A DNA stretch of 64,000 nucleotides, from positions 1-64,000 of the forward strand of contig JALCZJ010000011.1 of the NCBI GenBank assembly GCA_022690815.1. The letters are read 5' to 3'. A program made the translations under genes and the position numbers. Below the pieces are notes generated by a model. The model worked only from the letters and a program-made list of their open reading frames with translations. It was not told the DNA's origin and did no database searches. This document shows positions 1 to 64,000 of the stretch, piece by piece (the first letter of the stretch is position 1; each line of letters begins with the position of its first letter). The stretch is from Ferrimicrobium sp. Its GTDB lineage: Bacteria > Actinomycetota > Acidimicrobiia > Acidimicrobiales > Acidimicrobiaceae.

Positions 1-262
1 AAGTTGTGCGAGCAAAGATAGCCCTCTTGGCCAACGAAGGCGTCAGGCTACGAGATATCGCTGATGAGCTGGATGTCTCTTGCTTCATGGTCTCAAAGTG
101 GGTCAAGAGATTCGCCCTTGTTGGAGTAAGATCGCTCGGTGACGCCCCAAGGTCAGGGGTTCCAAGGACCCACTCAAGATGACGAGATCGCCGAGATCAT
201 CAAGCTAACACACAGGCTGCGTCGAAGTCAGCGCTATCAGTCCAGCTACCCATCGGTGTACT
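1..262 (+). pseudogene. IS630-like transposase, N-terminal remnant with frameshift
   Basis: Frame 3 from the first base reads as a helix-turn-helix (RAKIALLANEGVRLRDIAD, then VSKWVKRF) followed by a DAPRSGVPR linker. This is the pattern of the N-terminal DNA-binding half of IS630/Tc1-mariner-type transposases. The frame stops with TGA at 180-182. The expected continuation (DDEIAEIIKLT, then RLRRSQRYQ) is found in another frame from about 178 until a stop at 262. So a frameshift has broken the gene, and no DDE catalytic domain follows. The 5' end lies outside the window. The family call rests on motif recognition only. Confidence 0.6.
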
Positions 263-616
263 GATACCGAAACAGCGCCTGGCTCTTACTCTGTTTCGGT
301 GTGGTTATCTCATATACGTGACACGTCATGGACAGGGATGGTGACGACAGTTCCTACGTTGTCGGACATCTTGTATGGACTAGCTCTCACAGCTTGTCCA
401 ACCCTTCGTTGAGGATCACCTTATTGAGACCTGGCGCGGAAAGCGGGAGCGCTCTCGCATTCAGCTTGGTAGATCTTGAAGCGCCATACGTTTTTGAGTG
501 TCCCTGATGCGAAGTGATGCTTGCCGCGCATGTCGCTGTTACCCGTAGAGCTGGGTTTGACCCTGCCTTCCGTGTCACAGTCTGTGTGGCGGCAGGAACG
601 TATGGCATCCAACCAG
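263..616. other. non-coding stretch between transposase remnant and tRNA
   Basis: No reading frame with a plausible start, ribosome binding site or recognisable protein pattern was seen on either strand. The stretch may be decayed insertion-sequence DNA together with the trailer of the leftward tRNA gene. No terminal inverted repeats or target duplications were identified. Confidence 0.4.
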
Positions 617-689
617 CGCCCCCGGTAGGACTCGAACCTACGACCGACTGCTTAGAAGGCAGCTGCTCTATCCGCTGAGCTACAGGGGC
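617..689 (-). tRNA. tRNA-Arg (anticodon UCU)
   Basis: The minus strand folds as a complete cloverleaf. The acceptor stem GCCCCTG pairs with CGGGGGC. The D-arm is GCTC/GAGC. The anticodon stem GCTGC/GCAGT carries loop CTTCTAA with anticodon TCT, and the T-arm is GTAGG-TTCGAGT-CCTAC. CCA is not encoded, as is usual in actinobacteria. It reads AGA codons. The neighbouring transposase remnant fits the common use of tRNA loci as insertion hot spots. Confidence 0.95.
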
Positions 690-749
690 CACCAGTCCAG
701 TGTAAAGCCGCGAGCACCACAGACGGCAATCAGCAAAGACCACCGACTA

Positions 750-776
750 GAGTACTTGATCATTACAACAGTACTC
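750..776. promoter_or_regulatory. inverted repeat upstream of the MFS transporter
   Basis: The perfect 7-bp arms GAGTACT (750-756) and AGTACTC (770-776) flank a 13-nt spacer that itself begins with the palindrome TGATCA. The element ends about 40 bp before the transporter start and so sits where an operator or promoter would lie. It is unlike the TGCA-type elements found further down in the module, so a different regulator may be involved. Function is inferred from position and symmetry only. Confidence 0.4.
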
Positions 777-817
777 CTCCACGATCCAACTCTCGCTTTC
801 CGACGTGGAGGTAGAGG

Positions 818-2077
818 GTGACTAGCATGCAGCAACGGTCGCGGCTTCGATCGTTTCCTCATACCGTCTTCGGACTCTATACCGTCGCAGGCTTCTATCG
901 GGGCGCCCAGAATATGGCGCTCACCACCCTTGCCCTCATTATCAAAGAGGACCTTGGCTACGGTGCCGGCGTCATCGGAATTGTCTCTGCCCTTTCGGGC
1001 ATCATACTTGTACTCGTAACACTCTCCATCAGCGCTCGGCTCAAACCGGCCCACCTCGAACGGGCAGTGTTGTACTCGCTAATTGCCCTGGCAATCAGCC
1101 TTGTCATCATTGGCGTCAGTCACTCCATCTATCTCACCGCCTTTGCCACTATCCTCCTGGGTGTAGCTGGCGGCCTCGGAATGCCGGGGTTGGCCGGCTC
1201 CGTCCAGCTCGCAGCTGGCGAGAGTGCGGCCAACCCACAACGGATCCTCGCCATCTACACGCTGGTCTTGAGTATGTCGCTCGCTGTAGGCCCACTCTTA
1301 GAAGCGGGCCTACTTGATGCAACCCATCAAGATGTACGTTGGCCATTTATCGCCTTCACGGCACTACCCCTACTGGCTCTTGTCATCATGGTGTCACGAC
1401 GACGAGAAGCAATGGCTCTCTCAGCCAAGGCTGCGGCAACTAACAAACCACCAGCCGATCACCAACTGAACTCCGAGCGCATTCGCCTACTCAAAACACC
1501 AGAGGTCGTGAAAGCCCTTTTTGCCCAGCTGATGTATGCCGTTCCCTTTGCTGCGCTCACGGTGTTCGGAGCAGAGGTGGCCCGGGTCACAGATCGAGCG
1601 ACCGCTGCACAGGCACAGCTCGCCTTCACCGTCTTCTTCGTCCTCTCGTTGAGCTGCAGGGGTCTCGTCGCCTGGCGGTCACCGGTTCCGCGTAAAGGAT
1701 TAGCGTATGCCGTTGCAGGATTGTTTACCATCGTCGGCCTCTCCTTCATCATCGCCGGCCACTCCTTCGTTCTCTTTTTGGTTGGGATGATCATCCTCGG
1801 CCTGCCCCACGGTGCTATCTTCCCGTTAGCACTGTCGGCCCTCTCAAGCTCGCTGCCTCCAGAGGAACTACCTCGCGCGAACTCGCTGCTCATGGGATCG
1901 AGTAACCTTATCGGCATCGTAGCACCACCGGTCCTCGGCCTCATTGCGGCAGCCACCACCTATCGCCTCATGATGACGACCGTTTTAGTGCCAGTGGTCC
2001 TCGTCTTCACCGCATTCGTCGTCTACGTCACGATCTTGCGGTTGCGCACACGATCGACCCTCTCGTCGGCCGGTTAA
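818..2077 (+). CDS. MFS transporter, probable aromatic-acid (benzoate) importer
   Basis: A 419-residue integral membrane protein with about twelve hydrophobic segments in two halves, separated by a charged central loop around residues 190-220 (SRRREAMALSAKAAATNK). This is the normal length and layout of the major facilitator superfamily. The substrate cannot be read from the sequence. Benzoate import is inferred because the gene is immediately followed by a BoxR-type regulator (26-bp gap) and the benzoyl-CoA degradation genes. The GTG at 818 is chosen because GGAGGT at 807-812 is correctly spaced for it. An ATG at 827 lies rather far from that site. The gene probably forms one transcript with the regulator gene. 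Confidence 0.75.
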   Translation: MTSMQQRSRLRSFPHTVFGLYTVAGFYRGAQNMALTTLALIIKEDLGYGAGVIGIVSALSGIILVLVTLSISARLKPAHLERAVLYSLIALAISLVIIGVSHSIYLTAFATILLGVAGGLGMPGLAGSVQLAAGESAANPQRILAIYTLVLSMSLAVGPLLEAGLLDATHQDVRWPFIAFTALPLLALVIMVSRRREAMALSAKAAATNKPPADHQLNSERIRLLKTPEVVKALFAQLMYAVPFAALTVFGAEVARVTDRATAAQAQLAFTVFFVLSLSCRGLVAWRSPVPRKGLAYAVAGLFTIVGLSFIIAGHSFVLFLVGMIILGLPHGAIFPLALSALSSSLPPEELPRANSLLMGSSNLIGIVAPPVLGLIAAATTYRLMMTTVLVPVVLVFTAFVVYVTILRLRTRSTLSSAG

Positions 2078-2103
2078 TCCCCACCCTATCGTGTCGAGCC
2101 AGA

Positions 2104-3144
2104 ATGAGAAGCAACCATGACGTACCCGCTATCGTAAAAGCAGTGAATAGGCATGCTTCACCCAATGACTACGCTGGACGCTCCGGCAAACCGAAGGTGT
2201 CGCTCACCAGTTTTGCGGATCCAACGCAGCCTAATACACCGTCATCAGATTACGCACAAATCGTGGACCAGCTTGCCAGAAACCTCCGTCGTGAGCGCAG
2301 CCTGTTGGGCCTGTCGCGACTTGAGCTTGCACAGCGAGCCGAACTCTCCGAACGCTACCTGGCCCAGCTTGAAGCCGGTGCCGCCAACCCCTCCTTGACG
2401 GTTCTCACCCGCCTCGCACGCGCACTCAACACGAGCGTGCTGGCACTGCTTGACCTAATAACACTGGTGACCCCAAATGAAGCGGAAGACCTCATCGGTC
2501 GACTCCAGCGTCTGGTCGCGACCAACCGCGACGGTGTAGCGTTGGTCGGACTCCGCGGAGCCGGAAAGACCACGCTCGGCGTATTGCTAGCTGATCGGCT
2601 CGGATGGCGCTTTCTCCGCTTGACCGAGCTCATCACCCAACGAACACAGATGCCACTCGATGAGCTCTTCTCCCTTGGAGGTGATGCCGCGTTCCGTCGT
2701 CTCGAGCTGGAGTCGCTTGAGCAACTCATCAACGCCGGGACAAAGCAACTGGTGTTGGAGATCGGTGGGGGCCTGGTAACGAATCAACCTGCCTACACCC
2801 TGTTGCGCCGTCACCTTAGCACCGTCTGGCTCTCCACCTCCCCGGAAGAGCACATGCAACGTGTGGTTGACCAGGGCGATCTGAGACCGATGCATGGCAA
2901 TACCCGTGCCATGGATGAGCTGCGGGCGATTCTCGCCGAGCGCACACCTCTGTATGAATTGGCCCACCTCCATCTATCAACATCTCACCAAAGCGTCGCG
3001 GCTTCCTTAACCCAGCTCATATCGCTACTCGCGAACCACCTCGGCAAGGATTATTGTCTCAGCACCAGTGAGTCACCAACCATCCCCGAGTCGGAGACCG
3101 TCAACTCAGAGATCAGGGACGGTCTCAAGATCTCAGAGCCATAG
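2104..3144 (+). CDS. boxR: BoxR-like repressor: XRE HTH plus shikimate-kinase-like domain
   Basis: 346 residues with two domains. Residues about 52-115 form an XRE-type helix-turn-helix (SRLELAQRAELSERYLAQLE, then NPSLTVLTRLARALN). Residues about 143-315 have a shikimate-kinase fold with an intact P-loop GLRGAGKTT at 149-157. In characterised relatives (BzdR and BoxR of Azoarcus) the kinase-like domain binds benzoyl-CoA as effector, which releases repression of benzoate genes. An extra N-terminal segment of about 50 residues is of unknown value, and a GTG at 2143 is an alternative start. It lies between the transporter and the ligase. The duplicated 14-bp elements downstream at 3203-3259 and 5821 are its likely targets. 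Confidence 0.85.
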   Translation: MRSNHDVPAIVKAVNRHASPNDYAGRSGKPKVSLTSFADPTQPNTPSSDYAQIVDQLARNLRRERSLLGLSRLELAQRAELSERYLAQLEAGAANPSLTVLTRLARALNTSVLALLDLITLVTPNEAEDLIGRLQRLVATNRDGVALVGLRGAGKTTLGVLLADRLGWRFLRLTELITQRTQMPLDELFSLGGDAAFRRLELESLEQLINAGTKQLVLEIGGGLVTNQPAYTLLRRHLSTVWLSTSPEEHMQRVVDQGDLRPMHGNTRAMDELRAILAERTPLYELAHLHLSTSHQSVAASLTQLISLLANHLGKDYCLSTSESPTIPESETVNSEIRDGLKISEP

Positions 3145-3202
3145 GCCGTCGGCGCCCGGAATCCATTGTGGTACCGTCTATCGCTGGGAGGGCCCCAAAA
3201 GC

Positions 3203-3216
3203 TGCACGATAATGCA
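3203..3216. promoter_or_regulatory. candidate BoxR operator, site 1
   Basis: TGCACGATAATGCA, i.e. TGCA-N6-TGCA, lies 160 bp before the ligase start. Its reverse complement matches site 2 (3246-3259) at 12 of 14 positions. The centre-to-centre distance is 43 bp, close to four helical turns. As I recall, BzdR/BoxR operators of Azoarcus contain TGCA tetranucleotides. The element includes a GATAAT box that could be a -10 sequence. Confidence 0.6.
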
Positions 3217-3245
3217 GGCATACGCCGGAGTTTCTGCGAGTGGTT

Positions 3246-3259
3246 GGCATTATTGTGCA
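3246..3259. promoter_or_regulatory. candidate BoxR operator, site 2
   Basis: GGCATTATTGTGCA is an inverted copy of site 1 and is related at 11 of 14 positions to site 3 before boxC. It lies about 118 bp upstream of the ligase start and overlaps a CATTAT box that could serve as a -10 element. Two sites of opposite orientation on one DNA face suggest cooperative binding by regulator dimers. Confidence 0.6.
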
Positions 3260-3376
3260 AGTTGTGCCGTAACATGCCGGTGGGTGTGATGCTCACAGCA
3301 GGAAACAGTGAGACACGAACATGATGTGGCTCCCAGTGGGCCCGCAAACGTGTACTGACAACAAAGGGGGATGACG

Positions 3377-4948
3377 ATGCAGACGCAAGGCGAACAAAGC
3401 ACAACGATCGAGGATTGGCTCGTTACGATCCCAAAGGCGTTTAACATCGCCGACTACCTGCTTGATCGGCATCGGACCGATTCGACCACCGCGATCACTG
3501 ACCAATCTGGATCCTACACCTACGGCGACCTTAACGATCTTGTCCTGCGAGCCGCCACGGCGCTTCGTCAAAACGGGCTCGAGCCCGAAGATCGACTCCT
3601 CATGGTGATCGGCGACACGGTAGTGTTTCCTGCCCTTTTTCTCGGTGCCATCCGCGCTGGCATCGTCCCCATACCACTCAATCCCCTCCTCGCAGAGGAG
3701 GACTTTCGCTACATTATCGAAGACTCCCGTGTCAAAGCCATCATCACCTCAGCCTCAGAGGCCGACAAGATCAAAGGCGCTGCGAGCACATCATCGCGAG
3801 TGAAGTGGATCGAGCACGACAACGGCCTGAACGGACCAGGAATCGGGAGCCAGATTCTGGCATGCGGGACCTACGAGTCGCCCGCAGACACCGTCTCCGA
3901 CGAGGTAGCCTTCTGGCTCTACTCGTCTGGCTCCACCGGACGTCCAAAGGGGGTTCGCCATCTCCATCGAAACGTCGCCGTTACGATCGAATGCTTTGCA
4001 AAGCGCGTGCTTGGCTTGCGCGCGGACGACACCGTGTTCTCGGCAGCCAAGCTATTCTTCGCCTACGGACTCGGCAATGGGCTGACCTTTCCTTTCGGGG
4101 TCGGAGCTCGAGCCGTATATCTCGATGGTCGTCCGACACCCGATTCGGTCATCGACCTCCTGACCCAGCATCACCCATCGGTGTTTTGCGGAGTACCGAC
4201 CCTGTTCGCCTCGCTCCTTGCGAGCCCACGCGCACAAGAACTGGGCGAGGCCGGCCTTCGCATCTGCACCTCAGCTGGGGAGGCCCTCCCTCCCGAGATC
4301 GGGCGTCGCTTTGAGGAGCTCACCGGTGCCCCAATCATCGATGGCCTAGGGTCGACCGAAATGCTCCATATCTTCCTCGCTAACCGCCCTGGACAGATCC
4401 GCTATGGATCAAGCGGGACACCGGTTCCTGGCTACGAGGCACAACTCGTCGATGACGACGGTACGACGATCGATGGCGCCGACACCATCGGCGAACTGGT
4501 GGTTCGAGGGTACTCAGCCGCAGACGGTTATTGGAACCAGCGAGATAAATCGCTAGCGACCTTCCGGGGGCACTGGACGCACACCGGTGACAAGTACCTG
4601 CGTGACGGCGATGGCTTCTACTACTACGCCGGGCGCGCCGACGACATGATGAAGGTCTCCGGCAACTGGGTCTCACCCTTCGAGGTTGAGTCTGCTCTCA
4701 TCGCCCACCCGGCGGTACTCGAGGCGGCAGTTGTCCCCTGGAGTGATGTCGATACGTTGATCAAGCCAAAGGCCTACGTGGTCGTCCGGCCCGGCGTCGA
4801 CGCCAACGACGAATTGATCCAAGACCTCCAGTCCTTCGTCAAGGGCAGCCTGGCGCCGTGGAAATACCCTCGCTGGATCGAATTCGTCGATGAACTGCCC
4901 AAGACCGCGACCGGGAAGATTCAACGGTTCAAGCTTCGCAACCCGTGA
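3377..4948 (+). CDS. bclA: benzoate-CoA ligase (AMP-forming)
   Basis: Activates benzoate with ATP and CoA to benzoyl-CoA, the substrate of BoxAB. Adenylate-forming family signatures are present: the phosphate loop YSSGSTGRPKG around residues 181-192, GLGSTEML near 325, the hinge region TGDKY near 400, and the C-terminal PKTATGKIQR with its catalytic lysine. The length of about 523 residues is typical for benzoate-CoA ligases. The second of two close ATG codons (3377) is preferred, because AAAGGGGG at 3363-3370 abuts the first one at 3371. The stop overlaps the next gene by 4 bp (GTGA). Related aryl-CoA ligases for hydroxybenzoates are similar, but context favours benzoate. Confidence 0.88.
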   Translation: MQTQGEQSTTIEDWLVTIPKAFNIADYLLDRHRTDSTTAITDQSGSYTYGDLNDLVLRAATALRQNGLEPEDRLLMVIGDTVVFPALFLGAIRAGIVPIPLNPLLAEEDFRYIIEDSRVKAIITSASEADKIKGAASTSSRVKWIEHDNGLNGPGIGSQILACGTYESPADTVSDEVAFWLYSSGSTGRPKGVRHLHRNVAVTIECFAKRVLGLRADDTVFSAAKLFFAYGLGNGLTFPFGVGARAVYLDGRPTPDSVIDLLTQHHPSVFCGVPTLFASLLASPRAQELGEAGLRICTSAGEALPPEIGRRFEELTGAPIIDGLGSTEMLHIFLANRPGQIRYGSSGTPVPGYEAQLVDDDGTTIDGADTIGELVVRGYSAADGYWNQRDKSLATFRGHWTHTGDKYLRDGDGFYYYAGRADDMMKVSGNWVSPFEVESALIAHPAVLEAAVVPWSDVDTLIKPKAYVVVRPGVDANDELIQDLQSFVKGSLAPWKYPRWIEFVDELPKTATGKIQRFKLRNP

Positions 4949-5757
4949 CGCCAATCTCGCACCTACGACTCGGTCCGACCATTCTTGAGGTCGCCAGCTG
5001 GGCTCCCCCAGCCCAAGCCGAACGTTTGGGACCAACCGTTGTGTTGCTCCATGAGGGCCTGGGCTGCGTGGCGATGTGGAAACACTTCGGCTCTAGGCTC
5101 GCCGAACGACTCGGCCTTCGGGTCGTGGCGTATTCGAGGGCCGGTTATGGCGGCTCAGACACCATCGATCTCCCACGACCGCTCGACTACATGCTGAGCG
5201 AGGCCGACCACACCCTGCCACGTCTCCTCGATAGGCTCTGCCCGGGGCCACGGCTACTCCTCGGCCACTCGGACGGCGCCACCATCGCATTGGCCTACGC
5301 TGGCGTCCATCACGATCCGTTGTTGGCTGGTATTATCGCCATTGCCCCTCACGTCATCGTTGAAGAGATGACGCTCACGGCCATTCGTCGAGCCAAGGCC
5401 GACTTCGTCCACGGTGATCTGGCGAAGAAACTTGCTCGATACCATGGGTCCAACCTCACCACTGCATTCTGGGGATGGAATGATGTCTGGCTCGACCCCG
5501 GTTTTCGAACCTTCTCAATCCTGGATCGCCTGCCCGACATCAAGGTGCCCATTCTGGCACTCCAGGGCGATGCGGATCCCTACGGGAGCAGGGCCCAACT
5601 CGAACTCATCGCAGCGCAGTGCGAACAGGTAGACATCGCATACATTCAAGGCGCGGGGCATGCACCGCACCTATCAGACCCCGAGGAGGTGCTTGCCCGT
5701 ATTGGCAACTTTGTCGCCCCCACGACGAGCACGGACTCCGGCGAGCACCGCTGCTAA
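4945..5757 (+). CDS. alpha/beta hydrolase of the box cluster
   Basis: 270 residues with the alpha/beta-hydrolase fold. The oxyanion-hole loop is LLHEGLG near 35-40, the nucleophile elbow is GHSDG with Ser109, an acid lies in GDADP (209-211), and the general-base histidine is in GAGHAPH (His239). The triad is therefore complete. The GTG start overlaps the ligase stop (GTGA), so translation is coupled. Similar enol-lactonase-like hydrolases accompany box genes in other bacteria, where they may hydrolyse a lactone side product or a stalled CoA thioester. The actual substrate is unknown. A 63-bp untranslated gap before the boxC-linked element suggests a separate promoter for the genes that follow. 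Confidence 0.75.
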   Translation: MTPISHLRLGPTILEVASWAPPAQAERLGPTVVLLHEGLGCVAMWKHFGSRLAERLGLRVVAYSRAGYGGSDTIDLPRPLDYMLSEADHTLPRLLDRLCPGPRLLLGHSDGATIALAYAGVHHDPLLAGIIAIAPHVIVEEMTLTAIRRAKADFVHGDLAKKLARYHGSNLTTAFWGWNDVWLDPGFRTFSILDRLPDIKVPILALQGDADPYGSRAQLELIAAQCEQVDIAYIQGAGHAPHLSDPEEVLARIGNFVAPTTSTDSGEHRC

Positions 5758-5820
5758 TGGCCACAAGTTCATCGGTACCTCCGCTACCTGCACCATCAGA
5801 CGACCTTCGTCGGGCAAACA

Positions 5821-5834
5821 TGTATTATTTTGCA
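5821..5834. promoter_or_regulatory. candidate BoxR operator, site 3, before boxC
   Basis: TGTATTATTTTGCA matches site 2 at 11 of 14 positions. It ends 46 bp before the boxC start and about 24 bp before a good -10 box (TATACT, 5858-5863). A repressor bound here would cover the -35 region. This would give the boxCBA genes their own regulated promoter. Confidence 0.5.
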
Positions 5835-5880
5835 GATCATTTCGGAGCTACTAAAACTATACTGCAGACAAGGAGGCGTG

Positions 5881-7485
5881 ATGATTGATCTTCGGACACA
5901 CCCGGACCGATACCACCACTGGAAACTCAAGACTGACGAGCACATTGCCGAGCTCACCCTCGATGTCGATGAGCATGAGAGCATCGGCGATGGCTATCAG
6001 CTGAAAATGAACTCCTACGACCTTGGGGTCGACATCGAACTCGCCGACGCCATCGAGCGGCTTCGCCTCACCTACCCCGAGGTGACCACTGTTTTTGTGC
6101 GTTCCGGTAAACCTCGCGTCTTTTGCGCTGGCGCTAACATCGCAATGTTGGCCGGGGCAACCCATCATCACAAGGTGAATTTCTGCAAGTTCACCAACGA
6201 AACACGGCTGTTCTTAGAGGACGCTCCCGCTCGCTTCGTGGCCGTCGTTGAAGGCACCGCCGCAGGTGGCGGGTACGAACTGGCGTTGAGCTGTGACACC
6301 ATCGTCCTTGTCGACGACGGCTCCGCAACGGTCTCACTTCCCGAGGTCGCACTCTTGGCGGTCCTGCCCGGTACCGGTGGACTCACGAGGCTTACCGACA
6401 AGCGTACGGTTCGTCGAGACCGTGCTGACTACTTCTGCACCCTTGAGGAGGGTATTCGAGGTCAGCGGGCCTTGGACTGGAATCTAGTCGACCACCTGGT
6501 ACCACGCTCGGGCCTGTCGTCGTTTCTTGAGTCGCTCACCACGTACAACGCGAAGCCTCACCAGGGGCCGGGTGGCATCACCCTTGGTGACATCAACCGC
6601 GACATCACCGAAAGCACCGTTGACTACCAACACATCCACGTCGACCTCGACCGGGATCTCGGTGCCGCTCATATCAGCATCCAAGGCCCGACCACCGTCC
6701 CCGCCTCAGCCGAGGAGCTCCACGCACAAGGCGATGCCTCATGGCTGGTCGCCACCGCTCGCGAGCTCAACGATCTGATCTGTCACCTCAGATTCAATGA
6801 GCCAACGCTTGGGACCCTGTGGCTTGAGACCCGAGGAGATCTTAGAATCGCCCAGCGCTATGCCCAAGGTCTTGAGGCCTGGCGCGACCAGTGGATCGTC
6901 CGCGAAGGGCTCGACCTGTGGCGACGAACGCTGGCACGCCTCGATCTGACCTCGCGATCGATCATCACCACGATCGCCGACGGGAGTTGCTTTGCCGGCC
7001 CACTCGCAGAGCTTGTGTTTGCGGCCGACCGGTCCTTCTTTCTCGACAACGGAACGGTCGGTCTTGTCGTGGACCCGATGAACTTTGATGCCTTCCCGAT
7101 GATGAACGGACTTTCACGACTCGCCTCACGCTTGTGGGGAGAGCCTGGTGTGCTCGAACAGCTTTCGACGCACACCACTAGTGAACTCGATGCAGCCGCT
7201 GCACAGCGGCTCGGGCTGGTGACCTTCACGCCGGACGCGTTCGATTGGGACGACGAGGTACGCCTCGCGCTTGGAGCGCGTCATGGGTTCTCTCCAGATG
7301 CACTTACCGCCATGGAGGCCAACCTACGCTTCGTCGGCCCAGAGACGATGGCAACCAAGATCTTCGGTCGTCTCAGTGCCTGGCAGAACTGGGTCTTTAG
7401 CCGACCCAATGCTGTCGGCGCCGAAGGAGCGCTACGCCGGTATGGGACCGGCCAAATGGCAAACTTCCAACAAGAAAGGATCTGA
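5881..7485 (+). CDS. boxC: benzoyl-CoA-dihydrodiol lyase BoxC
   Basis: Hydrolytic ring cleavage of 2,3-epoxybenzoyl-CoA, yielding 3,4-dehydroadipyl-CoA semialdehyde and formate. 534 residues from the ATG at 5881, chosen because AAGGAGG at 5870-5876 lies four bases upstream. The frame is open from 5830 but has no ribosome site there. The protein carries two crotonase-type halves. The first has CAGANIAML and the acyl-CoA oxyanion region GTAAGGGYELALSCD (about residues 80-145), and the second has FAGPLAELVFAADRSFF (about 375-390). This double-crotonase build and the length match BoxC. It is followed after 5 bp by boxB. Confidence 0.93.
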   Translation: MIDLRTHPDRYHHWKLKTDEHIAELTLDVDEHESIGDGYQLKMNSYDLGVDIELADAIERLRLTYPEVTTVFVRSGKPRVFCAGANIAMLAGATHHHKVNFCKFTNETRLFLEDAPARFVAVVEGTAAGGGYELALSCDTIVLVDDGSATVSLPEVALLAVLPGTGGLTRLTDKRTVRRDRADYFCTLEEGIRGQRALDWNLVDHLVPRSGLSSFLESLTTYNAKPHQGPGGITLGDINRDITESTVDYQHIHVDLDRDLGAAHISIQGPTTVPASAEELHAQGDASWLVATARELNDLICHLRFNEPTLGTLWLETRGDLRIAQRYAQGLEAWRDQWIVREGLDLWRRTLARLDLTSRSIITTIADGSCFAGPLAELVFAADRSFFLDNGTVGLVVDPMNFDAFPMMNGLSRLASRLWGEPGVLEQLSTHTTSELDAAAAQRLGLVTFTPDAFDWDDEVRLALGARHGFSPDALTAMEANLRFVGPETMATKIFGRLSAWQNWVFSRPNAVGAEGALRRYGTGQMANFQQERI

Positions 7486-7490
7486 TCACA

Positions 7491-8930
7491 ATGGAACTCA
7501 TCGACTACGACGCCCAAATTCCCAACAACGTCGCCCTCGCAAGCGACGATCGTCTTAAGCGGGCGCTCGAACAGTGGCACCCAGGGTACCTCAACTGGTG
7601 GAACCAGATGGGCCCCATGGGGTTTAACGACTCCGAGGTTTACCTACGCACCGCGACCGGGGTCGACCCCAAAGGTTGGGCGCAGTTTCAGTACGTCAAG
7701 ATGCCGGAGTACCGCTGGGGCATCTTCTTGGCACCAGGTGACCCTGAGCGCAAGATCGGCTTTGGGGAGCACTTCGGAGAACCGGTCTGGCAGGAGGTGC
7801 CGGGTGAGTACCGAGCTATGTTGCGCCGCCTGCTCGTCGTCCAGGGAGATACCGAGCCCGCTAGCGTCGAGCAACAGCGGCACCTCGGAGCGACGGCACC
7901 TTCGCTCTACGACCTTCGCAACCTCTTTCAAGTGAACGTCGAGGAGGGTCGGCATCTCTGGGCCATGGTGTACCTGCTGCAGCGCTACTTTGGTCGCGAT
8001 GGTCGCGAGGAGGCCGAGGCGCTCCTCACGAGGCGCTCCGGCGATGACGATCGACCCCGCATGCTTGGGGCGTTCAACGAGGAGACACCTGACTGGCTGT
8101 CATTTTTCATGTTCACCTTCTTCACCGACCGTGACGGTAAATACCAGCTCGAGGCGCTCGCCCAATCTGGCTTCGACCCACTTGCGCGCACCACTCGGTT
8201 CATGCTGACCGAAGAGGCCCATCATATGTTCGTCGGAGAGAGCGGCATCGGACGCGTGATCGAGGCGACGGCCACGGCGATGATCGCCGCCCACATCGAT
8301 GACCCTACCGATGTCGAGCGCATTCGCTCCCTCAACGTCATCGACCTGCCAACCCTGCAGCGTTATCTCAACTTCCACTTCTCGGTTAGCCTCGACCTCT
8401 TCGGCGCTGAGGCTTCCTCCAACGCGGCCAATGCGTTCGCGGCCGGCCTGAAGGGACGATTCAACGAACACAAGATCGACGACGATCATCGTCTGACGAA
8501 TTCGACATACCCCGTACTTCGACTCGAAGAGACCGACATTGTGAATCGCAACGAGCCTGCCCTCTCCGTGTTAAACGCCCGTCTCCGCGACGACTATGCC
8601 AACGACTGTACCAATGGTGTCAAGCGCTGGAACAAGATCCTCGAGAAGGCCGGGGTCGATTATCGGCTCAGCCTCCCCCACGTTGGCTTTCACCGACAGG
8701 TTGGGGAGTTCCAAATGGCCCCAATCGATCCAAGTGGTCAGGTTCATAAGGGAGTCGCCTTTCATGATATCGTCGAGGGCCATCTCCCTTCCTCGGACGA
8801 TCGCGCGTTCATCACCTCGCTGATGCAACCGATCTACGAGCCAGGATCCTATGCGAGTTGGATCGCACCACCGAAGGTGGCGATCGACAACAAGCCAGGA
8901 GACTTCGAGTTCGTGCGCCTCCACGGGTGA
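7491..8930 (+). CDS. boxB: benzoyl-CoA 2,3-epoxidase, oxygenase subunit BoxB
   Basis: Diiron oxygenase that inserts one oxygen atom into benzoyl-CoA, using electrons from BoxA. 479 residues, as in characterised BoxB. Two iron-ligand motifs of the E-x-x-H type are visible: EEGRH around 151-155 and EEAHH around 241-245. The N-terminal part WHPGYLNWWNQMGP is typical of the family. The start ATG at 7491 is preceded by AAAGG. The stop codon shares a base with the boxA start (TGATG at 8928-8932), so the two subunits are translated together. Confidence 0.95.
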   Translation: MELIDYDAQIPNNVALASDDRLKRALEQWHPGYLNWWNQMGPMGFNDSEVYLRTATGVDPKGWAQFQYVKMPEYRWGIFLAPGDPERKIGFGEHFGEPVWQEVPGEYRAMLRRLLVVQGDTEPASVEQQRHLGATAPSLYDLRNLFQVNVEEGRHLWAMVYLLQRYFGRDGREEAEALLTRRSGDDDRPRMLGAFNEETPDWLSFFMFTFFTDRDGKYQLEALAQSGFDPLARTTRFMLTEEAHHMFVGESGIGRVIEATATAMIAAHIDDPTDVERIRSLNVIDLPTLQRYLNFHFSVSLDLFGAEASSNAANAFAAGLKGRFNEHKIDDDHRLTNSTYPVLRLEETDIVNRNEPALSVLNARLRDDYANDCTNGVKRWNKILEKAGVDYRLSLPHVGFHRQVGEFQMAPIDPSGQVHKGVAFHDIVEGHLPSSDDRAFITSLMQPIYEPGSYASWIAPPKVAIDNKPGDFEFVRLHG

Positions 8931-10129
8931 TGACCACCGCCGGGCTCGTTCGCCAACATCTCATCGATCCCGAGGTCTGCATACGTTGCAACACCTGCGA
9001 GGAGACCTGTCCGATCGACGCCATCACTCACAACGATGATAACTACGTCGTCGACCCAGCCATCTGTGCCGCATGCGGAGACTGTCTTGGACCGTGCCCG
9101 ACCGGGGCGATCGACTCATGGCGGATCGTCAACACCCCTCATCCCATCGATGCACAGTTCGAATGGGACATGCTCCCCGCCAACGACGCCGAGGTCGATG
9201 ACCTCGAAGAGCAAGAGGCAGATACGCTCGACTCTGAGGCGGGCGAGCTCCTTGCGCTCGCCCATCAGTTCGCACCAAAGACACCTCCGCCCGCGAGCGC
9301 TAGCACCCCACACCTCAACGTCGCCACCCGCCGCAACCCCATCGTTGCCACCGTGGTTGGCAACTACCGCATCACAGCTCCCGGGACCGACTCCGATGTA
9401 CACCACATCGTCCTCGATCTCGGAGGCGATGCCTTCCCCATTCTCGAGGGACAGAGCGTCGGTGTTCTTCCCCCACATGATCCCGATGACCAGCGTTCTC
9501 CCGCAATACGGCTGTATTCGGTCTGCTCACCGCGTGACGGTGAACGGCCAGGACACAACAACCTTGCCCTGACAGTCAAACGCGTCATCGACAACGGACA
9601 TGGCCTGCCTGGCCTTGCCTCGAACTACCTGTGTGATCGAGAGCGAGGCGATACCGTCAGCCTCATCGGTCCATTCGGAGACACCTTCCTCATGCCGATG
9701 GACCCAGCGTCTAACCTCATCATGATCTGCACCGGCACTGGATCAGCCCCGTTTCGGGCGATGACCGAATATCGTCGGCGTCATCTTCCCGCAGGTCCCG
9801 GCAAGCTCTGGCTATTCTTCGGGGCAAGAACGCGAGCCGAGCTCCCCTACTTTGGGCCGTTGATGAAGCTTGAACGCTCGCTGATCGAGATCGAGCTCTG
9901 TCTGTCCCGCGAAGAAGGTATCCCTGCCCGTCACGTCCAAGACGGTCTACGAGACCGACTGGCCGAGCTGAAGGTACTCCTTGATCAGGAGTCGACCTAC
10001 CTGTACCTTTGCGGTGTCAAGGGAATGGAGGGCTCCATACGGTCGGTCCTGACCGAAGGTATTGACGACTGGGATCTGCGAGAGGCCAAGCTCATCGAAG
10101 AGGGTCGCTTGCACGTCGAGACCTACTGA
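8930..10129 (+). CDS. boxA: benzoyl-CoA 2,3-epoxidase, reductase subunit BoxA
   Basis: Transfers electrons from NADPH through FAD and two [4Fe-4S] clusters to BoxB. 399 residues from the ATG at 8930, which overlaps the boxB stop. The ferredoxin region has Cys17, 20, 23, 27 followed by Pro and Cys46, 49, 52, 56 followed by Pro. An acidic linker of about 65 residues follows, then a ferredoxin-NADP reductase module with the FAD motif RLYSVCSP and the NADP motif ICTGTGSAPFRAM. It ends in ...EEGRLHVETY, as is usual for this fold. This is the last gene of the benzoate unit. No boxD (semialdehyde dehydrogenase) follows. Confidence 0.94.
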   Translation: MTTAGLVRQHLIDPEVCIRCNTCEETCPIDAITHNDDNYVVDPAICAACGDCLGPCPTGAIDSWRIVNTPHPIDAQFEWDMLPANDAEVDDLEEQEADTLDSEAGELLALAHQFAPKTPPPASASTPHLNVATRRNPIVATVVGNYRITAPGTDSDVHHIVLDLGGDAFPILEGQSVGVLPPHDPDDQRSPAIRLYSVCSPRDGERPGHNNLALTVKRVIDNGHGLPGLASNYLCDRERGDTVSLIGPFGDTFLMPMDPASNLIMICTGTGSAPFRAMTEYRRRHLPAGPGKLWLFFGARTRAELPYFGPLMKLERSLIEIELCLSREEGIPARHVQDGLRDRLAELKVLLDQESTYLYLCGVKGMEGSIRSVLTEGIDDWDLREAKLIEEGRLHVETY

Positions 10130-10239
10130 CCATGATGTGGGTGGCAAAAGGGTGCGGGTTGACAACAGCAACAGACCGACTCGAAGCCGTGCCGGTCACC
10201 ACAGCCAGCCAGGGGTCAGCGACCACACCGTTGGGCTCG

Positions 10240-11583
10240 CTATCGGATCAATAGCTCTGCGACCCGATAGGCGAGGTCCAGCGACTGCCGTGCGTTCAGC
10301 CGAGGGTCACAGATGGTGTCATAGGCTCTCGATAATTCAGCTTCAAGCACCTCTTCGCCACCGCCGAGACACTCCGTCACATCCTCGCCGGTCAGCTCAA
10401 CGTGGATTCCCCCAGGCCAGGTTCCCAAACGGTGATGCACCTCAAAGAACCCAGTGATCTCATCCATGATGTCCTCAAAATCGCGCGTCTTATAACCAGC
10501 CTCAGAGACGAAGGTGTTGCCATGCATCGGATCACAGATCCATACCGCCGGATGACCGGCAGTCTGCACGGCTCTCACCAGATCCGGGAGCGCACTGCGC
10601 ACCGTTTCATGACCCATCCGCGCCACCAACAACAGCCTTCCGGGTTCGCGATCCGGATCAAGTGCCCCACAGACCGCCAAAAGCTCATCGCTCGTCATTG
10701 TGGGGCCCACCTTAACACCAACTGGATTGGCGATACCACTGGCAAAGCGCACGTGAGCACCCCTTGGATCACGAGTCCGGTCGCCGATCCACACCTCGTG
10801 GGCCGACAGATCGTAGAACCGATTCGACGATGGGTCCCGGCGTGTCAGGGCCGCCTCGTAGCCCAACAACAACGCCTCATGTGAGGTCCAGAGGGTGATC
10901 TGGTGCAGGACCTCTTCCTGGGAAAGATCGATGCCACAGGCGGCCATGAAGTGCAACGCACGTTCGATCTCAGCGGCTATCGAGGCGTAGCGCTCGCCCT
11001 CCGGGGATGTGGAGACGAAATCCTGGTTCCAGCTATGGGCGCGAGATAGGTCAGAGAAGCCCCCTTCGGTGAGCGCCTTGATCGTCGCAACGGTTGCCCG
11101 TGATAGGTCATAAGCCGTCAACATACGTTGTGGGTCAGGACGACGAGCTTCAAGTGATGGGTCGTCATCGTGGACGATATGTCCGCGGAACACCGGTATT
11201 TCAATTCCATGGTGCAGCTCCGTCTCGGAGGACCGCGGCTTGGCGTATTGGCCTGCGATACGGCCGATCTTGACCACAGACACGCCTGACGAATATGTCA
11301 AAACGACCGCCATCTGGAGAATCACCCGCAGCTTGGCTCGAATCGAGGCGGCGCCATGATCATGAAATGACTCCGCACAGTCGCCGGCTTGCAACACAAA
11401 AGCCCGGCCAACCGCGGCTCGAGCGAGCGCACGTCGAAGCGCATCGACCTCTCGAGGAAAGACGAGCGGGGCCCGCAATCGCAATTCACGTCGAACGGCC
11501 TCGAGTTCGTCTTGGCTATGCCATGCTGGCTGCTGGGCTATCTCATAGTCCTGCCAATCCCACGGATCCCACTGCAGCTCCAT
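10240..11583 (-). CDS. aroG: 3-deoxy-7-phosphoheptulonate synthase, class II
   Basis: First step of the shikimate pathway: condensation of phosphoenolpyruvate and erythrose 4-phosphate in the cytosol. 447 residues, the usual size of plant/actinobacterial class II enzymes. Signatures are VLQAGDCAESF with the metal-binding cysteine near residue 67, KIGRIAGQYAKPRSS around 105-119, and the late segments HGNTF and GGIHVELTGEDVTECLGG. An AGGAGG ribosome site precedes the ATG at a good distance. It converges on boxA with a 110-bp gap in which no clear terminator was found. Regulation by aromatic amino acids is known for the family but cannot be judged here. Confidence 0.95.
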   Translation of the reverse strand: MELQWDPWDWQDYEIAQQPAWHSQDELEAVRRELRLRAPLVFPREVDALRRALARAAVGRAFVLQAGDCAESFHDHGAASIRAKLRVILQMAVVLTYSSGVSVVKIGRIAGQYAKPRSSETELHHGIEIPVFRGHIVHDDDPSLEARRPDPQRMLTAYDLSRATVATIKALTEGGFSDLSRAHSWNQDFVSTSPEGERYASIAAEIERALHFMAACGIDLSQEEVLHQITLWTSHEALLLGYEAALTRRDPSSNRFYDLSAHEVWIGDRTRDPRGAHVRFASGIANPVGVKVGPTMTSDELLAVCGALDPDREPGRLLLVARMGHETVRSALPDLVRAVQTAGHPAVWICDPMHGNTFVSEAGYKTRDFEDIMDEITGFFEVHHRLGTWPGGIHVELTGEDVTECLGGGEEVLEAELSRAYDTICDPRLNARQSLDLAYRVAELLIR

Positions 11584-11743
11584 GTCAACCTCCTAAGGTC
11601 AGTCTACGGATGCAATAGCTCCGAACAGTTCGCGTGTCACCCTGAGCCCCCGATAAGATTGCTAGGTAATAACGCCACACGACCGAGGAGCGTGCCAGAA
11701 TGCAACGAACGAAGGACGCTCGCCAATCCAAAGGGTGCTATCC

Positions 11744-12337
11744 ATGCGGCTAGGCGTCTTTGGCGGTACCTTTGATCCGATCCATATTGGCCATCTGGTG
11801 GCAGCCCAGAACGCCATGCACGCCGCAGCCCTTGACGAGGTGCTCTTCATCGTCGCGAATCAGCCATGGCAAAAGGAGGGAACCCGCACCGTCACCGATG
11901 CTAAGCTTCGCCTCCTCGTCGTGTCAGAGGTGTTGCGCCCAATTCCGGGGCTCGAACCCAGCGACATCGAGATTGCACGCGGTGGGCTCTCGTACTCGGT
12001 TGACACCCTTTCGGAGTTGAAGACTCTCCGCCCCAACGACCAGCTTTTCCTGGTCGTTGGGGCCGATGCCGCATCACAGATGCCGACCTGGGAGCGAGCC
12101 GAAGAGCTCTCCACACTCGCGAACCTGGTGATTGTGAACCGCTATGGCTACCCGACGATTAGCAATATCTTGGATTTCGAGCAACCTATCCTGGCTGAGA
12201 TGCCTTGGTTGGATATCTCCTCAACCGATCTCCGTGAGCGAGTGCGAGGACATCGACCGTTACAGTTTTTACTTCCAGAAACTGCAATCGATGCAATCGA
12301 GGCCTATCAGCTTTATCGCGATGATGAAAGCGGCTAA
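11744..12337 (+). CDS. nadD: nicotinate-nucleotide adenylyltransferase
   Basis: Forms deamido-NAD from nicotinate mononucleotide and ATP in NAD synthesis. 197 residues from the ATG at 11744, preceded by AAAGG. A GTG nine bases earlier is the alternative. The nucleotidyltransferase motif GGTFDPIHIGH lies at residues 6-16, and the second signature ISSTDLRERV is near 161-170. Both are complete. It diverges from aroG across a 160-bp intergenic region that should contain both promoters. In many actinobacteria nadD follows proA and precedes rsfS. Here the nadD-rsfS pair is on the other strand, away from proA. Confidence 0.93.
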   Translation: MRLGVFGGTFDPIHIGHLVAAQNAMHAAALDEVLFIVANQPWQKEGTRTVTDAKLRLLVVSEVLRPIPGLEPSDIEIARGGLSYSVDTLSELKTLRPNDQLFLVVGADAASQMPTWERAEELSTLANLVIVNRYGYPTISNILDFEQPILAEMPWLDISSTDLRERVRGHRPLQFLLPETAIDAIEAYQLYRDDESG

Positions 12338-12440
12338 CGACCGGGCCGACAGCGACCTACGCGGACGCTACTAGAATGATCATGCCTAGGATCGCCAACA
12401 CGATCAGGACTGAAATGTCCTTGCAGATTGGAAATTACGC

Positions 12441-12818
12441 ATGGTTGCACGCACCCACGAATCAAATGATCGGTACGAAACCATCGAGACTTGCAATAGC
12501 TTGTGGGTTTTCGAGGCACAGGAAAGGCGATTCCTCCGCCTACCTCGTACTCACCCGCTACCAAGCTCCTATTCGCTTTTGCCCGAATCGGCCTGGGAAC
12601 ACTATGAATTGTTCACGCTTGATCCGGTTTCAGGCGAATTCATCGTTCGCCTGACAGCCGATGGCTCCAGGGTGCTACGTTCTCAACGACACCGTCAACC
12701 CTGTCCCAACTGTTCGGTCGAGAACGAAGCATCACTGACCCGCGAGTTTGGTACCATCGAGCTCTCCTTGCTCGACGGCACCTCACTGGGATCCAACGTT
12801 GACCAGCCAAGCGCCTAG
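12441..12818 (+). CDS. hypothetical protein between nadD and rsfS
   Basis: 125 residues, not recognised. The middle part is aromatic and hydrophobic (LWVFEAQERRFLRLPR, YELFTLDPVSGEFIVRL) and reads like a small beta-rich globular domain. It is followed by a basic segment with a CPNC pair near residue 93. No signal peptide or membrane segment is seen. The ribosome site is weak (GGAAA). Support comes from the position in a conserved nadD-rsfS interval, the same strand, and protein-like composition. The exact start is uncertain. Confidence 0.5.
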   Translation: MVARTHESNDRYETIETCNSLWVFEAQERRFLRLPRTHPLPSSYSLLPESAWEHYELFTLDPVSGEFIVRLTADGSRVLRSQRHRQPCPNCSVENEASLTREFGTIELSLLDGTSLGSNVDQPSA

Positions 12819-12959
12819 GGATCAGCCAAACATCTGAGGGTGGTGTGCCCGAAGACAGCATCGCCTCCCCGCAAGCGGGCATGCATTGAATCGCCATCAA
12901 GATCTCACCACGGCGCACCCCGGTAACGGGAGAGGGAAACACGATCGCGCTGGGAGCAC

Positions 12960-13517
12960 GTGTCGATGCCGGGGCGCTTTGGTGTCCGTTCATCAGGGCG
13001 TAGCTTCGATGCACTGGCAACTAGGCTGGTAATCACCGTGAAGCACAACCTTCGACCAGGACAGAAGCTTGGGATCGAGATCTACCCCGGTCCCGTGGCA
13101 CCGCCAAGACAACTTAACAACGACGTCGATCCTCTCGAACTGACGATTGCCCTTGCCCAAGCGGCGGTGGATAAATCAGCCACCGATGTGATCGCAATCG
13201 ATATCTCCGAGGTCTCGACCTTTGCGAGTTACTTCCTCATTTTGAGTGGAACCAACAATCGACTGTTGCATTCGGTTGTTGATGAACTCCGTGATCGCGC
13301 GCGAAACGACTTTGGCATCCATGTCCGCGTGGAGGGACAGGAGAGCGACGAATGGATTCTGCTTGACCTCGGCTCGCTCATCGTCCATTGTTTCTCCACA
13401 GAGGCTCGCGAATTCTACCAGCTCGAGCGACTCTGGTCCGACGCCACACATCTCAACATCCCAGGGGTCACGACCTCCGGGCTCAACCTGTCCAATACCC
13501 AAGCTGCCACCAGCTGA
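12960..13517 (+). CDS. rsfS: ribosomal silencing factor RsfS, with N-terminal extension
   Basis: Binds ribosomal protein L14 and blocks subunit joining when nutrients are short. The conserved domain covers about residues 60-165 (DVIAIDISEVSTFASYFLILSG, then HVRVEGQESDEWILLDLGSLIVHCFS, then YQLERLW). The GTG at 12960 or ATG at 12966 is supported by GGGAG just upstream. This start adds about 58 mostly basic residues not normally present in the family. A later GTG at 13038 would shorten the protein but has no ribosome site. It ends with about 20 Ser/Thr-rich residues after the domain. Confidence 0.88.
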   Translation: MSMPGRFGVRSSGRSFDALATRLVITVKHNLRPGQKLGIEIYPGPVAPPRQLNNDVDPLELTIALAQAAVDKSATDVIAIDISEVSTFASYFLILSGTNNRLLHSVVDELRDRARNDFGIHVRVEGQESDEWILLDLGSLIVHCFSTEAREFYQLERLWSDATHLNIPGVTTSGLNLSNTQAATS

Positions 13518-13855
13518 AAAATCCATCACATCACGCCCCCTCGTAGAGCCGCGTCGTGCTCTTAGTCACCCTTTACCACAGGAACGAGTGCGTAATCCAG
13601 GTCTAAGGTACTCCCCGCCCGCACCTATAAGCCGCTCGATGGCGCATCCGACCACAAGACTGCCCACCTCGTCGCCTCGCGACGGCTCAGGAGGATGACA
13701 CAGTTGGGTCAACTATCAACTATTCGTCCACGATGACTCCAACACGCGAGCGCAATGACGCAAGGAGGATCGGCTCCTAAAGGCAAAGTGCAGCCGGACG
13801 CGCGCCAGCCTAGACCGCCCGATCCGAGGGCTCATTAGCGAGCCGGTACATAAGG
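13518..13855. other. convergent intergenic region after rsfS
   Basis: No credible gene. Short hairpins are present (AGGAG-N6-CTCCT near 13767, GGCTC-N6-GAGCC near 13830) but none has a run of T, so they are weak terminator candidates. The region separates the plus-strand rsfS from the minus-strand YgfB-like gene. Confidence 0.35.
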
Positions 13856-14470
13856 CTACGCCTCCGGCTCTCCAACTTCCTCGGTGGCAAGCTCATCCGT
13901 CTCCCGAACCCGTGCAAGGTATCGATAGAGACCGATCACGGACGGCTGAATCGAGTCGATCAGCTCCTCGGCGAAACCATCTTGGTTCTCTTCGAGAGCC
14001 TCAAGCCCCTCCTCGGTGCCGAACACGACAATTGGAAGCATGAGATTGACGGCATCGTCGTCGTCGGCGAGCGTGGAAAACGCCTCCGGGAACAGATCGG
14101 TCGCCAACAGGAACCCGGCACACCACTCGACCGGCGAGATCTCCTCAAGCTCTTCGTCACCGTCCACCTCGACAATTGAGTCAAAAATGGGGAGGAACTC
14201 CTCGGGACGAGTGTGAATCACCTCGCGGGTCACCTCACAATGGCGGGCCATCGCATCAAGAATCGCGGGGTCGATCTTCTCATCCTCTCGGATCACACCT
14301 AGCGCGAGCTCGATCCATTCAGCCTGCTCGACCTGTTGGGGTGAGACCGCGAGGCCGGCTGCAAAACCATCGAAGGCGGTCAGAGTCAGGCGCTCCGGTG
14401 GCGCCTCTGGGTCATCAAGAAACTCGGCAAGGGCATCGAGTTCTTCTTCGGTCAACTGGTCAGCCACCAT
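13856..14470 (-). CDS. UPF0149 (YgfB/YecA-like) family protein
   Basis: 204 residues, very acidic and all-helical in appearance. The N-terminal part matches the YgfB/YecA pattern: an EELDALAEFLDDP helix, a short loop, LTAFDGFAAGLAVSP, then EWIELAL. Further blocks are PVEWCAGFLLA and PIVVFGT. The function of the family is poorly defined; a RecP/aminopeptidase link (ygfB next to pepP) and a role as transcriptional modulator are known in gammaproteobacteria. No SEC-C zinc motif is present at the C terminus. Such a gene is unexpected in an actinobacterium, and the neighbours give no clue. Confidence 0.65.
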   Translation of the reverse strand: MVADQLTEEELDALAEFLDDPEAPPERLTLTAFDGFAAGLAVSPQQVEQAEWIELALGVIREDEKIDPAILDAMARHCEVTREVIHTRPEEFLPIFDSIVEVDGDEELEEISPVEWCAGFLLATDLFPEAFSTLADDDDAVNLMLPIVVFGTEEGLEALEENQDGFAEELIDSIQPSVIGLYRYLARVRETDELATEEVGEPEA

Positions 14471-14851
14471 ACGCTCCCGTCATTAGTTTGCTTTGGTCAC
14501 CCACGTTTACTGGTCGCCTTGGACTACCCCGATAGGCTAGCCGGTGCGGCGACACCCTCCACGGGGTTGTGACAGATAGACTGGGTTTAAGAAGATCAAA
14601 CAGCACATGAGCAACCATCAGAGACAGTGCCATCGAGGCGGCGGCATCGCTGGCGATCGCCTAGTTTACAACAGCATTATTAGTCAGCAACAGCATCGTT
14701 GCCTCTTGGTAGGGATGTGCCATTCCTCCTCGGGGTTTCACGATCGATTCCCCCTCGATCACGGCCCCAGTGACCAGAACAACCCAGTGATCAAGACCGC
14801 CTGACGACCAATACCAAAACGGTAGCTAACCACCAACGATAAGGAGCGAGC
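14471..14851. other. divergent intergenic region with inverted repeat
   Basis: A 381-bp gap between the divergent YgfB-like and FAH-family genes, so it should contain both promoters. A perfect inverted repeat GATCGA-N7-TCGATC occurs at about 14743-14761, roughly 90 bp before the FAH gene, and could be an operator. No coding potential was recognised. Confidence 0.4.
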
Positions 14852-15697
14852 ATGCGATTTGCGACCATCGATTTCAACGGCGAGCCACGAGCGGCCATCG
14901 ACTTTCACAGCCACTATCGAGTAACACCATTTGGTGATCTCTCCGAAGCACTCCGCGCCTTCGACGGCGACGTGATGGCGCTCGCCGACATCACCGAGTT
15001 TGAAAGCATCGAGACAGCGGACGCCACCCTCCTCGCGACCACCAAAACCCCGAACAAGATCATCTGCCTTGGGCTTAACTTTACCGACCACGTGGCTGAG
15101 ATGCGCCATGATCGCCCCCCCTTCCCAACGCTGTTTGCCAAATACCCCCTCACCCTGACCGACCCCTTTGCACCGATCATCAAACCCTCGATCTCCAACG
15201 CAATGGACTGGGAGGTCGAGATCGGAGTGGTCATCGGCAAAGCCGCACGCAACGTCTCTGAGGCACAAGCACTCGACCATGTCGCCGGTTACACCGTGGT
15301 CAACGACGTCTCGTTCCGCGATTACCAGAACCGAACCAGCCAGTTCCTTCAGGGCAAGATCTTCGAGGCAACGACACCCGTGGGTCCGCACATGGTAACT
15401 CGTGACGAGGTCGACGACGCCAACGATTTAGCCATGACCCTAAGCGTGGATGGAGAGATCATGCAGCAGGGTCGCAGCTCACAGATGATTTTCTCGATCG
15501 CTGAGACAATCGCCTACGTCTCGCAAATACTCACGCTCGAGCCAGGCGATCTTCTCAGCATGGGGACACCCTCGGGCGTGGGTGCCGGCCGCAATCCTCA
15601 ACGATTTCTTCAGCCCGGAGAGTTGATGGAGTCCAGCGTCGAAGGGATCGGCGCTCTGGCAAACCGCATCGTTGGGCCTGGCTCCCCGATGAGCTGA
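14852..15697 (+). CDS. fumarylacetoacetate hydrolase (FAH) family protein
   Basis: 281 residues with the FAH C-terminal catalytic fold in residues about 70-275. Visible motifs are KIICLGLNFTDHVAEM, FAKYPLTLTDP, DWEVEIGVVIGKAARNV (metal-binding acids), VVNDVSFRDYQ and LLSMGTPSGVGAGR. Members cleave C-C bonds of acylpyruvates or fumarylacetoacetate, or hydrate 2-oxo acids. Substrate cannot be assigned. Proximity to the benzoate genes hints at aromatic catabolism, but ten kilobases and opposite-strand genes lie between. AAGGAG precedes the ATG at a good spacing. Confidence 0.88.
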   Translation: MRFATIDFNGEPRAAIDFHSHYRVTPFGDLSEALRAFDGDVMALADITEFESIETADATLLATTKTPNKIICLGLNFTDHVAEMRHDRPPFPTLFAKYPLTLTDPFAPIIKPSISNAMDWEVEIGVVIGKAARNVSEAQALDHVAGYTVVNDVSFRDYQNRTSQFLQGKIFEATTPVGPHMVTRDEVDDANDLAMTLSVDGEIMQQGRSSQMIFSIAETIAYVSQILTLEPGDLLSMGTPSGVGAGRNPQRFLQPGELMESSVEGIGALANRIVGPGSPMS

Positions 15698-15957
15698 CAG
15701 TCGAGCACCGCGTCAAGTGCGAGCACCACATCGCTGAGCTCTCCATCCACCTCGGTCAGCCACATCGTCGGATGCTTGCCTCCCGAGACACTTAAGAGCC
15801 TCCCAAGCAGATGTCGATCTCCCGCCATCAAGACATCCATACGACGGTCCAACAGTCGCCGAACATTCTGTGGTTGCAACGGTCCCATACACCACCTCCC
15901 ATGCTTAGTGTCGGCTGACTCTGCCACCTCTTGAACAGCGTTTATTGCTTCCGACAT
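15610..15957 (-). CDS. questionable small ORF opposite the FAH gene end
   Basis: 115 codons on the minus strand, 88 bp of which lie opposite the 3' end of the FAH gene. The translation (DVLMAGDRHLLGRLLSVSGGKH, then MWLTEVDGELSDVVLALDAV) looks protein-like and fills a 360-bp gap. There is no ribosome site before the ATG, however, and the family is not recognised. It may instead be non-coding leader DNA of the next plus-strand gene. Confidence 0.3.
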   Translation of the reverse strand: MSEAINAVQEVAESADTKHGRWCMGPLQPQNVRRLLDRRMDVLMAGDRHLLGRLLSVSGGKHPTMWLTEVDGELSDVVLALDAVLDCQLIGEPGPTMRFARAPIPSTLDSINSPG

Positions 15958-16060
15958 ATTTTATTGAACATTTGTTGGAGGTAATACCTTAATACAAGAG
16001 TGTGGATGGACGATAGAGGGTAACATAATCACCGTCGTTTTATTGCTGCCTGGGGGTACC

Positions 16061-17677
16061 ATGTTCAGACACGACCGCATTGTGAGCCTGCGCTCTCTTG
16101 CCATCAGCATCATTCTCGCACTGGCCTTCATCGTGGTCCCGTCGTATGCTCACATTACCCAGCGGTCTCTCCCCGCATCGCATCTCGCAAGTGCCAACGC
16201 GGGATATCTCCTTGCGGGCGCCGATGGTTCGGTCTATGGTTTTGGAACTGACACCTACGGCTCGACCTATACCGACGGTTTGACAGGACTCGGAGGGGCT
16301 CACCCGCTGGCCGCCCCGATCGTGGGGATGGCTGCGACGCCGGGCGGGCAGGGGTACTGGATGGTCGGAAAGGATGGCGGCGTCTTTGACTTTGGCAACG
16401 CTGGATTTTATGGTTCGACCTATACCTATGGCATCACCGGGCTCAGTGGCGCTCACCCACTCAACGCCCCGATCGTGGGGATGGCTGCCACGCCCAATGG
16501 CAAGGGCTACTGGATGGTAGCCGCCGATGGCGGCGTCTTTGACTTTGGCAACGCTGGATTTTATGGTTCGACCTACAGCGACGGATTGACCGGACTCACT
16601 GGTGCCCATCCGCTGAACAAGCCGGTCGTTGGCATCACCTCAACCCCGGGTGGTCACGGGTACTGGATGGTAGCTGCCGATGGCGGGGTCTTTAACTTTG
16701 GGTCGGCCCCATTTCTCAACTCACTGGGGGGTCAAAGGATACCGGCACCCATTGTCGCAATGGTCATGGTCCCCCAGGTACACGGCTACGACGTCTCCAA
16801 CTACAACTGTCAGGATCTGCCCAACTCCCCACAGGGATTGATGTTCGTTGAGACCAACGGCTATCCGTTTAGCTTCGACTATGAACCTGCGACAAGTGCT
16901 GCATGCGGGACGGCGAATAACGGCATCTCTCAAGGTCTCATGGCTGCGCTGGAAATCGCTGGCAACGCCACCCAACCCTATCTCTTTCTCGGCGATAGCC
17001 CCAGCTCCTCCAACGCAAACCCAACGGTCACCGACTATGTACCGAGCGGTTGTGCTACCGATCCCCAAGATGTAGGACTTACCACAACGGGAACCTCGTT
17101 GCCAGGATGGGACTCAACTACCTGTCAATATGACGAACCTGCAAACGCCGGTGCCTTTGCGACGGCACCAGACGTTACACAAGGCTGTCAACTCTACGTC
17201 AACGCGGGCCACTCGTGTGCGCAACCGGGGCCCAACTTCAACTTCGGATGGCAACAGGCCATCTTTGGATTTGATACGGCGACGGTAAATGCCGACGCAG
17301 CCAACCTTCCAAACATCGTGCACAACACCTGGTGGCTTGATGTCGAGACCTCTGGAAGTTGGACAGGCGATGGTGCCGGCAACTACGATGCCATCCTCGG
17401 CTCCATCGCCGCGCTGGAATCGCTCGGTGCCTCCAGCGTTGGGATCTACTCGACCAACTACCAATGGTCACAGGTCACCGCTGGAGCCCCTAACGGCGCA
17501 GCACTGCCCACCAACACTGCACTCTGGATACCTGATCCGGGTGCGAATCCAACCGCAGTTTGCCAGGGAGCGGCTGGGGTTAGCTACCTACCCTTTGGCG
17601 GCGGAGCCATTCACTACGTCCAATATGGCGTGACCGACCAGTTTGGTGGAGCCATCGATACCGATCAGAGCTGCTAA
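16061..17677 (+). CDS. secreted repeat protein with GH25-like C-terminal domain
   Basis: 538 residues from the ATG at 16061 (GGGGGT at 16052-16057). Residues 1-30 form a signal peptide (short basic start, then SLAISIILALAFIVVPSYA). Four tandem units of 50-51 residues follow at about 49-242, each starting YWMVAADGGVFDFG or a variant. They resemble the beta-propeller-like repeats common in acidimicrobial exported proteins. Residues about 243-538 begin HGYDVSNYNC and contain WWLDVET and GIYSTNYQWSQ, which resemble the strand-end acids of GH25-type lysozymes. About ten cysteines suggest disulfides outside the cell. Cell-wall binding or muralytic activity is an inference. The stop overlaps the convergent VWA gene by 3 bp. 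Confidence 0.8.
   Translation: MFRHDRIVSLRSLAISIILALAFIVVPSYAHITQRSLPASHLASANAGYLLAGADGSVYGFGTDTYGSTYTDGLTGLGGAHPLAAPIVGMAATPGGQGYWMVGKDGGVFDFGNAGFYGSTYTYGITGLSGAHPLNAPIVGMAATPNGKGYWMVAADGGVFDFGNAGFYGSTYSDGLTGLTGAHPLNKPVVGITSTPGGHGYWMVAADGGVFNFGSAPFLNSLGGQRIPAPIVAMVMVPQVHGYDVSNYNCQDLPNSPQGLMFVETNGYPFSFDYEPATSAACGTANNGISQGLMAALEIAGNATQPYLFLGDSPSSSNANPTVTDYVPSGCATDPQDVGLTTTGTSLPGWDSTTCQYDEPANAGAFATAPDVTQGCQLYVNAGHSCAQPGPNFNFGWQQAIFGFDTATVNADAANLPNIVHNTWWLDVETSGSWTGDGAGNYDAILGSIAALESLGASSVGIYSTNYQWSQVTAGAPNGAALPTNTALWIPDPGANPTAVCQGAAGVSYLPFGGGAIHYVQYGVTDQFGGAIDTDQSC
16205..16786 (+). repeat. four tandem 150-153-bp coding repeats
   Basis: Units start at 16205, 16355, 16508 and 16661. Units 2 and 3 share almost identical DNA for about 50 bases (GATGGCGGCGTCTTTGACTT and onward, near 16373 and 16526), including synonymous positions. 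This points to recent duplication or gene conversion. Unit 4 is shorter and more diverged. Confidence 0.85.
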
Positions 17678-19011
17678 AGGACCTGTTCGACGAAGTGTTC
17701 GAGCTGGCGAAGTGTTCGGCATTCGACCACGGCGCGACACCAGGGTGCGTAACTGGCTAACGCCGAGTCACCGGTATCCCAATACCCACGAGGCTCTGGA
17801 TTCAACCAGTAAGTAGCCCTGGCCCGCTCAGCAAAACTGCGAAAATGCTGCTGCTCAGGATCATGGTAATTAGACCGTGCATCGCCACAGATGATCAAGG
17901 TCGTCGTGGCCGAGATCGAACTCCCATAGCGCTCATCGAAATGACGAAAGGTGGCTCCGTAGTCCGAATGCCCGACGAGCCCCACCACTTTGGCCGACTG
18001 AGCAACACTGCGGAGTGCAGCCTCGATATCTTGGTTGTCACCAAGGAGCTCGGTCACCTCATCGATCTCGTCAATGAAGGCGAAACTGCGCAGCTTTCGC
18101 AGTTCGTGTGCGAGAGCATACAACAGCTGCATCGTGAATCGAGCAAAGGAGGCAACCGACCCGGAGACGTCGGCAAGCAGGACGACCTCTGGCCGCATCG
18201 GACGATCCTCACGGGTGATGGGCGAAAGGGGTACGCCACCGGTCGAAAGCGAGTGGCGAATCGTCGCCCGAAAATCCAGTCGGCCGGCGTTCTTGGAGCG
18301 ATGTCGCCGCTCTAGCTTGGCCGTCAGTTTAACAGCCAACGGCGTGATGATGCGGCGCAGTTCGCGCAGCTCTTCGCGTGAGGCATGCATAATCTCTGCG
18401 TCCTCCGCCAGATGCAGCCCAAGGGTCCTTGCGACCTCGGTCGCTCCACGGGCCTCGACAATGCGAGCGAGCACCTCACGGTCGATGGTGGCAGCGAGTT
18501 CGCCAAGGCGTCGGTTCACCTGGTAGTCAGGATCGTCGAAGGCCGACGCCGGTTCGCCCTCGGCCTGGGTTGCGAGCCCTGCGAGCAATTCAAAGCGCAG
18601 TCGATCCAAGTCCAACGCACGACTCGTGCGATAGGCGTAGTACACCCCAGACACCGGGCGCTCTGGTGACACCCCGCCAAATCGATCGACCGCTTGACCT
18701 ACCAGTTCACTGAGTCGATCCCACCGTTCGTTCAGGAGTGCATCCCGGATCGCATCGAAGAGCTCATCCTCTTCGACCGATGGATCCTGATGAGCGCCTG
18801 CAACGAAGAACACATCGAAGAGACGATAAAAGATCGTTAGCGACGACGGGTCCTTGATAAGGGTAACCGCAAGCGCCGCACGCACGCTCACGCGATCGAG
18901 CAGGTCGATGACCGACAAGGCCGCTGCGGCATCAATCACCGACGACGGGCTCACGCTCACGCCAGCCGCCCGTAGGGCGGTCACGAAATCAAGCAGCGTC
19001 GCTAGCAGCAT
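17674..19011 (-). CDS. VWA domain protein, CoxE-like
   Basis: 445 residues. The C-terminal half is a von Willebrand factor A domain with the metal-binding site DVSGSVASF near residue 280 and further acidic positions (FIDEIDEVTELL). The N-terminal half is helical and acidic, as in CoxE-type partners of MoxR ATPases. It lies 1 bp downstream of the MoxR gene and is surely cotranscribed with it. Such pairs insert metal cofactors or remodel specific targets. CoxD/CoxE activate CO dehydrogenase, but no coxSML genes lie in the window, so the target is unknown. Confidence 0.85.
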   Translation of the reverse strand: MLLATLLDFVTALRAAGVSVSPSSVIDAAAALSVIDLLDRVSVRAALAVTLIKDPSSLTIFYRLFDVFFVAGAHQDPSVEEDELFDAIRDALLNERWDRLSELVGQAVDRFGGVSPERPVSGVYYAYRTSRALDLDRLRFELLAGLATQAEGEPASAFDDPDYQVNRRLGELAATIDREVLARIVEARGATEVARTLGLHLAEDAEIMHASREELRELRRIITPLAVKLTAKLERRHRSKNAGRLDFRATIRHSLSTGGVPLSPITREDRPMRPEVVLLADVSGSVASFARFTMQLLYALAHELRKLRSFAFIDEIDEVTELLGDNQDIEAALRSVAQSAKVVGLVGHSDYGATFRHFDERYGSSISATTTLIICGDARSNYHDPEQQHFRSFAERARATYWLNPEPRGYWDTGDSALASYAPWCRAVVECRTLRQLEHFVEQVL

Positions 19012-19012
19012 C

Positions 19013-19864
19013 TCAAACCCGAGGAAGCAGTTCCTTGAGGGCCCGCTCGATGTCCGAACGGTTCTTCAACAAGATCGGTAGCGTGGAGGCAACAACGTCA
19101 TCATTAAGCGAGGACACCGAAAGGGCCAGCAACGATCGGGCCCAATCGAGCGTCTCTGCAATCGAAGGGATCTTCTTCAGATCCATCGAGCGCAGCCGGG
19201 CGACTACCTCGACAAGACGAGCCGCCAACTCGTCATCGATCTCGGGGAGCGCCGCGCTCACGATGGCGCGTTCGCGCTCTTGGCTGGGGTAGTCCAAGTA
19301 CAGGTAAAGTGCCCGTCGCTTGAGGGCCTCTGAGAGTTCTCGCATGCCATTGGAGGTCAAGATGACCACCGGCTTAGACGTTGCCTGCACCGTCCCCAAC
19401 TCTGGAATGGTAACTTGGAACTCCGCCAGCACCTCTAGCAACAGCGCTTCGGTCTCGACCTCCAGCCGATCCACCTCGTCGATGAGAAGAATCTTTTCGC
19501 CACCACCCCGAAGGGCCGCGAGCAACGGTCGCTCCAATAAGTAGTCGGCTGAAAAAATCGATGAGACCTCTTGATCTGCGCTGCCCTGGAGGGCCAGCAG
19601 TTGCTTGCGATAGTCCCACTCGTAGAGAGCGCGCGACTCATCAAGACCTTCGTAGCACTGAAGCCTCACCATCTCCAACGCAAAAGCCCTCGCGAGTGCC
19701 TTCGCTAGCTCGGTCTTGCCAGTTCCAGCGGGTCCCTCCACCAGAATTGGCTTCTCAAGCTTGGTTGCCAGAAAAACAGTGGTGGTGATCTCGGTACTGG
19801 GAAGGTAGCCAACCCGACTAAGCGCCTGGTCGACCTCGTCTTGATTTTGTAGGAACAACACCAC
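19013..19864 (-). CDS. MoxR-family AAA ATPase
   Basis: 283 residues, the usual size of MoxR ATPases. The Walker A motif GPAGTGKTELAKALA is near residue 39, Walker B is ILLIDEVDRLE near 122, and a sensor region VILTSNGMRELSEALKRRAL follows. Together with the adjacent VWA protein it should form a chaperone pair acting on a cofactor-dependent enzyme. It starts 6 bp after proA, so it is probably the distal part of the obgE-proB-proA transcript. Three consecutive GTG/GTG/TTG codons after GGAG leave the precise start open. Confidence 0.88.
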   Translation of the reverse strand: MVLFLQNQDEVDQALSRVGYLPSTEITTTVFLATKLEKPILVEGPAGTGKTELAKALARAFALEMVRLQCYEGLDESRALYEWDYRKQLLALQGSADQEVSSIFSADYLLERPLLAALRGGGEKILLIDEVDRLEVETEALLLEVLAEFQVTIPELGTVQATSKPVVILTSNGMRELSEALKRRALYLYLDYPSQERERAIVSAALPEIDDELAARLVEVVARLRSMDLKKIPSIAETLDWARSLLALSVSSLNDDVVASTLPILLKNRSDIERALKELLPRV

Positions 19865-19870
19865 TCCAGG

Positions 19871-21169
19871 TTAGTGACGAGTCTGGCCCTCTCCTTCGAT
19901 GAGGATCTTCGTGGTGGTAAGCTGCGCAGCTCCCATCGGACCACGGGCATGGAGCTTCTGGGTACTGATGCCGATCTCGGCGCCCATCCCGAGTTGACCT
20001 CCATCAACGAAACGTGTGGAGGCATTCACCAGTACGCTGGCGGCATCGACCTCTCGCTCAAAGCGCTGTGCATGAGCAAAACTATTGGTGATGATAGCCT
20101 CAGAGTGGCCCGAGCTAAAGTGTCTGATGTGATCGATCGCCTGATCTAGGTCGTCAACCACCCTGACCGCCAAAATAAGATCTAAGAATTCGCGAGCATA
20201 ATCGTCCTCAGTGGCCACGTGGGCTCGCGGACAAAGCGCTCGCGTTTGCTCATCCCCTCGAAGTTCAACGTTGGCGAGGGCAACATCCAAACGGGGTAAG
20301 AGGGCCCTGGCGACCGCGCGATGGATGAGCAACGTCTCCATCGCATTGCAAACACCTGGGCGTTGTAGCTTTGCGTTCTCGATAATTGCCACCGCCATCG
20401 CAAGATCAGCGCTCTCATCGACATAGACATGGCAGTTACCGTCGCCATCGATGATGGTGGGAACACTGGCATAGGTGCGAACCGTGTTGATCAGCTCCGG
20501 CCCTCCTCTTGGGATCAGTACGTCCATAGCGGAGCCGAGCTGCATGAAGGCGATGGCGCTCTCCCGAGTCGTCTGGCTCACCATAGCCACCAGATCCTGG
20601 GGCATGCCAACCTCGCCAATCGCCCCTCGAAGCGCGTCGACGATAGCTCGATTGGAGTGCACTGCGAGCGAAGATCCTCGCAAGACAATGGCGTTACCGG
20701 CATAGAGCGCGAGCGCAGCCGCATCAGAGGTGACATTCGGACGATTCTCATAGATCACCCCGACAACCCCTAACGGGACCCGAACACGACGCACGCGCAA
20801 CCCGTTGTCCAACACCCAACCATCGACGACCGCACCAACGACGTCGGGTTGGTGTGCTACCGATCGAATCGAGGCTGCCATCGCCCCAAGACGCGACTCG
20901 TCCAGTGTAAGGCGATCACGCTGGGCACTGGTGAGCGCGTTAGCCTCGGCAAGATCTTGCTGGTTGGCGGCCAGGATCGCGTCACGATTCGCCTCGATAC
21001 CGACAGCCATCGCCTCCAAGAGTCGTTGTCGCATGGCTCCGGTGCTCGTCGCCAGCGTCCGTTGGGCTTGGCGTGCGCGCTCAGCAAGCACCCTTAAGGC
21101 CTCGACGATGCCCTCATCCACTACAACCTGGGGAGTGACCATCTCATCAGCGTAGAGGCCCCGAAGCAT
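19871..21169 (-). CDS. proA: gamma-glutamyl phosphate reductase
   Basis: Second step of proline synthesis: NADPH-dependent reduction of glutamyl-5-phosphate to the semialdehyde. 432 residues with the aldehyde-dehydrogenase-like fold; visible blocks are GVIYENRPNVTSDAAALALYAGNAIVLRG, VPTIIDGDGNCHVYVD (substrate region), and the catalytic cysteine in RPGVCNAMETLL near residue 256. The reading frame overlaps the end of proB by 23 bp. An internal ATG at 21142 would make the two genes almost adjacent and is an equally possible start. Operon with proB and obgE. Confidence 0.94.
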   Translation of the reverse strand: MLRGLYADEMVTPQVVVDEGIVEALRVLAERARQAQRTLATSTGAMRQRLLEAMAVGIEANRDAILAANQQDLAEANALTSAQRDRLTLDESRLGAMAASIRSVAHQPDVVGAVVDGWVLDNGLRVRRVRVPLGVVGVIYENRPNVTSDAAALALYAGNAIVLRGSSLAVHSNRAIVDALRGAIGEVGMPQDLVAMVSQTTRESAIAFMQLGSAMDVLIPRGGPELINTVRTYASVPTIIDGDGNCHVYVDESADLAMAVAIIENAKLQRPGVCNAMETLLIHRAVARALLPRLDVALANVELRGDEQTRALCPRAHVATEDDYAREFLDLILAVRVVDDLDQAIDHIRHFSSGHSEAIITNSFAHAQRFEREVDAASVLVNASTRFVDGGQLGMGAEIGISTQKLHARGPMGAAQLTTTKILIEGEGQTRH

Positions 21170-22238
21170 CGTCGGCGACGACGGGTGTCAGGAGGGCCAG
21201 ATCATCACGATGTACCACAATCGAGTGAGTGCCGAGAATCGCCGTAGAATCGAGTCGGCTCAGACCACGAGCGAAGATCTCCCCGTTGGCCGTTACGATC
21301 TCCACGCTCGCACCAGACATGAACCGACCCTCGACCTCTCGAACACCGACCGCCAGCAGCGAAGCTGTGCCAGAACGCAAGGCGCGCTGGGCCCCCTCGT
21401 CGATCACCAGCCTGCCCTCGGGATCGGTGGCATAAGCGATCCAAAGACGTCGTGCTGACTCACGCACACCGAGTGCAGGAATCAACGTCGAAGGATATGG
21501 ACGTCCCATGACCGCGTCCTCGATCACCGCCTCCGTCTCGGCAGATGCGATCAGACAGGTGACTCCCGAACGCGCAGCGATGCTGGCAGCGGCCAGCTTC
21601 GAGGACATGCCACCGCTCCCACGGCCTGAAATCGACCCCTCGGCTTGGACGGTTCCAATTTGGTCAACCTCGAGCCGTTCCACGAGACGCGCACCCCGAA
21701 CAAGGCGTGGATCGGCATCGTAGACGCCGGGTAGATCGGTCAACAACAATAAGAGATCGGCATGGACCAGATGTGCAACCAATGCAGCAAGTCGATCGTT
21801 ATCGCCAAAGCGAATCTCCTCATTGGCTATTGCGTCATTTTCGTTGATCACCGGAACGACGTTGAAGCTGAGCAACGCATTCAGCGTTGATCGAGCATGC
21901 AAATATTGCCGTCGATCACCGAAGTCCTGCGGTGCAAGGAGTATCTGACCGATCCGGATGTCGTGGGCTCCAAAGAGAGTGGACAACTGGCCAAGCAGTT
22001 CGATCTGTCCAAGGGCGCTCAGCGCCTGGAGCATCGAAGCCTCGCTCGGCCGAGGGATCTCGAGGCGACGCACACCGAGGGCGATCGCCCCCGAGACCAC
22101 CAAGACGACCTCTACCCCACTACGGCGCACCGAGTCGATGCCTCGCACCAACGCGGTGGCGACATCAGTACGGAACTCACCGGAATCGGTGGTCAGCGAG
22201 GTCGTGCCGACCTTCACCACCAACCGGCCAATTGGCAT
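21147..22238 (-). CDS. proB: glutamate 5-kinase
   Basis: First step of proline synthesis, phosphorylating glutamate. 363 residues: an amino-acid-kinase domain at about 5-250 (VVKVGTTSLT, VSSGAI-type VVSGAIALGV, NENDAIANEEIRFGDND, GSGGMSSKLAAA) and a C-terminal PUA domain at about 275-355. The start ATG shares a base with the obgE stop (TGATG) and uses GAGGAC within the obgE end as its ribosome site, so translation is coupled. Feedback control by proline is a family property. Confidence 0.95.
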   Translation of the reverse strand: MPIGRLVVKVGTTSLTTDSGEFRTDVATALVRGIDSVRRSGVEVVLVVSGAIALGVRRLEIPRPSEASMLQALSALGQIELLGQLSTLFGAHDIRIGQILLAPQDFGDRRQYLHARSTLNALLSFNVVPVINENDAIANEEIRFGDNDRLAALVAHLVHADLLLLLTDLPGVYDADPRLVRGARLVERLEVDQIGTVQAEGSISGRGSGGMSSKLAAASIAARSGVTCLIASAETEAVIEDAVMGRPYPSTLIPALGVRESARRLWIAYATDPEGRLVIDEGAQRALRSGTASLLAVGVREVEGRFMSGASVEIVTANGEIFARGLSRLDSTAILGTHSIVVHRDDLALLTPVVADDASGPLR

Positions 22239-23518
22239 CAGTCCTCCTCGAAGGTGAACTCAAAGCTACCGACTGTGACCAAATCGCCCTCTCGACATCC
22301 CAGACGCCGTAGCATGCGAAACACGCCCATCCGCTCGAGTCGGGTATGAACAATCGCCAGAGCATCGGCCTGACCAAGGTCGCTCAACCCAACGGCGTGG
22401 AGAGCATCACGTCCTTGCACTACAAAACTGGAATCCCCCGTGCGTTCCACCTGAACCTCAAAATTTGGGCGAGGGCGATAGATCGTTCGCTCGACGGCCC
22501 TTGGCTGCGCGGCTCGAGCCGAGTCCACGATCCTGGCGAAACCGTAAATGACCGACGCCATGTGACGACGATCGACGTTGGAAACGACGCCAACCAGCGG
22601 TACGGCGAAGTGCTCACCAACGCGTGACATCCGCGCTCTTGCCTCATCCTCATCTTCAACAAGATCAAGTCTGGTGCCAACCAATACCCTTGGCCGATCA
22701 CCCAGCGACTCCTGGTAGTTGGTCAACTCATGAAGAAGCTGTGCGACCTGCTCCGCCATCTGGGCTTCATCCAGATCAGCGGGCACCACGAGTGCCAAAG
22801 CGACGGCTCGCTCAACGTGTCGCAAGAACGCATGTCCCAGCCCGCGCCCCTCGCTTGCACCCGCGATCAACCCCGGGATGTCAGCGACGATGTACTCCGT
22901 CGCATCGGTTGGACGCACGACCCCAAGATTCGGCACTAACGTTGTGAAGGCATAATCGGCGATCTTTGGACGAGCACGGGAGATATTAGCGATAAGGGAA
23001 GATTTGCCGACATTGGGCTCGCCGATCAGACAGATGTCGGCTTTGAGTTTGAGCTCTAGATTAAACCAGTACTCCTCCCCGACCTCGCCCTGCTCGGCAA
23101 AGCCTGGAGCACGCCGTCGATTCGACAAAAAGCGAGCGTTCCCCGCCCCTCCCCGCCCTCCACGAGCCACCACGACCGAGGCACCTGGCTCCGCGAGGTC
23201 AGCGACCAACGTTCCATCGAAATCCCGTACCACCGTCCCCAGCGGTACCCCAACGACTTGATCACGTCCACCAGCGCCATGCATCTTCTTACCCTGGCCA
23301 TGAGCACCGTCGCCACCGCGTCGAAAGGGTTGGTCTCGGAATACGATCAGCGAGGCAAATTGCGGGTCGACCGTCAGAATCACATCGCCACCCTTGCCAC
23401 CGTCGCCACCGTCGGGCCCCCCACGATCCACGTGAGCTTCTCGCCGAAAAGAGACTGCCCCCGCTCCTCCGTTACCAGCCTTCACATGGATTTGGGCAGC
23501 ATCTACAAACTCAGCCAT
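22238..23518 (-). CDS. obgE: Obg-family GTPase, 50S assembly and stringent response
   Basis: 426 residues with the three canonical parts: the glycine-rich Obg fold at 1-158 (AGNGGAGAVSFRREA, GGDGGKGGDVIL), the G domain at about 159-330 (P-loop GEPNVGKSSLI, DIPGLI, GTRLDLVE), and the OCT domain to the C terminus. It associates with the large ribosomal subunit and binds ppGpp. GAGGTAAC precedes the ATG. Unlike the tight rpmA-obgE spacing common elsewhere, about 400 bp separate it from rpmA, with a strong terminator 21 bp before its start. Its expression must therefore depend on read-through or antitermination. Confidence 0.95.
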   Translation of the reverse strand: MAEFVDAAQIHVKAGNGGAGAVSFRREAHVDRGGPDGGDGGKGGDVILTVDPQFASLIVFRDQPFRRGGDGAHGQGKKMHGAGGRDQVVGVPLGTVVRDFDGTLVADLAEPGASVVVARGGRGGAGNARFLSNRRRAPGFAEQGEVGEEYWFNLELKLKADICLIGEPNVGKSSLIANISRARPKIADYAFTTLVPNLGVVRPTDATEYIVADIPGLIAGASEGRGLGHAFLRHVERAVALALVVPADLDEAQMAEQVAQLLHELTNYQESLGDRPRVLVGTRLDLVEDEDEARARMSRVGEHFAVPLVGVVSNVDRRHMASVIYGFARIVDSARAAQPRAVERTIYRPRPNFEVQVERTGDSSFVVQGRDALHAVGLSDLGQADALAIVHTRLERMGVFRMLRRLGCREGDLVTVGSFEFTFEED

Positions 23519-23918
23519 CGTTACCTCGTCACAAACAGAAAAAAGGCGGAGTCAAAGACCCCACCTTCTCAATTTACTGGTCTTTCTCTGGCTTGGCGTT
23601 CCAAGCTACGCCTTCCGGACTGGCCGATCACCACCAACAGCGGCGACCACGCCCTGTCAGTGCAATGCCGTCTGCTGCGCCATCAACCGTCCTTAGCGTC
23701 CCCGACTGGCGTCAGACACGCTCCGCCGCCTACCTTAAGGTTGTGATCAACCCCGAGGGCGGTCACGAGCTTTACGCCCACGTCGCCCAGTGCGGAGTTA
23801 TCCTCGTCAATGACCGACCGTTGGCCTCGAGAGAGTATCGTAGCTGGGATAATCTCGGGAGACACCCCTAGCTAGGACAACGCTCGCGACCGACAGGCCC
23901 CAAGCGTGACCACACAAA
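23519..23918 (-). promoter_or_regulatory. long untranslated region before obgE, candidate attenuator leader
   Basis: 400 bp without a convincing gene on the strand of rpmA and obgE. It ends in an intrinsic terminator (23539-23565). The segment AAAGACC on the minus strand (plus coordinates 23579-23585) is exactly complementary to GGTCTTT in the terminator arm and loop (23554-23560). The two pairings exclude each other, as in transcription attenuators. A further hairpin, GCTTGG-AACG-CCAAGC on the minus strand, lies at about 23592-23608. A 60-codon frame at 23683-23865 (GTG start) lacks a good ribosome site. Known actinobacterial RNAs (4.5S, tmRNA, RNase P, 6C) were not recognised. Function is inferred. 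Confidence 0.45.
23539..23565 (-). terminator. intrinsic terminator upstream of obgE
   Basis: Reading the minus strand, GGTGGGGTC and GACTCCGCC pair over nine positions (two G-T pairs) around a TTT loop and are followed directly by six T. It stops transcription coming from rplU-rpmA or from a promoter within the 400-bp region, 21 bp before the obgE start codon. Confidence 0.8.
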
Positions 23919-24191
23919 TCAGTTTGCGGGTGAGTCATCCTCACGAGGCACCACCGACACCACCTTGCGTCCTCGATGCACTCCATAGACGACCTGCCCG
24001 AAGTCCTTAGCGAAGAGGGTATCGTCACTGCCGCGTCCCACGTTGGTGCCTGGATAAAACTTCGTGCCACGTTGGCGCACCAGGATGGAACCGGCTTGGA
24101 CCGTCTGGCCGCCGTATACCTTTACACCCAGGCGCTGCGCGTTAGAATCGCGACCGTTCTTCGTCGAACCGCCACCCTTAGTCTTTGACAT
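23919..24191 (-). CDS. rpmA: 50S ribosomal protein L27
   Basis: 90 residues with the full family pattern: [20 protein letters not shown] at the N terminus, then [21 protein letters not shown] and [12 protein letters not shown]. It contributes to the peptidyl-transferase region. The N-terminal tail begins with [13 protein letters not shown], where many actinobacterial homologues have MAHKKGASS. It is not of the cleaved Firmicutes type. The ribosome site GAGGAA precedes the ATG. It lies 283 bp after rplU, an unusually large gap for this gene pair. Confidence 0.97.
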
Positions 24192-24474
24192 ACGTTCCTC
24201 ACTTCCTAAAACACTACAGAGAATAGCACCTGCGCGAACCGCGGGCTTGGCTCACGCTCGCCTCGCCACACGCATTCCTAGCGATGTCGATCTCGCTCCC
24301 GATGCTGATTCCCCCAGCGATATCGCTGAGCCGCTCGAACCTACCTATGCCCAAGGATCTGCTTACAATGATTCGCTCACAGCAAGTAACCGGCTGACCA
24401 CCTGTCGTTAGGTCAGGGCCGATCGAGCAGTTGCGACGATGACGCTCAACCTCAATGGGCGTCCATCACCATGG
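24192..24474. other. spacer between rplU and rpmA
   Basis: 283 bp separating two genes that are nearly adjacent in most bacteria. No reading frame of convincing quality was seen on the minus strand. A TATTCT box about 40 bp before rpmA could belong to an internal promoter, but no matching -35 box was found. Confidence 0.3.
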
Positions 24475-24786
24475 CTACTCAGCGACGATCGACGTGATCA
24501 TCACGCGGGTGTACTTTTGGCGATGACCAAAATGCTTCCGCTCGTTCGCCTTGGACTTATACCGGAAACCGATCACCTTCACGCCTTTAACTTCTTCAAC
24601 GATTTCGCCTCGCACGACAACACGTGAAAGCTCATCCGAGCGCGAAAGCACCCGATCATCGTCGACAAAGAGAACAGGACGAAGGGTGACCTCATCACCG
24701 CTTTGCGCATCAAGGCGCTCAACGAGAACCGTCCTACCCTCAAACACCTTGGCTTGCTTCGAGCCTACATCAACAACTGCATACAT
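24475..24786 (-). CDS. rplU: 50S ribosomal protein L21
   Basis: 103 residues, standard length. It begins MYAVVDVGSKQAKVFEGRTV and ends with the RNA-binding segment YKSKANERKHFGHRQKYTRVMI typical of L21, which binds 23S rRNA domain with L20. It starts 19 bp after the rne stop, consistent with cotranscription of rne, rplU and rpmA. Confidence 0.97.
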   Translation of the reverse strand: MYAVVDVGSKQAKVFEGRTVLVERLDAQSGDEVTLRPVLFVDDDRVLSRSDELSRVVVRGEIVEEVKGVKVIGFRYKSKANERKHFGHRQKYTRVMITSIVAE

Positions 24787-24805
24787 ATCGGGACCAGTAT
24801 AGGAC

Positions 24806-26377
24806 TTATTGGGCGATCATCGGGTCGATACAATACCCACTACCACCACAGGTCGGGCAAATTTCGGACAACGCCTCGACGAGCCCCTCTGCAATCCGAT
24901 GCCGAGTCATCTGCACGAGGCCGAGTTGGGACATCTCGTACACGTGAGTCTTGGTCTTGTCCCGAGTCAGCGCCGCTCGAAACGCTCGCATGACGTCTTC
25001 ACGATTCTGGGCCTCGATCATGTCCACAAAATCGATGACGATGATCCCACCGATATCACGTAGACGCAGTTGACGCGCAATCTCCTCGACCGCCTCGAGG
25101 TTGTTTTTGTGAATCGTCTCCTCCAGCGACACCGTGCCGACGTTCCTTGAGGTGTTCACGTCGATCACGGTAAGTGCCTCCGTGCGGTCGATCACGATCG
25201 AACCTCCAGAGGGTAGCCAGACCTTGTGTTCGAGGACCTTCTGCAACTGCTCGCGAACGTGAAAATGGTCGAAAATAGCCAGTTTCTCGGCACTAGCATC
25301 GAAATACTCGACACGATCAGCCAGCTCGGGGGAGATCGCCGCGACGTAACCCGCGATCTCATCGTAGAGAGCACGATCGTCAATGGTGATGCCACGGAAC
25401 TCCCGGTTGAACTCCTCCCGGATCACGCGCACCGCTGATGGTGGTTCACGGTAGAGTAACGCTGGCGCGTGGGCTGACTTGCCCATCTCCTCGATCTTCT
25501 TCCACGACTCCATCAGGCTATCGATATCGCGTTTGAGCTCCTCTTTGGTGGAGCCCTCAGCCGCCGTCCGCAGAATCACGCCAAACCCCTCCGGGGCCAC
25601 ATCGTCGAGGATACGGCGCAGTCGGCGCCGCTCATCGTCGGGCAGTCGCTTTGAGATCCCAAAGCTACCCCCACCAGGCAACAGCACTGCGAAGCGACCT
25701 GGCAGCGAAACCTCCTGGGTGAGGCGAGCACCCTTTTGGGCGATCGGATTCTTGACCACCTGGCAGATCACCACCTGCTTGGGCCTCAGGAGCTGCTCGA
25801 TGCGAACACTGCGGTCGAAAGACTCAAGATCCTCCCGATCGTAGCGGACATCGCCACGATAGAGAACCGCGTTCTTGTTGGTGCCGATGTCGACAAACGC
25901 CGCCTCCATGCCAGGGAGCACGTTTGCAACCCGCCCAAGGTAGATATTGCCGCTGATGTTGGACTGCGAATCCGATGCCCGTGAGACAAAGTGCTGGATC
26001 AGCGTTCGCCCCTCCAGGATGGCCACCTGCGTCACATCGCCGGCGACATGCACCACCATCTGGTACCGGCCCACCGGACGCCCGTGGCGTTCGCGCGGGG
26101 CACGCTGGGCAAAGCGGCGCTTGATCTTGGCTCCTGCGTCGAGCGTCTCTGCGACCTGACCCTGAATCTCCATCTCCACCGGTGCCGGCTGCGGCTTGGC
26201 TGGACGTCTCCTGGACTGTGAACGACGAGGCTTGGTTGCCGCCCCCTCTCCCGGTGCCGTCGCGGCCTGCCGAGACCGGGTATTCGAACGCCGATTTGTA
26301 GATCGTTGGCTGGTAGCAGGCTTAGGTTCGCTCGCTACCCCGTCGGATCCGGACGCAGCCGGATTGATATCTCCCAT
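24806..26377 (-). CDS. rne: ribonuclease E/G
   Basis: Endoribonuclease for mRNA decay and rRNA/tRNA maturation. 523 residues from the ATG at 26377, chosen because AAAGG precedes it and the conserved part is unaffected; the frame is open further upstream. Residues 1-105 are Arg/Ser/Pro-rich and probably disordered. An S1 domain follows (GNIYLGRVANVLPGMEAAFVD), then the 5'-sensor and DNase I-like regions with the catalytic aspartates in TVIDVNTSRNVG and IVIDFVDM. The C terminus has the zinc-link motif CPTCGGSG. There is no long C-terminal scaffold, so partner binding may use the N-terminal arm. A promoter-like element lies directly upstream. Confidence 0.93.
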   Translation of the reverse strand: MGDINPAASGSDGVASEPKPATSQRSTNRRSNTRSRQAATAPGEGAATKPRRSQSRRRPAKPQPAPVEMEIQGQVAETLDAGAKIKRRFAQRAPRERHGRPVGRYQMVVHVAGDVTQVAILEGRTLIQHFVSRASDSQSNISGNIYLGRVANVLPGMEAAFVDIGTNKNAVLYRGDVRYDREDLESFDRSVRIEQLLRPKQVVICQVVKNPIAQKGARLTQEVSLPGRFAVLLPGGGSFGISKRLPDDERRRLRRILDDVAPEGFGVILRTAAEGSTKEELKRDIDSLMESWKKIEEMGKSAHAPALLYREPPSAVRVIREEFNREFRGITIDDRALYDEIAGYVAAISPELADRVEYFDASAEKLAIFDHFHVREQLQKVLEHKVWLPSGGSIVIDRTEALTVIDVNTSRNVGTVSLEETIHKNNLEAVEEIARQLRLRDIGGIIVIDFVDMIEAQNREDVMRAFRAALTRDKTKTHVYEMSQLGLVQMTRHRIAEGLVEALSEICPTCGGSGYCIDPMIAQ

Positions 26378-26391
26378 GTAAAAACCTTTCA

Positions 26392-26420
26392 AAATTATTC
26401 GCGCGAGTCTCGCGGTGCAA
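26392..26420 (-). promoter_or_regulatory. candidate promoter of rne
   Basis: On the minus strand TTGCAC (26420-26415) and TAATTT (26397-26392) are separated by exactly 17 bp. The spacer holds the palindrome CGCGAG-A-CTCGCG. The predicted transcript would start only about 8 nt before the rne ATG, giving a very short leader. The upstream region 26421-26662 contains nothing else recognisable. Confidence 0.45.
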
Positions 26421-26662
26421 TTGGCGTCGAGGCAAAGCCGATGCTCCTCGTTGCAACTGGCGTTGATCGCGCGGAGTAGAACGCACGTTACAGCACACCA
26501 ACTCGGTGAAGCCACATCCGTCGACGATCAACAGCGCATCACTGTTCGTCAATCGGGTAGGCAGGCACTGCAACATCTCACTCGACAGTGTAGTAGGCAA
26601 GCCAGGAGCCTCGCTCGCCACGCCCGAGGTCCACCGCATGACCTCGATCGGTGGCCAACACG

Positions 26663-28759
26663 TCAACCCCCAGAGCTCACACCGGACTTGGTTGGCGGTG
26701 TGGTCGCTGACCCTGAAGTTTCAGTCGACGTGCTTGTGGTACTGGTTCCACTCTTCTTGCTCGCCGCTGAATCCTTGGCACCCGAAGACCGCTTGGTACT
26801 CGGCGCATTGAGTGCCACCGTTGATCCGGCCGCCAGATGCTTGAGACCATAGGTCGGAGCCCCAACGGGATGGTCTTTCAGGTACTGAAAGATCTGCCGC
26901 ACGACCGGGGCAGCTCCGCTGTCGCCGAAACCACCCTCTTTAATGACCACCACGACCACATATTTGGGATGCGGCTCAGGACCAAAGGCTACGAACCAAG
27001 CGTTGGGCACCTCACCGTGAACCGAAGCCGTACCCGTCTTACCGGCAAGCGTATAGGTGCTCTCTGGCCATCCCAGAAAAATGCCGTGTGCGGTTCCCAG
27101 TGGATTCGAGATCACACCTTCGAACCCTGCGAGGATGGCCGCACGAACCGACGGGCGCAACGGCACATGCGTGGCGACCTTAGGAGCAAACCGCTTGATC
27201 AGCTCTCCATTGTCATTCACAATCCCCTCGGCTATTCTCGGTACATATCGAGTTCCACCGTTGGCAAAGGTCGCGTAGGCATTCGCCATCTGCAGCGGCG
27301 TGATCTCAGTGAGTCCCTGACCAAAGGACATCTCCAACTGGTCAGCAACGTACCAGGTGTCGTATGGGTATGCCTGCGGATACAAGGCATGCAACTTCTT
27401 GCGCAACGCCGGCGAGTCCACCATGCCAGCAGCCTCCCCCGGCAGCGCGATACCGGTCGGTGATCCCCAACCATACTTTGCAGCCATATTCTGGATCGGA
27501 GTGGGGCCAAACTTGGATTGCTGCGTGTAGAAGCGATACCCCAAGGTGTAGAAGAACACATCGTCGGAAGCGCTGATAGCCGTGCTGATATCGATCGGCC
27601 CCAAGGTCTCCCCGCCCGAATTGTGGAGGCTACAAAATGATCCGGTACAGTTGGGAATCACGAAATGGCCAGTGTCGTCGATGATGGTGGTCGGAGTCAA
27701 CAAGCCATCCTGCAAGGCTGCCGACGAGGTCGCCAGCTTAAAGGTCGAGCCCGGGGTATAGACCCCCGAAATAGCCCGATTCAAGAGGGGATCTCGTGAG
27801 TTCGGAGCCGTTAGCTTCGCATAGTTGGCAGTGGAGATACCACCAACCCACTGACTTGGTTGATAGGTCGGATACGAGGCCATGGCGAGCACCGATCCAT
27901 CGTTCACGTTCTCCACAACCGCCGCCCCAGTCACATCGTTGGAGTAGCGACCAAAATAGCTGTTATAAGTTCCTTGGAAATGATTGACCCGCTGGGCTAG
28001 CAATTTGTCCACATATTGTTGGAGCGGCAACGAGATCGTGAGCTGCACGTTTCCCCCTGGCTTTGCACGGGTCCTGGATGCAACCCCCACCTCCTGTCCG
28101 TAGGAATTAACGATCAGCTTCTCCAACCCTGGAGTGCCATGGAGGTAGTTCTGATAACTTGCCTCAACGCCGGAGAGACCAATCTGATCACCCGGTGCAT
28201 AGCCTTTGGATGCGAGTTTGGCAAGTTGTTGAGGGTTGATTGCACCAACATAGCCCAGTATATGAGCGGCAGTCGAGCCATAGGGATAGGTCCGCTGGGT
28301 TTCAAATGTTGTGGTAACCCCTGGAAACTGGCTTGCATGCTCAGCAACGTACAGGGCGGTCTCCTGTGAGATGTTTGATCCTATCGGCGTCGGCACGTAG
28401 GCCGAGTATTCAGAGTTGCGCAAGTCGGCAGCCACCTGCGATGTCGGTATCCCCAAGAGTCGCGCAACACGACCTTCAACCTTTGGATGCAGCGACGCCT
28501 CATACGCAGACAGGCCCAAGACGTCGACCACTTTGTTGCCGGCGAGCACATTCTCTTCCCTCGAGAGGATCAAACCGCGAGGTGCCGGCACCGATACCGT
28601 TCGAGTCGAGTTCTGGGCTGCTGCCTGTTGGAAGGTCGGAGCTTCAAGCACCTGTAGCGCATAGAGTCGCGCTACCAGACCCCCGAGAAGAGCCAGTCCT
28701 GTTAAGCCCAACAATCGAGCCCTAAAGCTCAGTGAAACTTTATTTGACCGTTCTGGCAC
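26663..28759 (-). CDS. mrdA: penicillin-binding protein 2 (elongasome transpeptidase)
   Basis: Class B PBP cross-linking peptidoglycan during lateral growth with MreBCD. 698 residues from the GTG at 28759. GGAGG at the mreD stop codon lies five bases upstream and decides this start, although the frame is open 57 bp further. One membrane anchor (about 15-33) is followed by the dimerisation region and the transpeptidase domain. Active-site motifs are STFK near residue 355, SASD near 413 (the S-x-D form usual for PBP2) and KTGTAS near 575. The C terminus is a Ser/Thr/Ala-rich tail of about 55 residues, probably extracellular. rodA, often next to it, is absent. Confidence 0.92.
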   Translation of the reverse strand: MPERSNKVSLSFRARLLGLTGLALLGGLVARLYALQVLEAPTFQQAAAQNSTRTVSVPAPRGLILSREENVLAGNKVVDVLGLSAYEASLHPKVEGRVARLLGIPTSQVAADLRNSEYSAYVPTPIGSNISQETALYVAEHASQFPGVTTTFETQRTYPYGSTAAHILGYVGAINPQQLAKLASKGYAPGDQIGLSGVEASYQNYLHGTPGLEKLIVNSYGQEVGVASRTRAKPGGNVQLTISLPLQQYVDKLLAQRVNHFQGTYNSYFGRYSNDVTGAAVVENVNDGSVLAMASYPTYQPSQWVGGISTANYAKLTAPNSRDPLLNRAISGVYTPGSTFKLATSSAALQDGLLTPTTIIDDTGHFVIPNCTGSFCSLHNSGGETLGPIDISTAISASDDVFFYTLGYRFYTQQSKFGPTPIQNMAAKYGWGSPTGIALPGEAAGMVDSPALRKKLHALYPQAYPYDTWYVADQLEMSFGQGLTEITPLQMANAYATFANGGTRYVPRIAEGIVNDNGELIKRFAPKVATHVPLRPSVRAAILAGFEGVISNPLGTAHGIFLGWPESTYTLAGKTGTASVHGEVPNAWFVAFGPEPHPKYVVVVVIKEGGFGDSGAAPVVRQIFQYLKDHPVGAPTYGLKHLAAGSTVALNAPSTKRSSGAKDSAASKKSGTSTTSTSTETSGSATTPPTKSGVSSGG

Positions 28760-28761
28760 CC

Positions 28762-29277
28762 TTACCTCCGTTCGAGCATCGGGGTTCGCTCTTGAGGTCC
28801 AAAGACCAACCGGCACAGCCCAAGGCCGATCACTGCCAGCACCAGGTTGATACCGCCAACGATAATCACCTCATCGACCATCCGTGCATGAAGGGGGTTG
28901 CCGATGCCGAGAAGAAACAATACGAGCGAACTCAACACCTCTCCAACGACACTAATGGCTCCAACAATAAGAATCTTGAGAGCCAACGGAGCGGTGGGGC
29001 CCACCCGCTCGATCTCACCGGCCAGGTAACCCACGACACACAACACTAGCGCCGAGATACCAAATGGGGTAGTTAAAAACGAATCCACCACAAGACCGGC
29101 AAAAAACCCCGTTAAGGCACCAACTTCGCGGCCACGGTAAACCCCGACTGCCGCCACCATCAACATAACAAAGTCAGGATGTACCCCTAACAGGGTCAAA
29201 TCCCCAGCCCCAGAGCGCTGCACCACCACTGCAGTAAAGACGAGAAGCGGGAGTCCGAGCGCCCGTATCCATCTCAT
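28762..29277 (-). CDS. mreD: rod shape-determining protein MreD
   Basis: 171 residues, almost entirely hydrophobic with about five membrane segments, the usual form of MreD. The start ATG at 29277 overlaps the mreC stop (ATGA), so translation is coupled. A longer frame exists but has no ribosome site. It connects MreC with MreB and PBP2 in the elongation complex. Sequence conservation in the family is low, so the call leans on order mreB-mreC-mreD-mrdA and on topology. Confidence 0.9.
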   Translation of the reverse strand: MRWIRALGLPLLVFTAVVVQRSGAGDLTLLGVHPDFVMLMVAAVGVYRGREVGALTGFFAGLVVDSFLTTPFGISALVLCVVGYLAGEIERVGPTAPLALKILIVGAISVVGEVLSSLVLFLLGIGNPLHARMVDEVIIVGGINLVLAVIGLGLCRLVFGPQERTPMLERR

Positions 29278-30107
29278 GCGCCACCACCCGGTACCCATTT
29301 GAGAACCGCAACGTACTGCAATTCGCCATAGTTGACCAACGGAACCGCCCGAATGCTCTCCTGGAGATCACCCGACGGATTCGACACCTGGGTCACCCGA
29401 ACTGCGGGTAGGCCAGGAGGGAACAGTTCACCTTGGAGTCCCGAGGTCACCAGCACCGCACCCTTTCGAACCGGGGTTCCCGGAACGACCAGATTGATCA
29501 AGAGTGGAGCGCCAGTGCCCTGTCCGACCGCGGCACCGACCTGACCAGACTTGGGAATACGGACACCCACCGTCGATGAGGGATCGGTAAGCATCAGCAC
29601 GGTGGCAGTACTGGAGGTCACCTGCACCACGCGACCGACCAATCCAGCATCCCCAACCACGGGATTACCCACCTTGACTCCTTGCGCCGACCCTCGGTCG
29701 ATGACGAACGTGAGCTGTAAGTTACTCGGCGTCATCTGCACTACCTCGGCAGGGATGGAGCCCAAGGTGGTTGCAAACGGCAGATTCGTCAACCTCGAGA
29801 GTTGGTTCAACGCATTCACGGCACCGATGTCCTCATAATGAGAACGCTCAAGAGCTCCAATCTTCGACCGTAGCCTGGCAATCTCGCGCTGATCCGATGG
29901 GAAGCTGACGATCCCGTGGTAGCTATTTGCCAACGGACGGAAAGCATCATCCAGCGCCGAGCGGGTTGGATTCACAACATCGGCTACCACCCCCTTTAAG
30001 GACCCGATGTGAAACCGCGTCGCGTTGAAGTTGATGGTGATCAGTGATACTGACAGCAGAATGAGGACAACAAGGGTTACCCTTGGACGCTCGAGTAGCC
30101 GTGACAA
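29274..30107 (-). CDS. mreC: rod shape-determining protein MreC
   Basis: 277 residues: a short cytoplasmic start, one membrane helix (about 8-25), a coiled-coil segment around 65-95 (REIARLRSKIGALERSHYEDI) and two beta domains outside the membrane with the typical blocks VIDRGSAQGVKVGNPVVGDAGLVGRV and TSGLQGELFPPGLPA. It anchors the elongasome and activates PBP2. It follows mreB by 13 bp and overlaps mreD by 4 bp. Confidence 0.95.
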   Translation of the reverse strand: MSRLLERPRVTLVVLILLSVSLITINFNATRFHIGSLKGVVADVVNPTRSALDDAFRPLANSYHGIVSFPSDQREIARLRSKIGALERSHYEDIGAVNALNQLSRLTNLPFATTLGSIPAEVVQMTPSNLQLTFVIDRGSAQGVKVGNPVVGDAGLVGRVVQVTSSTATVLMLTDPSSTVGVRIPKSGQVGAAVGQGTGAPLLINLVVPGTPVRKGAVLVTSGLQGELFPPGLPAVRVTQVSNPSGDLQESIRAVPLVNYGELQYVAVLKWVPGGGA

Positions 30108-30120
30108 GTCGTTGGACGAC

Positions 30121-31152
30121 CTAACGTGAGGAGGTGATCAGGACCTGCTTGAGCGCCTCGAACTCCTCAAGGCACTGCCCAGAGCCAAGGGCGACACACT
30201 GCAGCGGGTTCTTCGCAACCACAATCGGCATGCCCGTCTCGTCATGCAAACGATGGTCGAGGCCGGCAAGCAACGCACCGCCACCGGTCAAGACAATGCC
30301 CTGGTCCATGATGTCTGCAGCCAGCTCGGGTGGGGTGTTGTCCAGCGTGACCTTGACGGCATCGACAATCGCATTGATCGGCTCAGAGATCGCGGCACGA
30401 ATCTCCTCGGTGGTCACCGAAATGGTCTTTGGCAACCCGGTGACAAGATCGCGGCCCTTGATTTCCGCGCGCAGCTCCTCCTCGAGCGGATACGCCGACG
30501 CTAGCGTCATCTTGATCGACTCAGAGGTGCGCTCGCCGAGGGCAACCGAATATTGCTTCTTGATGTAGGCAATGATTGCTTCATCCATCTCGTCGCCACC
30601 GACGCGAATCGAACGTGACGTGACGATGCCTCCCAAAGAGATCACCGCGACCTCAGTGGTGCCACCGCCGATATCGACCACCATATTGCCGGCCGGCTCA
30701 TGGACCGGAAGACCAGCTCCAATCGCCGCCGCCATGGGTTCCTCGATGATATAGGCCGGCTTGCGGGCGCCCGCGTATTCGGCCGCCTCTTGGACGGCAC
30801 GTCGTTCGACCCCGGTGATACCGCTTGGCACGCAGATTACCATGCGAGGCTTGCCCATCTTGGATTGACTGACCTTGTGAATGAAATAGCGCAGCATCTT
30901 CTCGCAGATCTCGAAGTCAGCAATGACTCCGTCCTTGAGCGGACGAATGGCTTGGATGTTGGACGGCGTACGACCAATCATCCGCTTCGCCTCTGCTCCG
31001 ACCGCGAGCGGGCGCCCATCCTTGATGTTGATAGCGACAACCGAAGGCTCGTTCAACACGATACCCTTACCACGGACGTACACCAGAGTATTTGCCGTTC
31101 CAAGGTCCACGGCGATATCTCTGCCAAACAGACCGCTGCTACCTTTTGCCAC
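30121..31152 (-). CDS. mreB: rod shape-determining actin homologue MreB
   Basis: 343 residues, standard length. Actin-fold nucleotide motifs are complete: phosphate 1 [15 protein letters not shown] near residue 12, phosphate 2 [18 protein letters not shown] near 160, and adenosine motif [14 protein letters not shown] near 288. The short N-terminal stretch [12 protein letters not shown] before the fold is usual for actinobacterial and other MreB. AGGAGG lies upstream of the start. First gene of the mreBCD-mrdA unit, 45 bp after ndk. Confidence 0.97.
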
Positions 31153-31197
31153 TGGACCTCCTATTGCCGTAAAATCGTCACACTACCGCAAGATCGC

Positions 31198-31614
31198 TTA
31201 CGTCTGACGAAACTCTGGGAAAAACAACCCGATCTCACGCTCCGCCGCTTCCAAAGAATCAGAGCCATGGATCAAGTTCTCATCAACGAGCATAGCAAGG
31301 TCTCCACGGATGGTGCCCGGTGCAGCTTTACCAGAGTCCGTGGTACCCATCATCGCTCTCACGATCTCCACAACTTGGGGCGGGCCCTCAATCACACCAA
31401 CGACAACCGGTCCACGAGTCAAGAATGTTACGAGATCACGGTAAAACGGCCGATCCTTGTGCTCGAGATAGTGGCGCTCGACGAGTGAGGTCTCCAGTTG
31501 CCGAAGCTCCAACGACTGGAACCGCAGCCCACGTCGCTCAAAACGACCAAGGATTTCGCCGACCAACCCACGCTCAAGGGCATCGGGCTTTAAGATGATA
31601 AAGGTAGTAGCCAT
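31198..31614 (-). CDS. ndk: nucleoside diphosphate kinase
   Basis: 138 residues from the ATG at 31614; a longer open frame upstream overlaps folC and is not used. It balances NTP pools by phosphate transfer through a histidine intermediate, present in NLIHGSDSLEAA near residue 115. The N terminus ATTFIILKPDALERGLVGEIL is diagnostic. It lies between folC (22 bp) and mreB, a common actinobacterial arrangement. Confidence 0.96.
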   Translation of the reverse strand: MATTFIILKPDALERGLVGEILGRFERRGLRFQSLELRQLETSLVERHYLEHKDRPFYRDLVTFLTRGPVVVGVIEGPPQVVEIVRAMMGTTDSGKAAPGTIRGDLAMLVDENLIHGSDSLEAAEREIGLFFPEFRQT

Positions 31615-31636
31615 ACAAGGGGTATAGGCTATTCGT

Positions 31637-32920
31637 TCACGGCGCTTGGAGCAGCAGCGTTGGCCGATCTTTACAAAGAATCGTCCCGCAGGCGCGGTGC
31701 GATCCTGTAACGAGAACGATCTCAGTCCCAAGCAACCCAAGAAGCTCGCCCACCGGGCGCAGCTCAGAAGAGAAGTCGTAAATGACTGCACGTGGGTACA
31801 GCGACCCGACGGCATCCCGAAGCAGCGAGGTCGCGACACCACAGTCCAGGAGACCCACCGCATCGACTTTGTCGATGCCAAGTCCGCGAAGAAACGCCTC
31901 CGGGTCGCGTCCATGACTCATTCCAAAGACCACACCGATCGAATGCTCAATGCCAAAGACCTCTCGCAACGCGGACCCAAACGCTTGTGCCGCCTCCACA
32001 TTGTGAGCAGTGTCGACAACCACAATCGGCTCACCCCGGAGTACCTCGAAGCAGCCAGGCAGATGCAGCCGTGCCAGCCCAGCCTCGATACGTTCACTGT
32101 CGAGGTGTCGACCAAGGAGAGCCTCCACCGCGTAGATGGCCAACAACACATTCCATGCACTTGCCTCGCCAAAGAGGGGCACAAAAAACGAACGCTCCCC
32201 AAGGGGCGCATGCTCGACAATCTCCTGGCCCCCTACACCGGGGAAGCGATCGAAGGCTAGGTCATCAATCCAGATCGTCGGATTCAGCGCTAACCGTTGG
32301 GCGGCTTGCGCCCGCAACGCTGCCTCAAGGGGTCCCAGACATACCGTCGCGCCACCATGAACGATTCCGAGCTTGTGCTCGAGGACATCGGACAGGGTCG
32401 GACCAAGCTCTGTGAGATGATCGTGTCCAATCGAGGTAATAACCGCCACCTCGGCATCGATAATGTTGGTGGCGTCATCTCGACCCCCCATGCCGGTCTC
32501 TATGACGGCAAACTCACAGCCTTCGAGCGCAAATACCGAGAGCGCAGACACGAAGAGCGCTTCGAAATGGGTCAGACGCCCTACGAGCCCCTCGTTAGTT
32601 AAAGTGGCGAGTTGTGAAAGCTCTTCATCGAGTCGTTCAGGCGTGACGGGGACCGCGTCAATCATGACCCGTTCCTCAAGTCGGCATAGGTGGGGAGACC
32701 GGAAAAGCCCCACTCGAAATCCCATATCCCCGAGTAAGACGGCTGCCGTGGCAGCGACGCTACCCTTGCCGTTGGTCCCAGCGACGTGAATAAAGCGCAA
32801 CCCCGACAGCGTCCCGCCGACAACCGCTGACGCCTGACGCACCACATCGACCGACGAGACGGCTACCGAACGGTCATGCTCAAAATTCTCCAGGCCCTGG
32901 AGCCACTCGATTCCGCGCAA
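31637..32920 (-). CDS. folC: folylpolyglutamate / dihydrofolate synthase
   Basis: 427 residues of the Mur-ligase-like family that adds glutamate to folates. The ATP loop HVAGTNGKGSVAATA is near residue 47, followed by RSPHL in the folate-binding loop and ETGMGGRDDATN around 139. The C-terminal domain carries DTAHNVEAAQAF. The start is a TTG directly behind the clpX stop codon. A GAGG within clpX about 12 bases upstream is the only ribosome-site candidate, so coupled translation is likely. valS, frequently located between clpX and folC in actinobacteria, is missing here. Confidence 0.93.
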   Translation of the reverse strand: MRGIEWLQGLENFEHDRSVAVSSVDVVRQASAVVGGTLSGLRFIHVAGTNGKGSVAATAAVLLGDMGFRVGLFRSPHLCRLEERVMIDAVPVTPERLDEELSQLATLTNEGLVGRLTHFEALFVSALSVFALEGCEFAVIETGMGGRDDATNIIDAEVAVITSIGHDHLTELGPTLSDVLEHKLGIVHGGATVCLGPLEAALRAQAAQRLALNPTIWIDDLAFDRFPGVGGQEIVEHAPLGERSFFVPLFGEASAWNVLLAIYAVEALLGRHLDSERIEAGLARLHLPGCFEVLRGEPIVVVDTAHNVEAAQAFGSALREVFGIEHSIGVVFGMSHGRDPEAFLRGLGIDKVDAVGLLDCGVATSLLRDAVGSLYPRAVIYDFSSELRPVGELLGLLGTEIVLVTGSHRACGTILCKDRPTLLLQAP

Positions 32921-34183
32921 CTACGAAGCTTGCCTCGTGGTTGACCCATCCTGATCGGGAGCCGAGGGGATCAGTGTTGGGGCAACGTGTTCGAGCACCA
33001 CCTGCTCGTCTATCACACATTTGGTGACATCGTCGCGCGATGGAACCTCGTACATGACATCGAGAAGCACCTCTTCGAGAATGGCCTTGAGTCCACGAGC
33101 TCCGGTCCCTCGGAGCATCGCTTGGTCCGCGATCGCATCCAGGGCTTGATCGGTGATCTCAAGCTCCACACCGTCGAGATCGAGGACCTTCTTGTACTGC
33201 TTGACAAGGGCATTCTTGGGTTCGGTCAAAATCTCAATCAACGCAGGGCGATCGAGGTTATCGATGGTGCCGATGATCGGCAGTCGACCAATAAATTCGG
33301 GCAGAAGTCCGAATTTCAGCAAGTCCTCAGGTTGCACTTCACGCAATACCTCGGTCTCACGCCGAGACTGCGTCATCGCGCCGGCAAAGCCGATGCCACG
33401 TCGCCCAAGCCGACTCGCCACGATCTCCTCGAGGCCGACGAACGCACCACCGCAAATAAAGAGGACGTTCGTCGTATCGATCTGAATGAACTCTTGATGC
33501 GGATGCTTGCGGCCCCCCTGCGGCGGAACCGACGCAACCGTTCCTTCGAGAATCTTCAGCAGCGCCTGCTGTACACCCTCTCCCGAAACATCGCGCGTGA
33601 TGGAGGGGTTTTCACTCTTGCGAGCGATCTTGTCGATCTCATCGATGTAGATGATGCCCATCTCCGCACGCTTGACGTCGAAGTCCGCTGCTTGGATGAG
33701 CTTGAGAAGGATATTCTCAACGTCTTCACCGACGTATCCCGCCTCGGTCAGCGCCGTGGCGTCGGCGATGGCAAACGGTACATTGAGCATCCTGGCCAAG
33801 GTTTGGGCGAGCAACGTCTTGCCACAACCCGTCGGCCCTAGCAACAACACGTTGGACTTGGCGAGCTCAACATCGTCCTTGACGCCACTGCGGATACGCT
33901 TGTAATGGTTATAGACAGCTACCGAAAGTATCTTCTTCGCCGACTCTTGCCCAATCACGTAGTTATTCAAGAACTCCATGATCTCTTTGGGCTTTGGCAG
34001 CTTATCGTCCGTCTGAGGCTCGGGTTTGGCCCCAAGCTCCTCAGAGATGATGTCGTTGCACAACTCGATGCACTTGTCACAGATATAGACGCCAGGTCCA
34101 GCAATCAGCTTGCGCACCTGCTTTTGGGACATCCCGCAAAAGCTGCACTTCACCATCTCTTGGCCTTCACCAATTTTCGCCAT
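32921..34183 (-). CDS. clpX: ATP-dependent protease ATPase subunit ClpX
   Basis: 420 residues from the ATG at 34183 (AAGGAGAGG upstream). The N-terminal zinc domain has CSFC near residue 11 and CDKC near 35. The AAA+ module has Walker [13 protein letters not shown] near 117, Walker [14 protein letters not shown] near 185, and the RRGIGF pore-region and GARGLK sensor segments. It unfolds tagged proteins for ClpP, encoded just upstream. The C terminus ([11 protein letters not shown]) is short and variable. Confidence 0.97.
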
Positions 34184-34259
34184 GGCCAACCCTCTCCTTG
34201 CCCTCTACCGCTACCATATCGCAATCGCAGCAACGATTGACGTAGTTCGCAGAGAGTTC

Positions 34260-34868
34260 TTATGCTCCTGCCACATCTCGACTGGAAAATACCTCGTCGA
34301 TGACTCCATACTCAAGCGCCTGATCTGCCTCGAGGATAAAATCCCTATCGGTGTCGTGCGCGATCTTCTCAACCGTCTGACCGGTCGCGTCCGACAGCAT
34401 CTGATTCAAGAGGTCACGCATGCGAAGGATCTCCTTTGCTTGAAGTTCGATATCGGTCGCCTGCCCACCAACGCCACCGTAGGGCTGATGCAAAAGGATC
34501 CGTGCGTGTGGCAAAGCGTAACGCTTGCCTTTGGCCCCAGCCGCCAAAACAACGGCGGCAGCAGAGGCTGCCTGGCCAAAGCACAGCGTGGAGACATCAG
34601 GGCGAATGTAACGCATCGTGTCGTAAATAGCGAACAACCCCGTGATCTCGCCGCCTGGCGAGTTGATGTAGAGGTTGATATCCCGATCAGGGTCCTCATA
34701 CTCAAGATAGAGCATCTGTGAACAGACAAGGTTAGCGACTGCATCATCGATCGGCGTTCCAAGAACGATAATCCGCTCACGTAAAAGCCGCGAATAAAGG
34801 TCATACGCTCGCTCGCCCCGAGAGGACGTCTCAATGACGGTAGGAACCAAATAATTATACGCTTGCAT
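34260..34868 (-). CDS. clpP: ATP-dependent Clp protease proteolytic subunit
   Basis: 202 residues from the ATG at 34868. The catalytic triad is present: Ser in GQAASAAAV near residue 97, His in [11 protein letters not shown] near 122, and Asp in HDTDRDF near 172. The handle-region sequence [19 protein letters not shown] matches. Actinobacteria usually carry two clpP genes (clpP1 and clpP2) in tandem; only one is encoded here, between tig and clpX. A second copy may lie elsewhere. Confidence 0.96.
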
Positions 34869-34949
34869 GCAACCTCTCGATCTCCAATCTCTGCGTATCA
34901 CGTAAGCGCGATAGCGAGCAATGCATCCATTCTAGCGGCGCGGCGACGG

Positions 34950-36416
34950 TTATTCCTCGGGAGCGCCGACGGGCTCTGCGGCTTCATCGCCGACATGAGC
35001 CGATACTGCATCTTCCGTCTGCTCAATCAGCTGGTCAAGCCCGAGCTGTGAGAGCGTGACCTCGTTGCCATCGACATCTTTTATCGCGACGAGATTGGCG
35101 AGCCGCCGATAGGCCCTTTGCTTGATGAGCGACGCGCGCACCGACAGCTCCTGGAGGGGCGATACTCCCCCAGATCGCTGCTCGAGTGCCCCAGCGGCCG
35201 CGAGCCTCGCAATCTCCGCCTGTACCTCTGCGGGATCGACACTGACCGCTTCGTCGATCGCGATCGCTCGCAGTGCAAGATCCCATAAGACCGACTGGGC
35301 AGCCTTAGAGCTCAACTGTCCGGCAAGCATGTTCTCATCGATCTGACTCATGTCAAGATACCGACGAAGCGAGATCCCCGACCCATCCAATGCATGACCA
35401 AACTCGTGGAGCTCTTGTTGATACGCTGAGTTCAACAACGACTCCGGGACCGTCTTCGGCTGCACAAGGTCCAGAACCTTCCGGTACAGCTGGTTCTCAA
35501 AAATCGATCGGGCCTCGGCGACCCGGCGCGCCGTCATGCTCGTGCGCAAATCGGAACGTAGCTCCTCGACGGTGGCGAACTCCGAGACCTGACGGACAAA
35601 CTCCTCATCGAGTTGGGGCAACACCAACTCTCGAACGGCAAGTACTTCAAGAACCGTCGAGGCGGCCTCCTTCGCATCCTCTATGTCTTCGCCTCGTGCA
35701 TCTTCTTGGTTGCCTGAGTCGGTGTCATCTGTGTCGACATCATCCGCAACCACTGGTGTCGCCGGACCCGAGGTCGAAGCAACCGATACCTTCTGGCCAA
35801 CGGTGGCACCAAGTAAAGCGGCCTCGAACTCTGGCGCAACCTCGCCCTTGCCAAGACGAGCGGTGAGGTAGGGTGTCACCACCTCCTCAGCGTCGCCATC
35901 GACAGTGATGACGTTGAAGGTAACCTGATCACCATCCCGAGCTGGGCGATCGGCTTCGTTGACCGTCGCCATCTGCTCTCGAAGATTGTCGATGACTCCG
36001 TCAACATCGTCTTCGTTCAGCTCGACGCGTGGTAATTCGATTTCGATTCCACCGATACCTTCGACCTTGACGACCGGGCGTAACGCAACATCGAGTTCAA
36101 CCTTCACGTCACCCTCGTCGGCACCAGCAACGATGCGAAGACTCGGAGACTCAATGACGTCAAGGCCATTTTCGACAACGACTTCCTCGTAGTGTTCTTG
36201 AACCGCCTCTTCAACGGCCTCACGTCGCACCGTCTCCTGACCGAGTCGGGCTACAAGCACTGAGTTCGGAACGTGACCTTTGCGAAATCCCGGAATACGG
36301 ACCTCGGAGCGCAACCTGCGCACCGCTTGGTCAAGATACGGGCGAAGCTCCTCGTCACGGAGTTCGATCGTTACGATGGCAGAATTGGACTCTTGATGAA
36401 ATTCAGCAGATGAGCG
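34950..36416 (-). CDS. tig: trigger factor
   Basis: Ribosome-bound chaperone and prolyl isomerase. 488 residues from the ATG at 36416. The ribosome-binding signature GFRKGHVP is at residues 44-51. The FKBP-type domain spans about 155-262, and helical arms follow (QLDEEFVRQVSEFATVEELRSDL). A stretch at about 219-252 is extremely acidic (VADDVDTDDTDSGNQED) and interrupts the isomerase domain. This insertion is not typical and looks like a flexible loop. Gene order tig-clpP-clpX is the classical one. Confidence 0.93.
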   Translation of the reverse strand, partial: RSSAEFHQESNSAIVTIELRDEELRPYLDQAVRRLRSEVRIPGFRKGHVPNSVLVARLGQETVRREAVEEAVQEHYEEVVVENGLDVIESPSLRIVAGADEGDVKVELDVALRPVVKVEGIGGIEIELPRVELNEDDVDGVIDNLREQMATVNEADRPARDGDQVTFNVITVDGDAEEVVTPYLTARLGKGEVAPEFEAALLGATVGQKVSVASTSGPATPVVADDVDTDDTDSGNQEDARGEDIEDAKEAASTVLEVLAVRELVLPQLDEEFVRQVSEFATVEELRSDLRTSMTARRVAEARSIFENQLYRKVLDLVQPKTVPESLLNSAYQQELHEFGHALDGSGISLRRYLDMSQIDENMLAGQLSSKAAQSVLWDLALRAIAIDEAVSVDPAEVQAEIARLAAAGALEQRSGGVSPLQELSVRASLIKQRAYRRLANLVAIKDVDGNEVTLSQLGLDQLIEQTEDAVSAHVGDEAAEPVGAPEE

Positions 36417-36463
36417 CATAGCAACCAAAGCATACAAGGTCTTGGCTCAAGGTCATGAAGGTG

Positions 36464-36919
36464 TTAACGAAGTCGTCCTAACAACCTGCGCAACTCCTCC
36501 AGTGAAGTCCCATCTTGCAACGCTTGTTCAGGGTTCTCAATGCAATAGACAAGATGTGCCGTTAAGTAATTGATCGCGGCCCGGTCAAGTGCCTTCGCAA
36601 CCGCGGCAAACTGCATGGAGAGTTCCTTGCAGTCACGGCCTTCGGCCACCATACGCCGAATACCACGCACCTGGCCCTCGATCCGGGATAACCGCCGATC
36701 GAGGTCCGCCTCTTCCTGCTCGAGATCAGTGAAGCTAACGACAGGCTTCTCGGATGTTGTTGCACCGACTTTTGCTGTTCCAGCATCCGCATCCGAATCA
36801 CTGGTGGCTATGGTTTGAGAATCGATAGCCCAATGATTATCTATCGCAGTGGCCTTCGCCTCACCGACCTGGGCCATCGCTACCTCTCCGAGTAGCTCCG
36901 ACATCGATTCAATCTCCAT
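36464..36919 (-). CDS. CsoR/FrmR-family metal-responsive repressor
   Basis: 151 residues from the ATG at 36919 (GAGGG five bases upstream). The C-terminal 85 residues are the all-helical CsoR-type DNA-binding domain (LSRIEGQVRGIRRMVAEGRDC). Cys97, His122 and Cys126 reproduce the C-x24-H-x3-C spacing of the copper(I) site in CsoR. This favours a copper sensor over formaldehyde or nickel sensing. About 65 extra residues at the N terminus, rich in Ala/Asp/Ser/Thr, are unusual. No copper ATPase or chaperone gene is adjacent, so the target is elsewhere. It sits 47 bp upstream of tig on the same strand. Confidence 0.8.
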   Translation of the reverse strand: MEIESMSELLGEVAMAQVGEAKATAIDNHWAIDSQTIATSDSDADAGTAKVGATTSEKPVVSFTDLEQEEADLDRRLSRIEGQVRGIRRMVAEGRDCKELSMQFAAVAKALDRAAINYLTAHLVYCIENPEQALQDGTSLEELRRLLGRLR

Positions 36920-36926
36920 GCAACCC

Positions 36927-37175
36927 TCACTCATCCTCGACGCGAAACACCAGTGCTTCTTTGTACCCCAACCATGAGCGCCCTGTGTTGAGGATTGCCC
37001 TCTTGCTGGTTGCTATGTCTGCCACTGAAGTACCGACAATCACCAAGGCATCGGCCATCACCATGGTTTCGATCGCAGAGAAGCGTGCAGCCATCGGCTT
37101 GTCACCACCGTTGATCAAAAAGCAGTCTAGCGACCTAGCCCCACCGATACCGTAGGGGGTTATCGTCCCAACCAT
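36927..37175 (-). CDS. small ORF before the CsoR-like gene, uncertain
   Basis: 82 codons ending 7 bp before the CsoR-like start, on the same strand. The middle part FSAIETMVMADALVIVGTSVADI is hydrophobic. There is no ribosome site before the ATG and no recognised family. It lies directly downstream of two tRNA genes, so it may be only a chance frame in the leader. Confidence 0.28.
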   Translation of the reverse strand: MVGTITPYGIGGARSLDCFLINGGDKPMAARFSAIETMVMADALVIVGTSVADIATSKRAILNTGRSWLGYKEALVFRVEDE

Positions 37176-37215
37176 GATGGCGCATGCCGATCGTCCACAT
37201 CAGGGGAGAATACAG

Positions 37216-37286
<71 letters not shown>

Positions 37287-37306
37287 AAAAGGAACGCAAA
37301 GTCCCG

Positions 37307-37380
37307 TCGGGAAGGCGGGATTTGAACCCGCGACCCCCTGCTCCCAAAGCAGGTGCGCTACCAAACTGCGCCACTTCCCG
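37307..37380 (-). tRNA. tRNA-Pro (anticodon UGG)
   Basis: Minus-strand cloverleaf: acceptor CGGGAAG/CTTCCCG, anticodon stem CCTGC/GCAGG with loop TTTGGGA (anticodon TGG), T-arm GCGGG-TTCAAAT-CCCGC, discriminator A. CCA not encoded. Confidence 0.95.
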
Positions 37381-37400
37381 CAACCGCTGAGTTTAGCTGT

Positions 37401-38012
37401 TCATTCGCCAATTGCCTCTAAATTTGTGCGATGACGGTACCGCAGCCAGATAAACCCGACAATGGCCACCACTAAGACCGCGCCCAGAACATATCCGAGG
37501 TCCGATACGATCTTGACGAGCACGGTGTAATTTGCGCCTAGCCAATATCCAGCTAGCGTCAAAAGCCCAACAAACGGAACGGTACCGATCAAGGTGTAAA
37601 GCGAGAAGCGACCAACCGGCATCTCGGCCACTCCGGCGGGCAGGCTGATCACCGAACGCACTACCGGCAGGAGCCGGGAGATGATCACCGCCGCCTCACC
37701 ATGGCGCTGGAACCAACGCTCCGCTCGATCAAGATCCTTTGGTTTGACGAAGACAAATCGACCGAAGCGCTCAACCAGCGCTCTCCCACCGGTTCTTCCG
37801 ATTGCCCACAGCACCACGCTTCCGATGAGGTTGCCGACAATGCCGACAACCATGGCGCCGATAAGGCTGAGTTTTCCCGAAGCCGCAAGCACGCCTGCAA
37901 GCGTCATTACTAGCTCGGAAGGGATAGGTATCAGGGCCGACTCAAGCGTCATCAGCACGAGGATCGCGAGTAATCCATAACTCACGACGTACGTGTCTAC
38001 AAAGGAATTCAT
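37401..38012 (-). CDS. DedA family membrane protein
   Basis: 203 residues with about five hydrophobic segments. DedA signatures are visible: ESALIPIPSELVMTLAG near residue 25, the GxxxG-type segment GNLIGSVVLWAIGRTGG, and the conserved arginine region RLLPVVRSVISLPAGVAEMPVGRF near 115-138. Members act in lipid carrier recycling and membrane homeostasis. The gene starts in the divergent region before the RecB-like nuclease. Confidence 0.9.
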   Translation of the reverse strand: MNSFVDTYVVSYGLLAILVLMTLESALIPIPSELVMTLAGVLAASGKLSLIGAMVVGIVGNLIGSVVLWAIGRTGGRALVERFGRFVFVKPKDLDRAERWFQRHGEAAVIISRLLPVVRSVISLPAGVAEMPVGRFSLYTLIGTVPFVGLLTLAGYWLGANYTVLVKIVSDLGYVLGAVLVVAIVGFIWLRYRHRTNLEAIGE

Positions 38013-38182
38013 GGGCCCTAGCGTAGCTTCCGCAATCCCCTCTCACATGCGAATTCAGAAATTCTTACCGTGTTCCTATGCACCCTCCAAGGCAAATTGA
38101 CCTGGTGGTTTGGGGCCAAACATCGATTGAGAAGGACTTAACACCCCGGCCAGCCCACCAGCGGGAGTGCTAGCCTGAAAGG

Positions 38183-39031
38183 ATGGAGCTGCCCCTACCT
38201 TGCTCGCTAACGCCGACGAAAGTCACTGCCTTCAAGGATTGTGCCTACGCGTTCCGTCTTTCCGTGATCGACAAGGTACCCCAACCGCTGTCGATCTGGA
38301 CCGTCAAAGGCGTGCTCACGCACCGAGCGTTGGAGCGCTTCTATTTCGACGTTCCCGCCGTAGCCCGAACGCCTGCTCGAGCTCGAAGCATTGTCCATGA
38401 TGAGTTTGTCCGAAACATCCAAAGCGGATATGCCGCAACATTCTTGGCAGAGCTTCCAGAGTCAGCATTAGCCCGCCTCGGTCGAGAGGTTGAGCAGCTT
38501 GTGCTCAACGTCTTCACGCTTGAAGACCCGACGAGAACAACCGTGCTCGGGGCTGAGCTAATGTTGGAGGCTCCAATTGGCGACGTCTTAGGCCGTGGCG
38601 TCATCGACCGCCTGGATCGAGACGAGAACGGTGATCTTGTCGTGGTAGATTACAAGACAGGCCGTCCCCCAAACCACACCCACGAGCAGGACAAGCTGGC
38701 TGGAGTGCTATTTTACGCCCTCTTAGTCGAACGCGTGCTCGGCGTGATGCCCAAACGGGTGAAGCTCATGTATTTGCGTGACCGCATGGTAATTGAGTCG
38801 GATGCGACGCCACACCGACTTCATGCCGTCGAGGGGAAGACCACGGCGATCTGGTCAGCGGTTCGCATGGCGTGTGAGACCGGGAACTTTCGTCCTCGAC
38901 CATCGAGGCTTTGCAACTTGTGCGCCTATCGGTGCCAATGCCCATGCTTTCTCAACACAGCCAACGAGGTCGATGGCGCGAAGGACGCAAACCTTCGACC
39001 ATCTCCACATGAGAGGACGCTCCGAGATTGA
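38183..39031 (+). CDS. RecB-family PD-(D/E)XK nuclease with Fe-S cysteines
   Basis: 282 residues. An N-terminal cysteine (FKDCAYAFRL, Cys20) and a C-terminal group (CNLCAYRCQCPCF) form a putative four-cysteine iron-sulfur cluster, as in AddB/Cas4-like exonucleases. Catalytic residues are in RGVIDRLDR and VVVDYKTG near residues 138-160. It also has the QDKLAGVLFYALL helix. This stand-alone actinobacterial family is thought to act in DNA repair. No CRISPR or helicase genes are nearby. The following PAP2 gene overlaps the stop. Confidence 0.85.
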   Translation: MELPLPCSLTPTKVTAFKDCAYAFRLSVIDKVPQPLSIWTVKGVLTHRALERFYFDVPAVARTPARARSIVHDEFVRNIQSGYAATFLAELPESALARLGREVEQLVLNVFTLEDPTRTTVLGAELMLEAPIGDVLGRGVIDRLDRDENGDLVVVDYKTGRPPNHTHEQDKLAGVLFYALLVERVLGVMPKRVKLMYLRDRMVIESDATPHRLHAVEGKTTAIWSAVRMACETGNFRPRPSRLCNLCAYRCQCPCFLNTANEVDGAKDANLRPSPHERTLRD

Positions 39032-39561
39032 CCGGACTCGATCGCTTTGACACGGCCATCGATAACGCCTTCGAGCCTCTCAGGCAACGTCGACAGCTGA
39101 ACCGACTTTTTTACTCACTTTCCACACTCGCCGACCACTCGCTCATCTGGGAGCTCATCGCGTCGGCACTGGCCATCACGTCACGCCGACGCCCACGCGC
39201 GTTACGTGCCGGGATCGCCCTTGGGGTAGAGTCTGTTCTCATCAACATCGGTATCAAGTCGCTCTTTTCGCGGCGGCGTCCGATCGATGCCTCCTTTGAA
39301 CACCCTCACCATCTCCGATATCCGCGCACGTCAAGCTTTCCAAGCGGCCACGCCACCGCAGCCTTCGCAGCGGCATCGTTGCTCTCAGGACGCACCTGGG
39401 AACGCTTTGCGCTCTACCCACTCGCGACGCTGGTCGCACTCTCAAGGATCCACGTGCGCATCCATCATGCCTCCGACGTCATCGGCGGTGCAATCATCGG
39501 ATTGGCCTTTGCTCAGCTCGTCCGACATCTATGGCCGCTATCGGCCGATCGCAACCAATGA
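39028..39561 (+). CDS. PAP2-family membrane phosphatase
   Basis: 177 residues with the three phosphatase motifs: KSLFSRRRP near residue 76, PSGHATAAFA near 108, and SRIHVRIHHASDV near 143 with the catalytic histidine. Several hydrophobic helices surround them. Likely substrates are undecaprenyl pyrophosphate or phosphatidic acid. The TTG start overlaps the stop of the nuclease gene, so the two are coupled. Confidence 0.88.
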   Translation: MTGLDRFDTAIDNAFEPLRQRRQLNRLFYSLSTLADHSLIWELIASALAITSRRRPRALRAGIALGVESVLINIGIKSLFSRRRPIDASFEHPHHLRYPRTSSFPSGHATAAFAAASLLSGRTWERFALYPLATLVALSRIHVRIHHASDVIGGAIIGLAFAQLVRHLWPLSADRNQ

Positions 39562-39646
39562 CGCAAGGGCCGGATTTGGCCAAAGAACAAGAGTTCGCGA
39601 GAAGCCCATAGACTGGTTGTAAAAGCAACCATAAGGAGAGACGACC

Positions 39647-40243
39647 ATGCAATTCGCAATCAACTGGGATTACCGCTGCCCCTTCGCCCGTAATATGCAC
39701 GAGCACCTCATTACGGCCCTGGCGGATGGCGCTGACTACCAGGTCGACTTCATCCCCTTCTCGCTCAACCAGGTGCATATCGAGGAGGGCGAGCCCGATG
39801 TTTGGTCAAACCCTGCCCGCTATAACGAGCTGCTCGCCGTCATGACGGGGATGACGGTTCAGCGCTTCTTTCCGGAGCGGTTCGGAGCCACTCACCTAGC
39901 GTTATTCGCCGCACGCCATGATCGCGCTCTCGACATTACCGATTGGACGGTTCTGGCGTCGATTCTCGAGAGCCACGGCGTCGAACCAGAAAAAGTTCGC
40001 GATCTGATCGAATCCGAAGGGATTCTGGCCGACTTCAAGCGCCTTCATCTCGGCTCAGTCGAGGAGCACCACGTCTTTGGCGTACCAACCTTCTTCGTCA
40101 ATGACCAGGCGGCTTTCGTTCGCGTCATGCATCGACCCAACGGCGACGCCAAAGTAGCTCGAGCAACGATCGACCGCGTGCTCGACACCATGACGAACTA
40201 CCCGGAGTTCAACGAATTTAAGTACACGTCGATCCCGCGGTAG
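39647..40243 (+). CDS. DsbA-like thioredoxin-fold protein
   Basis: 198 residues. It begins like a DsbA/2-hydroxychromene-2-carboxylate isomerase family member (FAINWDYRCPFARNMHEHL). The helical insert contains GATHLALFAARHD, and the late strand GVPTFFVND is the cis-proline region. Only one cysteine is present in the active-site motif (CPFA), so a disulfide exchange needing two cysteines is unlikely. An isomerase or glutathione/mycothiol-type transferase role is more plausible. No signal peptide; cytosolic. AAGGAG precedes the ATG. Confidence 0.78.
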   Translation: MQFAINWDYRCPFARNMHEHLITALADGADYQVDFIPFSLNQVHIEEGEPDVWSNPARYNELLAVMTGMTVQRFFPERFGATHLALFAARHDRALDITDWTVLASILESHGVEPEKVRDLIESEGILADFKRLHLGSVEEHHVFGVPTFFVNDQAAFVRVMHRPNGDAKVARATIDRVLDTMTNYPEFNEFKYTSIPR

Positions 40244-40459
40244 TCACACAACGGCCACCTTGAGCCTACGGCCTCAAGCTACCCAACGGCGACCCGTATG
40301 CGGAGCCTCGCACCTGAGTCGCCCATGAGTGCGCACCGAAACCTGCATTGTTGCTCTCGATCCACCGTCTCGCTCGATCAGAGCGCGTGCTTGGTCTCAT
40401 CAACGCCCTGCATGCTCTATTGAGCACTGCGCCAGCACTGGTGGATCAAGCGTGGACAC

Positions 40460-41497
40460 TCAGCCCGTCATCGTAGTTCCGAAGTTACTACGTAGCGTCT
40501 GTGCCCACTCCTCTGGCGAGTAGTCGATCATCGACTCGAGGCACAGACGCTCAAAGTAGGTCACATCGCTTCGGTAATAGGAATCCATTGGGGCACGCGC
40601 GACGATCCGCAACAGGAGCCCTGCGCCAAACTCCTTGCTTTCGGGTGTTGCCCCGATCAAGGAAAAATTGAACGACTGCACGCCGATCTGTTCATACGTC
40701 GAAAGCACCAGGGCCAAGCCGGTGGCGAGCTGGTAGATATCTGGATCGCTCAACTCTACAATATCGCCGATGGATGGCGCAATCGCCCAAGCCTCGTAAA
40801 ATCCGGATGGAGCAAAGGGAACCAACCAGGCAAACGGATCCATATGGGCAACGATCCGCTGACTCTGCGCATCTTCAAGCGCGATCAGCTCCTCGAAATA
40901 CGGCGTCCCATACGTCGATAGATGCTCCTTCGAGGCCGCAAGCAGCTTCGCCTGTGCGCCTAGGGGTACGCTATCGTGAGACGATTGGATGTGAGGGTGG
41001 ATCAACGAGCTACCCGCGGGTGGAAGATAATTCGCATTGATCGACGAGTAGATCAACTCGGGCCTCTGTTGGCGAACCGCCTTGCCGTGTTGGGCGATCG
41101 CGAGCAAGACGTCGTAGACGATCGCTGACGTCATGGCTGTGAGTGGGAGAAAATGCCGGCTGACGTCGTAGACCCCTACCGCAGACACGCTAGAGTAGGC
41201 GATCACGTTCGGGACGACCCAAGCATTGCCTACGATGATTCTTCCATTCCTTGCGATTTCTGGCGAAAATGGGGCGGTCGCCTCTGTGATCGTATCGGCA
41301 CAGAATGGACAAAAGCCGCTGCGCTCCACCACCGAACCGAGCTCAACCGGACCAGGTGTCAACTTGGCGCCCTCAATTAACCTCGTCCCATGTCCAAAGA
41401 GTGGATCGACCCGATGGACCAACCGCGCCGGACGGAAACCACCGTGTTCGAAGTCGGGTACCTCTGCTTGCAGTTCGTGCTCCTGAAATAAAATCAT
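40460..41497 (-). CDS. GalT-like nucleotidyltransferase (HIT superfamily)
   Basis: 345 residues. The motif N-x4-P-x2-G-x-S-x2-HPHIQ (155-171) is that of galactose-1-phosphate uridylyltransferase-type enzymes, where the second histidine forms the covalent nucleotide intermediate. FCPFC at 62-66 could bind zinc. A second domain continues the fold (WLVPFAPSGFYEAWAI). The true substrate may be a sugar phosphate other than galactose, since no galK or galE-type Leloir operon is adjacent. It diverges from the histidine kinase gene. Confidence 0.75.
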   Translation of the reverse strand: MILFQEHELQAEVPDFEHGGFRPARLVHRVDPLFGHGTRLIEGAKLTPGPVELGSVVERSGFCPFCADTITEATAPFSPEIARNGRIIVGNAWVVPNVIAYSSVSAVGVYDVSRHFLPLTAMTSAIVYDVLLAIAQHGKAVRQQRPELIYSSINANYLPPAGSSLIHPHIQSSHDSVPLGAQAKLLAASKEHLSTYGTPYFEELIALEDAQSQRIVAHMDPFAWLVPFAPSGFYEAWAIAPSIGDIVELSDPDIYQLATGLALVLSTYEQIGVQSFNFSLIGATPESKEFGAGLLLRIVARAPMDSYYRSDVTYFERLCLESMIDYSPEEWAQTLRSNFGTTMTG

Positions 41498-41527
41498 CCA
41501 GTTTTCTCCTCCGCGCCAGACCCATAC

Positions 41528-42667
41528 TTGGAGACTAACCTAGTCGTGGTGGACCGACTCCTCAACGAACCCCGCCTCAAGGACATCTTTGCCGCGCTGA
41601 TTGACGTAGTCAGCAAGCTCGACATGGACGAGACCTTGTCGCTGCTCGCCGATCACGCTCGAAACCTCACACGATCTCGCTACGCAGCAATTGGCGTCTT
41701 AGATCCCGAAGATCGTGAGAGGCTCCTCGACTTTGTCACCTCGGGCATCGAGGACGCCGATCGCCATCGTATCGGTGCACTCCCATCTGGACATGGCCTT
41801 CTCGGGGCTGTGATCAGCTCGAGGTCACCAATCTCCTCCGACGCCATCGCCGACGACCCCAGGTCTGTCGGCTTCCCGGACCATCACCCTCCGATGCATC
41901 GGTTCCTCGGCGTGCCAATCATCACCAACGAACAGGTCTTTGGCAACATCTATGTTACCGACCGACTCGATGGCAAATCCTATGACGAGATCGATCTGGC
42001 AATCCTTGAGACGTTGGCGACTGGTGCGGCGGCAGTTATCAACAATCTCCTGCTGCGCCAGGCGCTCTCGCGCGCACAGGTTGAGGATGATCGTGCCCGT
42101 ATCGCTCGAGAACTCCACGATGATATCGTTCAGCGGCTCTTCGCGGTGGGCCTCCAACTCCAAGCAGCGCTTCCAAGCCTCGAAGATTCTCGCGCTCAGA
42201 CCTTCGTTCAACAGGCGATCAGCGATCTCGACGCTGCGATCGCCGAGATCAGAACCACCATCTTCGAACTCGAGGCGACCCGAGGCGACTCGCCACGTGC
42301 GACCATCCTCGACCTGGTATCACGACTCTGCGTCATCGCTAATCTCGCCCATCATGTGATCTTCTCGGGACCAGTTGACACCATCTTGACGGATACGACC
42401 AAGACGCTCGCCCTCAACGTCATTCGCGAACTAGTGACCAATATCATCAAACATGCCCGAGCCAGCGAAGTCCGTCTCGACATCACCGTGTCAGACAGCC
42501 TGACCATTATCGCCACTGACGACGGTATCGGCATCCATAATGGTCCGCACGAAGGCCATGGACTCAAAAACCTCGCAACCAAGGCCACCAGTCACGGGGG
42601 GACCTTCTCAATCGTGGCGAGTCCCCTCGGTGGGTCTCGTGCTACCTTCAGGATTCCCCTCGGCTAA
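41528..42667 (+). CDS. GAF-domain sensor histidine kinase (NarL/DevS type)
   Basis: 379 residues, no membrane segment. A GAF domain occupies about 30-175 (RYAAIGVLD, then HRFLGVPIITNEQVFGNIYVTD). A HisKA_3 dimerisation domain has the phosphorylated His197 in RIARELHDDIVQRLFAVGLQLQ, and an HATPase domain has NVIRELVTNIIKHA and DDGIGIHNGPHEGHGLKNLA. This resembles the DevS/DosS redox and gas sensors of mycobacteria, but with a single GAF domain. No response regulator is adjacent. The TTG start is uncertain, and the GTG codons eight or so residues later are alternatives. The last 60 bp overlap zapE on the other strand. Confidence 0.85.
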   Translation: METNLVVVDRLLNEPRLKDIFAALIDVVSKLDMDETLSLLADHARNLTRSRYAAIGVLDPEDRERLLDFVTSGIEDADRHRIGALPSGHGLLGAVISSRSPISSDAIADDPRSVGFPDHHPPMHRFLGVPIITNEQVFGNIYVTDRLDGKSYDEIDLAILETLATGAAAVINNLLLRQALSRAQVEDDRARIARELHDDIVQRLFAVGLQLQAALPSLEDSRAQTFVQQAISDLDAAIAEIRTTIFELEATRGDSPRATILDLVSRLCVIANLAHHVIFSGPVDTILTDTTKTLALNVIRELVTNIIKHARASEVRLDITVSDSLTIIATDDGIGIHNGPHEGHGLKNLATKATSHGGTFSIVASPLGGSRATFRIPLG

Positions 42668-43651
42668 CTCGGAGACAGTGGCGAGTTCGAAGAGTCGCGA
42701 CAGACACCGCCCGTACTTTTGTCGGAACCCACCGGCCAAGAAGCTCGGCGGGAAAAGTTCATCCAAGCTGATACCCCGGATCCGCACCGGCACACCGAAG
42801 TCATAGAGTACGTCCACCAGGCTACACAGTCGCAGCGCGTCGACCTGGTTCTTGATTGGCTGGGCATCGACGATCTCGACACCACCAAGTTCACGAACCA
42901 CGCCACGGTATCGGATTGAGTGCACGCGACTCAGCTCGTCGCACAGCGTCGAAAGTGCAACGGTGACGGCATCGGATCCAAGCGGCTTCGGATCGTCAAC
43001 CGGCGTGTCAAAACGAAACGCACGTCGCCGAAAATCGCCGCCCTCAATCGTGAGAACCTGAAACGAAGCGGCGAGCCCTTGAATCTCCCGCAAGAAATCC
43101 TGAGCGGCAAAGCGACCCTCGCCGAGGCGTGTCGGCAACGTATTCGAGGTGACAACCAAGTTCGAGCCGGCTGCCATAAGCTCCTCGCAGAGGCGGCTAA
43201 TCAACACCGTGTCACCGGGATCATCGAGTTCGAACTCGTCAATCGCGACGAGCGTCGCCTCCGCAAGCAGCTCGCGAGCGCCGCCAAAAGTGAGGGCGCC
43301 AACAAGGCTGGTCAACCCAGAAAAGGAGACATAGTACTTCACCCCCTCCCAGGCATGGAAGGTGGCGGCCAACAGATGCGTCTTGCCAACCCCGAAGCCT
43401 CCGTCAAGATACCAACCAATCGGTGCGTCGGTGCTGGCTTCCCGGCGGAGATGCCACCTGGACGGAGCTGGCCTCGAGCGCTGGTCAACGAAGTCAATCA
43501 GGGTGTCTTTGGCATGTTGTTGTGCCGGGAACTTTGGATCCGGTCGATAGGAGGCGAAGCTGGCATGAGCAAAGTTCTTGGGTGGAACAAGCGACGCGAC
43601 GAGCTCGTCCTGCGTCGGCGCCGTTGCCGGGTGACCAAGAAGTTTCTCCAT
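42608..43651 (-). CDS. zapE: ZapE/AFG1-like ATPase
   Basis: 347 residues from the ATG at 43651 (another ATG lies nine bases earlier). The P-loop is DGGFGVGKTHLLAATFHA near residue 90; the Walker B-like part is LVAIDEFELDDPGDT near 138; and the arginine-finger region NTLPTRLGEGRFAAQDFLREI follows near 180. In E. coli the protein binds FtsZ and helps constriction under stress; mitochondrial AFG1/LACE1 assists respiratory proteins. The 3' end overlaps the convergent histidine kinase gene by 60 bp, which is unusual. Confidence 0.87.
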   Translation of the reverse strand: MEKLLGHPATAPTQDELVASLVPPKNFAHASFASYRPDPKFPAQQHAKDTLIDFVDQRSRPAPSRWHLRREASTDAPIGWYLDGGFGVGKTHLLAATFHAWEGVKYYVSFSGLTSLVGALTFGGARELLAEATLVAIDEFELDDPGDTVLISRLCEELMAAGSNLVVTSNTLPTRLGEGRFAAQDFLREIQGLAASFQVLTIEGGDFRRRAFRFDTPVDDPKPLGSDAVTVALSTLCDELSRVHSIRYRGVVRELGGVEIVDAQPIKNQVDALRLCSLVDVLYDFGVPVRIRGISLDELFPPSFLAGGFRQKYGRCLSRLFELATVSELAEGNPEGSTRPTEGTRHD

Positions 43652-43766
43652 GTAAACCATGCTATGGCCGCGGTGGACCAGCCAAGCACCCGACCCTTGC
43701 TCTGACTGCTGTACCTAGGGCGACCTGCTAGGGTGCGCTAGTAGTGATTCCCACACAACATGGATC

Positions 43767-44501
43767 GTGCGAACCCCGATGACCATATCCCATCACGCCG
43801 ACGGCCGCGAGCCTCTCAGCTACGATCAGCTTCTTGAGCTCTATCCGCTCATCAGCCCTCAAGCGCTTCGCATCAACATGGTGGTATCCCTTGATGGCAA
43901 GATCGCCGTTGAAGGGCGCTCACATGGCCTCTCGACCCCGCTGGATCGACAGATTTTTCACTTCTTGCGCGCAACCGCGCAGGTCATTCTCGTTGGTGCC
44001 GGCACCGCGAGAACCGAAAAATATCGAGCACCACAACTCAGCCGTGAACTCGAACTGCTGAGACAACGCTTGGGTATGGTCAGACCCTTGCGGATCGTCA
44101 TCGCCTCGAACCAACGAGCGCCAAGTTCGACGCCATCGACCCAGGCCACAGCGACTACGGTAAGAGCAGCGCCAGCTAGTGCGCAAGCAGCTCGCGAGCA
44201 AACCGCTTTTGACTATCGCCAAATCCCGCCCTCCATCGACGGCGAAGGGCTTGCAAACCTGCTCGGAGTCGATCCTGATCATCCAGGAGGGATTCTCTGC
44301 GAAGGAGGTCCGACACTCTTTGGCAACTTACTCGACCGCGGGCTCGTCGATGAGTTCTGCATGACGCTTCGCCACCTCGTTGTCGGCGCCAGCTCTCCTC
44401 CCCTCGTTGATCAGAAGTTGACCACCCCAATAGATTTCAACCTTGTGGCCCATATCACCAGCGAGCAAGCGACTTTTTTAAGACTCACCAAACCCAACTA
44501 G
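43767..44501 (+). CDS. RibD C-terminal-type reductase
   Basis: 244 residues with a dihydrofolate-reductase-like fold: LRINMVVSLDGKIAVEGRSHGLSTPLDRQIFHFLRATAQVILVGAGTARTEKY-type N-terminal half (NADPH site), and CEGGPTLFGNLLDRGLVDEFCMTLRHLVVG in the C-terminal half. Stand-alone members in actinobacteria are often assigned as pyrimidine reductases but frequently act on other substrates. No deaminase domain is fused and no other riboflavin genes are near, so a riboflavin role is unproven. GTG at 43767 or ATG at 43779 may be the start. Confidence 0.8.
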   Translation: MRTPMTISHHADGREPLSYDQLLELYPLISPQALRINMVVSLDGKIAVEGRSHGLSTPLDRQIFHFLRATAQVILVGAGTARTEKYRAPQLSRELELLRQRLGMVRPLRIVIASNQRAPSSTPSTQATATTVRAAPASAQAAREQTAFDYRQIPPSIDGEGLANLLGVDPDHPGGILCEGGPTLFGNLLDRGLVDEFCMTLRHLVVGASSPPLVDQKLTTPIDFNLVAHITSEQATFLRLTKPN

Positions 44502-44510
44502 CATAGAGAC

Positions 44511-45026
44511 ATGCAACTAGGTCGCATCGCCAGAGACCATGACCGCGTCTATCAGCAAGCACAAGCCTTCCTCGAATCCCAAACCCAGCTTGACGATTCT
44601 GGATCACCGGTCCTCGCCTGGGAGGATGGGCCCACGCTTGCGGCCCTTAACGCCTACCTCGTTGACAGTGTTGGGCTCGTCACCATCGAACAAGCCGACT
44701 ACTTCGGAGCGCCTTTTACGCTCAACCCGAACCGCAGGAGCGCCACCCTCAACGTACAGCGCCGCCTCTCTCGCATCGCGATCATCACTGTGATTTTACG
44801 CTGCTGGGGTGCCCATGGTCCACTCAGCAACGAGACACCCAATCTCACCGACCTGTTCATCAGTGTCGCCGAGGAGGGCGGGACCTATCCAATGCCGAAC
44901 GCCATGGCTCTTGCCCTCCTCGAGGCCGAGCCAAACCTTGTAATAGAGCCTCCTGCGATCATCGAGGCCATCGGGCGCATCGGCTACGAAAAGCTGTGGG
45001 CGATCGGGTTCTCAGCCATCGAGTGA
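44511..45026 (+). CDS. hypothetical protein after the RibD-like gene
   Basis: 171 residues, family not recognised. Mixed helical composition without signal peptide or membrane segment; notable stretches are RRSATLNVQRRLSRIAIITVILRCWGAHGP and EEGGTYPMPNAMALALLEAEPN. It begins 9 bp after the reductase stop and is therefore probably in the same operon. A role linked to the reductase is possible but not supported by any motif. Confidence 0.65.
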   Translation: MQLGRIARDHDRVYQQAQAFLESQTQLDDSGSPVLAWEDGPTLAALNAYLVDSVGLVTIEQADYFGAPFTLNPNRRSATLNVQRRLSRIAIITVILRCWGAHGPLSNETPNLTDLFISVAEEGGTYPMPNAMALALLEAEPNLVIEPPAIIEAIGRIGYEKLWAIGFSAIE

Positions 45027-45118
45027 TTGGCAAACATCTGGCATCGTCCACGTGAGCGGTCCAAACCAACGAGAACGTGTTCGAAGACAACCCCGGCAAG
45101 GACAATCCGGTTTCGCAA

Positions 45119-46486
45119 CTATGTCGCCGGGAGAGTCGCACACCCCTCGATGAACGGAACCACCCCTGCGGTGACGACATGTGAGAAGTGCAGCTCATAG
45201 AGGGATGGTGTCGTCGATGTAAACCCGATTGGTCCAACCGATGGCCTCAGGATATTGGTCGAGGTCGATCGCTGTCGATGACCGCCAGCCAAACTACCAC
45301 CGATGACAGAGAGGAGACTCGCCCGGCTCGAGACCACATCAGGATTATTTGTTGGGGGATTCGCAATACAGCTAAGCCACCAACGCGCAGCATGGAAGAA
45401 GACGGGAGTGATCTCATAGAATGGCGTCGCTGGATTCGACGTCTGGATCGAACCAAGTCCGTCGATCGCAATGCGCGCCGCGACTTTGATTGCAACCGCA
45501 CCGGTGCTGGTCGCGGTCGCTATCGAGGTGAGATCGATCGTCAATGGCGAATTCGCGGGGATCGTCACCCGCTCCACCACATGCATGGTTCCCATATCAG
45601 CGACATCACTCGTTCCATCGAAGCCAGCTAACGAGATCGTCACCGGGTCAGCAACCGCTGAGGTATTCACCAGATGGAGCGCGAGTGCCTTTAAGCCAGT
45701 AACCGGTATGTAGGGTAAATAGAGTTGAGTCGACGGTGCGGCATCCCCGAGCACCTCCTGCGTGTTTGGCGCAGCGGTACTCGCCACGGCAACGACGCTT
45801 CCAGACCGAGCGGTGACCGTCGCCGCGATGTCGGCGGCGTTCGGGGCGAAGCGCTCGACGTTGAGCGTCATAACCTTCCCCGGTTTGACGATCAGTCCCT
45901 CGACAGAGGGCACCGCGATGACGCCTTGAGACGAGTAGTAGCTGAAATCAACGACCGCCTCAACCTTAAATGGATTGTAGACCGAGATCGCCGACTGTGT
46001 CCCGGTACGCGTCGACAGACCCTCAAAAGTCCAATTCGTGCTAGGAGACGAACTGCACGGACGGATCTGGGGAACGGCTGACGGCGTCGTCCGCGTCTCG
46101 ACAAAGGCCACAACCCCACCGGAAGAGACGATCACCCTTCCATGGCCTGGCGTGAGCAGCAGTCGCAATGAAGAGTGTGCCAACATGATGCCATGCTCGA
46201 GGTGTTTACCGACCTCGGAGCTGATGAGAATGTGTCGTTCAAAGCGTGTCGGGTTTTCGAGAACTACGCCGTCCGTCGTGATGGCGCCGATCGATGGCGG
46301 TATCGTACAGTACCAGCTCACAGACGTCGCCTCTGGCACTGCCGTCGGAACCGCCAGGCTTCCGACTCCAAAGGGCACATTTGCGACGGCAAAACTCGCC
46401 CGGCGCTTCGCAAACGAGGTGGTCAAGCCGACGGCCGCCAGCAGGATCACCAACATGAGGACCAAGATAGTTTTTGGCGTCTTCAT
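45119..46486 (-). CDS. exported protein, DUF5719-like
   Basis: 455 residues. An N-terminal signal anchor (TILVLMLVILLAAVGLTTSFA at about 5-25) is followed by a beta-rich exported part with two similar immunoglobulin-like sections (TRTGTQSAISVYNPFKVEAVVDFSYYSSQG; LALHLVNTSAVADPVTISLAGFDG). This matches the DUF5719 proteins that follow large membrane glycosyltransferases in actinobacteria. It begins 5 bp after the GT2 stop and is surely cotranscribed. It probably helps assemble or display the surface glycan; no enzymatic motif was found. Confidence 0.7.
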   Translation of the reverse strand: MKTPKTILVLMLVILLAAVGLTTSFAKRRASFAVANVPFGVGSLAVPTAVPEATSVSWYCTIPPSIGAITTDGVVLENPTRFERHILISSEVGKHLEHGIMLAHSSLRLLLTPGHGRVIVSSGGVVAFVETRTTPSAVPQIRPCSSSPSTNWTFEGLSTRTGTQSAISVYNPFKVEAVVDFSYYSSQGVIAVPSVEGLIVKPGKVMTLNVERFAPNAADIAATVTARSGSVVAVASTAAPNTQEVLGDAAPSTQLYLPYIPVTGLKALALHLVNTSAVADPVTISLAGFDGTSDVADMGTMHVVERVTIPANSPLTIDLTSIATATSTGAVAIKVAARIAIDGLGSIQTSNPATPFYEITPVFFHAARWWLSCIANPPTNNPDVVSSRASLLSVIGGSLAGGHRQRSTSTNILRPSVGPIGFTSTTPSLYELHFSHVVTAGVVPFIEGCATLPAT

Positions 46487-46491
46487 GGGCG

Positions 46492-49374
46492 CTAGCTTCC
46501 CACCGTCGCGTCCACCGGTGCACCAGTCGGCGCAGGCGAAGGACGTCGTTTTGGTGCTTTAGAACCCACACGAAGCCACGAACGTCGTCCAAAGAGACCC
46601 AGCAACACCCCAAGGATCGCACCCATCTGGATCACGAGGCCCAGCGTCAGCCAAGGACTTGAGGAGACAGGAGCCACCGTAGGCTCTGAAAGACGTGCAG
46701 TCAGTCGATAGACAGAAATGCCGCCTTGGGAAAATAGTTGCGACATGTCAAGTTGGCGACCAAAGGCGGTCATGAAGGCGTCCGCCGCTACGGTGCCGGG
46801 TGCGCCCACGACAACGACCTCCCTGACGTCATCGGCGACAAGATCATCACCAAGACGCACCGTCCTACCGGCAAGTGCCAAGCTCACGAGGTGATCGAGT
46901 ACGGCTTGGCCGTGGGTGACCGGGGGCGCACCCGCCGTGACGATCGTCGGCGCGACCCCTTTCGTCAATCCCACGTAGACGCCATTGGTAAGTTTTTCGC
47001 CCGTAACGATCCTTGGTCCAGTACCCAATTCGACCCAAAGCACCGACCCAGGATTTCGTACCAGTCCCTCCACTAAGGGCAGCGTGCTTCGCGTGGTGCG
47101 CCCCGAGCTCGGCTGTCCACGCAAGGCCCCCAAGGCCGAGCCAAGGACGGTGACGACAAGGGCGAGGGCTACGACCCCGGCCATCACGTGACGGAAACCA
47201 AGTCCGGAGGATCGGAGCCGCCCGAGCATGCGATGGATCGCTCCAGGAGTAGCAATGGAGGCGACGAGTGCCGCCATGATCAGCGGATAGGCCGGTGCAA
47301 CCGGGGAGCCACCAAAGAGGCCTCTTCCAGCAAACACGGCAACGATCAGGTATCCGACCACGCCGATGGTCGCAACAAGAAGTGAAGTGTCTCGTCCTTG
47401 ACCAAATCCGAAGACAGCCACCATCAGCGCGAGCACCATGGCTCCGAGGAGCCAGCTCGACAGCCCTGCAACGACAGACGCACCAAAAATCGTGCCCACA
47501 GTAGAGCTTGCGGAGGTCACAAACCCCGTGAAGAGATATTCCGTGCCCGGATGCACCCACACGAGTGCGACGATCCATGGCAGGTTGACGAGGAACCCGA
47601 TACCCAGAGAGTAGCCAAGGACGACGACCAGCCTCCGTGCACGATCGAAGCCAGACGCCACGGCATAGGCAATTATCTGCACCAACGTCGCAACCAGCCA
47701 GACGACCGCCAGCTGGGGAGCGAGGGCGATCGTAAGCCCAAACACCGCCGCAACCCGAAGGTTCGACCTTCGCATCACACGACGCGACCTTCGTTGGGCG
47801 GCGATCGCATCCATGGAGGCGCCGAGCAGCAGTGGGGCCAGGGCATAGGCAAAGATCACATAAATCGAACCTCGAACCAACGCAATAGCGATGACCGGTG
47901 AGAGTGCATAGAGTACACCCGCAGCCCGTGCATAGCCATCAGGTAACCGGCGACGTGCCACCCGATAGGCACCCCTCGGCCCTAGAATCATCGCGCCAAT
48001 GAGCAACAGCCAGACCCCAAAGGCCGTGTGCCCAAGAAACACAAAACCAATCAGGCCAAAGAGAAGATCCGACGTCGGCAGAACGGCAACGCCGAGGAGA
48101 TGGCTCGCCCCATGACCCGAGAAGTAGTCTCCGAGGAGACGCAGTGGCGACGAGTAGAGCGTAAAGGAACCGAACAATGGCGTCGCCTCGAATAGCGTGG
48201 AACGCGCCAGAATAATGCTCAACGCAATAGCCACCCACAGCGCCCAACGCCCAAGAGAGCTAGGACGATCATCACTTACGGGTTGTTCCGAATCACCACC
48301 AGCCCCAGGCGTTACCACATCGGGGTGTGTCCTTGCGTGAGAGACAAATCTACGCAACGTCAGCCACGAACCAGAGAAGACGAGCAGACTGGGGTCGAGC
48401 CCTTGCTCGGTGATCGCTTCGCGTGCGTGACGTAGCTCATTGCGCTGACCCAGCACGCCAAAAGCACTCAGGCAGCCCCACGCCACCCGCGGGCGAGCCG
48501 TGACCAGGAAGAACAACGCTTCAAGCAATCGTTCGATCAAGAAGGCTGACATCGCGAGGACCCGAATTGGCCCTTGTTCGAGCTTGGCGATGCTTCGAGC
48601 CTGATGGTAGCGCTTGAGCCTGGTTCGCTCGGCATGCGAGAGTGCAACACGCTCGTCGACAACGACCCCACGCTCGAGCGCACGCAGTCTTGGCGATCGC
48701 CTACCCGACGTCGAAACCGCCCGATGTCGGACCTTGGCATGTGGCGCTGTGGAGATCCGCGCACCCGCCATACGGACGCGACACGAGAGGTCGACCTCTT
48801 GGTAGACACCCCCAAAGTCGGCGTCAAAGCCCCCCACCGTGGCGAAAAGATCAGCTCGAATCAGCATGACACAGCTGGCGGCGACCGCCACGTCGTTGAT
48901 CTCGTCGTATTGACCCTGATCGAGATCGCCAACCTCCACCCGTGGCGTGGTCCCCATCAGAAAATCCAAATCGCTCCCCAGCTCGAGAATCTGGCGAGGA
49001 GAATCAAAACTGACCACTTTCGGGGTGACCAGGCCAGCATTGGTGGCATAGGCCACCTCCATCATCGCAGCTAGTGCATTCGGCGCCAGCGCGACATCGT
49101 CGTGACACAGGAGCAAAAACGCAGCGTCAGCGACCTGCTCAACACCGGCGTTCGCTGCCGCAGCGTAACCCGGATTGCCAGGCAAATCGAGGACGCGGGC
49201 GCTAGGGAGCAGTCGGTTCGTCAGCAGGCGTACCTGTTCAGACTGATCAACATTGACCACGACGACATCGAGGTCCGGATAGCTCAGCGAGGCGATACTC
49301 GCTAGGCAATCCTCGAAGTAGCCGCCAGGATCGTGCGCGACGACAACCACTGCCACGTTAGGAGGTGCTTGCAT
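46492..49374 (-). CDS. large membrane glycosyltransferase, GT2 plus multi-helix domain
   Basis: 960 residues. Residues about 5-230 form a GT2 (GT-A) domain (VAVVVVAHDPGGYFEDCLASI, VVNVDQS, LLCHDDVALAPNAL, GGFDADFGGVYQEVDLSCR). About 260-330 is a linker with hydrophobic helices. From about 385 to 740 and again near 905-930 there are a dozen or more membrane segments. C-terminal extracytoplasmic part of about 170 residues lies before the last helix. Such fusions are found in actinobacterial envelope clusters and are thought to add sugars to a lipid-linked or wall polymer. It is first in an operon with the DUF5719-like gene. Confidence 0.85.
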   Translation of the reverse strand: MQAPPNVAVVVVAHDPGGYFEDCLASIASLSYPDLDVVVVNVDQSEQVRLLTNRLLPSARVLDLPGNPGYAAAANAGVEQVADAAFLLLCHDDVALAPNALAAMMEVAYATNAGLVTPKVVSFDSPRQILELGSDLDFLMGTTPRVEVGDLDQGQYDEINDVAVAASCVMLIRADLFATVGGFDADFGGVYQEVDLSCRVRMAGARISTAPHAKVRHRAVSTSGRRSPRLRALERGVVVDERVALSHAERTRLKRYHQARSIAKLEQGPIRVLAMSAFLIERLLEALFFLVTARPRVAWGCLSAFGVLGQRNELRHAREAITEQGLDPSLLVFSGSWLTLRRFVSHARTHPDVVTPGAGGDSEQPVSDDRPSSLGRWALWVAIALSIILARSTLFEATPLFGSFTLYSSPLRLLGDYFSGHGASHLLGVAVLPTSDLLFGLIGFVFLGHTAFGVWLLLIGAMILGPRGAYRVARRRLPDGYARAAGVLYALSPVIAIALVRGSIYVIFAYALAPLLLGASMDAIAAQRRSRRVMRRSNLRVAAVFGLTIALAPQLAVVWLVATLVQIIAYAVASGFDRARRLVVVLGYSLGIGFLVNLPWIVALVWVHPGTEYLFTGFVTSASSTVGTIFGASVVAGLSSWLLGAMVLALMVAVFGFGQGRDTSLLVATIGVVGYLIVAVFAGRGLFGGSPVAPAYPLIMAALVASIATPGAIHRMLGRLRSSGLGFRHVMAGVVALALVVTVLGSALGALRGQPSSGRTTRSTLPLVEGLVRNPGSVLWVELGTGPRIVTGEKLTNGVYVGLTKGVAPTIVTAGAPPVTHGQAVLDHLVSLALAGRTVRLGDDLVADDVREVVVVGAPGTVAADAFMTAFGRQLDMSQLFSQGGISVYRLTARLSEPTVAPVSSSPWLTLGLVIQMGAILGVLLGLFGRRSWLRVGSKAPKRRPSPAPTGAPVDATVGS

Positions 49375-49427
49375 CAGAAGCTACACGCTAGTCGCCGGTT
49401 TCGCGCTAGCGATCAGTTACGTCTCTC

Positions 49428-50312
49428 CTAAAGGAGTTGGGCGACCAGGGACTCGACGGTTGAGCGCAACGACAGCTCTGGCGTGAACCCCGTGCTCAGG
49501 TGCAACTTGGTGGGATCTCCAACCACCAACTCCACGTCGTCTGGCCGCAAGAGTTGCGGATCCACTTCAAGAACCACCTCCCAACCGACGACACTAGCCG
49601 CCAGCTCGGCGATGTCGCGAACGCTCACCGCCTGCCCTTTGCAGACATTGTAAACCTCGCCAGCGATGCCCGTCAGCGCGAGCCCGCGATAGGCACGTAC
49701 AACATCGCGCACGTCCAAGAAGTCGCGCCGGGCCCCAACGTTACCCACTTTGAGGATCCTCTGCCTGCTAGCTTTGGCCGCCAGTATCCGAGTTACGAGC
49801 GCTGGAATGAGAAAGTCGCTCGATTGCTTAGGCCCCGTATGGTTGAACGGACGAGCGATGACAACCGGCATCCTGTGGCCCCAGCTGCCCTGCAAAGCGA
49901 CCAGCTCCGCTGCAGCCTTGGAGGCGGCATACGGAGAGACCGGTCGGAGCGGCTGCGTCTCACGAATCGGAAGGTTGCCAACCGGCACCCGCCCGTAGAC
50001 CTCGGATGAAGAGACATGGATCAATCGGGGTGGTCCCGCTTTACGTGCCAAAACAGCCACGAGGTTCGCCGTGCTCAGCACGTTGTTGCGATAATAGAGC
50101 TCCGGATCAGACCACGACTGACCGACGTGAGACAGGGCCGCCAAGTGGTAGCAGACATCGAATTCGACATCGGCAAGCGACCCAGCAAGTTCTGTCTGGT
50201 CACAGAGATCCACCCCGTCGGGAACTTCAATAACCTCATCCCCACTATCGAGCAGATGTTGACAGAGCCAACCCCCAACAAAACCACGACTACCTGTCAC
50301 GAGCGCCCGCAT
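49428..50312 (-). CDS. NAD(P)-dependent sugar reductase/epimerase, GDP-6-deoxyhexose type
   Basis: 294 residues of the extended short-chain dehydrogenase family. The nucleotide motif GSRGFVGGWLCQHL is at residues 7-20, catalytic serine is in VSSSEVYG, and the YAASK tyrosine/lysine pair is near 130. The overall pattern (ETQPLRPVSPYAASKAAAE; ARPFNHTGPKQSSDFLIPA) resembles GDP-4-dehydro-6-deoxy-D-mannose reductase (Rmd), which would give GDP-D-rhamnose. The needed GDP-mannose dehydratase is not in the window. It follows a GT4 gene by 6 bp. Confidence 0.7.
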   Translation of the reverse strand: MRALVTGSRGFVGGWLCQHLLDSGDEVIEVPDGVDLCDQTELAGSLADVEFDVCYHLAALSHVGQSWSDPELYYRNNVLSTANLVAVLARKAGPPRLIHVSSSEVYGRVPVGNLPIRETQPLRPVSPYAASKAAAELVALQGSWGHRMPVVIARPFNHTGPKQSSDFLIPALVTRILAAKASRQRILKVGNVGARRDFLDVRDVVRAYRGLALTGIAGEVYNVCKGQAVSVRDIAELAASVVGWEVVLEVDPQLLRPDDVELVVGDPTKLHLSTGFTPELSLRSTVESLVAQLL

Positions 50313-50318
50313 CCGCCG

Positions 50319-51416
50319 CTAACCCTCGAGCAGCTGGCGATACAGTCCGGTCGTCTCGCGGGCCGCGCGCTCCCAGGTAAAGCTCCGTGCCCACCCCACC
50401 TGGCGCTCGATCTCATCCGGAGTGCGGGCCGTCATGGCTGCCGTCTCAATGCCCGAGGCGATCGAATCGATATCGTCGGGATCGGCAAGCCACGCATACT
50501 CGCCGGCAACCTCGGCCATCGCCGAACGATTGCTCGTCACTACGTTCAGCCCGGATGCAAGGGCTTCAAGGACTGGCAGGCCAAACCCCTCGGCGTTGGA
50601 GACATAGATCATTGCTCGTGCTCGCCGCAGGGCATGGCGGAGATCCTTCTCATCCAAATAGCCTTCGACCGTGACGCAGCCACGATTGCGCATCGCTGCC
50701 AAGGCTTCGTCAAAGTCCGACGTTTTCCAGCCGCGCTTGCCAATGATGCGCAGTCGCCAATCCGGGTGTCGATCAGCCACGATGTCAAAGGCTCCCAGCA
50801 CCTTGGCAAGGTTCTTCCTTGGCTCAATCGTGCCCAACGAGCACAGCTCAACCGCGTCGTCCTCGTCACCTCCATGCTCCGGCACCAGCAGTGGATCGAC
50901 CCCATGGTAGATGACGTGAATCGGTGGTGTCGTAGCAAAGTGATGGGTGAGTCGCTCTGCCGTCGCCTGCGAAGGGACAATCAGTGCGTCAGAACGCTTG
51001 ATGGCGAGCCGAATGGCCCGCTGAAAGTAACGCACCTTTGCGGGCTCGTGCCACTCTGGATTGTCAAAGAACGTCAGGTCATGGATGGTAGCGATAACCT
51101 TGAGGCGATTGCGAGAGGAAGGAACCTGATAGTGCAGGCCATGGAAGACACGAGCCCCTCCTTTGATCGCAATGGTACCGAGACTGCGCTCCTGATAGAG
51201 CAGGCGAAGTGGCCGGCTGTTAGGGGCGGCGATCAGATTCTCGTAGTTTCCTCGAGGTGGCAGTGCAAACAACCGAAGCGATGCTCGAGTCGTCAACAAG
51301 GAGATGGGTGGCCGATCATCGAGATGGTAGATGGCAGAGACCAGCTCCTTTGCATACCGCCCGACCCCGGTTGGGTCGCTGGGTATTGATGTCGCATCGA
51401 TAGCTACAGGGTTCAC
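50319..51416 (-). CDS. glycosyltransferase family 4, first of three
   Basis: 365 residues from the GTG at 51416, which overlaps the preceding stop codon (GTGA). It starts VNPVAIDATSIPSDPTGVGRYA, as mannosyl/rhamnosyl-type GT4 enzymes do. The C-terminal donor domain has LGTIEPRKNL near 190 and the E-x7-E motif EGFGLPVLEA near 275. Likely transfers mannose or rhamnose from a GDP/dTDP donor to a growing surface glycan. Cotranscribed with two paralogues. Confidence 0.87.
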   Translation of the reverse strand: MNPVAIDATSIPSDPTGVGRYAKELVSAIYHLDDRPPISLLTTRASLRLFALPPRGNYENLIAAPNSRPLRLLYQERSLGTIAIKGGARVFHGLHYQVPSSRNRLKVIATIHDLTFFDNPEWHEPAKVRYFQRAIRLAIKRSDALIVPSQATAERLTHHFATTPPIHVIYHGVDPLLVPEHGGDEDDAVELCSLGTIEPRKNLAKVLGAFDIVADRHPDWRLRIIGKRGWKTSDFDEALAAMRNRGCVTVEGYLDEKDLRHALRRARAMIYVSNAEGFGLPVLEALASGLNVVTSNRSAMAEVAGEYAWLADPDDIDSIASGIETAAMTARTPDEIERQVGWARSFTWERAARETTGLYRQLLEG

Positions 51417-52489
51417 TCCGCCAGCTCCTCCCATAGTTGAACATGTTGTCGAGCAGCCTCAACCCAGGATAGCCCGTCCACGGCCAGTAACCCATGGGTC
51501 ACGAGCCTCGATCGCAAGGGCTCGTCCTCGTTGATCTGATCGATCGCCTCAGCAATCGCGTCAACATCGGTCGGCTCCACGCCGAGCCCACCATAACGCG
51601 CAGCCGGGATGTTGGCGGAGGTGATGACCGGCACTGCTGACGCGAGAGCCTCGATCACCGGCAGGCCAAAACCCTCCTGAAGCGGTACATAGATCAGGGC
51701 TTGCGCGCGCGCCAAGAGTCCGGTCACCACGCCGGGACTGACTCGACCGGCGACGACAACGCCTCGGGGCAGGACTAGCTCGCTACCCCATCCCTTTGGG
51801 CCTACGATGACCAAGGGGGCTGGGTCGAAGGCCCGTGCACGGTACTGCTGATACGCCACGAGAATGCGGGGGAGATTTTTCCGTGGCTCAATCGTTCCAA
51901 GCACCATGAGATAGCGCCCATCGATAGCAAGCCGATCAAGGAGTGCTGTGGTGGCCTCAGGATCCGCTGGAGTGAGATGGTCGATGCCCGGGGGTATAAC
52001 GACGATGCGGTGCCGATCGATGCCCGCCCCAACGAGTAGTTCAACCGTCTCGGTGGCCAACGTCACCACTCGGGCCTCGCTTTGTTGCACTTGATCGAAT
52101 CTTCGTTCGTGCCAATCACGAGCTCGCGCAGGGAAGGTCTCCCTAGCCGTGCGAAAGAGCAGGTCATAAATCGCCACCGCAGTGGGGGTGGACCTCGACA
52201 TGCGAGGTCCACCGAGAGAGAACGCATGATAGAATCCCCAATCCCCCTGCGGCAATCGATGCGTGCGATCCCACAATCGTTGCTGAATCCGGTGATCGAA
52301 GGGCATCTGACGGTGGCCTCCACGCCAAACCTTAGGGACCACACGTTCCTTGCTTCGCGACGTCAAGAGGGTGAGTCGATCATCGAAGCCGAGCTCCATG
52401 AGACCTTGCAGCACACCGCCGATATAGACGCCAATGCCACCGGAAACCGGACGTGTCAGCTGATCAACGAGCAAAAGTCCGGACTTCAT
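51413..52489 (-). CDS. glycosyltransferase family 4, second of three
   Basis: 358 residues from the ATG at 52489, which overlaps the upstream stop (ATGA). The acceptor half starts KSGLLLVDQLTRPVSGGIGVYI. Donor-site landmarks are LGTIEPRKNLPRIL near 200 and EGFGLPVIEALAS near 270. The close similarity of its motifs to both neighbours suggests tandem duplication with later divergence. Sugar specificity is unknown. Confidence 0.87.
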   Translation of the reverse strand: MKSGLLLVDQLTRPVSGGIGVYIGGVLQGLMELGFDDRLTLLTSRSKERVVPKVWRGGHRQMPFDHRIQQRLWDRTHRLPQGDWGFYHAFSLGGPRMSRSTPTAVAIYDLLFRTARETFPARARDWHERRFDQVQQSEARVVTLATETVELLVGAGIDRHRIVVIPPGIDHLTPADPEATTALLDRLAIDGRYLMVLGTIEPRKNLPRILVAYQQYRARAFDPAPLVIVGPKGWGSELVLPRGVVVAGRVSPGVVTGLLARAQALIYVPLQEGFGLPVIEALASAVPVITSANIPAARYGGLGVEPTDVDAIAEAIDQINEDEPLRSRLVTHGLLAVDGLSWVEAARQHVQLWEELAE

Positions 52490-53574
52490 CGCCGAGTCAC
52501 CTGAGCATAAAGCTTCGCCATCTCTTGACCATTGGTCTCCCATGAGTACTGGCTTGCTCGCTCATATCCCAACTCGATTAAGGATGCACGTTTCGACGGA
52601 GAATCCATGACCTCGACCAACGCATCGGCAAGCTCATCGATCGCGCCGGGTGCAACCAGGACAGCAGCCGGACCCACTACTTCAGGAATGGCGCCTCCCA
52701 ACGTCGTAACCACAGGCGTGCCAACACTCATCGCCTCCAAGGGAGGGAGCCCAAAGCCTTCATAGAGGCTTGGGTAGGCAAACACCAAAGCGTTGCGAAG
52801 AAGCCACGCCCTGTCGTCTTCGGACACGTATCCAGCCAAAATGACGCGATCCTTAAGCGAAGGTTCACGTAACTGCCCTAAGAGTTCATCGATACCCCAA
52901 CCAGCCTGTCCAGTCAAGACCAGACGCAGATCCGGGTTGTTGGCACTGATCGAGGCGAAAGCCTTTACCAGGTAGGCGAGCCCCTTACGCGGTTCAAGCG
53001 TTGAGAGTGCCAAGACAAAGGGGCGACCGGCGAGTCTCGAGGATATAGCTGATGTCACCGACGTGCTCTCGGGAAGCGGCGTGACGCCATGGGCAATCGC
53101 CACCACCATCGACGGGTCAGCACCGAAGTAGTCAAGAACCTGCGTGCGCACAAACGCAGACGGGGTGTGTACATAGGCTCCTGAATGAATGGCATGACGA
53201 ACCAGGGTTGGGAAGGCAAGCACGTCCGAGCGACAGAATCGCGGCGAGAGCAGGGGTGTCAAATCGTGAACGGTCACGACTCGACCAATCCCAGCGATCG
53301 GAGGGACGACGAAATTCGTTCCATGCACCACATCAAAGCCACGGAACAAGTAGCGAAGATCCGGACGATACCAGCGTTCCCAGGCTGCCATGAGCGGACG
53401 CGCTGGCAACACCCGGTCGAGATGGGAAACTCCGGGTGGAAGCAGTGCGCGTAACTGCTGGCGACCACGCATGGATATCATGAAGCCGCTAGCGTCGACG
53501 TGCTCCGTGACCGATGCCGCCATATGATAGGCAAACTCACCAATACCGCTACGGCGACCCACCACCGCAGTCAA
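52486..53574 (-). CDS. glycosyltransferase family 4, third of three; abnormal start
   Basis: First gene of the GT4 trio. The first ordinary start codon is a TTG at 53574 (362 residues). In-frame codons upstream, back to a TAG at 53596-53598, add GTC CGA GTT GCA ATC GAA. These give V-R-V-A-I-E-L-T, the expected N terminus of this family (compare M-R-V-A-I-D). A perfect GGAGGT (53598-53603) is five bases from the GTC, two from an ATC, and 23 from the TTG. Real initiation therefore probably occurs at GTC or ATC. Domains: TGxGE-like RSGIGEFAYHM, STLEPRKGLAYL near 190, EGFGLPPLEAMSVG near 265. Confidence 0.85.
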   Translation of the reverse strand: MTAVVGRRSGIGEFAYHMAASVTEHVDASGFMISMRGRQQLRALLPPGVSHLDRVLPARPLMAAWERWYRPDLRYLFRGFDVVHGTNFVVPPIAGIGRVVTVHDLTPLLSPRFCRSDVLAFPTLVRHAIHSGAYVHTPSAFVRTQVLDYFGADPSMVVAIAHGVTPLPESTSVTSAISSRLAGRPFVLALSTLEPRKGLAYLVKAFASISANNPDLRLVLTGQAGWGIDELLGQLREPSLKDRVILAGYVSEDDRAWLLRNALVFAYPSLYEGFGLPPLEAMSVGTPVVTTLGGAIPEVVGPAAVLVAPGAIDELADALVEVMDSPSKRASLIELGYERASQYSWETNGQEMAKLYAQVTRR

Positions 53575-53817
53575 TTCGATTGCAACTCGGACGATCTACC
53601 TCCAGCTCTCGGTCGGCTCGACTTCCAATGCGCTGCTGACGTTGGCCGTCATCGAGTGCGCAGACCCACGCTAGTAGCGAATCAACAAAGCCATTGCAAC
53701 GTCTCTGGCGGAACCGGCTGATCTCACACGCTGAATCCAACGCTCGATAGACTGAAGCGATATCGCCCCGTTTGACGGCGTGGGGGCGCTTGTAGAAAAG
53801 ATCAGGAGACCAACAGC

Positions 53818-54774
53818 GTGATAGCAGTACTGGCCGGTGGCGTCGGGGCCGCGAAATTTTTGCGAGGCTTGATCAACGCGCAACTGGGTGAGGAGATTGT
53901 GGCGATCGTCAATACCGGGGATGACTGGTGGCGTTATGGCCTAAGGATCTGTCCCGACCTCGATACCGTCACCTATACGCTGGCTGACATGGTCAATCCA
54001 GCTACTGGCTGGGGCCTACGCGATGAGACCTTCGCCGCTCGCACAACGCTTGAACTCCTCGGTGACGATCCGTGGTTTACCCTAGGCGATCGAGACCTGG
54101 GACTCCATATGTTGCGCACCCAACTACTCCGCTCCGGAGCATCGTTGACCACCGTCACGCAACAGATCGTCGAACGTCTTGGGATCGACGCCACTTTGTT
54201 ACCGATGACCGATGATGAAGTAGCGACCAAGGTCACGGTCCAGCTTCCTACTGATGATACTGGAGCGGACGAGATCGTCGAGCTCGACTTCCAGGAGTAC
54301 TTTGTGCGCTTTTCCCATCAACCACGAGTGTTGCGAGTGCGCTATGCAGGGATCGATAGGGCACAACCAACCCAGGCTGTGATCCAAACCCTGGCTGACG
54401 CCCGGCTGATCATCATCGCACCGTCGAATCCGATCCTCTCCATCGGGCCGATCCTCGCCTTGCACGGCATCCAAGAACAGCTATCCCAACGAGCTCATGC
54501 TGGCGATGTCATTGCCGTCTCCCCAATCATCGCCGGCGAGGCGGTCAAAGGACCTCTCGCCGACCTACTCGAGTCCCTCATGCATCAGCACGACGCGCGA
54601 ACCGTCGCGAACCTCTACCTCGGCGTCGCGAGTGAGCTCATCTTGGACACCGCCGACACCGATCTCGCCGAGTCGATCCGTGCGTTGGGACTCACCGTGC
54701 GCACCACCGATACACTGATGACCGACCTTGCCGCCGCCGTCGATCTCGCTACGTTCGTGACGGCGAGCCGATGA
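53818..54774 (+). CDS. cofD: 2-phospho-L-lactate transferase (F420 synthesis)
   Basis: 318 residues; joins the lactyl or phosphoenolpyruvyl nucleotide unit to the deazaflavin FO, giving (dehydro-)F420-0. Motifs: VLAGGVGAAKFLRGL at 4-18, IVNTGDDWWRYGLRICPDLDTV at about 29-50, and PSNPILSIGPILAL near 201. The start is GTG, AGGAG upstream. In actinobacteria the homologue is FbiA. The FO synthase genes are not in the window. It forms a two-gene operon with cofE, overlapping by 4 bp. Confidence 0.94.
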   Translation: MIAVLAGGVGAAKFLRGLINAQLGEEIVAIVNTGDDWWRYGLRICPDLDTVTYTLADMVNPATGWGLRDETFAARTTLELLGDDPWFTLGDRDLGLHMLRTQLLRSGASLTTVTQQIVERLGIDATLLPMTDDEVATKVTVQLPTDDTGADEIVELDFQEYFVRFSHQPRVLRVRYAGIDRAQPTQAVIQTLADARLIIIAPSNPILSIGPILALHGIQEQLSQRAHAGDVIAVSPIIAGEAVKGPLADLLESLMHQHDARTVANLYLGVASELILDTADTDLAESIRALGLTVRTTDTLMTDLAAAVDLATFVTASR

Positions 54775-55475
54775 CACCCAAAGGTCTTGAGCTCTTCACC
54801 ATCCAGACGAGCGAAGACATCACCGAAGGTGAGGACCTCGTTGATCTCATCGTCCGCGATTTCGAGCTGATCGACGGCGATATCGTCGTCGTGACCCAGA
54901 AGGTCGTCTCAAAAGCCGAAGGGCGCGTCGTCGCCTGTGCTCCGGATGATCAGCAAACCTTTGACGCACTCGTGCGATCAGAATCAGCTCGCGTTCTGCG
55001 TCGGCGAGGTTCGCTCGCCATTACGGAGACCCGCCACGGATTTATCTGCGCAAACGCTGGCATCGACCGGTCCAACACCGACACCGGGACGGTAACGCTC
55101 TTGCCGCTCGACCCTGATCGCAGTGCTCGAGGCCTGCTGGCCAAACTGGGGCATCGCACCCAACGAACACTAGCTGTCATCATCACCGACACGTTTGGCA
55201 GAACCTGGAGGTCCGGAGTGACCGATGTCGCGATTGGGGTCGCCGGCTTAGCCCCAATCCTCGACCTACGTGGCACCTGCGATCACAACGGCGACACCTT
55301 ACAGGCAACAGAGATCTGCATCGCCGACGAGATCGCTGGGGCAGCAGACCTTGTGAAACGCAAAGACGGTCGGACTCCCTTCGTAGTCGTCAGGGGATAC
55401 AGCTGGCGCCCAGACTCGCAAGGGTCAATCAGCGCCGATGTGGTCAGAGGCTACGGTTTCGACCTTTTTCGATAG
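54771..55475 (+). CDS. cofE: coenzyme F420-0:L-glutamate ligase
   Basis: Adds glutamates to F420-0. 234 residues, i.e. only the ligase domain; mycobacterial FbiB carries an additional nitroreductase-type domain that is missing here. Landmarks: VVTQKVVSKAEGRVV near residue 40, ANAGIDRSNT near 94, DTFGRTWRSGVTDVAIGVAG near 141-160, and KRKDGRTPFVVVRGY near 200. ATG overlaps the cofD stop (ATGA). Confidence 0.93.
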   Translation: MTPKGLELFTIQTSEDITEGEDLVDLIVRDFELIDGDIVVVTQKVVSKAEGRVVACAPDDQQTFDALVRSESARVLRRRGSLAITETRHGFICANAGIDRSNTDTGTVTLLPLDPDRSARGLLAKLGHRTQRTLAVIITDTFGRTWRSGVTDVAIGVAGLAPILDLRGTCDHNGDTLQATEICIADEIAGAADLVKRKDGRTPFVVVRGYSWRPDSQGSISADVVRGYGFDLFR

Positions 55476-55489
55476 CACGCAGCAGACGA

Positions 55490-56446
55490 TCACGAATGTA
55501 ACGCACCATACCAGTCGAGAACCCCCTCGAGGCCCTGCTCCAGCGTGGTAGTGGCATGCCATCGCAGGTACCAACCTGCCCGCCGGGGATCCAACGCAGA
55601 TCGTTGGATCTCTCCAGGGATAGGGTCAACAACACGAGGTTCACGATAATCACACCCGGCAATGCGATACATTTCCTTGTGGAGCGCGGTGATAGATGTC
55701 TCCACACCAGTCGCGATGTTCAAAGTCAAACCACCGCCGTGCTCGAGTGAACGATAGAACGCATCCACCACGTCCTCTACGTAGATAAGATCACGCGTTT
55801 GGGTGCCGTCACCGATGATGGTCGCCGCTCGATCCGAGGCAATCGCTTGGGCGAACTTGGCGACAACACCGCCTTCACCCATCATTCCTTGTCGTGGTCC
55901 GTAGACGTTCGCCAGAATCAGGGCAGTGTACTCAAGATCAAAGTTTGCTCGATACAGTCGTAGATAGCCGAGGACAGCATCCTTGGACAGCCCATAAAAG
56001 GAATCAGGGCAGTGTATGACGTCTTCCTTGATGGGCAACGCTGATGCTTCGACGGCCCCATAGACACCTGCGCTGGTCGCGAAGATCACCTTCGCGACAC
56101 CAGTCTGCCTCGCCGCCTCAAACACGCGGAGCGACCCAACGAGATTAGTCGATAAGTCACCTAGTGGGTCGAGCATCGACTCACGCACGTTTGCTCTGGC
56201 AGCAAGATGGATGACGGCTGCAGGTTTGCGGCGACTCATGAGGGCGCCAAGGTCTCCATCGACAATGTTCAGCTTGTGAAAGTGCAATCCGCGATTACCC
56301 TTCCCACGCGCCACACGCAAATTAGCCAGCGAACCCGTCGAGAGGTCGTCGACAACGTCTACCTCGTAACCAGCGTCGATTAACCGTTCAACGAGGTGCG
56401 AACCGATGAAGCCAGCCCCACCAGTCACAAGTATGGGTGGCGTCAT
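55490..56446 (-). CDS. NAD-dependent sugar epimerase (GalE-like)
   Basis: 318 residues, extended short-chain dehydrogenase. GGAGFIGSHLVERL at 8-21 binds NAD, VDDLSTGS follows, the catalytic serine is in ATSAGVYG near 124, and the tyrosine/lysine in YGLSK near 149. The C-terminal part DLIYVEDVVDAFYRSL and PGEIQRSALDPRRA is typical of UDP-glucose 4-epimerases and related enzymes. It directly follows the nucleotidyltransferase gene (stop and start adjoin), so it likely works on the sugar nucleotide made there. Confidence 0.83.
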   Translation of the reverse strand: MTPPILVTGGAGFIGSHLVERLIDAGYEVDVVDDLSTGSLANLRVARGKGNRGLHFHKLNIVDGDLGALMSRRKPAAVIHLAARANVRESMLDPLGDLSTNLVGSLRVFEAARQTGVAKVIFATSAGVYGAVEASALPIKEDVIHCPDSFYGLSKDAVLGYLRLYRANFDLEYTALILANVYGPRQGMMGEGGVVAKFAQAIASDRAATIIGDGTQTRDLIYVEDVVDAFYRSLEHGGGLTLNIATGVETSITALHKEMYRIAGCDYREPRVVDPIPGEIQRSALDPRRAGWYLRWHATTTLEQGLEGVLDWYGALHS

Positions 56447-57499
56447 CTACGACCGTCCGGCCCCTACCAATGAATCACCCGGGCGCAGCTCCGTGCTTTC
56501 GGCCACGATGGCGAGGTCATCAAGCGATACGTCCTCTGGAATAATTGTCCGGGCTCCGACGATCGAGCCCCGAACGACCGCTCCGGGGCCAACGTGCGCC
56601 CCCTCGAGAACGACCGAGTCAATGACGGTTGCACCGTCAGCGATCTCGACACCATCCTCAATCACGGAGCCAGCCACCTGCGATCGGGAACTCAGCTCAA
56701 CTGCCGAGCCGATGTAGCAATGTCCATTGGCGTCATCAGGCTGATTTGGGGCTGGGTACCACGCCCGAGGAGGGACAAGTTCGCCGATGCGTGCACCGAA
56801 GAGGATATCGCGAATAGCTCGGTAATAATTCTCCGGGGTACCTGCATCGAGCCAATAGCACTCGTAGGCCCGAGCATAAAGGCTACCTTGCTCTACGAGC
56901 CGGGGAAACAACTCACGCTCGATAGACATCCTGCCAAGCTGCGGGATCATCTCAAGAGCACCGGGCTCGAGAATGTAGATACCAGCGTTGATGTCGTGCG
57001 AGGGAGCGGATTCGATCGGGGGCTTTTCGACAAAACGCAAAGCACGCCCATGCTCATCCTTTACCACCACACCAAACTGGCTCGGATCCTCTACACGAAC
57101 CAGACCGATCGTTGCCAAACTCCGACGATCGAGATGGAAATCCATTAAATCCTTCACATCTAAGTCGGTGAGAATATCGCCGTTTACCACCAGGAATGTC
57201 TCATCGATGCCGGCACTCTCGGCTGCAAAACGAATTGCACCAGCAGTGTCGAGGGGTTCCTCTTCGATCGCATAGGTCAGGCGAACCCCAGCAGCCTCTC
57301 CAGTCGGATAGGCGAGACGGAATGCATTAGGTTGGTAACCAAGCGAAAGAACCACCTCATCGACCCCAAAACCGCGGAGTCGATGTAGGACACGCTCCAA
57401 CATCGGGAACCCAATCACCCTCAGCATCTGCTTTGGAGTGTGGAACGTCAAAGGACGGAGTCGAGTACCTTCTCCTCCGACGAGAACGACTGCTCGCAT
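56447..57499 (-). CDS. NDP-sugar pyrophosphorylase (mannose-1-P guanylyltransferase type)
   Basis: 350 residues: a nucleotidyltransferase domain (VLVGGEGTRLRPLTFHTPKQML at 5-26, VNGDILTDLD near 106) and a C-terminal left-handed beta-helix (VIEDGVEIADGATVIDSVVLEGAHVGPGAVVRGSIVG). Architecture fits actinobacterial ManB/ManC-type GDP-mannose pyrophosphorylases and related glucose-1-phosphate enzymes; substrate not decidable by eye. The adjacent GDP-sugar reductase and GT4 genes favour GDP-mannose. Confidence 0.83.
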   Translation of the reverse strand: MRAVVLVGGEGTRLRPLTFHTPKQMLRVIGFPMLERVLHRLRGFGVDEVVLSLGYQPNAFRLAYPTGEAAGVRLTYAIEEEPLDTAGAIRFAAESAGIDETFLVVNGDILTDLDVKDLMDFHLDRRSLATIGLVRVEDPSQFGVVVKDEHGRALRFVEKPPIESAPSHDINAGIYILEPGALEMIPQLGRMSIERELFPRLVEQGSLYARAYECYWLDAGTPENYYRAIRDILFGARIGELVPPRAWYPAPNQPDDANGHCYIGSAVELSSRSQVAGSVIEDGVEIADGATVIDSVVLEGAHVGPGAVVRGSIVGARTIIPEDVSLDDLAIVAESTELRPGDSLVGAGRS

Positions 57500-57516
57500 C
57501 TCCCCTCCTGCTACTT

Positions 57517-58308
57517 CTACTTCTTACTAGTCGACGACTTCGCCGTAGACGACTTGGCACCGGCCGACTTCGAAGTGCCCGTGGATTTGGCTGTACCAGT
57601 GGACGTGGGCTTGCCGGTGGACTTGGCCGTGCCAGTAGACGTGCTGGTGGACTTGGCCGTGCTGGTGGCACCGACGGTAGCAAGGTTCGCTGCGGTGGGG
57701 GGCTGAGACGGCGTGACACCCTTACGAAGCACTGCCACCGTCACAATCTGATCATTCTGCAACCGGACGTCTGTGGGGTTGGCGTACACCGTGGGCTTCG
57801 TAGCGAGCAAGGACGACCACACGTAAATGCCGAATTTTGCCGGCTTGCCCCCGCATCCAGCAGCAACCGTGACTGCCTTGTGCCCAGGGATCTGGAACCC
57901 GCTCTTTAAAATCTTGAGGCCAGGTACGCCGTCGGGCAAGAGTGCAAGCGTTGCATTCGCCCCTTCTTGACTCTTAGCCTTGGGGGCAATCGTCAGCACT
58001 CCGTTGCCGAGCGACGTCACGCCACTCTTAACGTTCGTCGTTTTGGCGAGCGGAGGCAGATACTTACCACAGGCGTCGAAGCCTATCGCAGTATGCCACG
58101 TAGTGCCGATAACCGGTTGGTCGGCAGCGGTAACCGCCGACGCCGGATGGTCGATCTCGTATTTCGAGTAGCCTACCACCGCGATCCCAGCCACAACAAT
58201 GACCGTCAACGCCGAGTAAAACCCAACCGGAATTTGCCGTCGGACCTTAGCCCCACGCCCGGACGCTTGTGCTCTTGCAACTCTTCGAGCGCTCTCTTTG
58301 CTAGCCAT
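57517..58308 (-). CDS. membrane-anchored protein with Ser/Thr/Lys-rich tail
   Basis: 263 residues. A basic cytoplasmic start (about 1-28) is followed by one membrane helix (FYSALTVIVVAGIAVVGYS, about 29-47) and an outside domain of about 150 residues with two conserved-looking cysteine motifs (GFDACGKYLPPL, AAGCGGKPAKFGIYVW). It ends in about 60 residues of repeats such as STSTGTAKSTG. The tail is low-complexity and may span or bind the cell wall. Family not recognised. It ends 17 bp before the pyrophosphorylase gene, suggesting cotranscription. Confidence 0.7.
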   Translation of the reverse strand: MASKESARRVARAQASGRGAKVRRQIPVGFYSALTVIVVAGIAVVGYSKYEIDHPASAVTAADQPVIGTTWHTAIGFDACGKYLPPLAKTTNVKSGVTSLGNGVLTIAPKAKSQEGANATLALLPDGVPGLKILKSGFQIPGHKAVTVAAGCGGKPAKFGIYVWSSLLATKPTVYANPTDVRLQNDQIVTVAVLRKGVTPSQPPTAANLATVGATSTAKSTSTSTGTAKSTGKPTSTGTAKSTGTSKSAGAKSSTAKSSTSKK

Positions 58309-58559
58309 AACAGGTTAAGGCTACCGTCTTTTGGGCCCTACCAAGACAGGTGAGAAGAACTCCCATCCAACGACCGCTGACATGCACACAGCCACAGCTC
58401 AGTACGCTCCCGTACCTGTCATTCGTCAAACAATCCTCCGATGAGTCAGACCGCTCGCCTAGCCGACGAAGTAGCACAACACTACGCGCGGCCAAGGCCA
58501 CGACCGTGTGAACGCCTGGTCGTGTGAGTTGGCCGTCGCGAATAACCACTCGGGTACCA

Positions 58560-59411
58560 CTAATTGCGAACCGACCCGGATACGCCTGCACGCACCAGAC
58601 TCAGGCCACAGCGCAAGCCAATACCAAGAGTTACGACAAGCAGAGCAAGCGTGGAGCGCTGCTCTGGGGCTGCAAATGCGACCATCGAACGGTGATGTTG
58701 GGCGATGGAACGAAAACGCTGCTTTCCACTTGACACCCCACCGACATGAGTCACGACCGCGGCCGGCTGATAGACGACTTGGTATCCGTGCAGTACCAAT
58801 CGACGACAAAGATCAACGTCTTCCATGTAGAGTCGATACTTGGCATCGAACCCACCGATTGCGACCAATGCACTCCGGGGGCACATCAGGCAGGCCCCGG
58901 AGAGCCACGGGACGACCACTGGCTCCCCTGGATCAAGGTCGCTCATCCGATAGGAGCGCGTGGCGGAACTACCCGGCATCAGCCATCCAATCGCTCCATG
59001 CCACATCGATTGCCACAACGAGGGAAACCGCCGAAACGAAGGGTAGTGCTTTCCCGATGCGTCCAAAATTTTTGGCCCGACGACACCGATTCCTTCGTTT
59101 ACGAGCACGGTCGATACAAGGGAGGCGATCGCTCCCGGATGTGGCATTACATCTGGATTCGAGATCAGCACGATCGGCTCATGAATCAAGACCAAGGCGT
59201 GGTTGATGGCTACCCCGTAGCCGAGATTTGCTCCAAAGGCGACCTCGTTGACCCTGCAGCCACCCACGTGCGACTCCCTCGCATAAGGACTCGAAGCGCC
59301 GTTGTCGACGACAACGACATGAGTAACCCCTTGCCTGCCAAGCTCATCAATCAGTGGTTGGACCGGACCAGAATGGTAGACAACGACGATTGCCGCGAGT
59401 TCGCTCGTCAC
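58560..59411 (-). CDS. glycosyltransferase family 2, rhamnosyltransferase (WbbL)-like
   Basis: 283 residues from the GTG at 59411 overlapping the rfbD stop (GTGA). GT2 fold: LAAIVVVYHSG, VVVDNGASS, the DxD-type SNPDVMPHPGAI, SGACLMCPRSALVAIGGFDAKY, and YMEDVDLCRRL with the catalytic acid. Coupling to dTDP-rhamnose genes and similarity to WbbL suggest addition of rhamnose to a polyprenyl-linked sugar, as in mycobacterial linker synthesis. A 250-bp gap without recognisable features separates it from the next gene downstream. Confidence 0.83.
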   Translation of the reverse strand: MTSELAAIVVVYHSGPVQPLIDELGRQGVTHVVVVDNGASSPYARESHVGGCRVNEVAFGANLGYGVAINHALVLIHEPIVLISNPDVMPHPGAIASLVSTVLVNEGIGVVGPKILDASGKHYPSFRRFPSLWQSMWHGAIGWLMPGSSATRSYRMSDLDPGEPVVVPWLSGACLMCPRSALVAIGGFDAKYRLYMEDVDLCRRLVLHGYQVVYQPAAVVTHVGGVSSGKQRFRSIAQHHRSMVAFAAPEQRSTLALLVVTLGIGLRCGLSLVRAGVSGSVRN

Positions 59412-60274
59412 CGGCGCTCCAAATCTTGGACGACTCGCTCGAGAGCATCGTGCCAATCTTCGGTGGTCCGACCGGTTGCCGCGCTATACGACGCCGTTGA
59501 CATCACCGAATACGCCGGACGTGGCGCTGGGTACCGATCGGCAACAGCCTCTGCTTTGATCTCGGTGACCTGATCAAGACTTCGGCCAAGGATCGAAAGG
59601 ATCCAGCGCACAACCTCAAACCAAGAGGCGCTACCACCGTTGACAACATGAAAGCAACCGGAAGTCGAGCTCAACATGAGCTGCACTGCTGCCTCACTCA
59701 GATCGTCAGCAATCGTCGGTGAACCAACCTGATCTCCGACGAAACGCAAGGGGGACCCCTCATTCGCGAGTCGAACCACCGTTGAGGCGATGTTGCCATC
59801 CGAAGAGCTCATTAACCAAGCAGTCCTGATATTGAGATCGACGCCAACCCGCAACTCCCGCTCTCCGCCGAGTTTTGAGCGTCCATAGATCCCAAGCGGA
59901 TTGACCACATCCCACTCTCGGTAGGGTGCTTGCGAGCAGCCATCGAACACATAATCGGTGGAGAAGTTGCAGACCCGCGCCTTGGTGGCCACAGCCGCCT
60001 CCACCATCCAACGGACCGCCAGCGCATTGACACTAAACGCCTGCTCTGGTTCGCGTTCACATCGATCAACCGCCGTGAATGCCGCAGCGTTTACGATCCA
60101 ATTAGGACGAAGCGATCGTATTGCCTCGTTGACCGCTGCACGTTGACGAACATCGATCTCGGCCGAGGTAAAGGCAAAGACCTCCACCGGTAAGTCCAAC
60201 TCCCCCAGACGTCGCGCAAGACGTTGCCCAAGTTGACCGTTTGCGCCCAGAACAAGGAATCGTAGGCGAGTCAC
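59408..60274 (-). CDS. rfbD: dTDP-4-dehydrorhamnose reductase
   Basis: Last step to dTDP-L-rhamnose. 288 residues from the GTG at 60274, which overlaps the rfbB stop (GTGA); an ATG fifteen bases upstream is an alternative. Signatures: FLVLGANGQLGQRLARRL, INVRQ-type EIDVRQRAAV, NAAAFTAVDRCEREPEQAFSVNA, STDYVFDG, and the YGRSKLGGE active site near residue 130. The preceding epimerase gene rfbC, required for the pathway, is not in the window. Confidence 0.93.
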   Translation of the reverse strand: MTRLRFLVLGANGQLGQRLARRLGELDLPVEVFAFTSAEIDVRQRAAVNEAIRSLRPNWIVNAAAFTAVDRCEREPEQAFSVNALAVRWMVEAAVATKARVCNFSTDYVFDGCSQAPYREWDVVNPLGIYGRSKLGGERELRVGVDLNIRTAWLMSSSDGNIASTVVRLANEGSPLRFVGDQVGSPTIADDLSEAAVQLMLSSTSGCFHVVNGGSASWFEVVRWILSILGRSLDQVTEIKAEAVADRYPAPRPAYSVMSTASYSAATGRTTEDWHDALERVVQDLERR

Positions 60275-61284
60275 GAGCCGAGCTGCCATGCAGCCGATTC
60301 CTGTACCGGTGCGCGCCCCAGCAATGGACGCCACCATGACTCATGAGAACGATACCACTGAATGGTCTCACGAATTCCCTGGTCGAACTGGACCTGTGGT
60401 GCGAATCCGAGTTCTGCCCGGATTTTCGAGGAGTCGAGTAGATAGCGACGGTCGTGTGACGGTCGATCAGGAACCGTAGTCTTAAGTGTATCGGGCTTTT
60501 GGAGTTCGGCCAGGATACGATCGGCGATCTCCTCGATAGAGAACTCATCTCCAGTCCCTACATGGTAGGTCTGGCCAACCGAACCTTTCGACAGGACGAG
60601 ATCGATTGCACGAGCATGGTCGAACACATGAATCCACTCTCGGCGATTGTCCTTTGAGGCGTATAAAGGCAACGGCTGATCCTGAAGCGCGAGCGCAGTA
60701 AAGAGCGGGATGAGCTTCTCTGGGAACTGGTACGGGCCATAGTTGTTGGCACAGTTGGTGATGCTGATGGGGAGACCGTAGGTGAGCGCATACGCGCGTA
60801 CCGCGTGATCGGCCGCAGCCTTAGAGGCGTTGTAAGGCGTTCTCGGACGATACGGTGACGACTCGGTAAAGGCTTCGTTGGCATCAAGATCCAGATCCCC
60901 ATAGACCTCGCAGGTGGAGACGTGATGAAAGCGCGTCAAACCCCCATACGTCCTCGCCGCCTCGAGGAGACCAACCGTTCCAGAGACGTTGGTGCGAAAA
61001 AAGCGCTCGGGATCGATAATGGCCAGGGAGTTGTGCGACTCGGCGGCAAAATTGACCACCACATCGATTGCGTACCGATCAAGCACCTCAACGACATGGC
61101 CCGTGTTGCCAATGTCAGCACGCACAAAGCGAATCGCATCCCCAAGGTCGGCTAACGACTCGCGGCAACCCGCATAGGTCAACACATCGAGCACGACAAG
61201 ATCGTCGTTGGGATGAGCTTCATGCCAATAGTGCACGAAATTAGAGCCGATGAATCCAGCTCCTCCGGTCACCAATAGTTTCAC
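60271..61284 (-). CDS. rfbB: dTDP-glucose 4,6-dehydratase
   Basis: 337 residues; converts dTDP-glucose to the 4-keto-6-deoxy sugar. Motifs: VTGGAGFIGSNFVHYW at 5-20, NFAAESHNSLAIIDPERF near 81, HVSTCEVYGDL near 121 and YNASKAAADH near 150; then NCANNYGPYQFPEKLIPLF. GTG start with GAGGA upstream. Located between rfbA and rfbD; GTGA overlap to rfbD. Confidence 0.96.
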   Translation of the reverse strand: MKLLVTGGAGFIGSNFVHYWHEAHPNDDLVVLDVLTYAGCRESLADLGDAIRFVRADIGNTGHVVEVLDRYAIDVVVNFAAESHNSLAIIDPERFFRTNVSGTVGLLEAARTYGGLTRFHHVSTCEVYGDLDLDANEAFTESSPYRPRTPYNASKAAADHAVRAYALTYGLPISITNCANNYGPYQFPEKLIPLFTALALQDQPLPLYASKDNRREWIHVFDHARAIDLVLSKGSVGQTYHVGTGDEFSIEEIADRILAELQKPDTLKTTVPDRPSHDRRYLLDSSKIRAELGFAPQVQFDQGIRETIQWYRSHESWWRPLLGRAPVQESAAWQLGS

Positions 61285-61325
61285 GATCCTCGCCTTTCAT
61301 GCTGGGGAGTCATTGCGAGCACAGA

Positions 61326-62393
61326 CTATAGCAACTCGACCCTGGCATGATCGCCAACGACAAGCTTCGTCGCCCGCGGTCGATCATTGCGGTGCCCAAT
61401 AACGGCAAACTTGCCGATCACCGAGCCCTCGATTGCACCGACGTTGTCGATGGTAGAGTCACTCAAGATGATCGAGTTTACGATCTCTGACGAGGTAACC
61501 ATGCACCGGTCCCCGATAGAAGAGAACGGGCCGACATAGCTCGACCGCAATGTCACGCCTCGCCCGATAACCGCAGGCCCGCGTATGATCGAGTCGATGA
61601 TCTTGGCGCCCGGCTCGATGAGCACCGGTCCTTCAACCTTCGAATCCAGTACCTCTCCCAAGATGGCGGAACGAACCGCCATCAGGGCAATCCGGTTGCC
61701 ATCTAGCAACGCCTCAGGGTCGCCAAGGTCTTTCCAGTAACCGTCAACCATGGACGACTTGACTCCAAGGCCCATCGTAATCAGTTGACTGATAGCATCG
61801 GTGATCTCGAGCTCACCCCTCGCTGATGGTTTGATGGCCTCCACCGCATCGTGGATGCGATGGTCGAACAGATAAACTCCGACCAGTGCGAGATCGGAGG
61901 GCGGCACCTCAGGCTTTTCGACAAGGCGAACGACGGACCCGTCAGCCGCTATCTCTGCGACTCCAAACTTCCTGGGGTCACGAACCCGAGCCAGCAAAAT
62001 TCTGGCAGCCGTCGAGGGTTCACGAGCGCCGAATCCATCGACGATCTCCGTGATGCCACCCACAAGAAAGTTGTCTCCCAGGTACATCACAAAGTCATCG
62101 TCACCCAGAAATTCACGGGCAATCAAGACCGCATGAGCTAGCCCACGCGGGGCGTCTTGCGGCAGGTACGTGACCCGCAGACCGAAGTCAGACCCGTCCC
62201 CCACTGCAGCTTCGACCTCGGCGGCGGTGTGTCCAACGACAATGCCGACCTCGCTAATGCCACACTCAGCGATCGCCTCAAGGCCGTAAAACAGGATCGG
62301 CTTATTGGCTATCGGAACAAGCTGCTTCGAAGCGGTGTGCGTGAGGGGTCGGAGCCGTGTTCCGGATCCACCAGCAAGAATTAGTGCCTTCAA
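61326..62393 (-). CDS. rfbA: glucose-1-phosphate thymidylyltransferase, long form
   Basis: First step of dTDP-rhamnose synthesis. 355 residues: nucleotidyltransferase domain (LILAGGSGTRLRPLTHTASKQLVPIANKP; MYLGDNFLVGG; EKPEVPPSDLALVGVYLF) plus a C-terminal left-handed beta-helix of about 110 residues. This long type is found in actinobacteria and archaea (StrD/GraD-like), as opposed to the 290-residue RmlA of enterobacteria. The TTG start is served by AGGAGC, which includes the stop codon of the acyl-CoA dehydrogenase gene, so the two are translationally linked. Confidence 0.92.
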   Translation of the reverse strand: MKALILAGGSGTRLRPLTHTASKQLVPIANKPILFYGLEAIAECGISEVGIVVGHTAAEVEAAVGDGSDFGLRVTYLPQDAPRGLAHAVLIAREFLGDDDFVMYLGDNFLVGGITEIVDGFGAREPSTAARILLARVRDPRKFGVAEIAADGSVVRLVEKPEVPPSDLALVGVYLFDHRIHDAVEAIKPSARGELEITDAISQLITMGLGVKSSMVDGYWKDLGDPEALLDGNRIALMAVRSAILGEVLDSKVEGPVLIEPGAKIIDSIIRGPAVIGRGVTLRSSYVGPFSSIGDRCMVTSSEIVNSIILSDSTIDNVGAIEGSVIGKFAVIGHRNDRPRATKLVVGDHARVELL

Positions 62394-62402
62394 GCCCTGC
62401 TC

Positions 62403-63542
62403 CTACGATACCGTGAGTCCGAGCGACCGTGCGATCACAAGACGTTGCACCTCTGATGTCCCTTCACCAATCTCGAGTATCTTGGCATCACGGTAGTAGC
62501 GGGCAACCGGTGACTCTTCAATAAAGCCGGCCCCACCGAAAATCTGGGTTGCTTCCCTCGCAATGGAGACGGCGGCCTCGGTCGCGTACAGCTTGGCCAC
62601 CGCTGCCTCACGTTTAAACGGCTGTCCGTGGTCCTTGAGCCACGCCGCCCGATAGACCAGGAGTCGCGACGCCTCGACAGCGACCTCCATGTCAGCGCAT
62701 TTAAAGGAGATTGCTTGGTAGCGAGAGATCGGGCCCCCAAAGGCATTTCGACTGGCCGCATAGGCCAGCGACTCACGTAAGCAAGCCTCCGCGAGCCCGA
62801 GTGCCAAGGCTGCAATCGAAATACGGCCATCATCAAGAATCGCCAGGAACTGAGCAAAGCCTCGCCCTGGCTCCCCAAGCAGGGCATCGGGGCCCACTTC
62901 GACATCCACAAGACTCAAAGGATGGGTGTCCGAGGCGTGCCAGCCCAATTTCTTATAGGCAGGTTCAACGGTGAATCCCGGCGTTCCCGTCGGGATGATA
63001 AAGCTCGACACACCATCGTCACCGCGAGCCGTTACCGTCACTAGTGACGTTATCTCGGTCCCAGAGTTGGTGATGTAGGCCTTCGATCCATTGATCCGGA
63101 ACTGGTCGCCAATGCGCTCGACTTTGGTTCTCGTCGCGCCAGCGTCAGAACCGCCATCGGGTTCGGTCAAACCAAAGCCACCGAGAGCGGTACCAGCGCA
63201 GAGATCAGGCAGCCATCGCTGCTTTTGAGCCTCGTTACCAAACTGGTAAATCGGATTCGCACCAAGACCCACGCCAGCCGACAGGGTAATCGAGAGCGAA
63301 GAATCTCCTTTCGCAAGCTCCTCCACGGCGATACACAATGAGGTGAAGTCTCCTCCCCCACCTCCGTAGGTCTCCGGAAAGACCATGCCGAATAGGCCGA
63401 GTTCGCCCATTGCTCGCACCTGGTTGAGTGGAAACTCGCCTCGCTCATCCCAATCACGCGCATTCGGCATCACCTCAGCATCGACAAAGTCGGCGACGAC
63501 CTTGCGAAGCGCCTCGTGTTCCTCACTAAATTCCACTGACAT
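62403..63542 (-). CDS. acyl-CoA dehydrogenase
   Basis: 379 residues, short-/medium-chain FAD-dependent type. Motifs: GLTEPDGGSDAGATRT near residue 130 (FAD/substrate), FRINGSKAYITNSGTE, RNAFGGPISRYQAISFKCADM, and the C-terminal catalytic glutamate in ILEIGEGTSEVQR near 363. It oxidises an acyl-CoA in fatty-acid or branched-chain degradation. GAGGAGAGG precedes the ATG. It is placed directly ahead of the dTDP-rhamnose genes, an odd partner for them; an electron-transfer flavoprotein gene is not nearby. Confidence 0.92.
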   Translation of the reverse strand: MSVEFSEEHEALRKVVADFVDAEVMPNARDWDERGEFPLNQVRAMGELGLFGMVFPETYGGGGGDFTSLCIAVEELAKGDSSLSITLSAGVGLGANPIYQFGNEAQKQRWLPDLCAGTALGGFGLTEPDGGSDAGATRTKVERIGDQFRINGSKAYITNSGTEITSLVTVTARGDDGVSSFIIPTGTPGFTVEPAYKKLGWHASDTHPLSLVDVEVGPDALLGEPGRGFAQFLAILDDGRISIAALALGLAEACLRESLAYAASRNAFGGPISRYQAISFKCADMEVAVEASRLLVYRAAWLKDHGQPFKREAAVAKLYATEAAVSIAREATQIFGGAGFIEESPVARYYRDAKILEIGEGTSEVQRLVIARSLGLTVS

Positions 63543-64000
63543 AGACCTCTCCTCTTCCTCTCCGTGTAGTGATCAGCTGCCACCCTGTTCGGGGCAACCT
63601 TGCTCATCGTTCACGAACTCACCCCAACCGAGCTATCTCTAATCGTGCCAGAGTTGGTACGATCCTCGGCTGATTCCTTCCGTCACCCTAACGCATGCTC
63701 GGCTATCACACTCCGCTAGCCATTACGACCAACCCTGATCACCTGCCAAACGATCGGCCCCTTCTCCTGACCGAACCTGCAAACCCATCCAACTCAAGGC
63801 TAGGATACTGACCAGGGGATGCCAACTTCTCGATCGCTCGATGCGAATCTCCTCATTCAAGGGACTCAAGCGGCGCGATCGTGGCTACTGCGTTCATCGA
63901 TGCCAGGCGCACACCGCACGAGCAGAAATCAGCCACCAAGGGCGGCTGACTATCGGACATCAAAGGGCTGAGCGGCGCTGGAGCCAGCGTCGACCAGCAA
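63543..64000. other. window edge, upstream of acyl-CoA dehydrogenase
   Basis: 458 bp with no firmly supported gene. It must contain the promoter of the minus-strand acyl-CoA dehydrogenase. On the plus strand an ATG at 63841 opens a frame running off the edge (MRISSFKGLKRRDRGYCVHR...). It is basic with two nearby cysteines, but has no clear ribosome site. A TAGGAT box at about 63801 might be a -10 element. Nothing else was recognised. Confidence 0.3.

Follow-up and report, generated by a model that had tools for sequence, protein, structure and literature searches.

A terminator-like hairpin that stands directly before obgE in a stretch of Ferrimicrobium sp. DNA (contig JALCZJ010000011.1, positions 1 to 64,000; hereafter the window, 64,000 nt) is confirmed as a real, conserved element. 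We give a probability of roughly 0.6 to the reading that this hairpin acts constitutively as a leaky intrinsic terminator within the gene string rplU-rpmA-obgE-proB-proA. The reading is favored by the six T after the hairpin, by its retention throughout the genus at a level of conservation similar to that of rpmA coding sequence, next to an upstream gap that looks random, and by its restriction to a single locus. The folding contrast across the family, the U-rich tails of three other genera and a parallel in Escherichia coli also argue for it. The absence of proper U-runs in six sister species, a spacing that is constant relative to obgE but not to rpmA, and a modest covariation within the genus argue against it. 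No alternative fold is conserved.

Gene order and the hairpin before obgE

The genes are read from the minus strand in the order rplU, rpmA, a 400-nt gap, obgE, proB and proA. The features of this region are:

24475..24786, minus strand: rplU, ribosomal protein L21, from sequence
23919..24191, minus strand: rpmA, ribosomal protein L27, from sequence
23571..23918, minus strand: remainder of the rpmA-obgE gap, unconserved, with no gene and no clear promoter
23579..23585, minus strand: AAAGACC, the suggested antiterminator arm, considered a chance match
23554..23560, minus strand: GGTCTTT, hairpin arm and loop, proposed partner of AAAGACC, from sequence
23540..23570, minus strand: terminator-like hairpin with nine core pairs, or 14 if the weak outer ones are included, and a TTT loop, from sequence and folding, kept in all seven genus members
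23539..23544, minus strand: six-T run 3' of the stem, from sequence
23523..23527, minus strand: GAGGT, likely Shine-Dalgarno sequence of obgE, outside the hairpin stem
22238..23518, minus strand: obgE, Obg/CgtA GTPase, from sequence
21147..22238, minus strand: proB, named from sequence, overlapping the end of obgE by 1 base
19871..21169, minus strand: proA, named from sequence, overlapping proB

Read along the minus strand from 23570 down to 23540, the hairpin is GAGAAGGTGGGGTC-TTT-GACTCCGCCTTTTT. Two of the nine core pairs are G-U, and the stem reaches at most 14 pairs when the weak outer ones are counted. The G+C-rich stem is followed by the run of six T, and of the 12 nt that follow the last G-C pair, 10 are T. 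The foot of the hairpin lies 20–21 nt ahead of the obgE ATG, and the CGAGGT that contains the likely Shine-Dalgarno sequence is invariant in the genus. Of 200 shuffles of the 60 nt that hold the hairpin, 199 fold less well (z = −2.97). The original prediction described a nine-pair stem with a TTT loop and six T just 21 bp ahead of the obgE ATG, and this description holds together with its coordinates.

The untranslated gap between rpmA and obgE is, as first described, exactly 400 nt long (23519-23918), and it contains no plausible gene. A small gene within the gap has been rejected: its open reading frames match nothing in Pfam, and no relative of the DNA is present in the family. As a whole, the gap folds better than its shuffles (z = −3.68), and its upstream part is without counterpart in the sister species, including a predicted branched fold (window 23750-23893, minus strand) closed by GGTCGCGAGC/GCTCGTGACC; the folding of the whole gap is therefore given no weight here. 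The gap between rplU and rpmA (window 24192-24474) is also long, 283 nt here and 118–217 nt in the sister species, and rpmA may have its own promoter there. Elsewhere in the window, positions 16262-16701 hold a tandem array of 2.9 copies of a unit of ~153 bp; matches spaced 153 bp are also present in three sister genomes (G017, G018 and G019).

Conservation within the genus and the family

Six sister genomes, one of them titled Ferrimicrobium sp., carry an obgE that is 88–89% identical to the obgE of the window. The hairpin is present in 7/7 Ferrimicrobium genomes, always 20–21 nt from the obgE ATG, in rpmA-obgE gaps of 188–400 nt. Across the seven genus members, 98.8% of pair cells hold standard pairs. 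Two stem pairs have changed on both sides, for example from C-G to U-A, for which the window shows a U-G intermediate; this covariation is equaled by 39 of 500 shuffles. The 52 nt from the hairpin to the start codon have a mean identity of ~75% between species, compared with 74% for the coding end of rpmA. The gap upstream of the hairpin, about 140 to 350 nt long across the genus, has a mean identity of 41% compared with 40% for shuffled sequences. A covariance model of the hairpin finds the obgE site in each genus genome and otherwise only weak matches in two genomes, which excludes a dispersed palindromic repeat of the REP type. The obgE site is matched on both strands since the hairpin is a palindrome.

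The family sample comprises 38 relatives and the window, in all of which rpmA adjoins obgE. All 29 members with a gap of at least 71 nt (genera g1, g3, g7 and g8) retain a hairpin of at least 12 pairs before obgE at this same gene boundary. The genera with gaps of 13–53 nt (g2, g4, g5 and g6) have either no hairpin or a short stem that no U-rich tail follows. The hairpin sequences are unrelated between genera, as in GAAAACCTCGG...CCGAGGTTTTC, GTAGAACTCCGC...GCGGAGTTCTAC and GACCTCGG...CCGAGGTC, and the distance from hairpin to ATG is roughly 10–30 nt across the family. Most members of the hairpin genera g3, g7 and g8 have U-rich tails. In genus g8, the covariation check found no two-sided changes in the outer stem. 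The mean folding z of the family is −3.65 in the 60 nt before obgE, compared with −0.61 before rpmA in the same genomes.

The proposed antiterminator pairing

The original prediction was that AAAGACC pairs with GGTCTTT in a fold exclusive with the terminator, so that an RNA switch would decide transcription into obgE. Both motifs lie at the positions given for them, and an exact 7-nt complement is indeed present in the window, but the match is no better than chance. When the upstream 348 nt are shuffled, a 7-nt exact complement to the hairpin turns up in 35% of cases; shuffling the nearest 60 nt gives 15%. The AAAGACC/GGTCTTT fold reaches −5.6 kcal/mol, compared with −19.2 kcal/mol for the terminator, too little to displace it. 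The alternative pairing would disrupt just part of the terminator stem, and its equilibrium probability is about 1e-5 (1 in 100,000 molecules).

Conservation of the pairings in relatives had been proposed as one test that could refute the switch. The terminator pairing is kept, whereas the antiterminator pairing is not: in all six sister species, the sequence upstream of the hairpin lacks an exact 7-nt complement to it. Rfam yields no family at threshold, be it a riboswitch, a T-box or a leader. Because of this result and the shuffled-level identity of the upstream gap, we find no conserved upstream aptamer or leader. A kinetic trap would be beyond the reach of energy arguments; as far as comparison of the sequences goes, the fact that relatives do not share the pairing counts against a switch that is in use. 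With a weak, chance-level pairing that is missing from 6/6 sister species, a terminator/antiterminator switch ahead of obgE is very improbable.

Proposed leaky termination and its alternatives

The broader claim that transcription into obgE-proB-proA is controlled at this point fares better than the switch mechanism attached to it. On its way into obgE-proB-proA, transcription meets a conserved terminator-like element, which therefore probably sets the amount of read-through. In the proposed mechanism, polymerase coming from the ribosomal-protein genes would mostly halt past the hairpin and the U-run, closing the abundant rplU-rpmA message, and the fraction that reads through would yield a smaller amount of obgE-proB-proA message. 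We infer from its form and place that the hairpin terminates, that it is leaky and that it serves to set the dose ratio. A two-state fold would be unnecessary, and modulation, if any, would be the work of general factors, for instance NusA and NusG. Translation of rpmA stops about 350 nt ahead of the window hairpin, so ribosomes would presumably not disturb it.

Some of the evidence on the tails complicates this reading. Within the genus, the full six-U run is found only in the window species. The tails of the six sister species, such as TTCGTTGG, TTCATTGG and TTTTCCCGG, fall short of a proper U-run, with 5–7 T in 12 nt when counted by hand (n = 6); a scripted count gave 2–7 in 12, the value of 2 arising where outer pairs were counted into the stem. 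According to the title of Czyz 2014, cited in PMC8060035, mycobacterial polymerase needs a U-tract, and NusG is reported to help suboptimal terminators (PMC8060035). The weak tails of the sister species could still terminate with the help of NusG, or the hairpin could protect or define an mRNA end.

The latter possibility amounts to an alternative in which cleavage of the operon message takes place within the variable gap and the ratio is set after transcription, with the hairpin shielding from decay either the 5' end of the obgE-proB-proA mRNA or the 3' end of the rpmA mRNA. The distance of 20–21 nt to the obgE ATG is constant, also in the six sister species with their weak U-runs, and a plain terminator of rpmA would not need such a spacing; the stems of the family are strong too, ranging from about −17 to −30 kcal/mol. 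However, the hairpins of the other genera mostly carry the U-rich tails typical of terminators, and that of the window is followed by six U. We regard such a processing or end-protecting role as unlikely, if the least improbable of the alternatives.

A further alternative is that the hairpin ends rpmA only and that obgE is mainly transcribed from its own promoter in the gap. Gaps of 188–400 nt in the genus could house a promoter upstream of the hairpin, but transcription from there would still read through it. Since only 20–21 nt separate the hairpin from the ATG (roughly 10–30 nt in the family), there is hardly room for a promoter past it, and those nucleotides include the ribosome-binding site. 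Any obgE transcript started upstream that carries this site must therefore cross the hairpin. Promoter-like sites above the level of shuffles were found in none of the seven genus gaps, with a consensus that fits actinobacterial promoters poorly, a mismatch that leaves some weight to this alternative. One sister species (G018) has TATAAG-like letters past the hairpin, but the genus does not conserve them. On balance, an obgE promoter of this kind is rather doubtful.

The original prediction also allowed for a trans-acting factor. A factor such as NusA/NusG, L21, L27 or Obg itself might tune the read-through with growth, making the site a family-wide control point that links ribosomal-protein output to Obg dose. 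We consider such tuning a long shot, slightly more so than a separate obgE promoter.

Comparison with known systems

The statement that no regulator of this kind has been described for obgE is not quite right, since the corresponding boundary in E. coli holds a terminator. The gene order of strain K-12 is rplU-rpmA-yhbE-obgE, and a strong terminator (AAAGCCCCGCAACACGTTGCGGGGCTTTTT) is seen in the sequence directly after rpmA, in the rpmA-yhbE gap. A 2016 study by Maouche and colleagues is said to have found that about 75% of transcripts stop there. The two systems share the gene boundary and a strong hairpin with a U-run. They differ in that the E. coli hairpin lies close behind rpmA with yhbE intervening, whereas that of the window abuts the ribosome-binding site of obgE, and the terminator sequences are unrelated.

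Riboswitch, T-box and ribosomal-protein leader attenuators also place a terminator hairpin a short way before a start codon, but the window gap is without the conserved upstream aptamer, leader or antiterminator. In the ribosomal-protein operons of Methanococcus maripaludis, internal terminators (ioTTS) have been shown experimentally to lower downstream genes (PMC10450193). Like the hairpin of the window, they sit between genes for ribosomal proteins and a gene of which less is needed. The ioTTS are archaeal, depend on polyU and aCPSF1 and are established by experiment, whereas a lowering effect in the window is proposed from the DNA.

Implications

No new class of RNA regulator emerges from the hairpin, which looks like one more internal terminator of the ordinary sort, placed between obgE and the ribosomal-protein genes ahead of it. 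If it does terminate, E. coli and the Ferrimicrobium family, two distant lineages, would both have set a leaky terminator between L27 and Obg. This would suggest selection for keeping the essential GTPase Obg at a lower dose than the ribosomal proteins.
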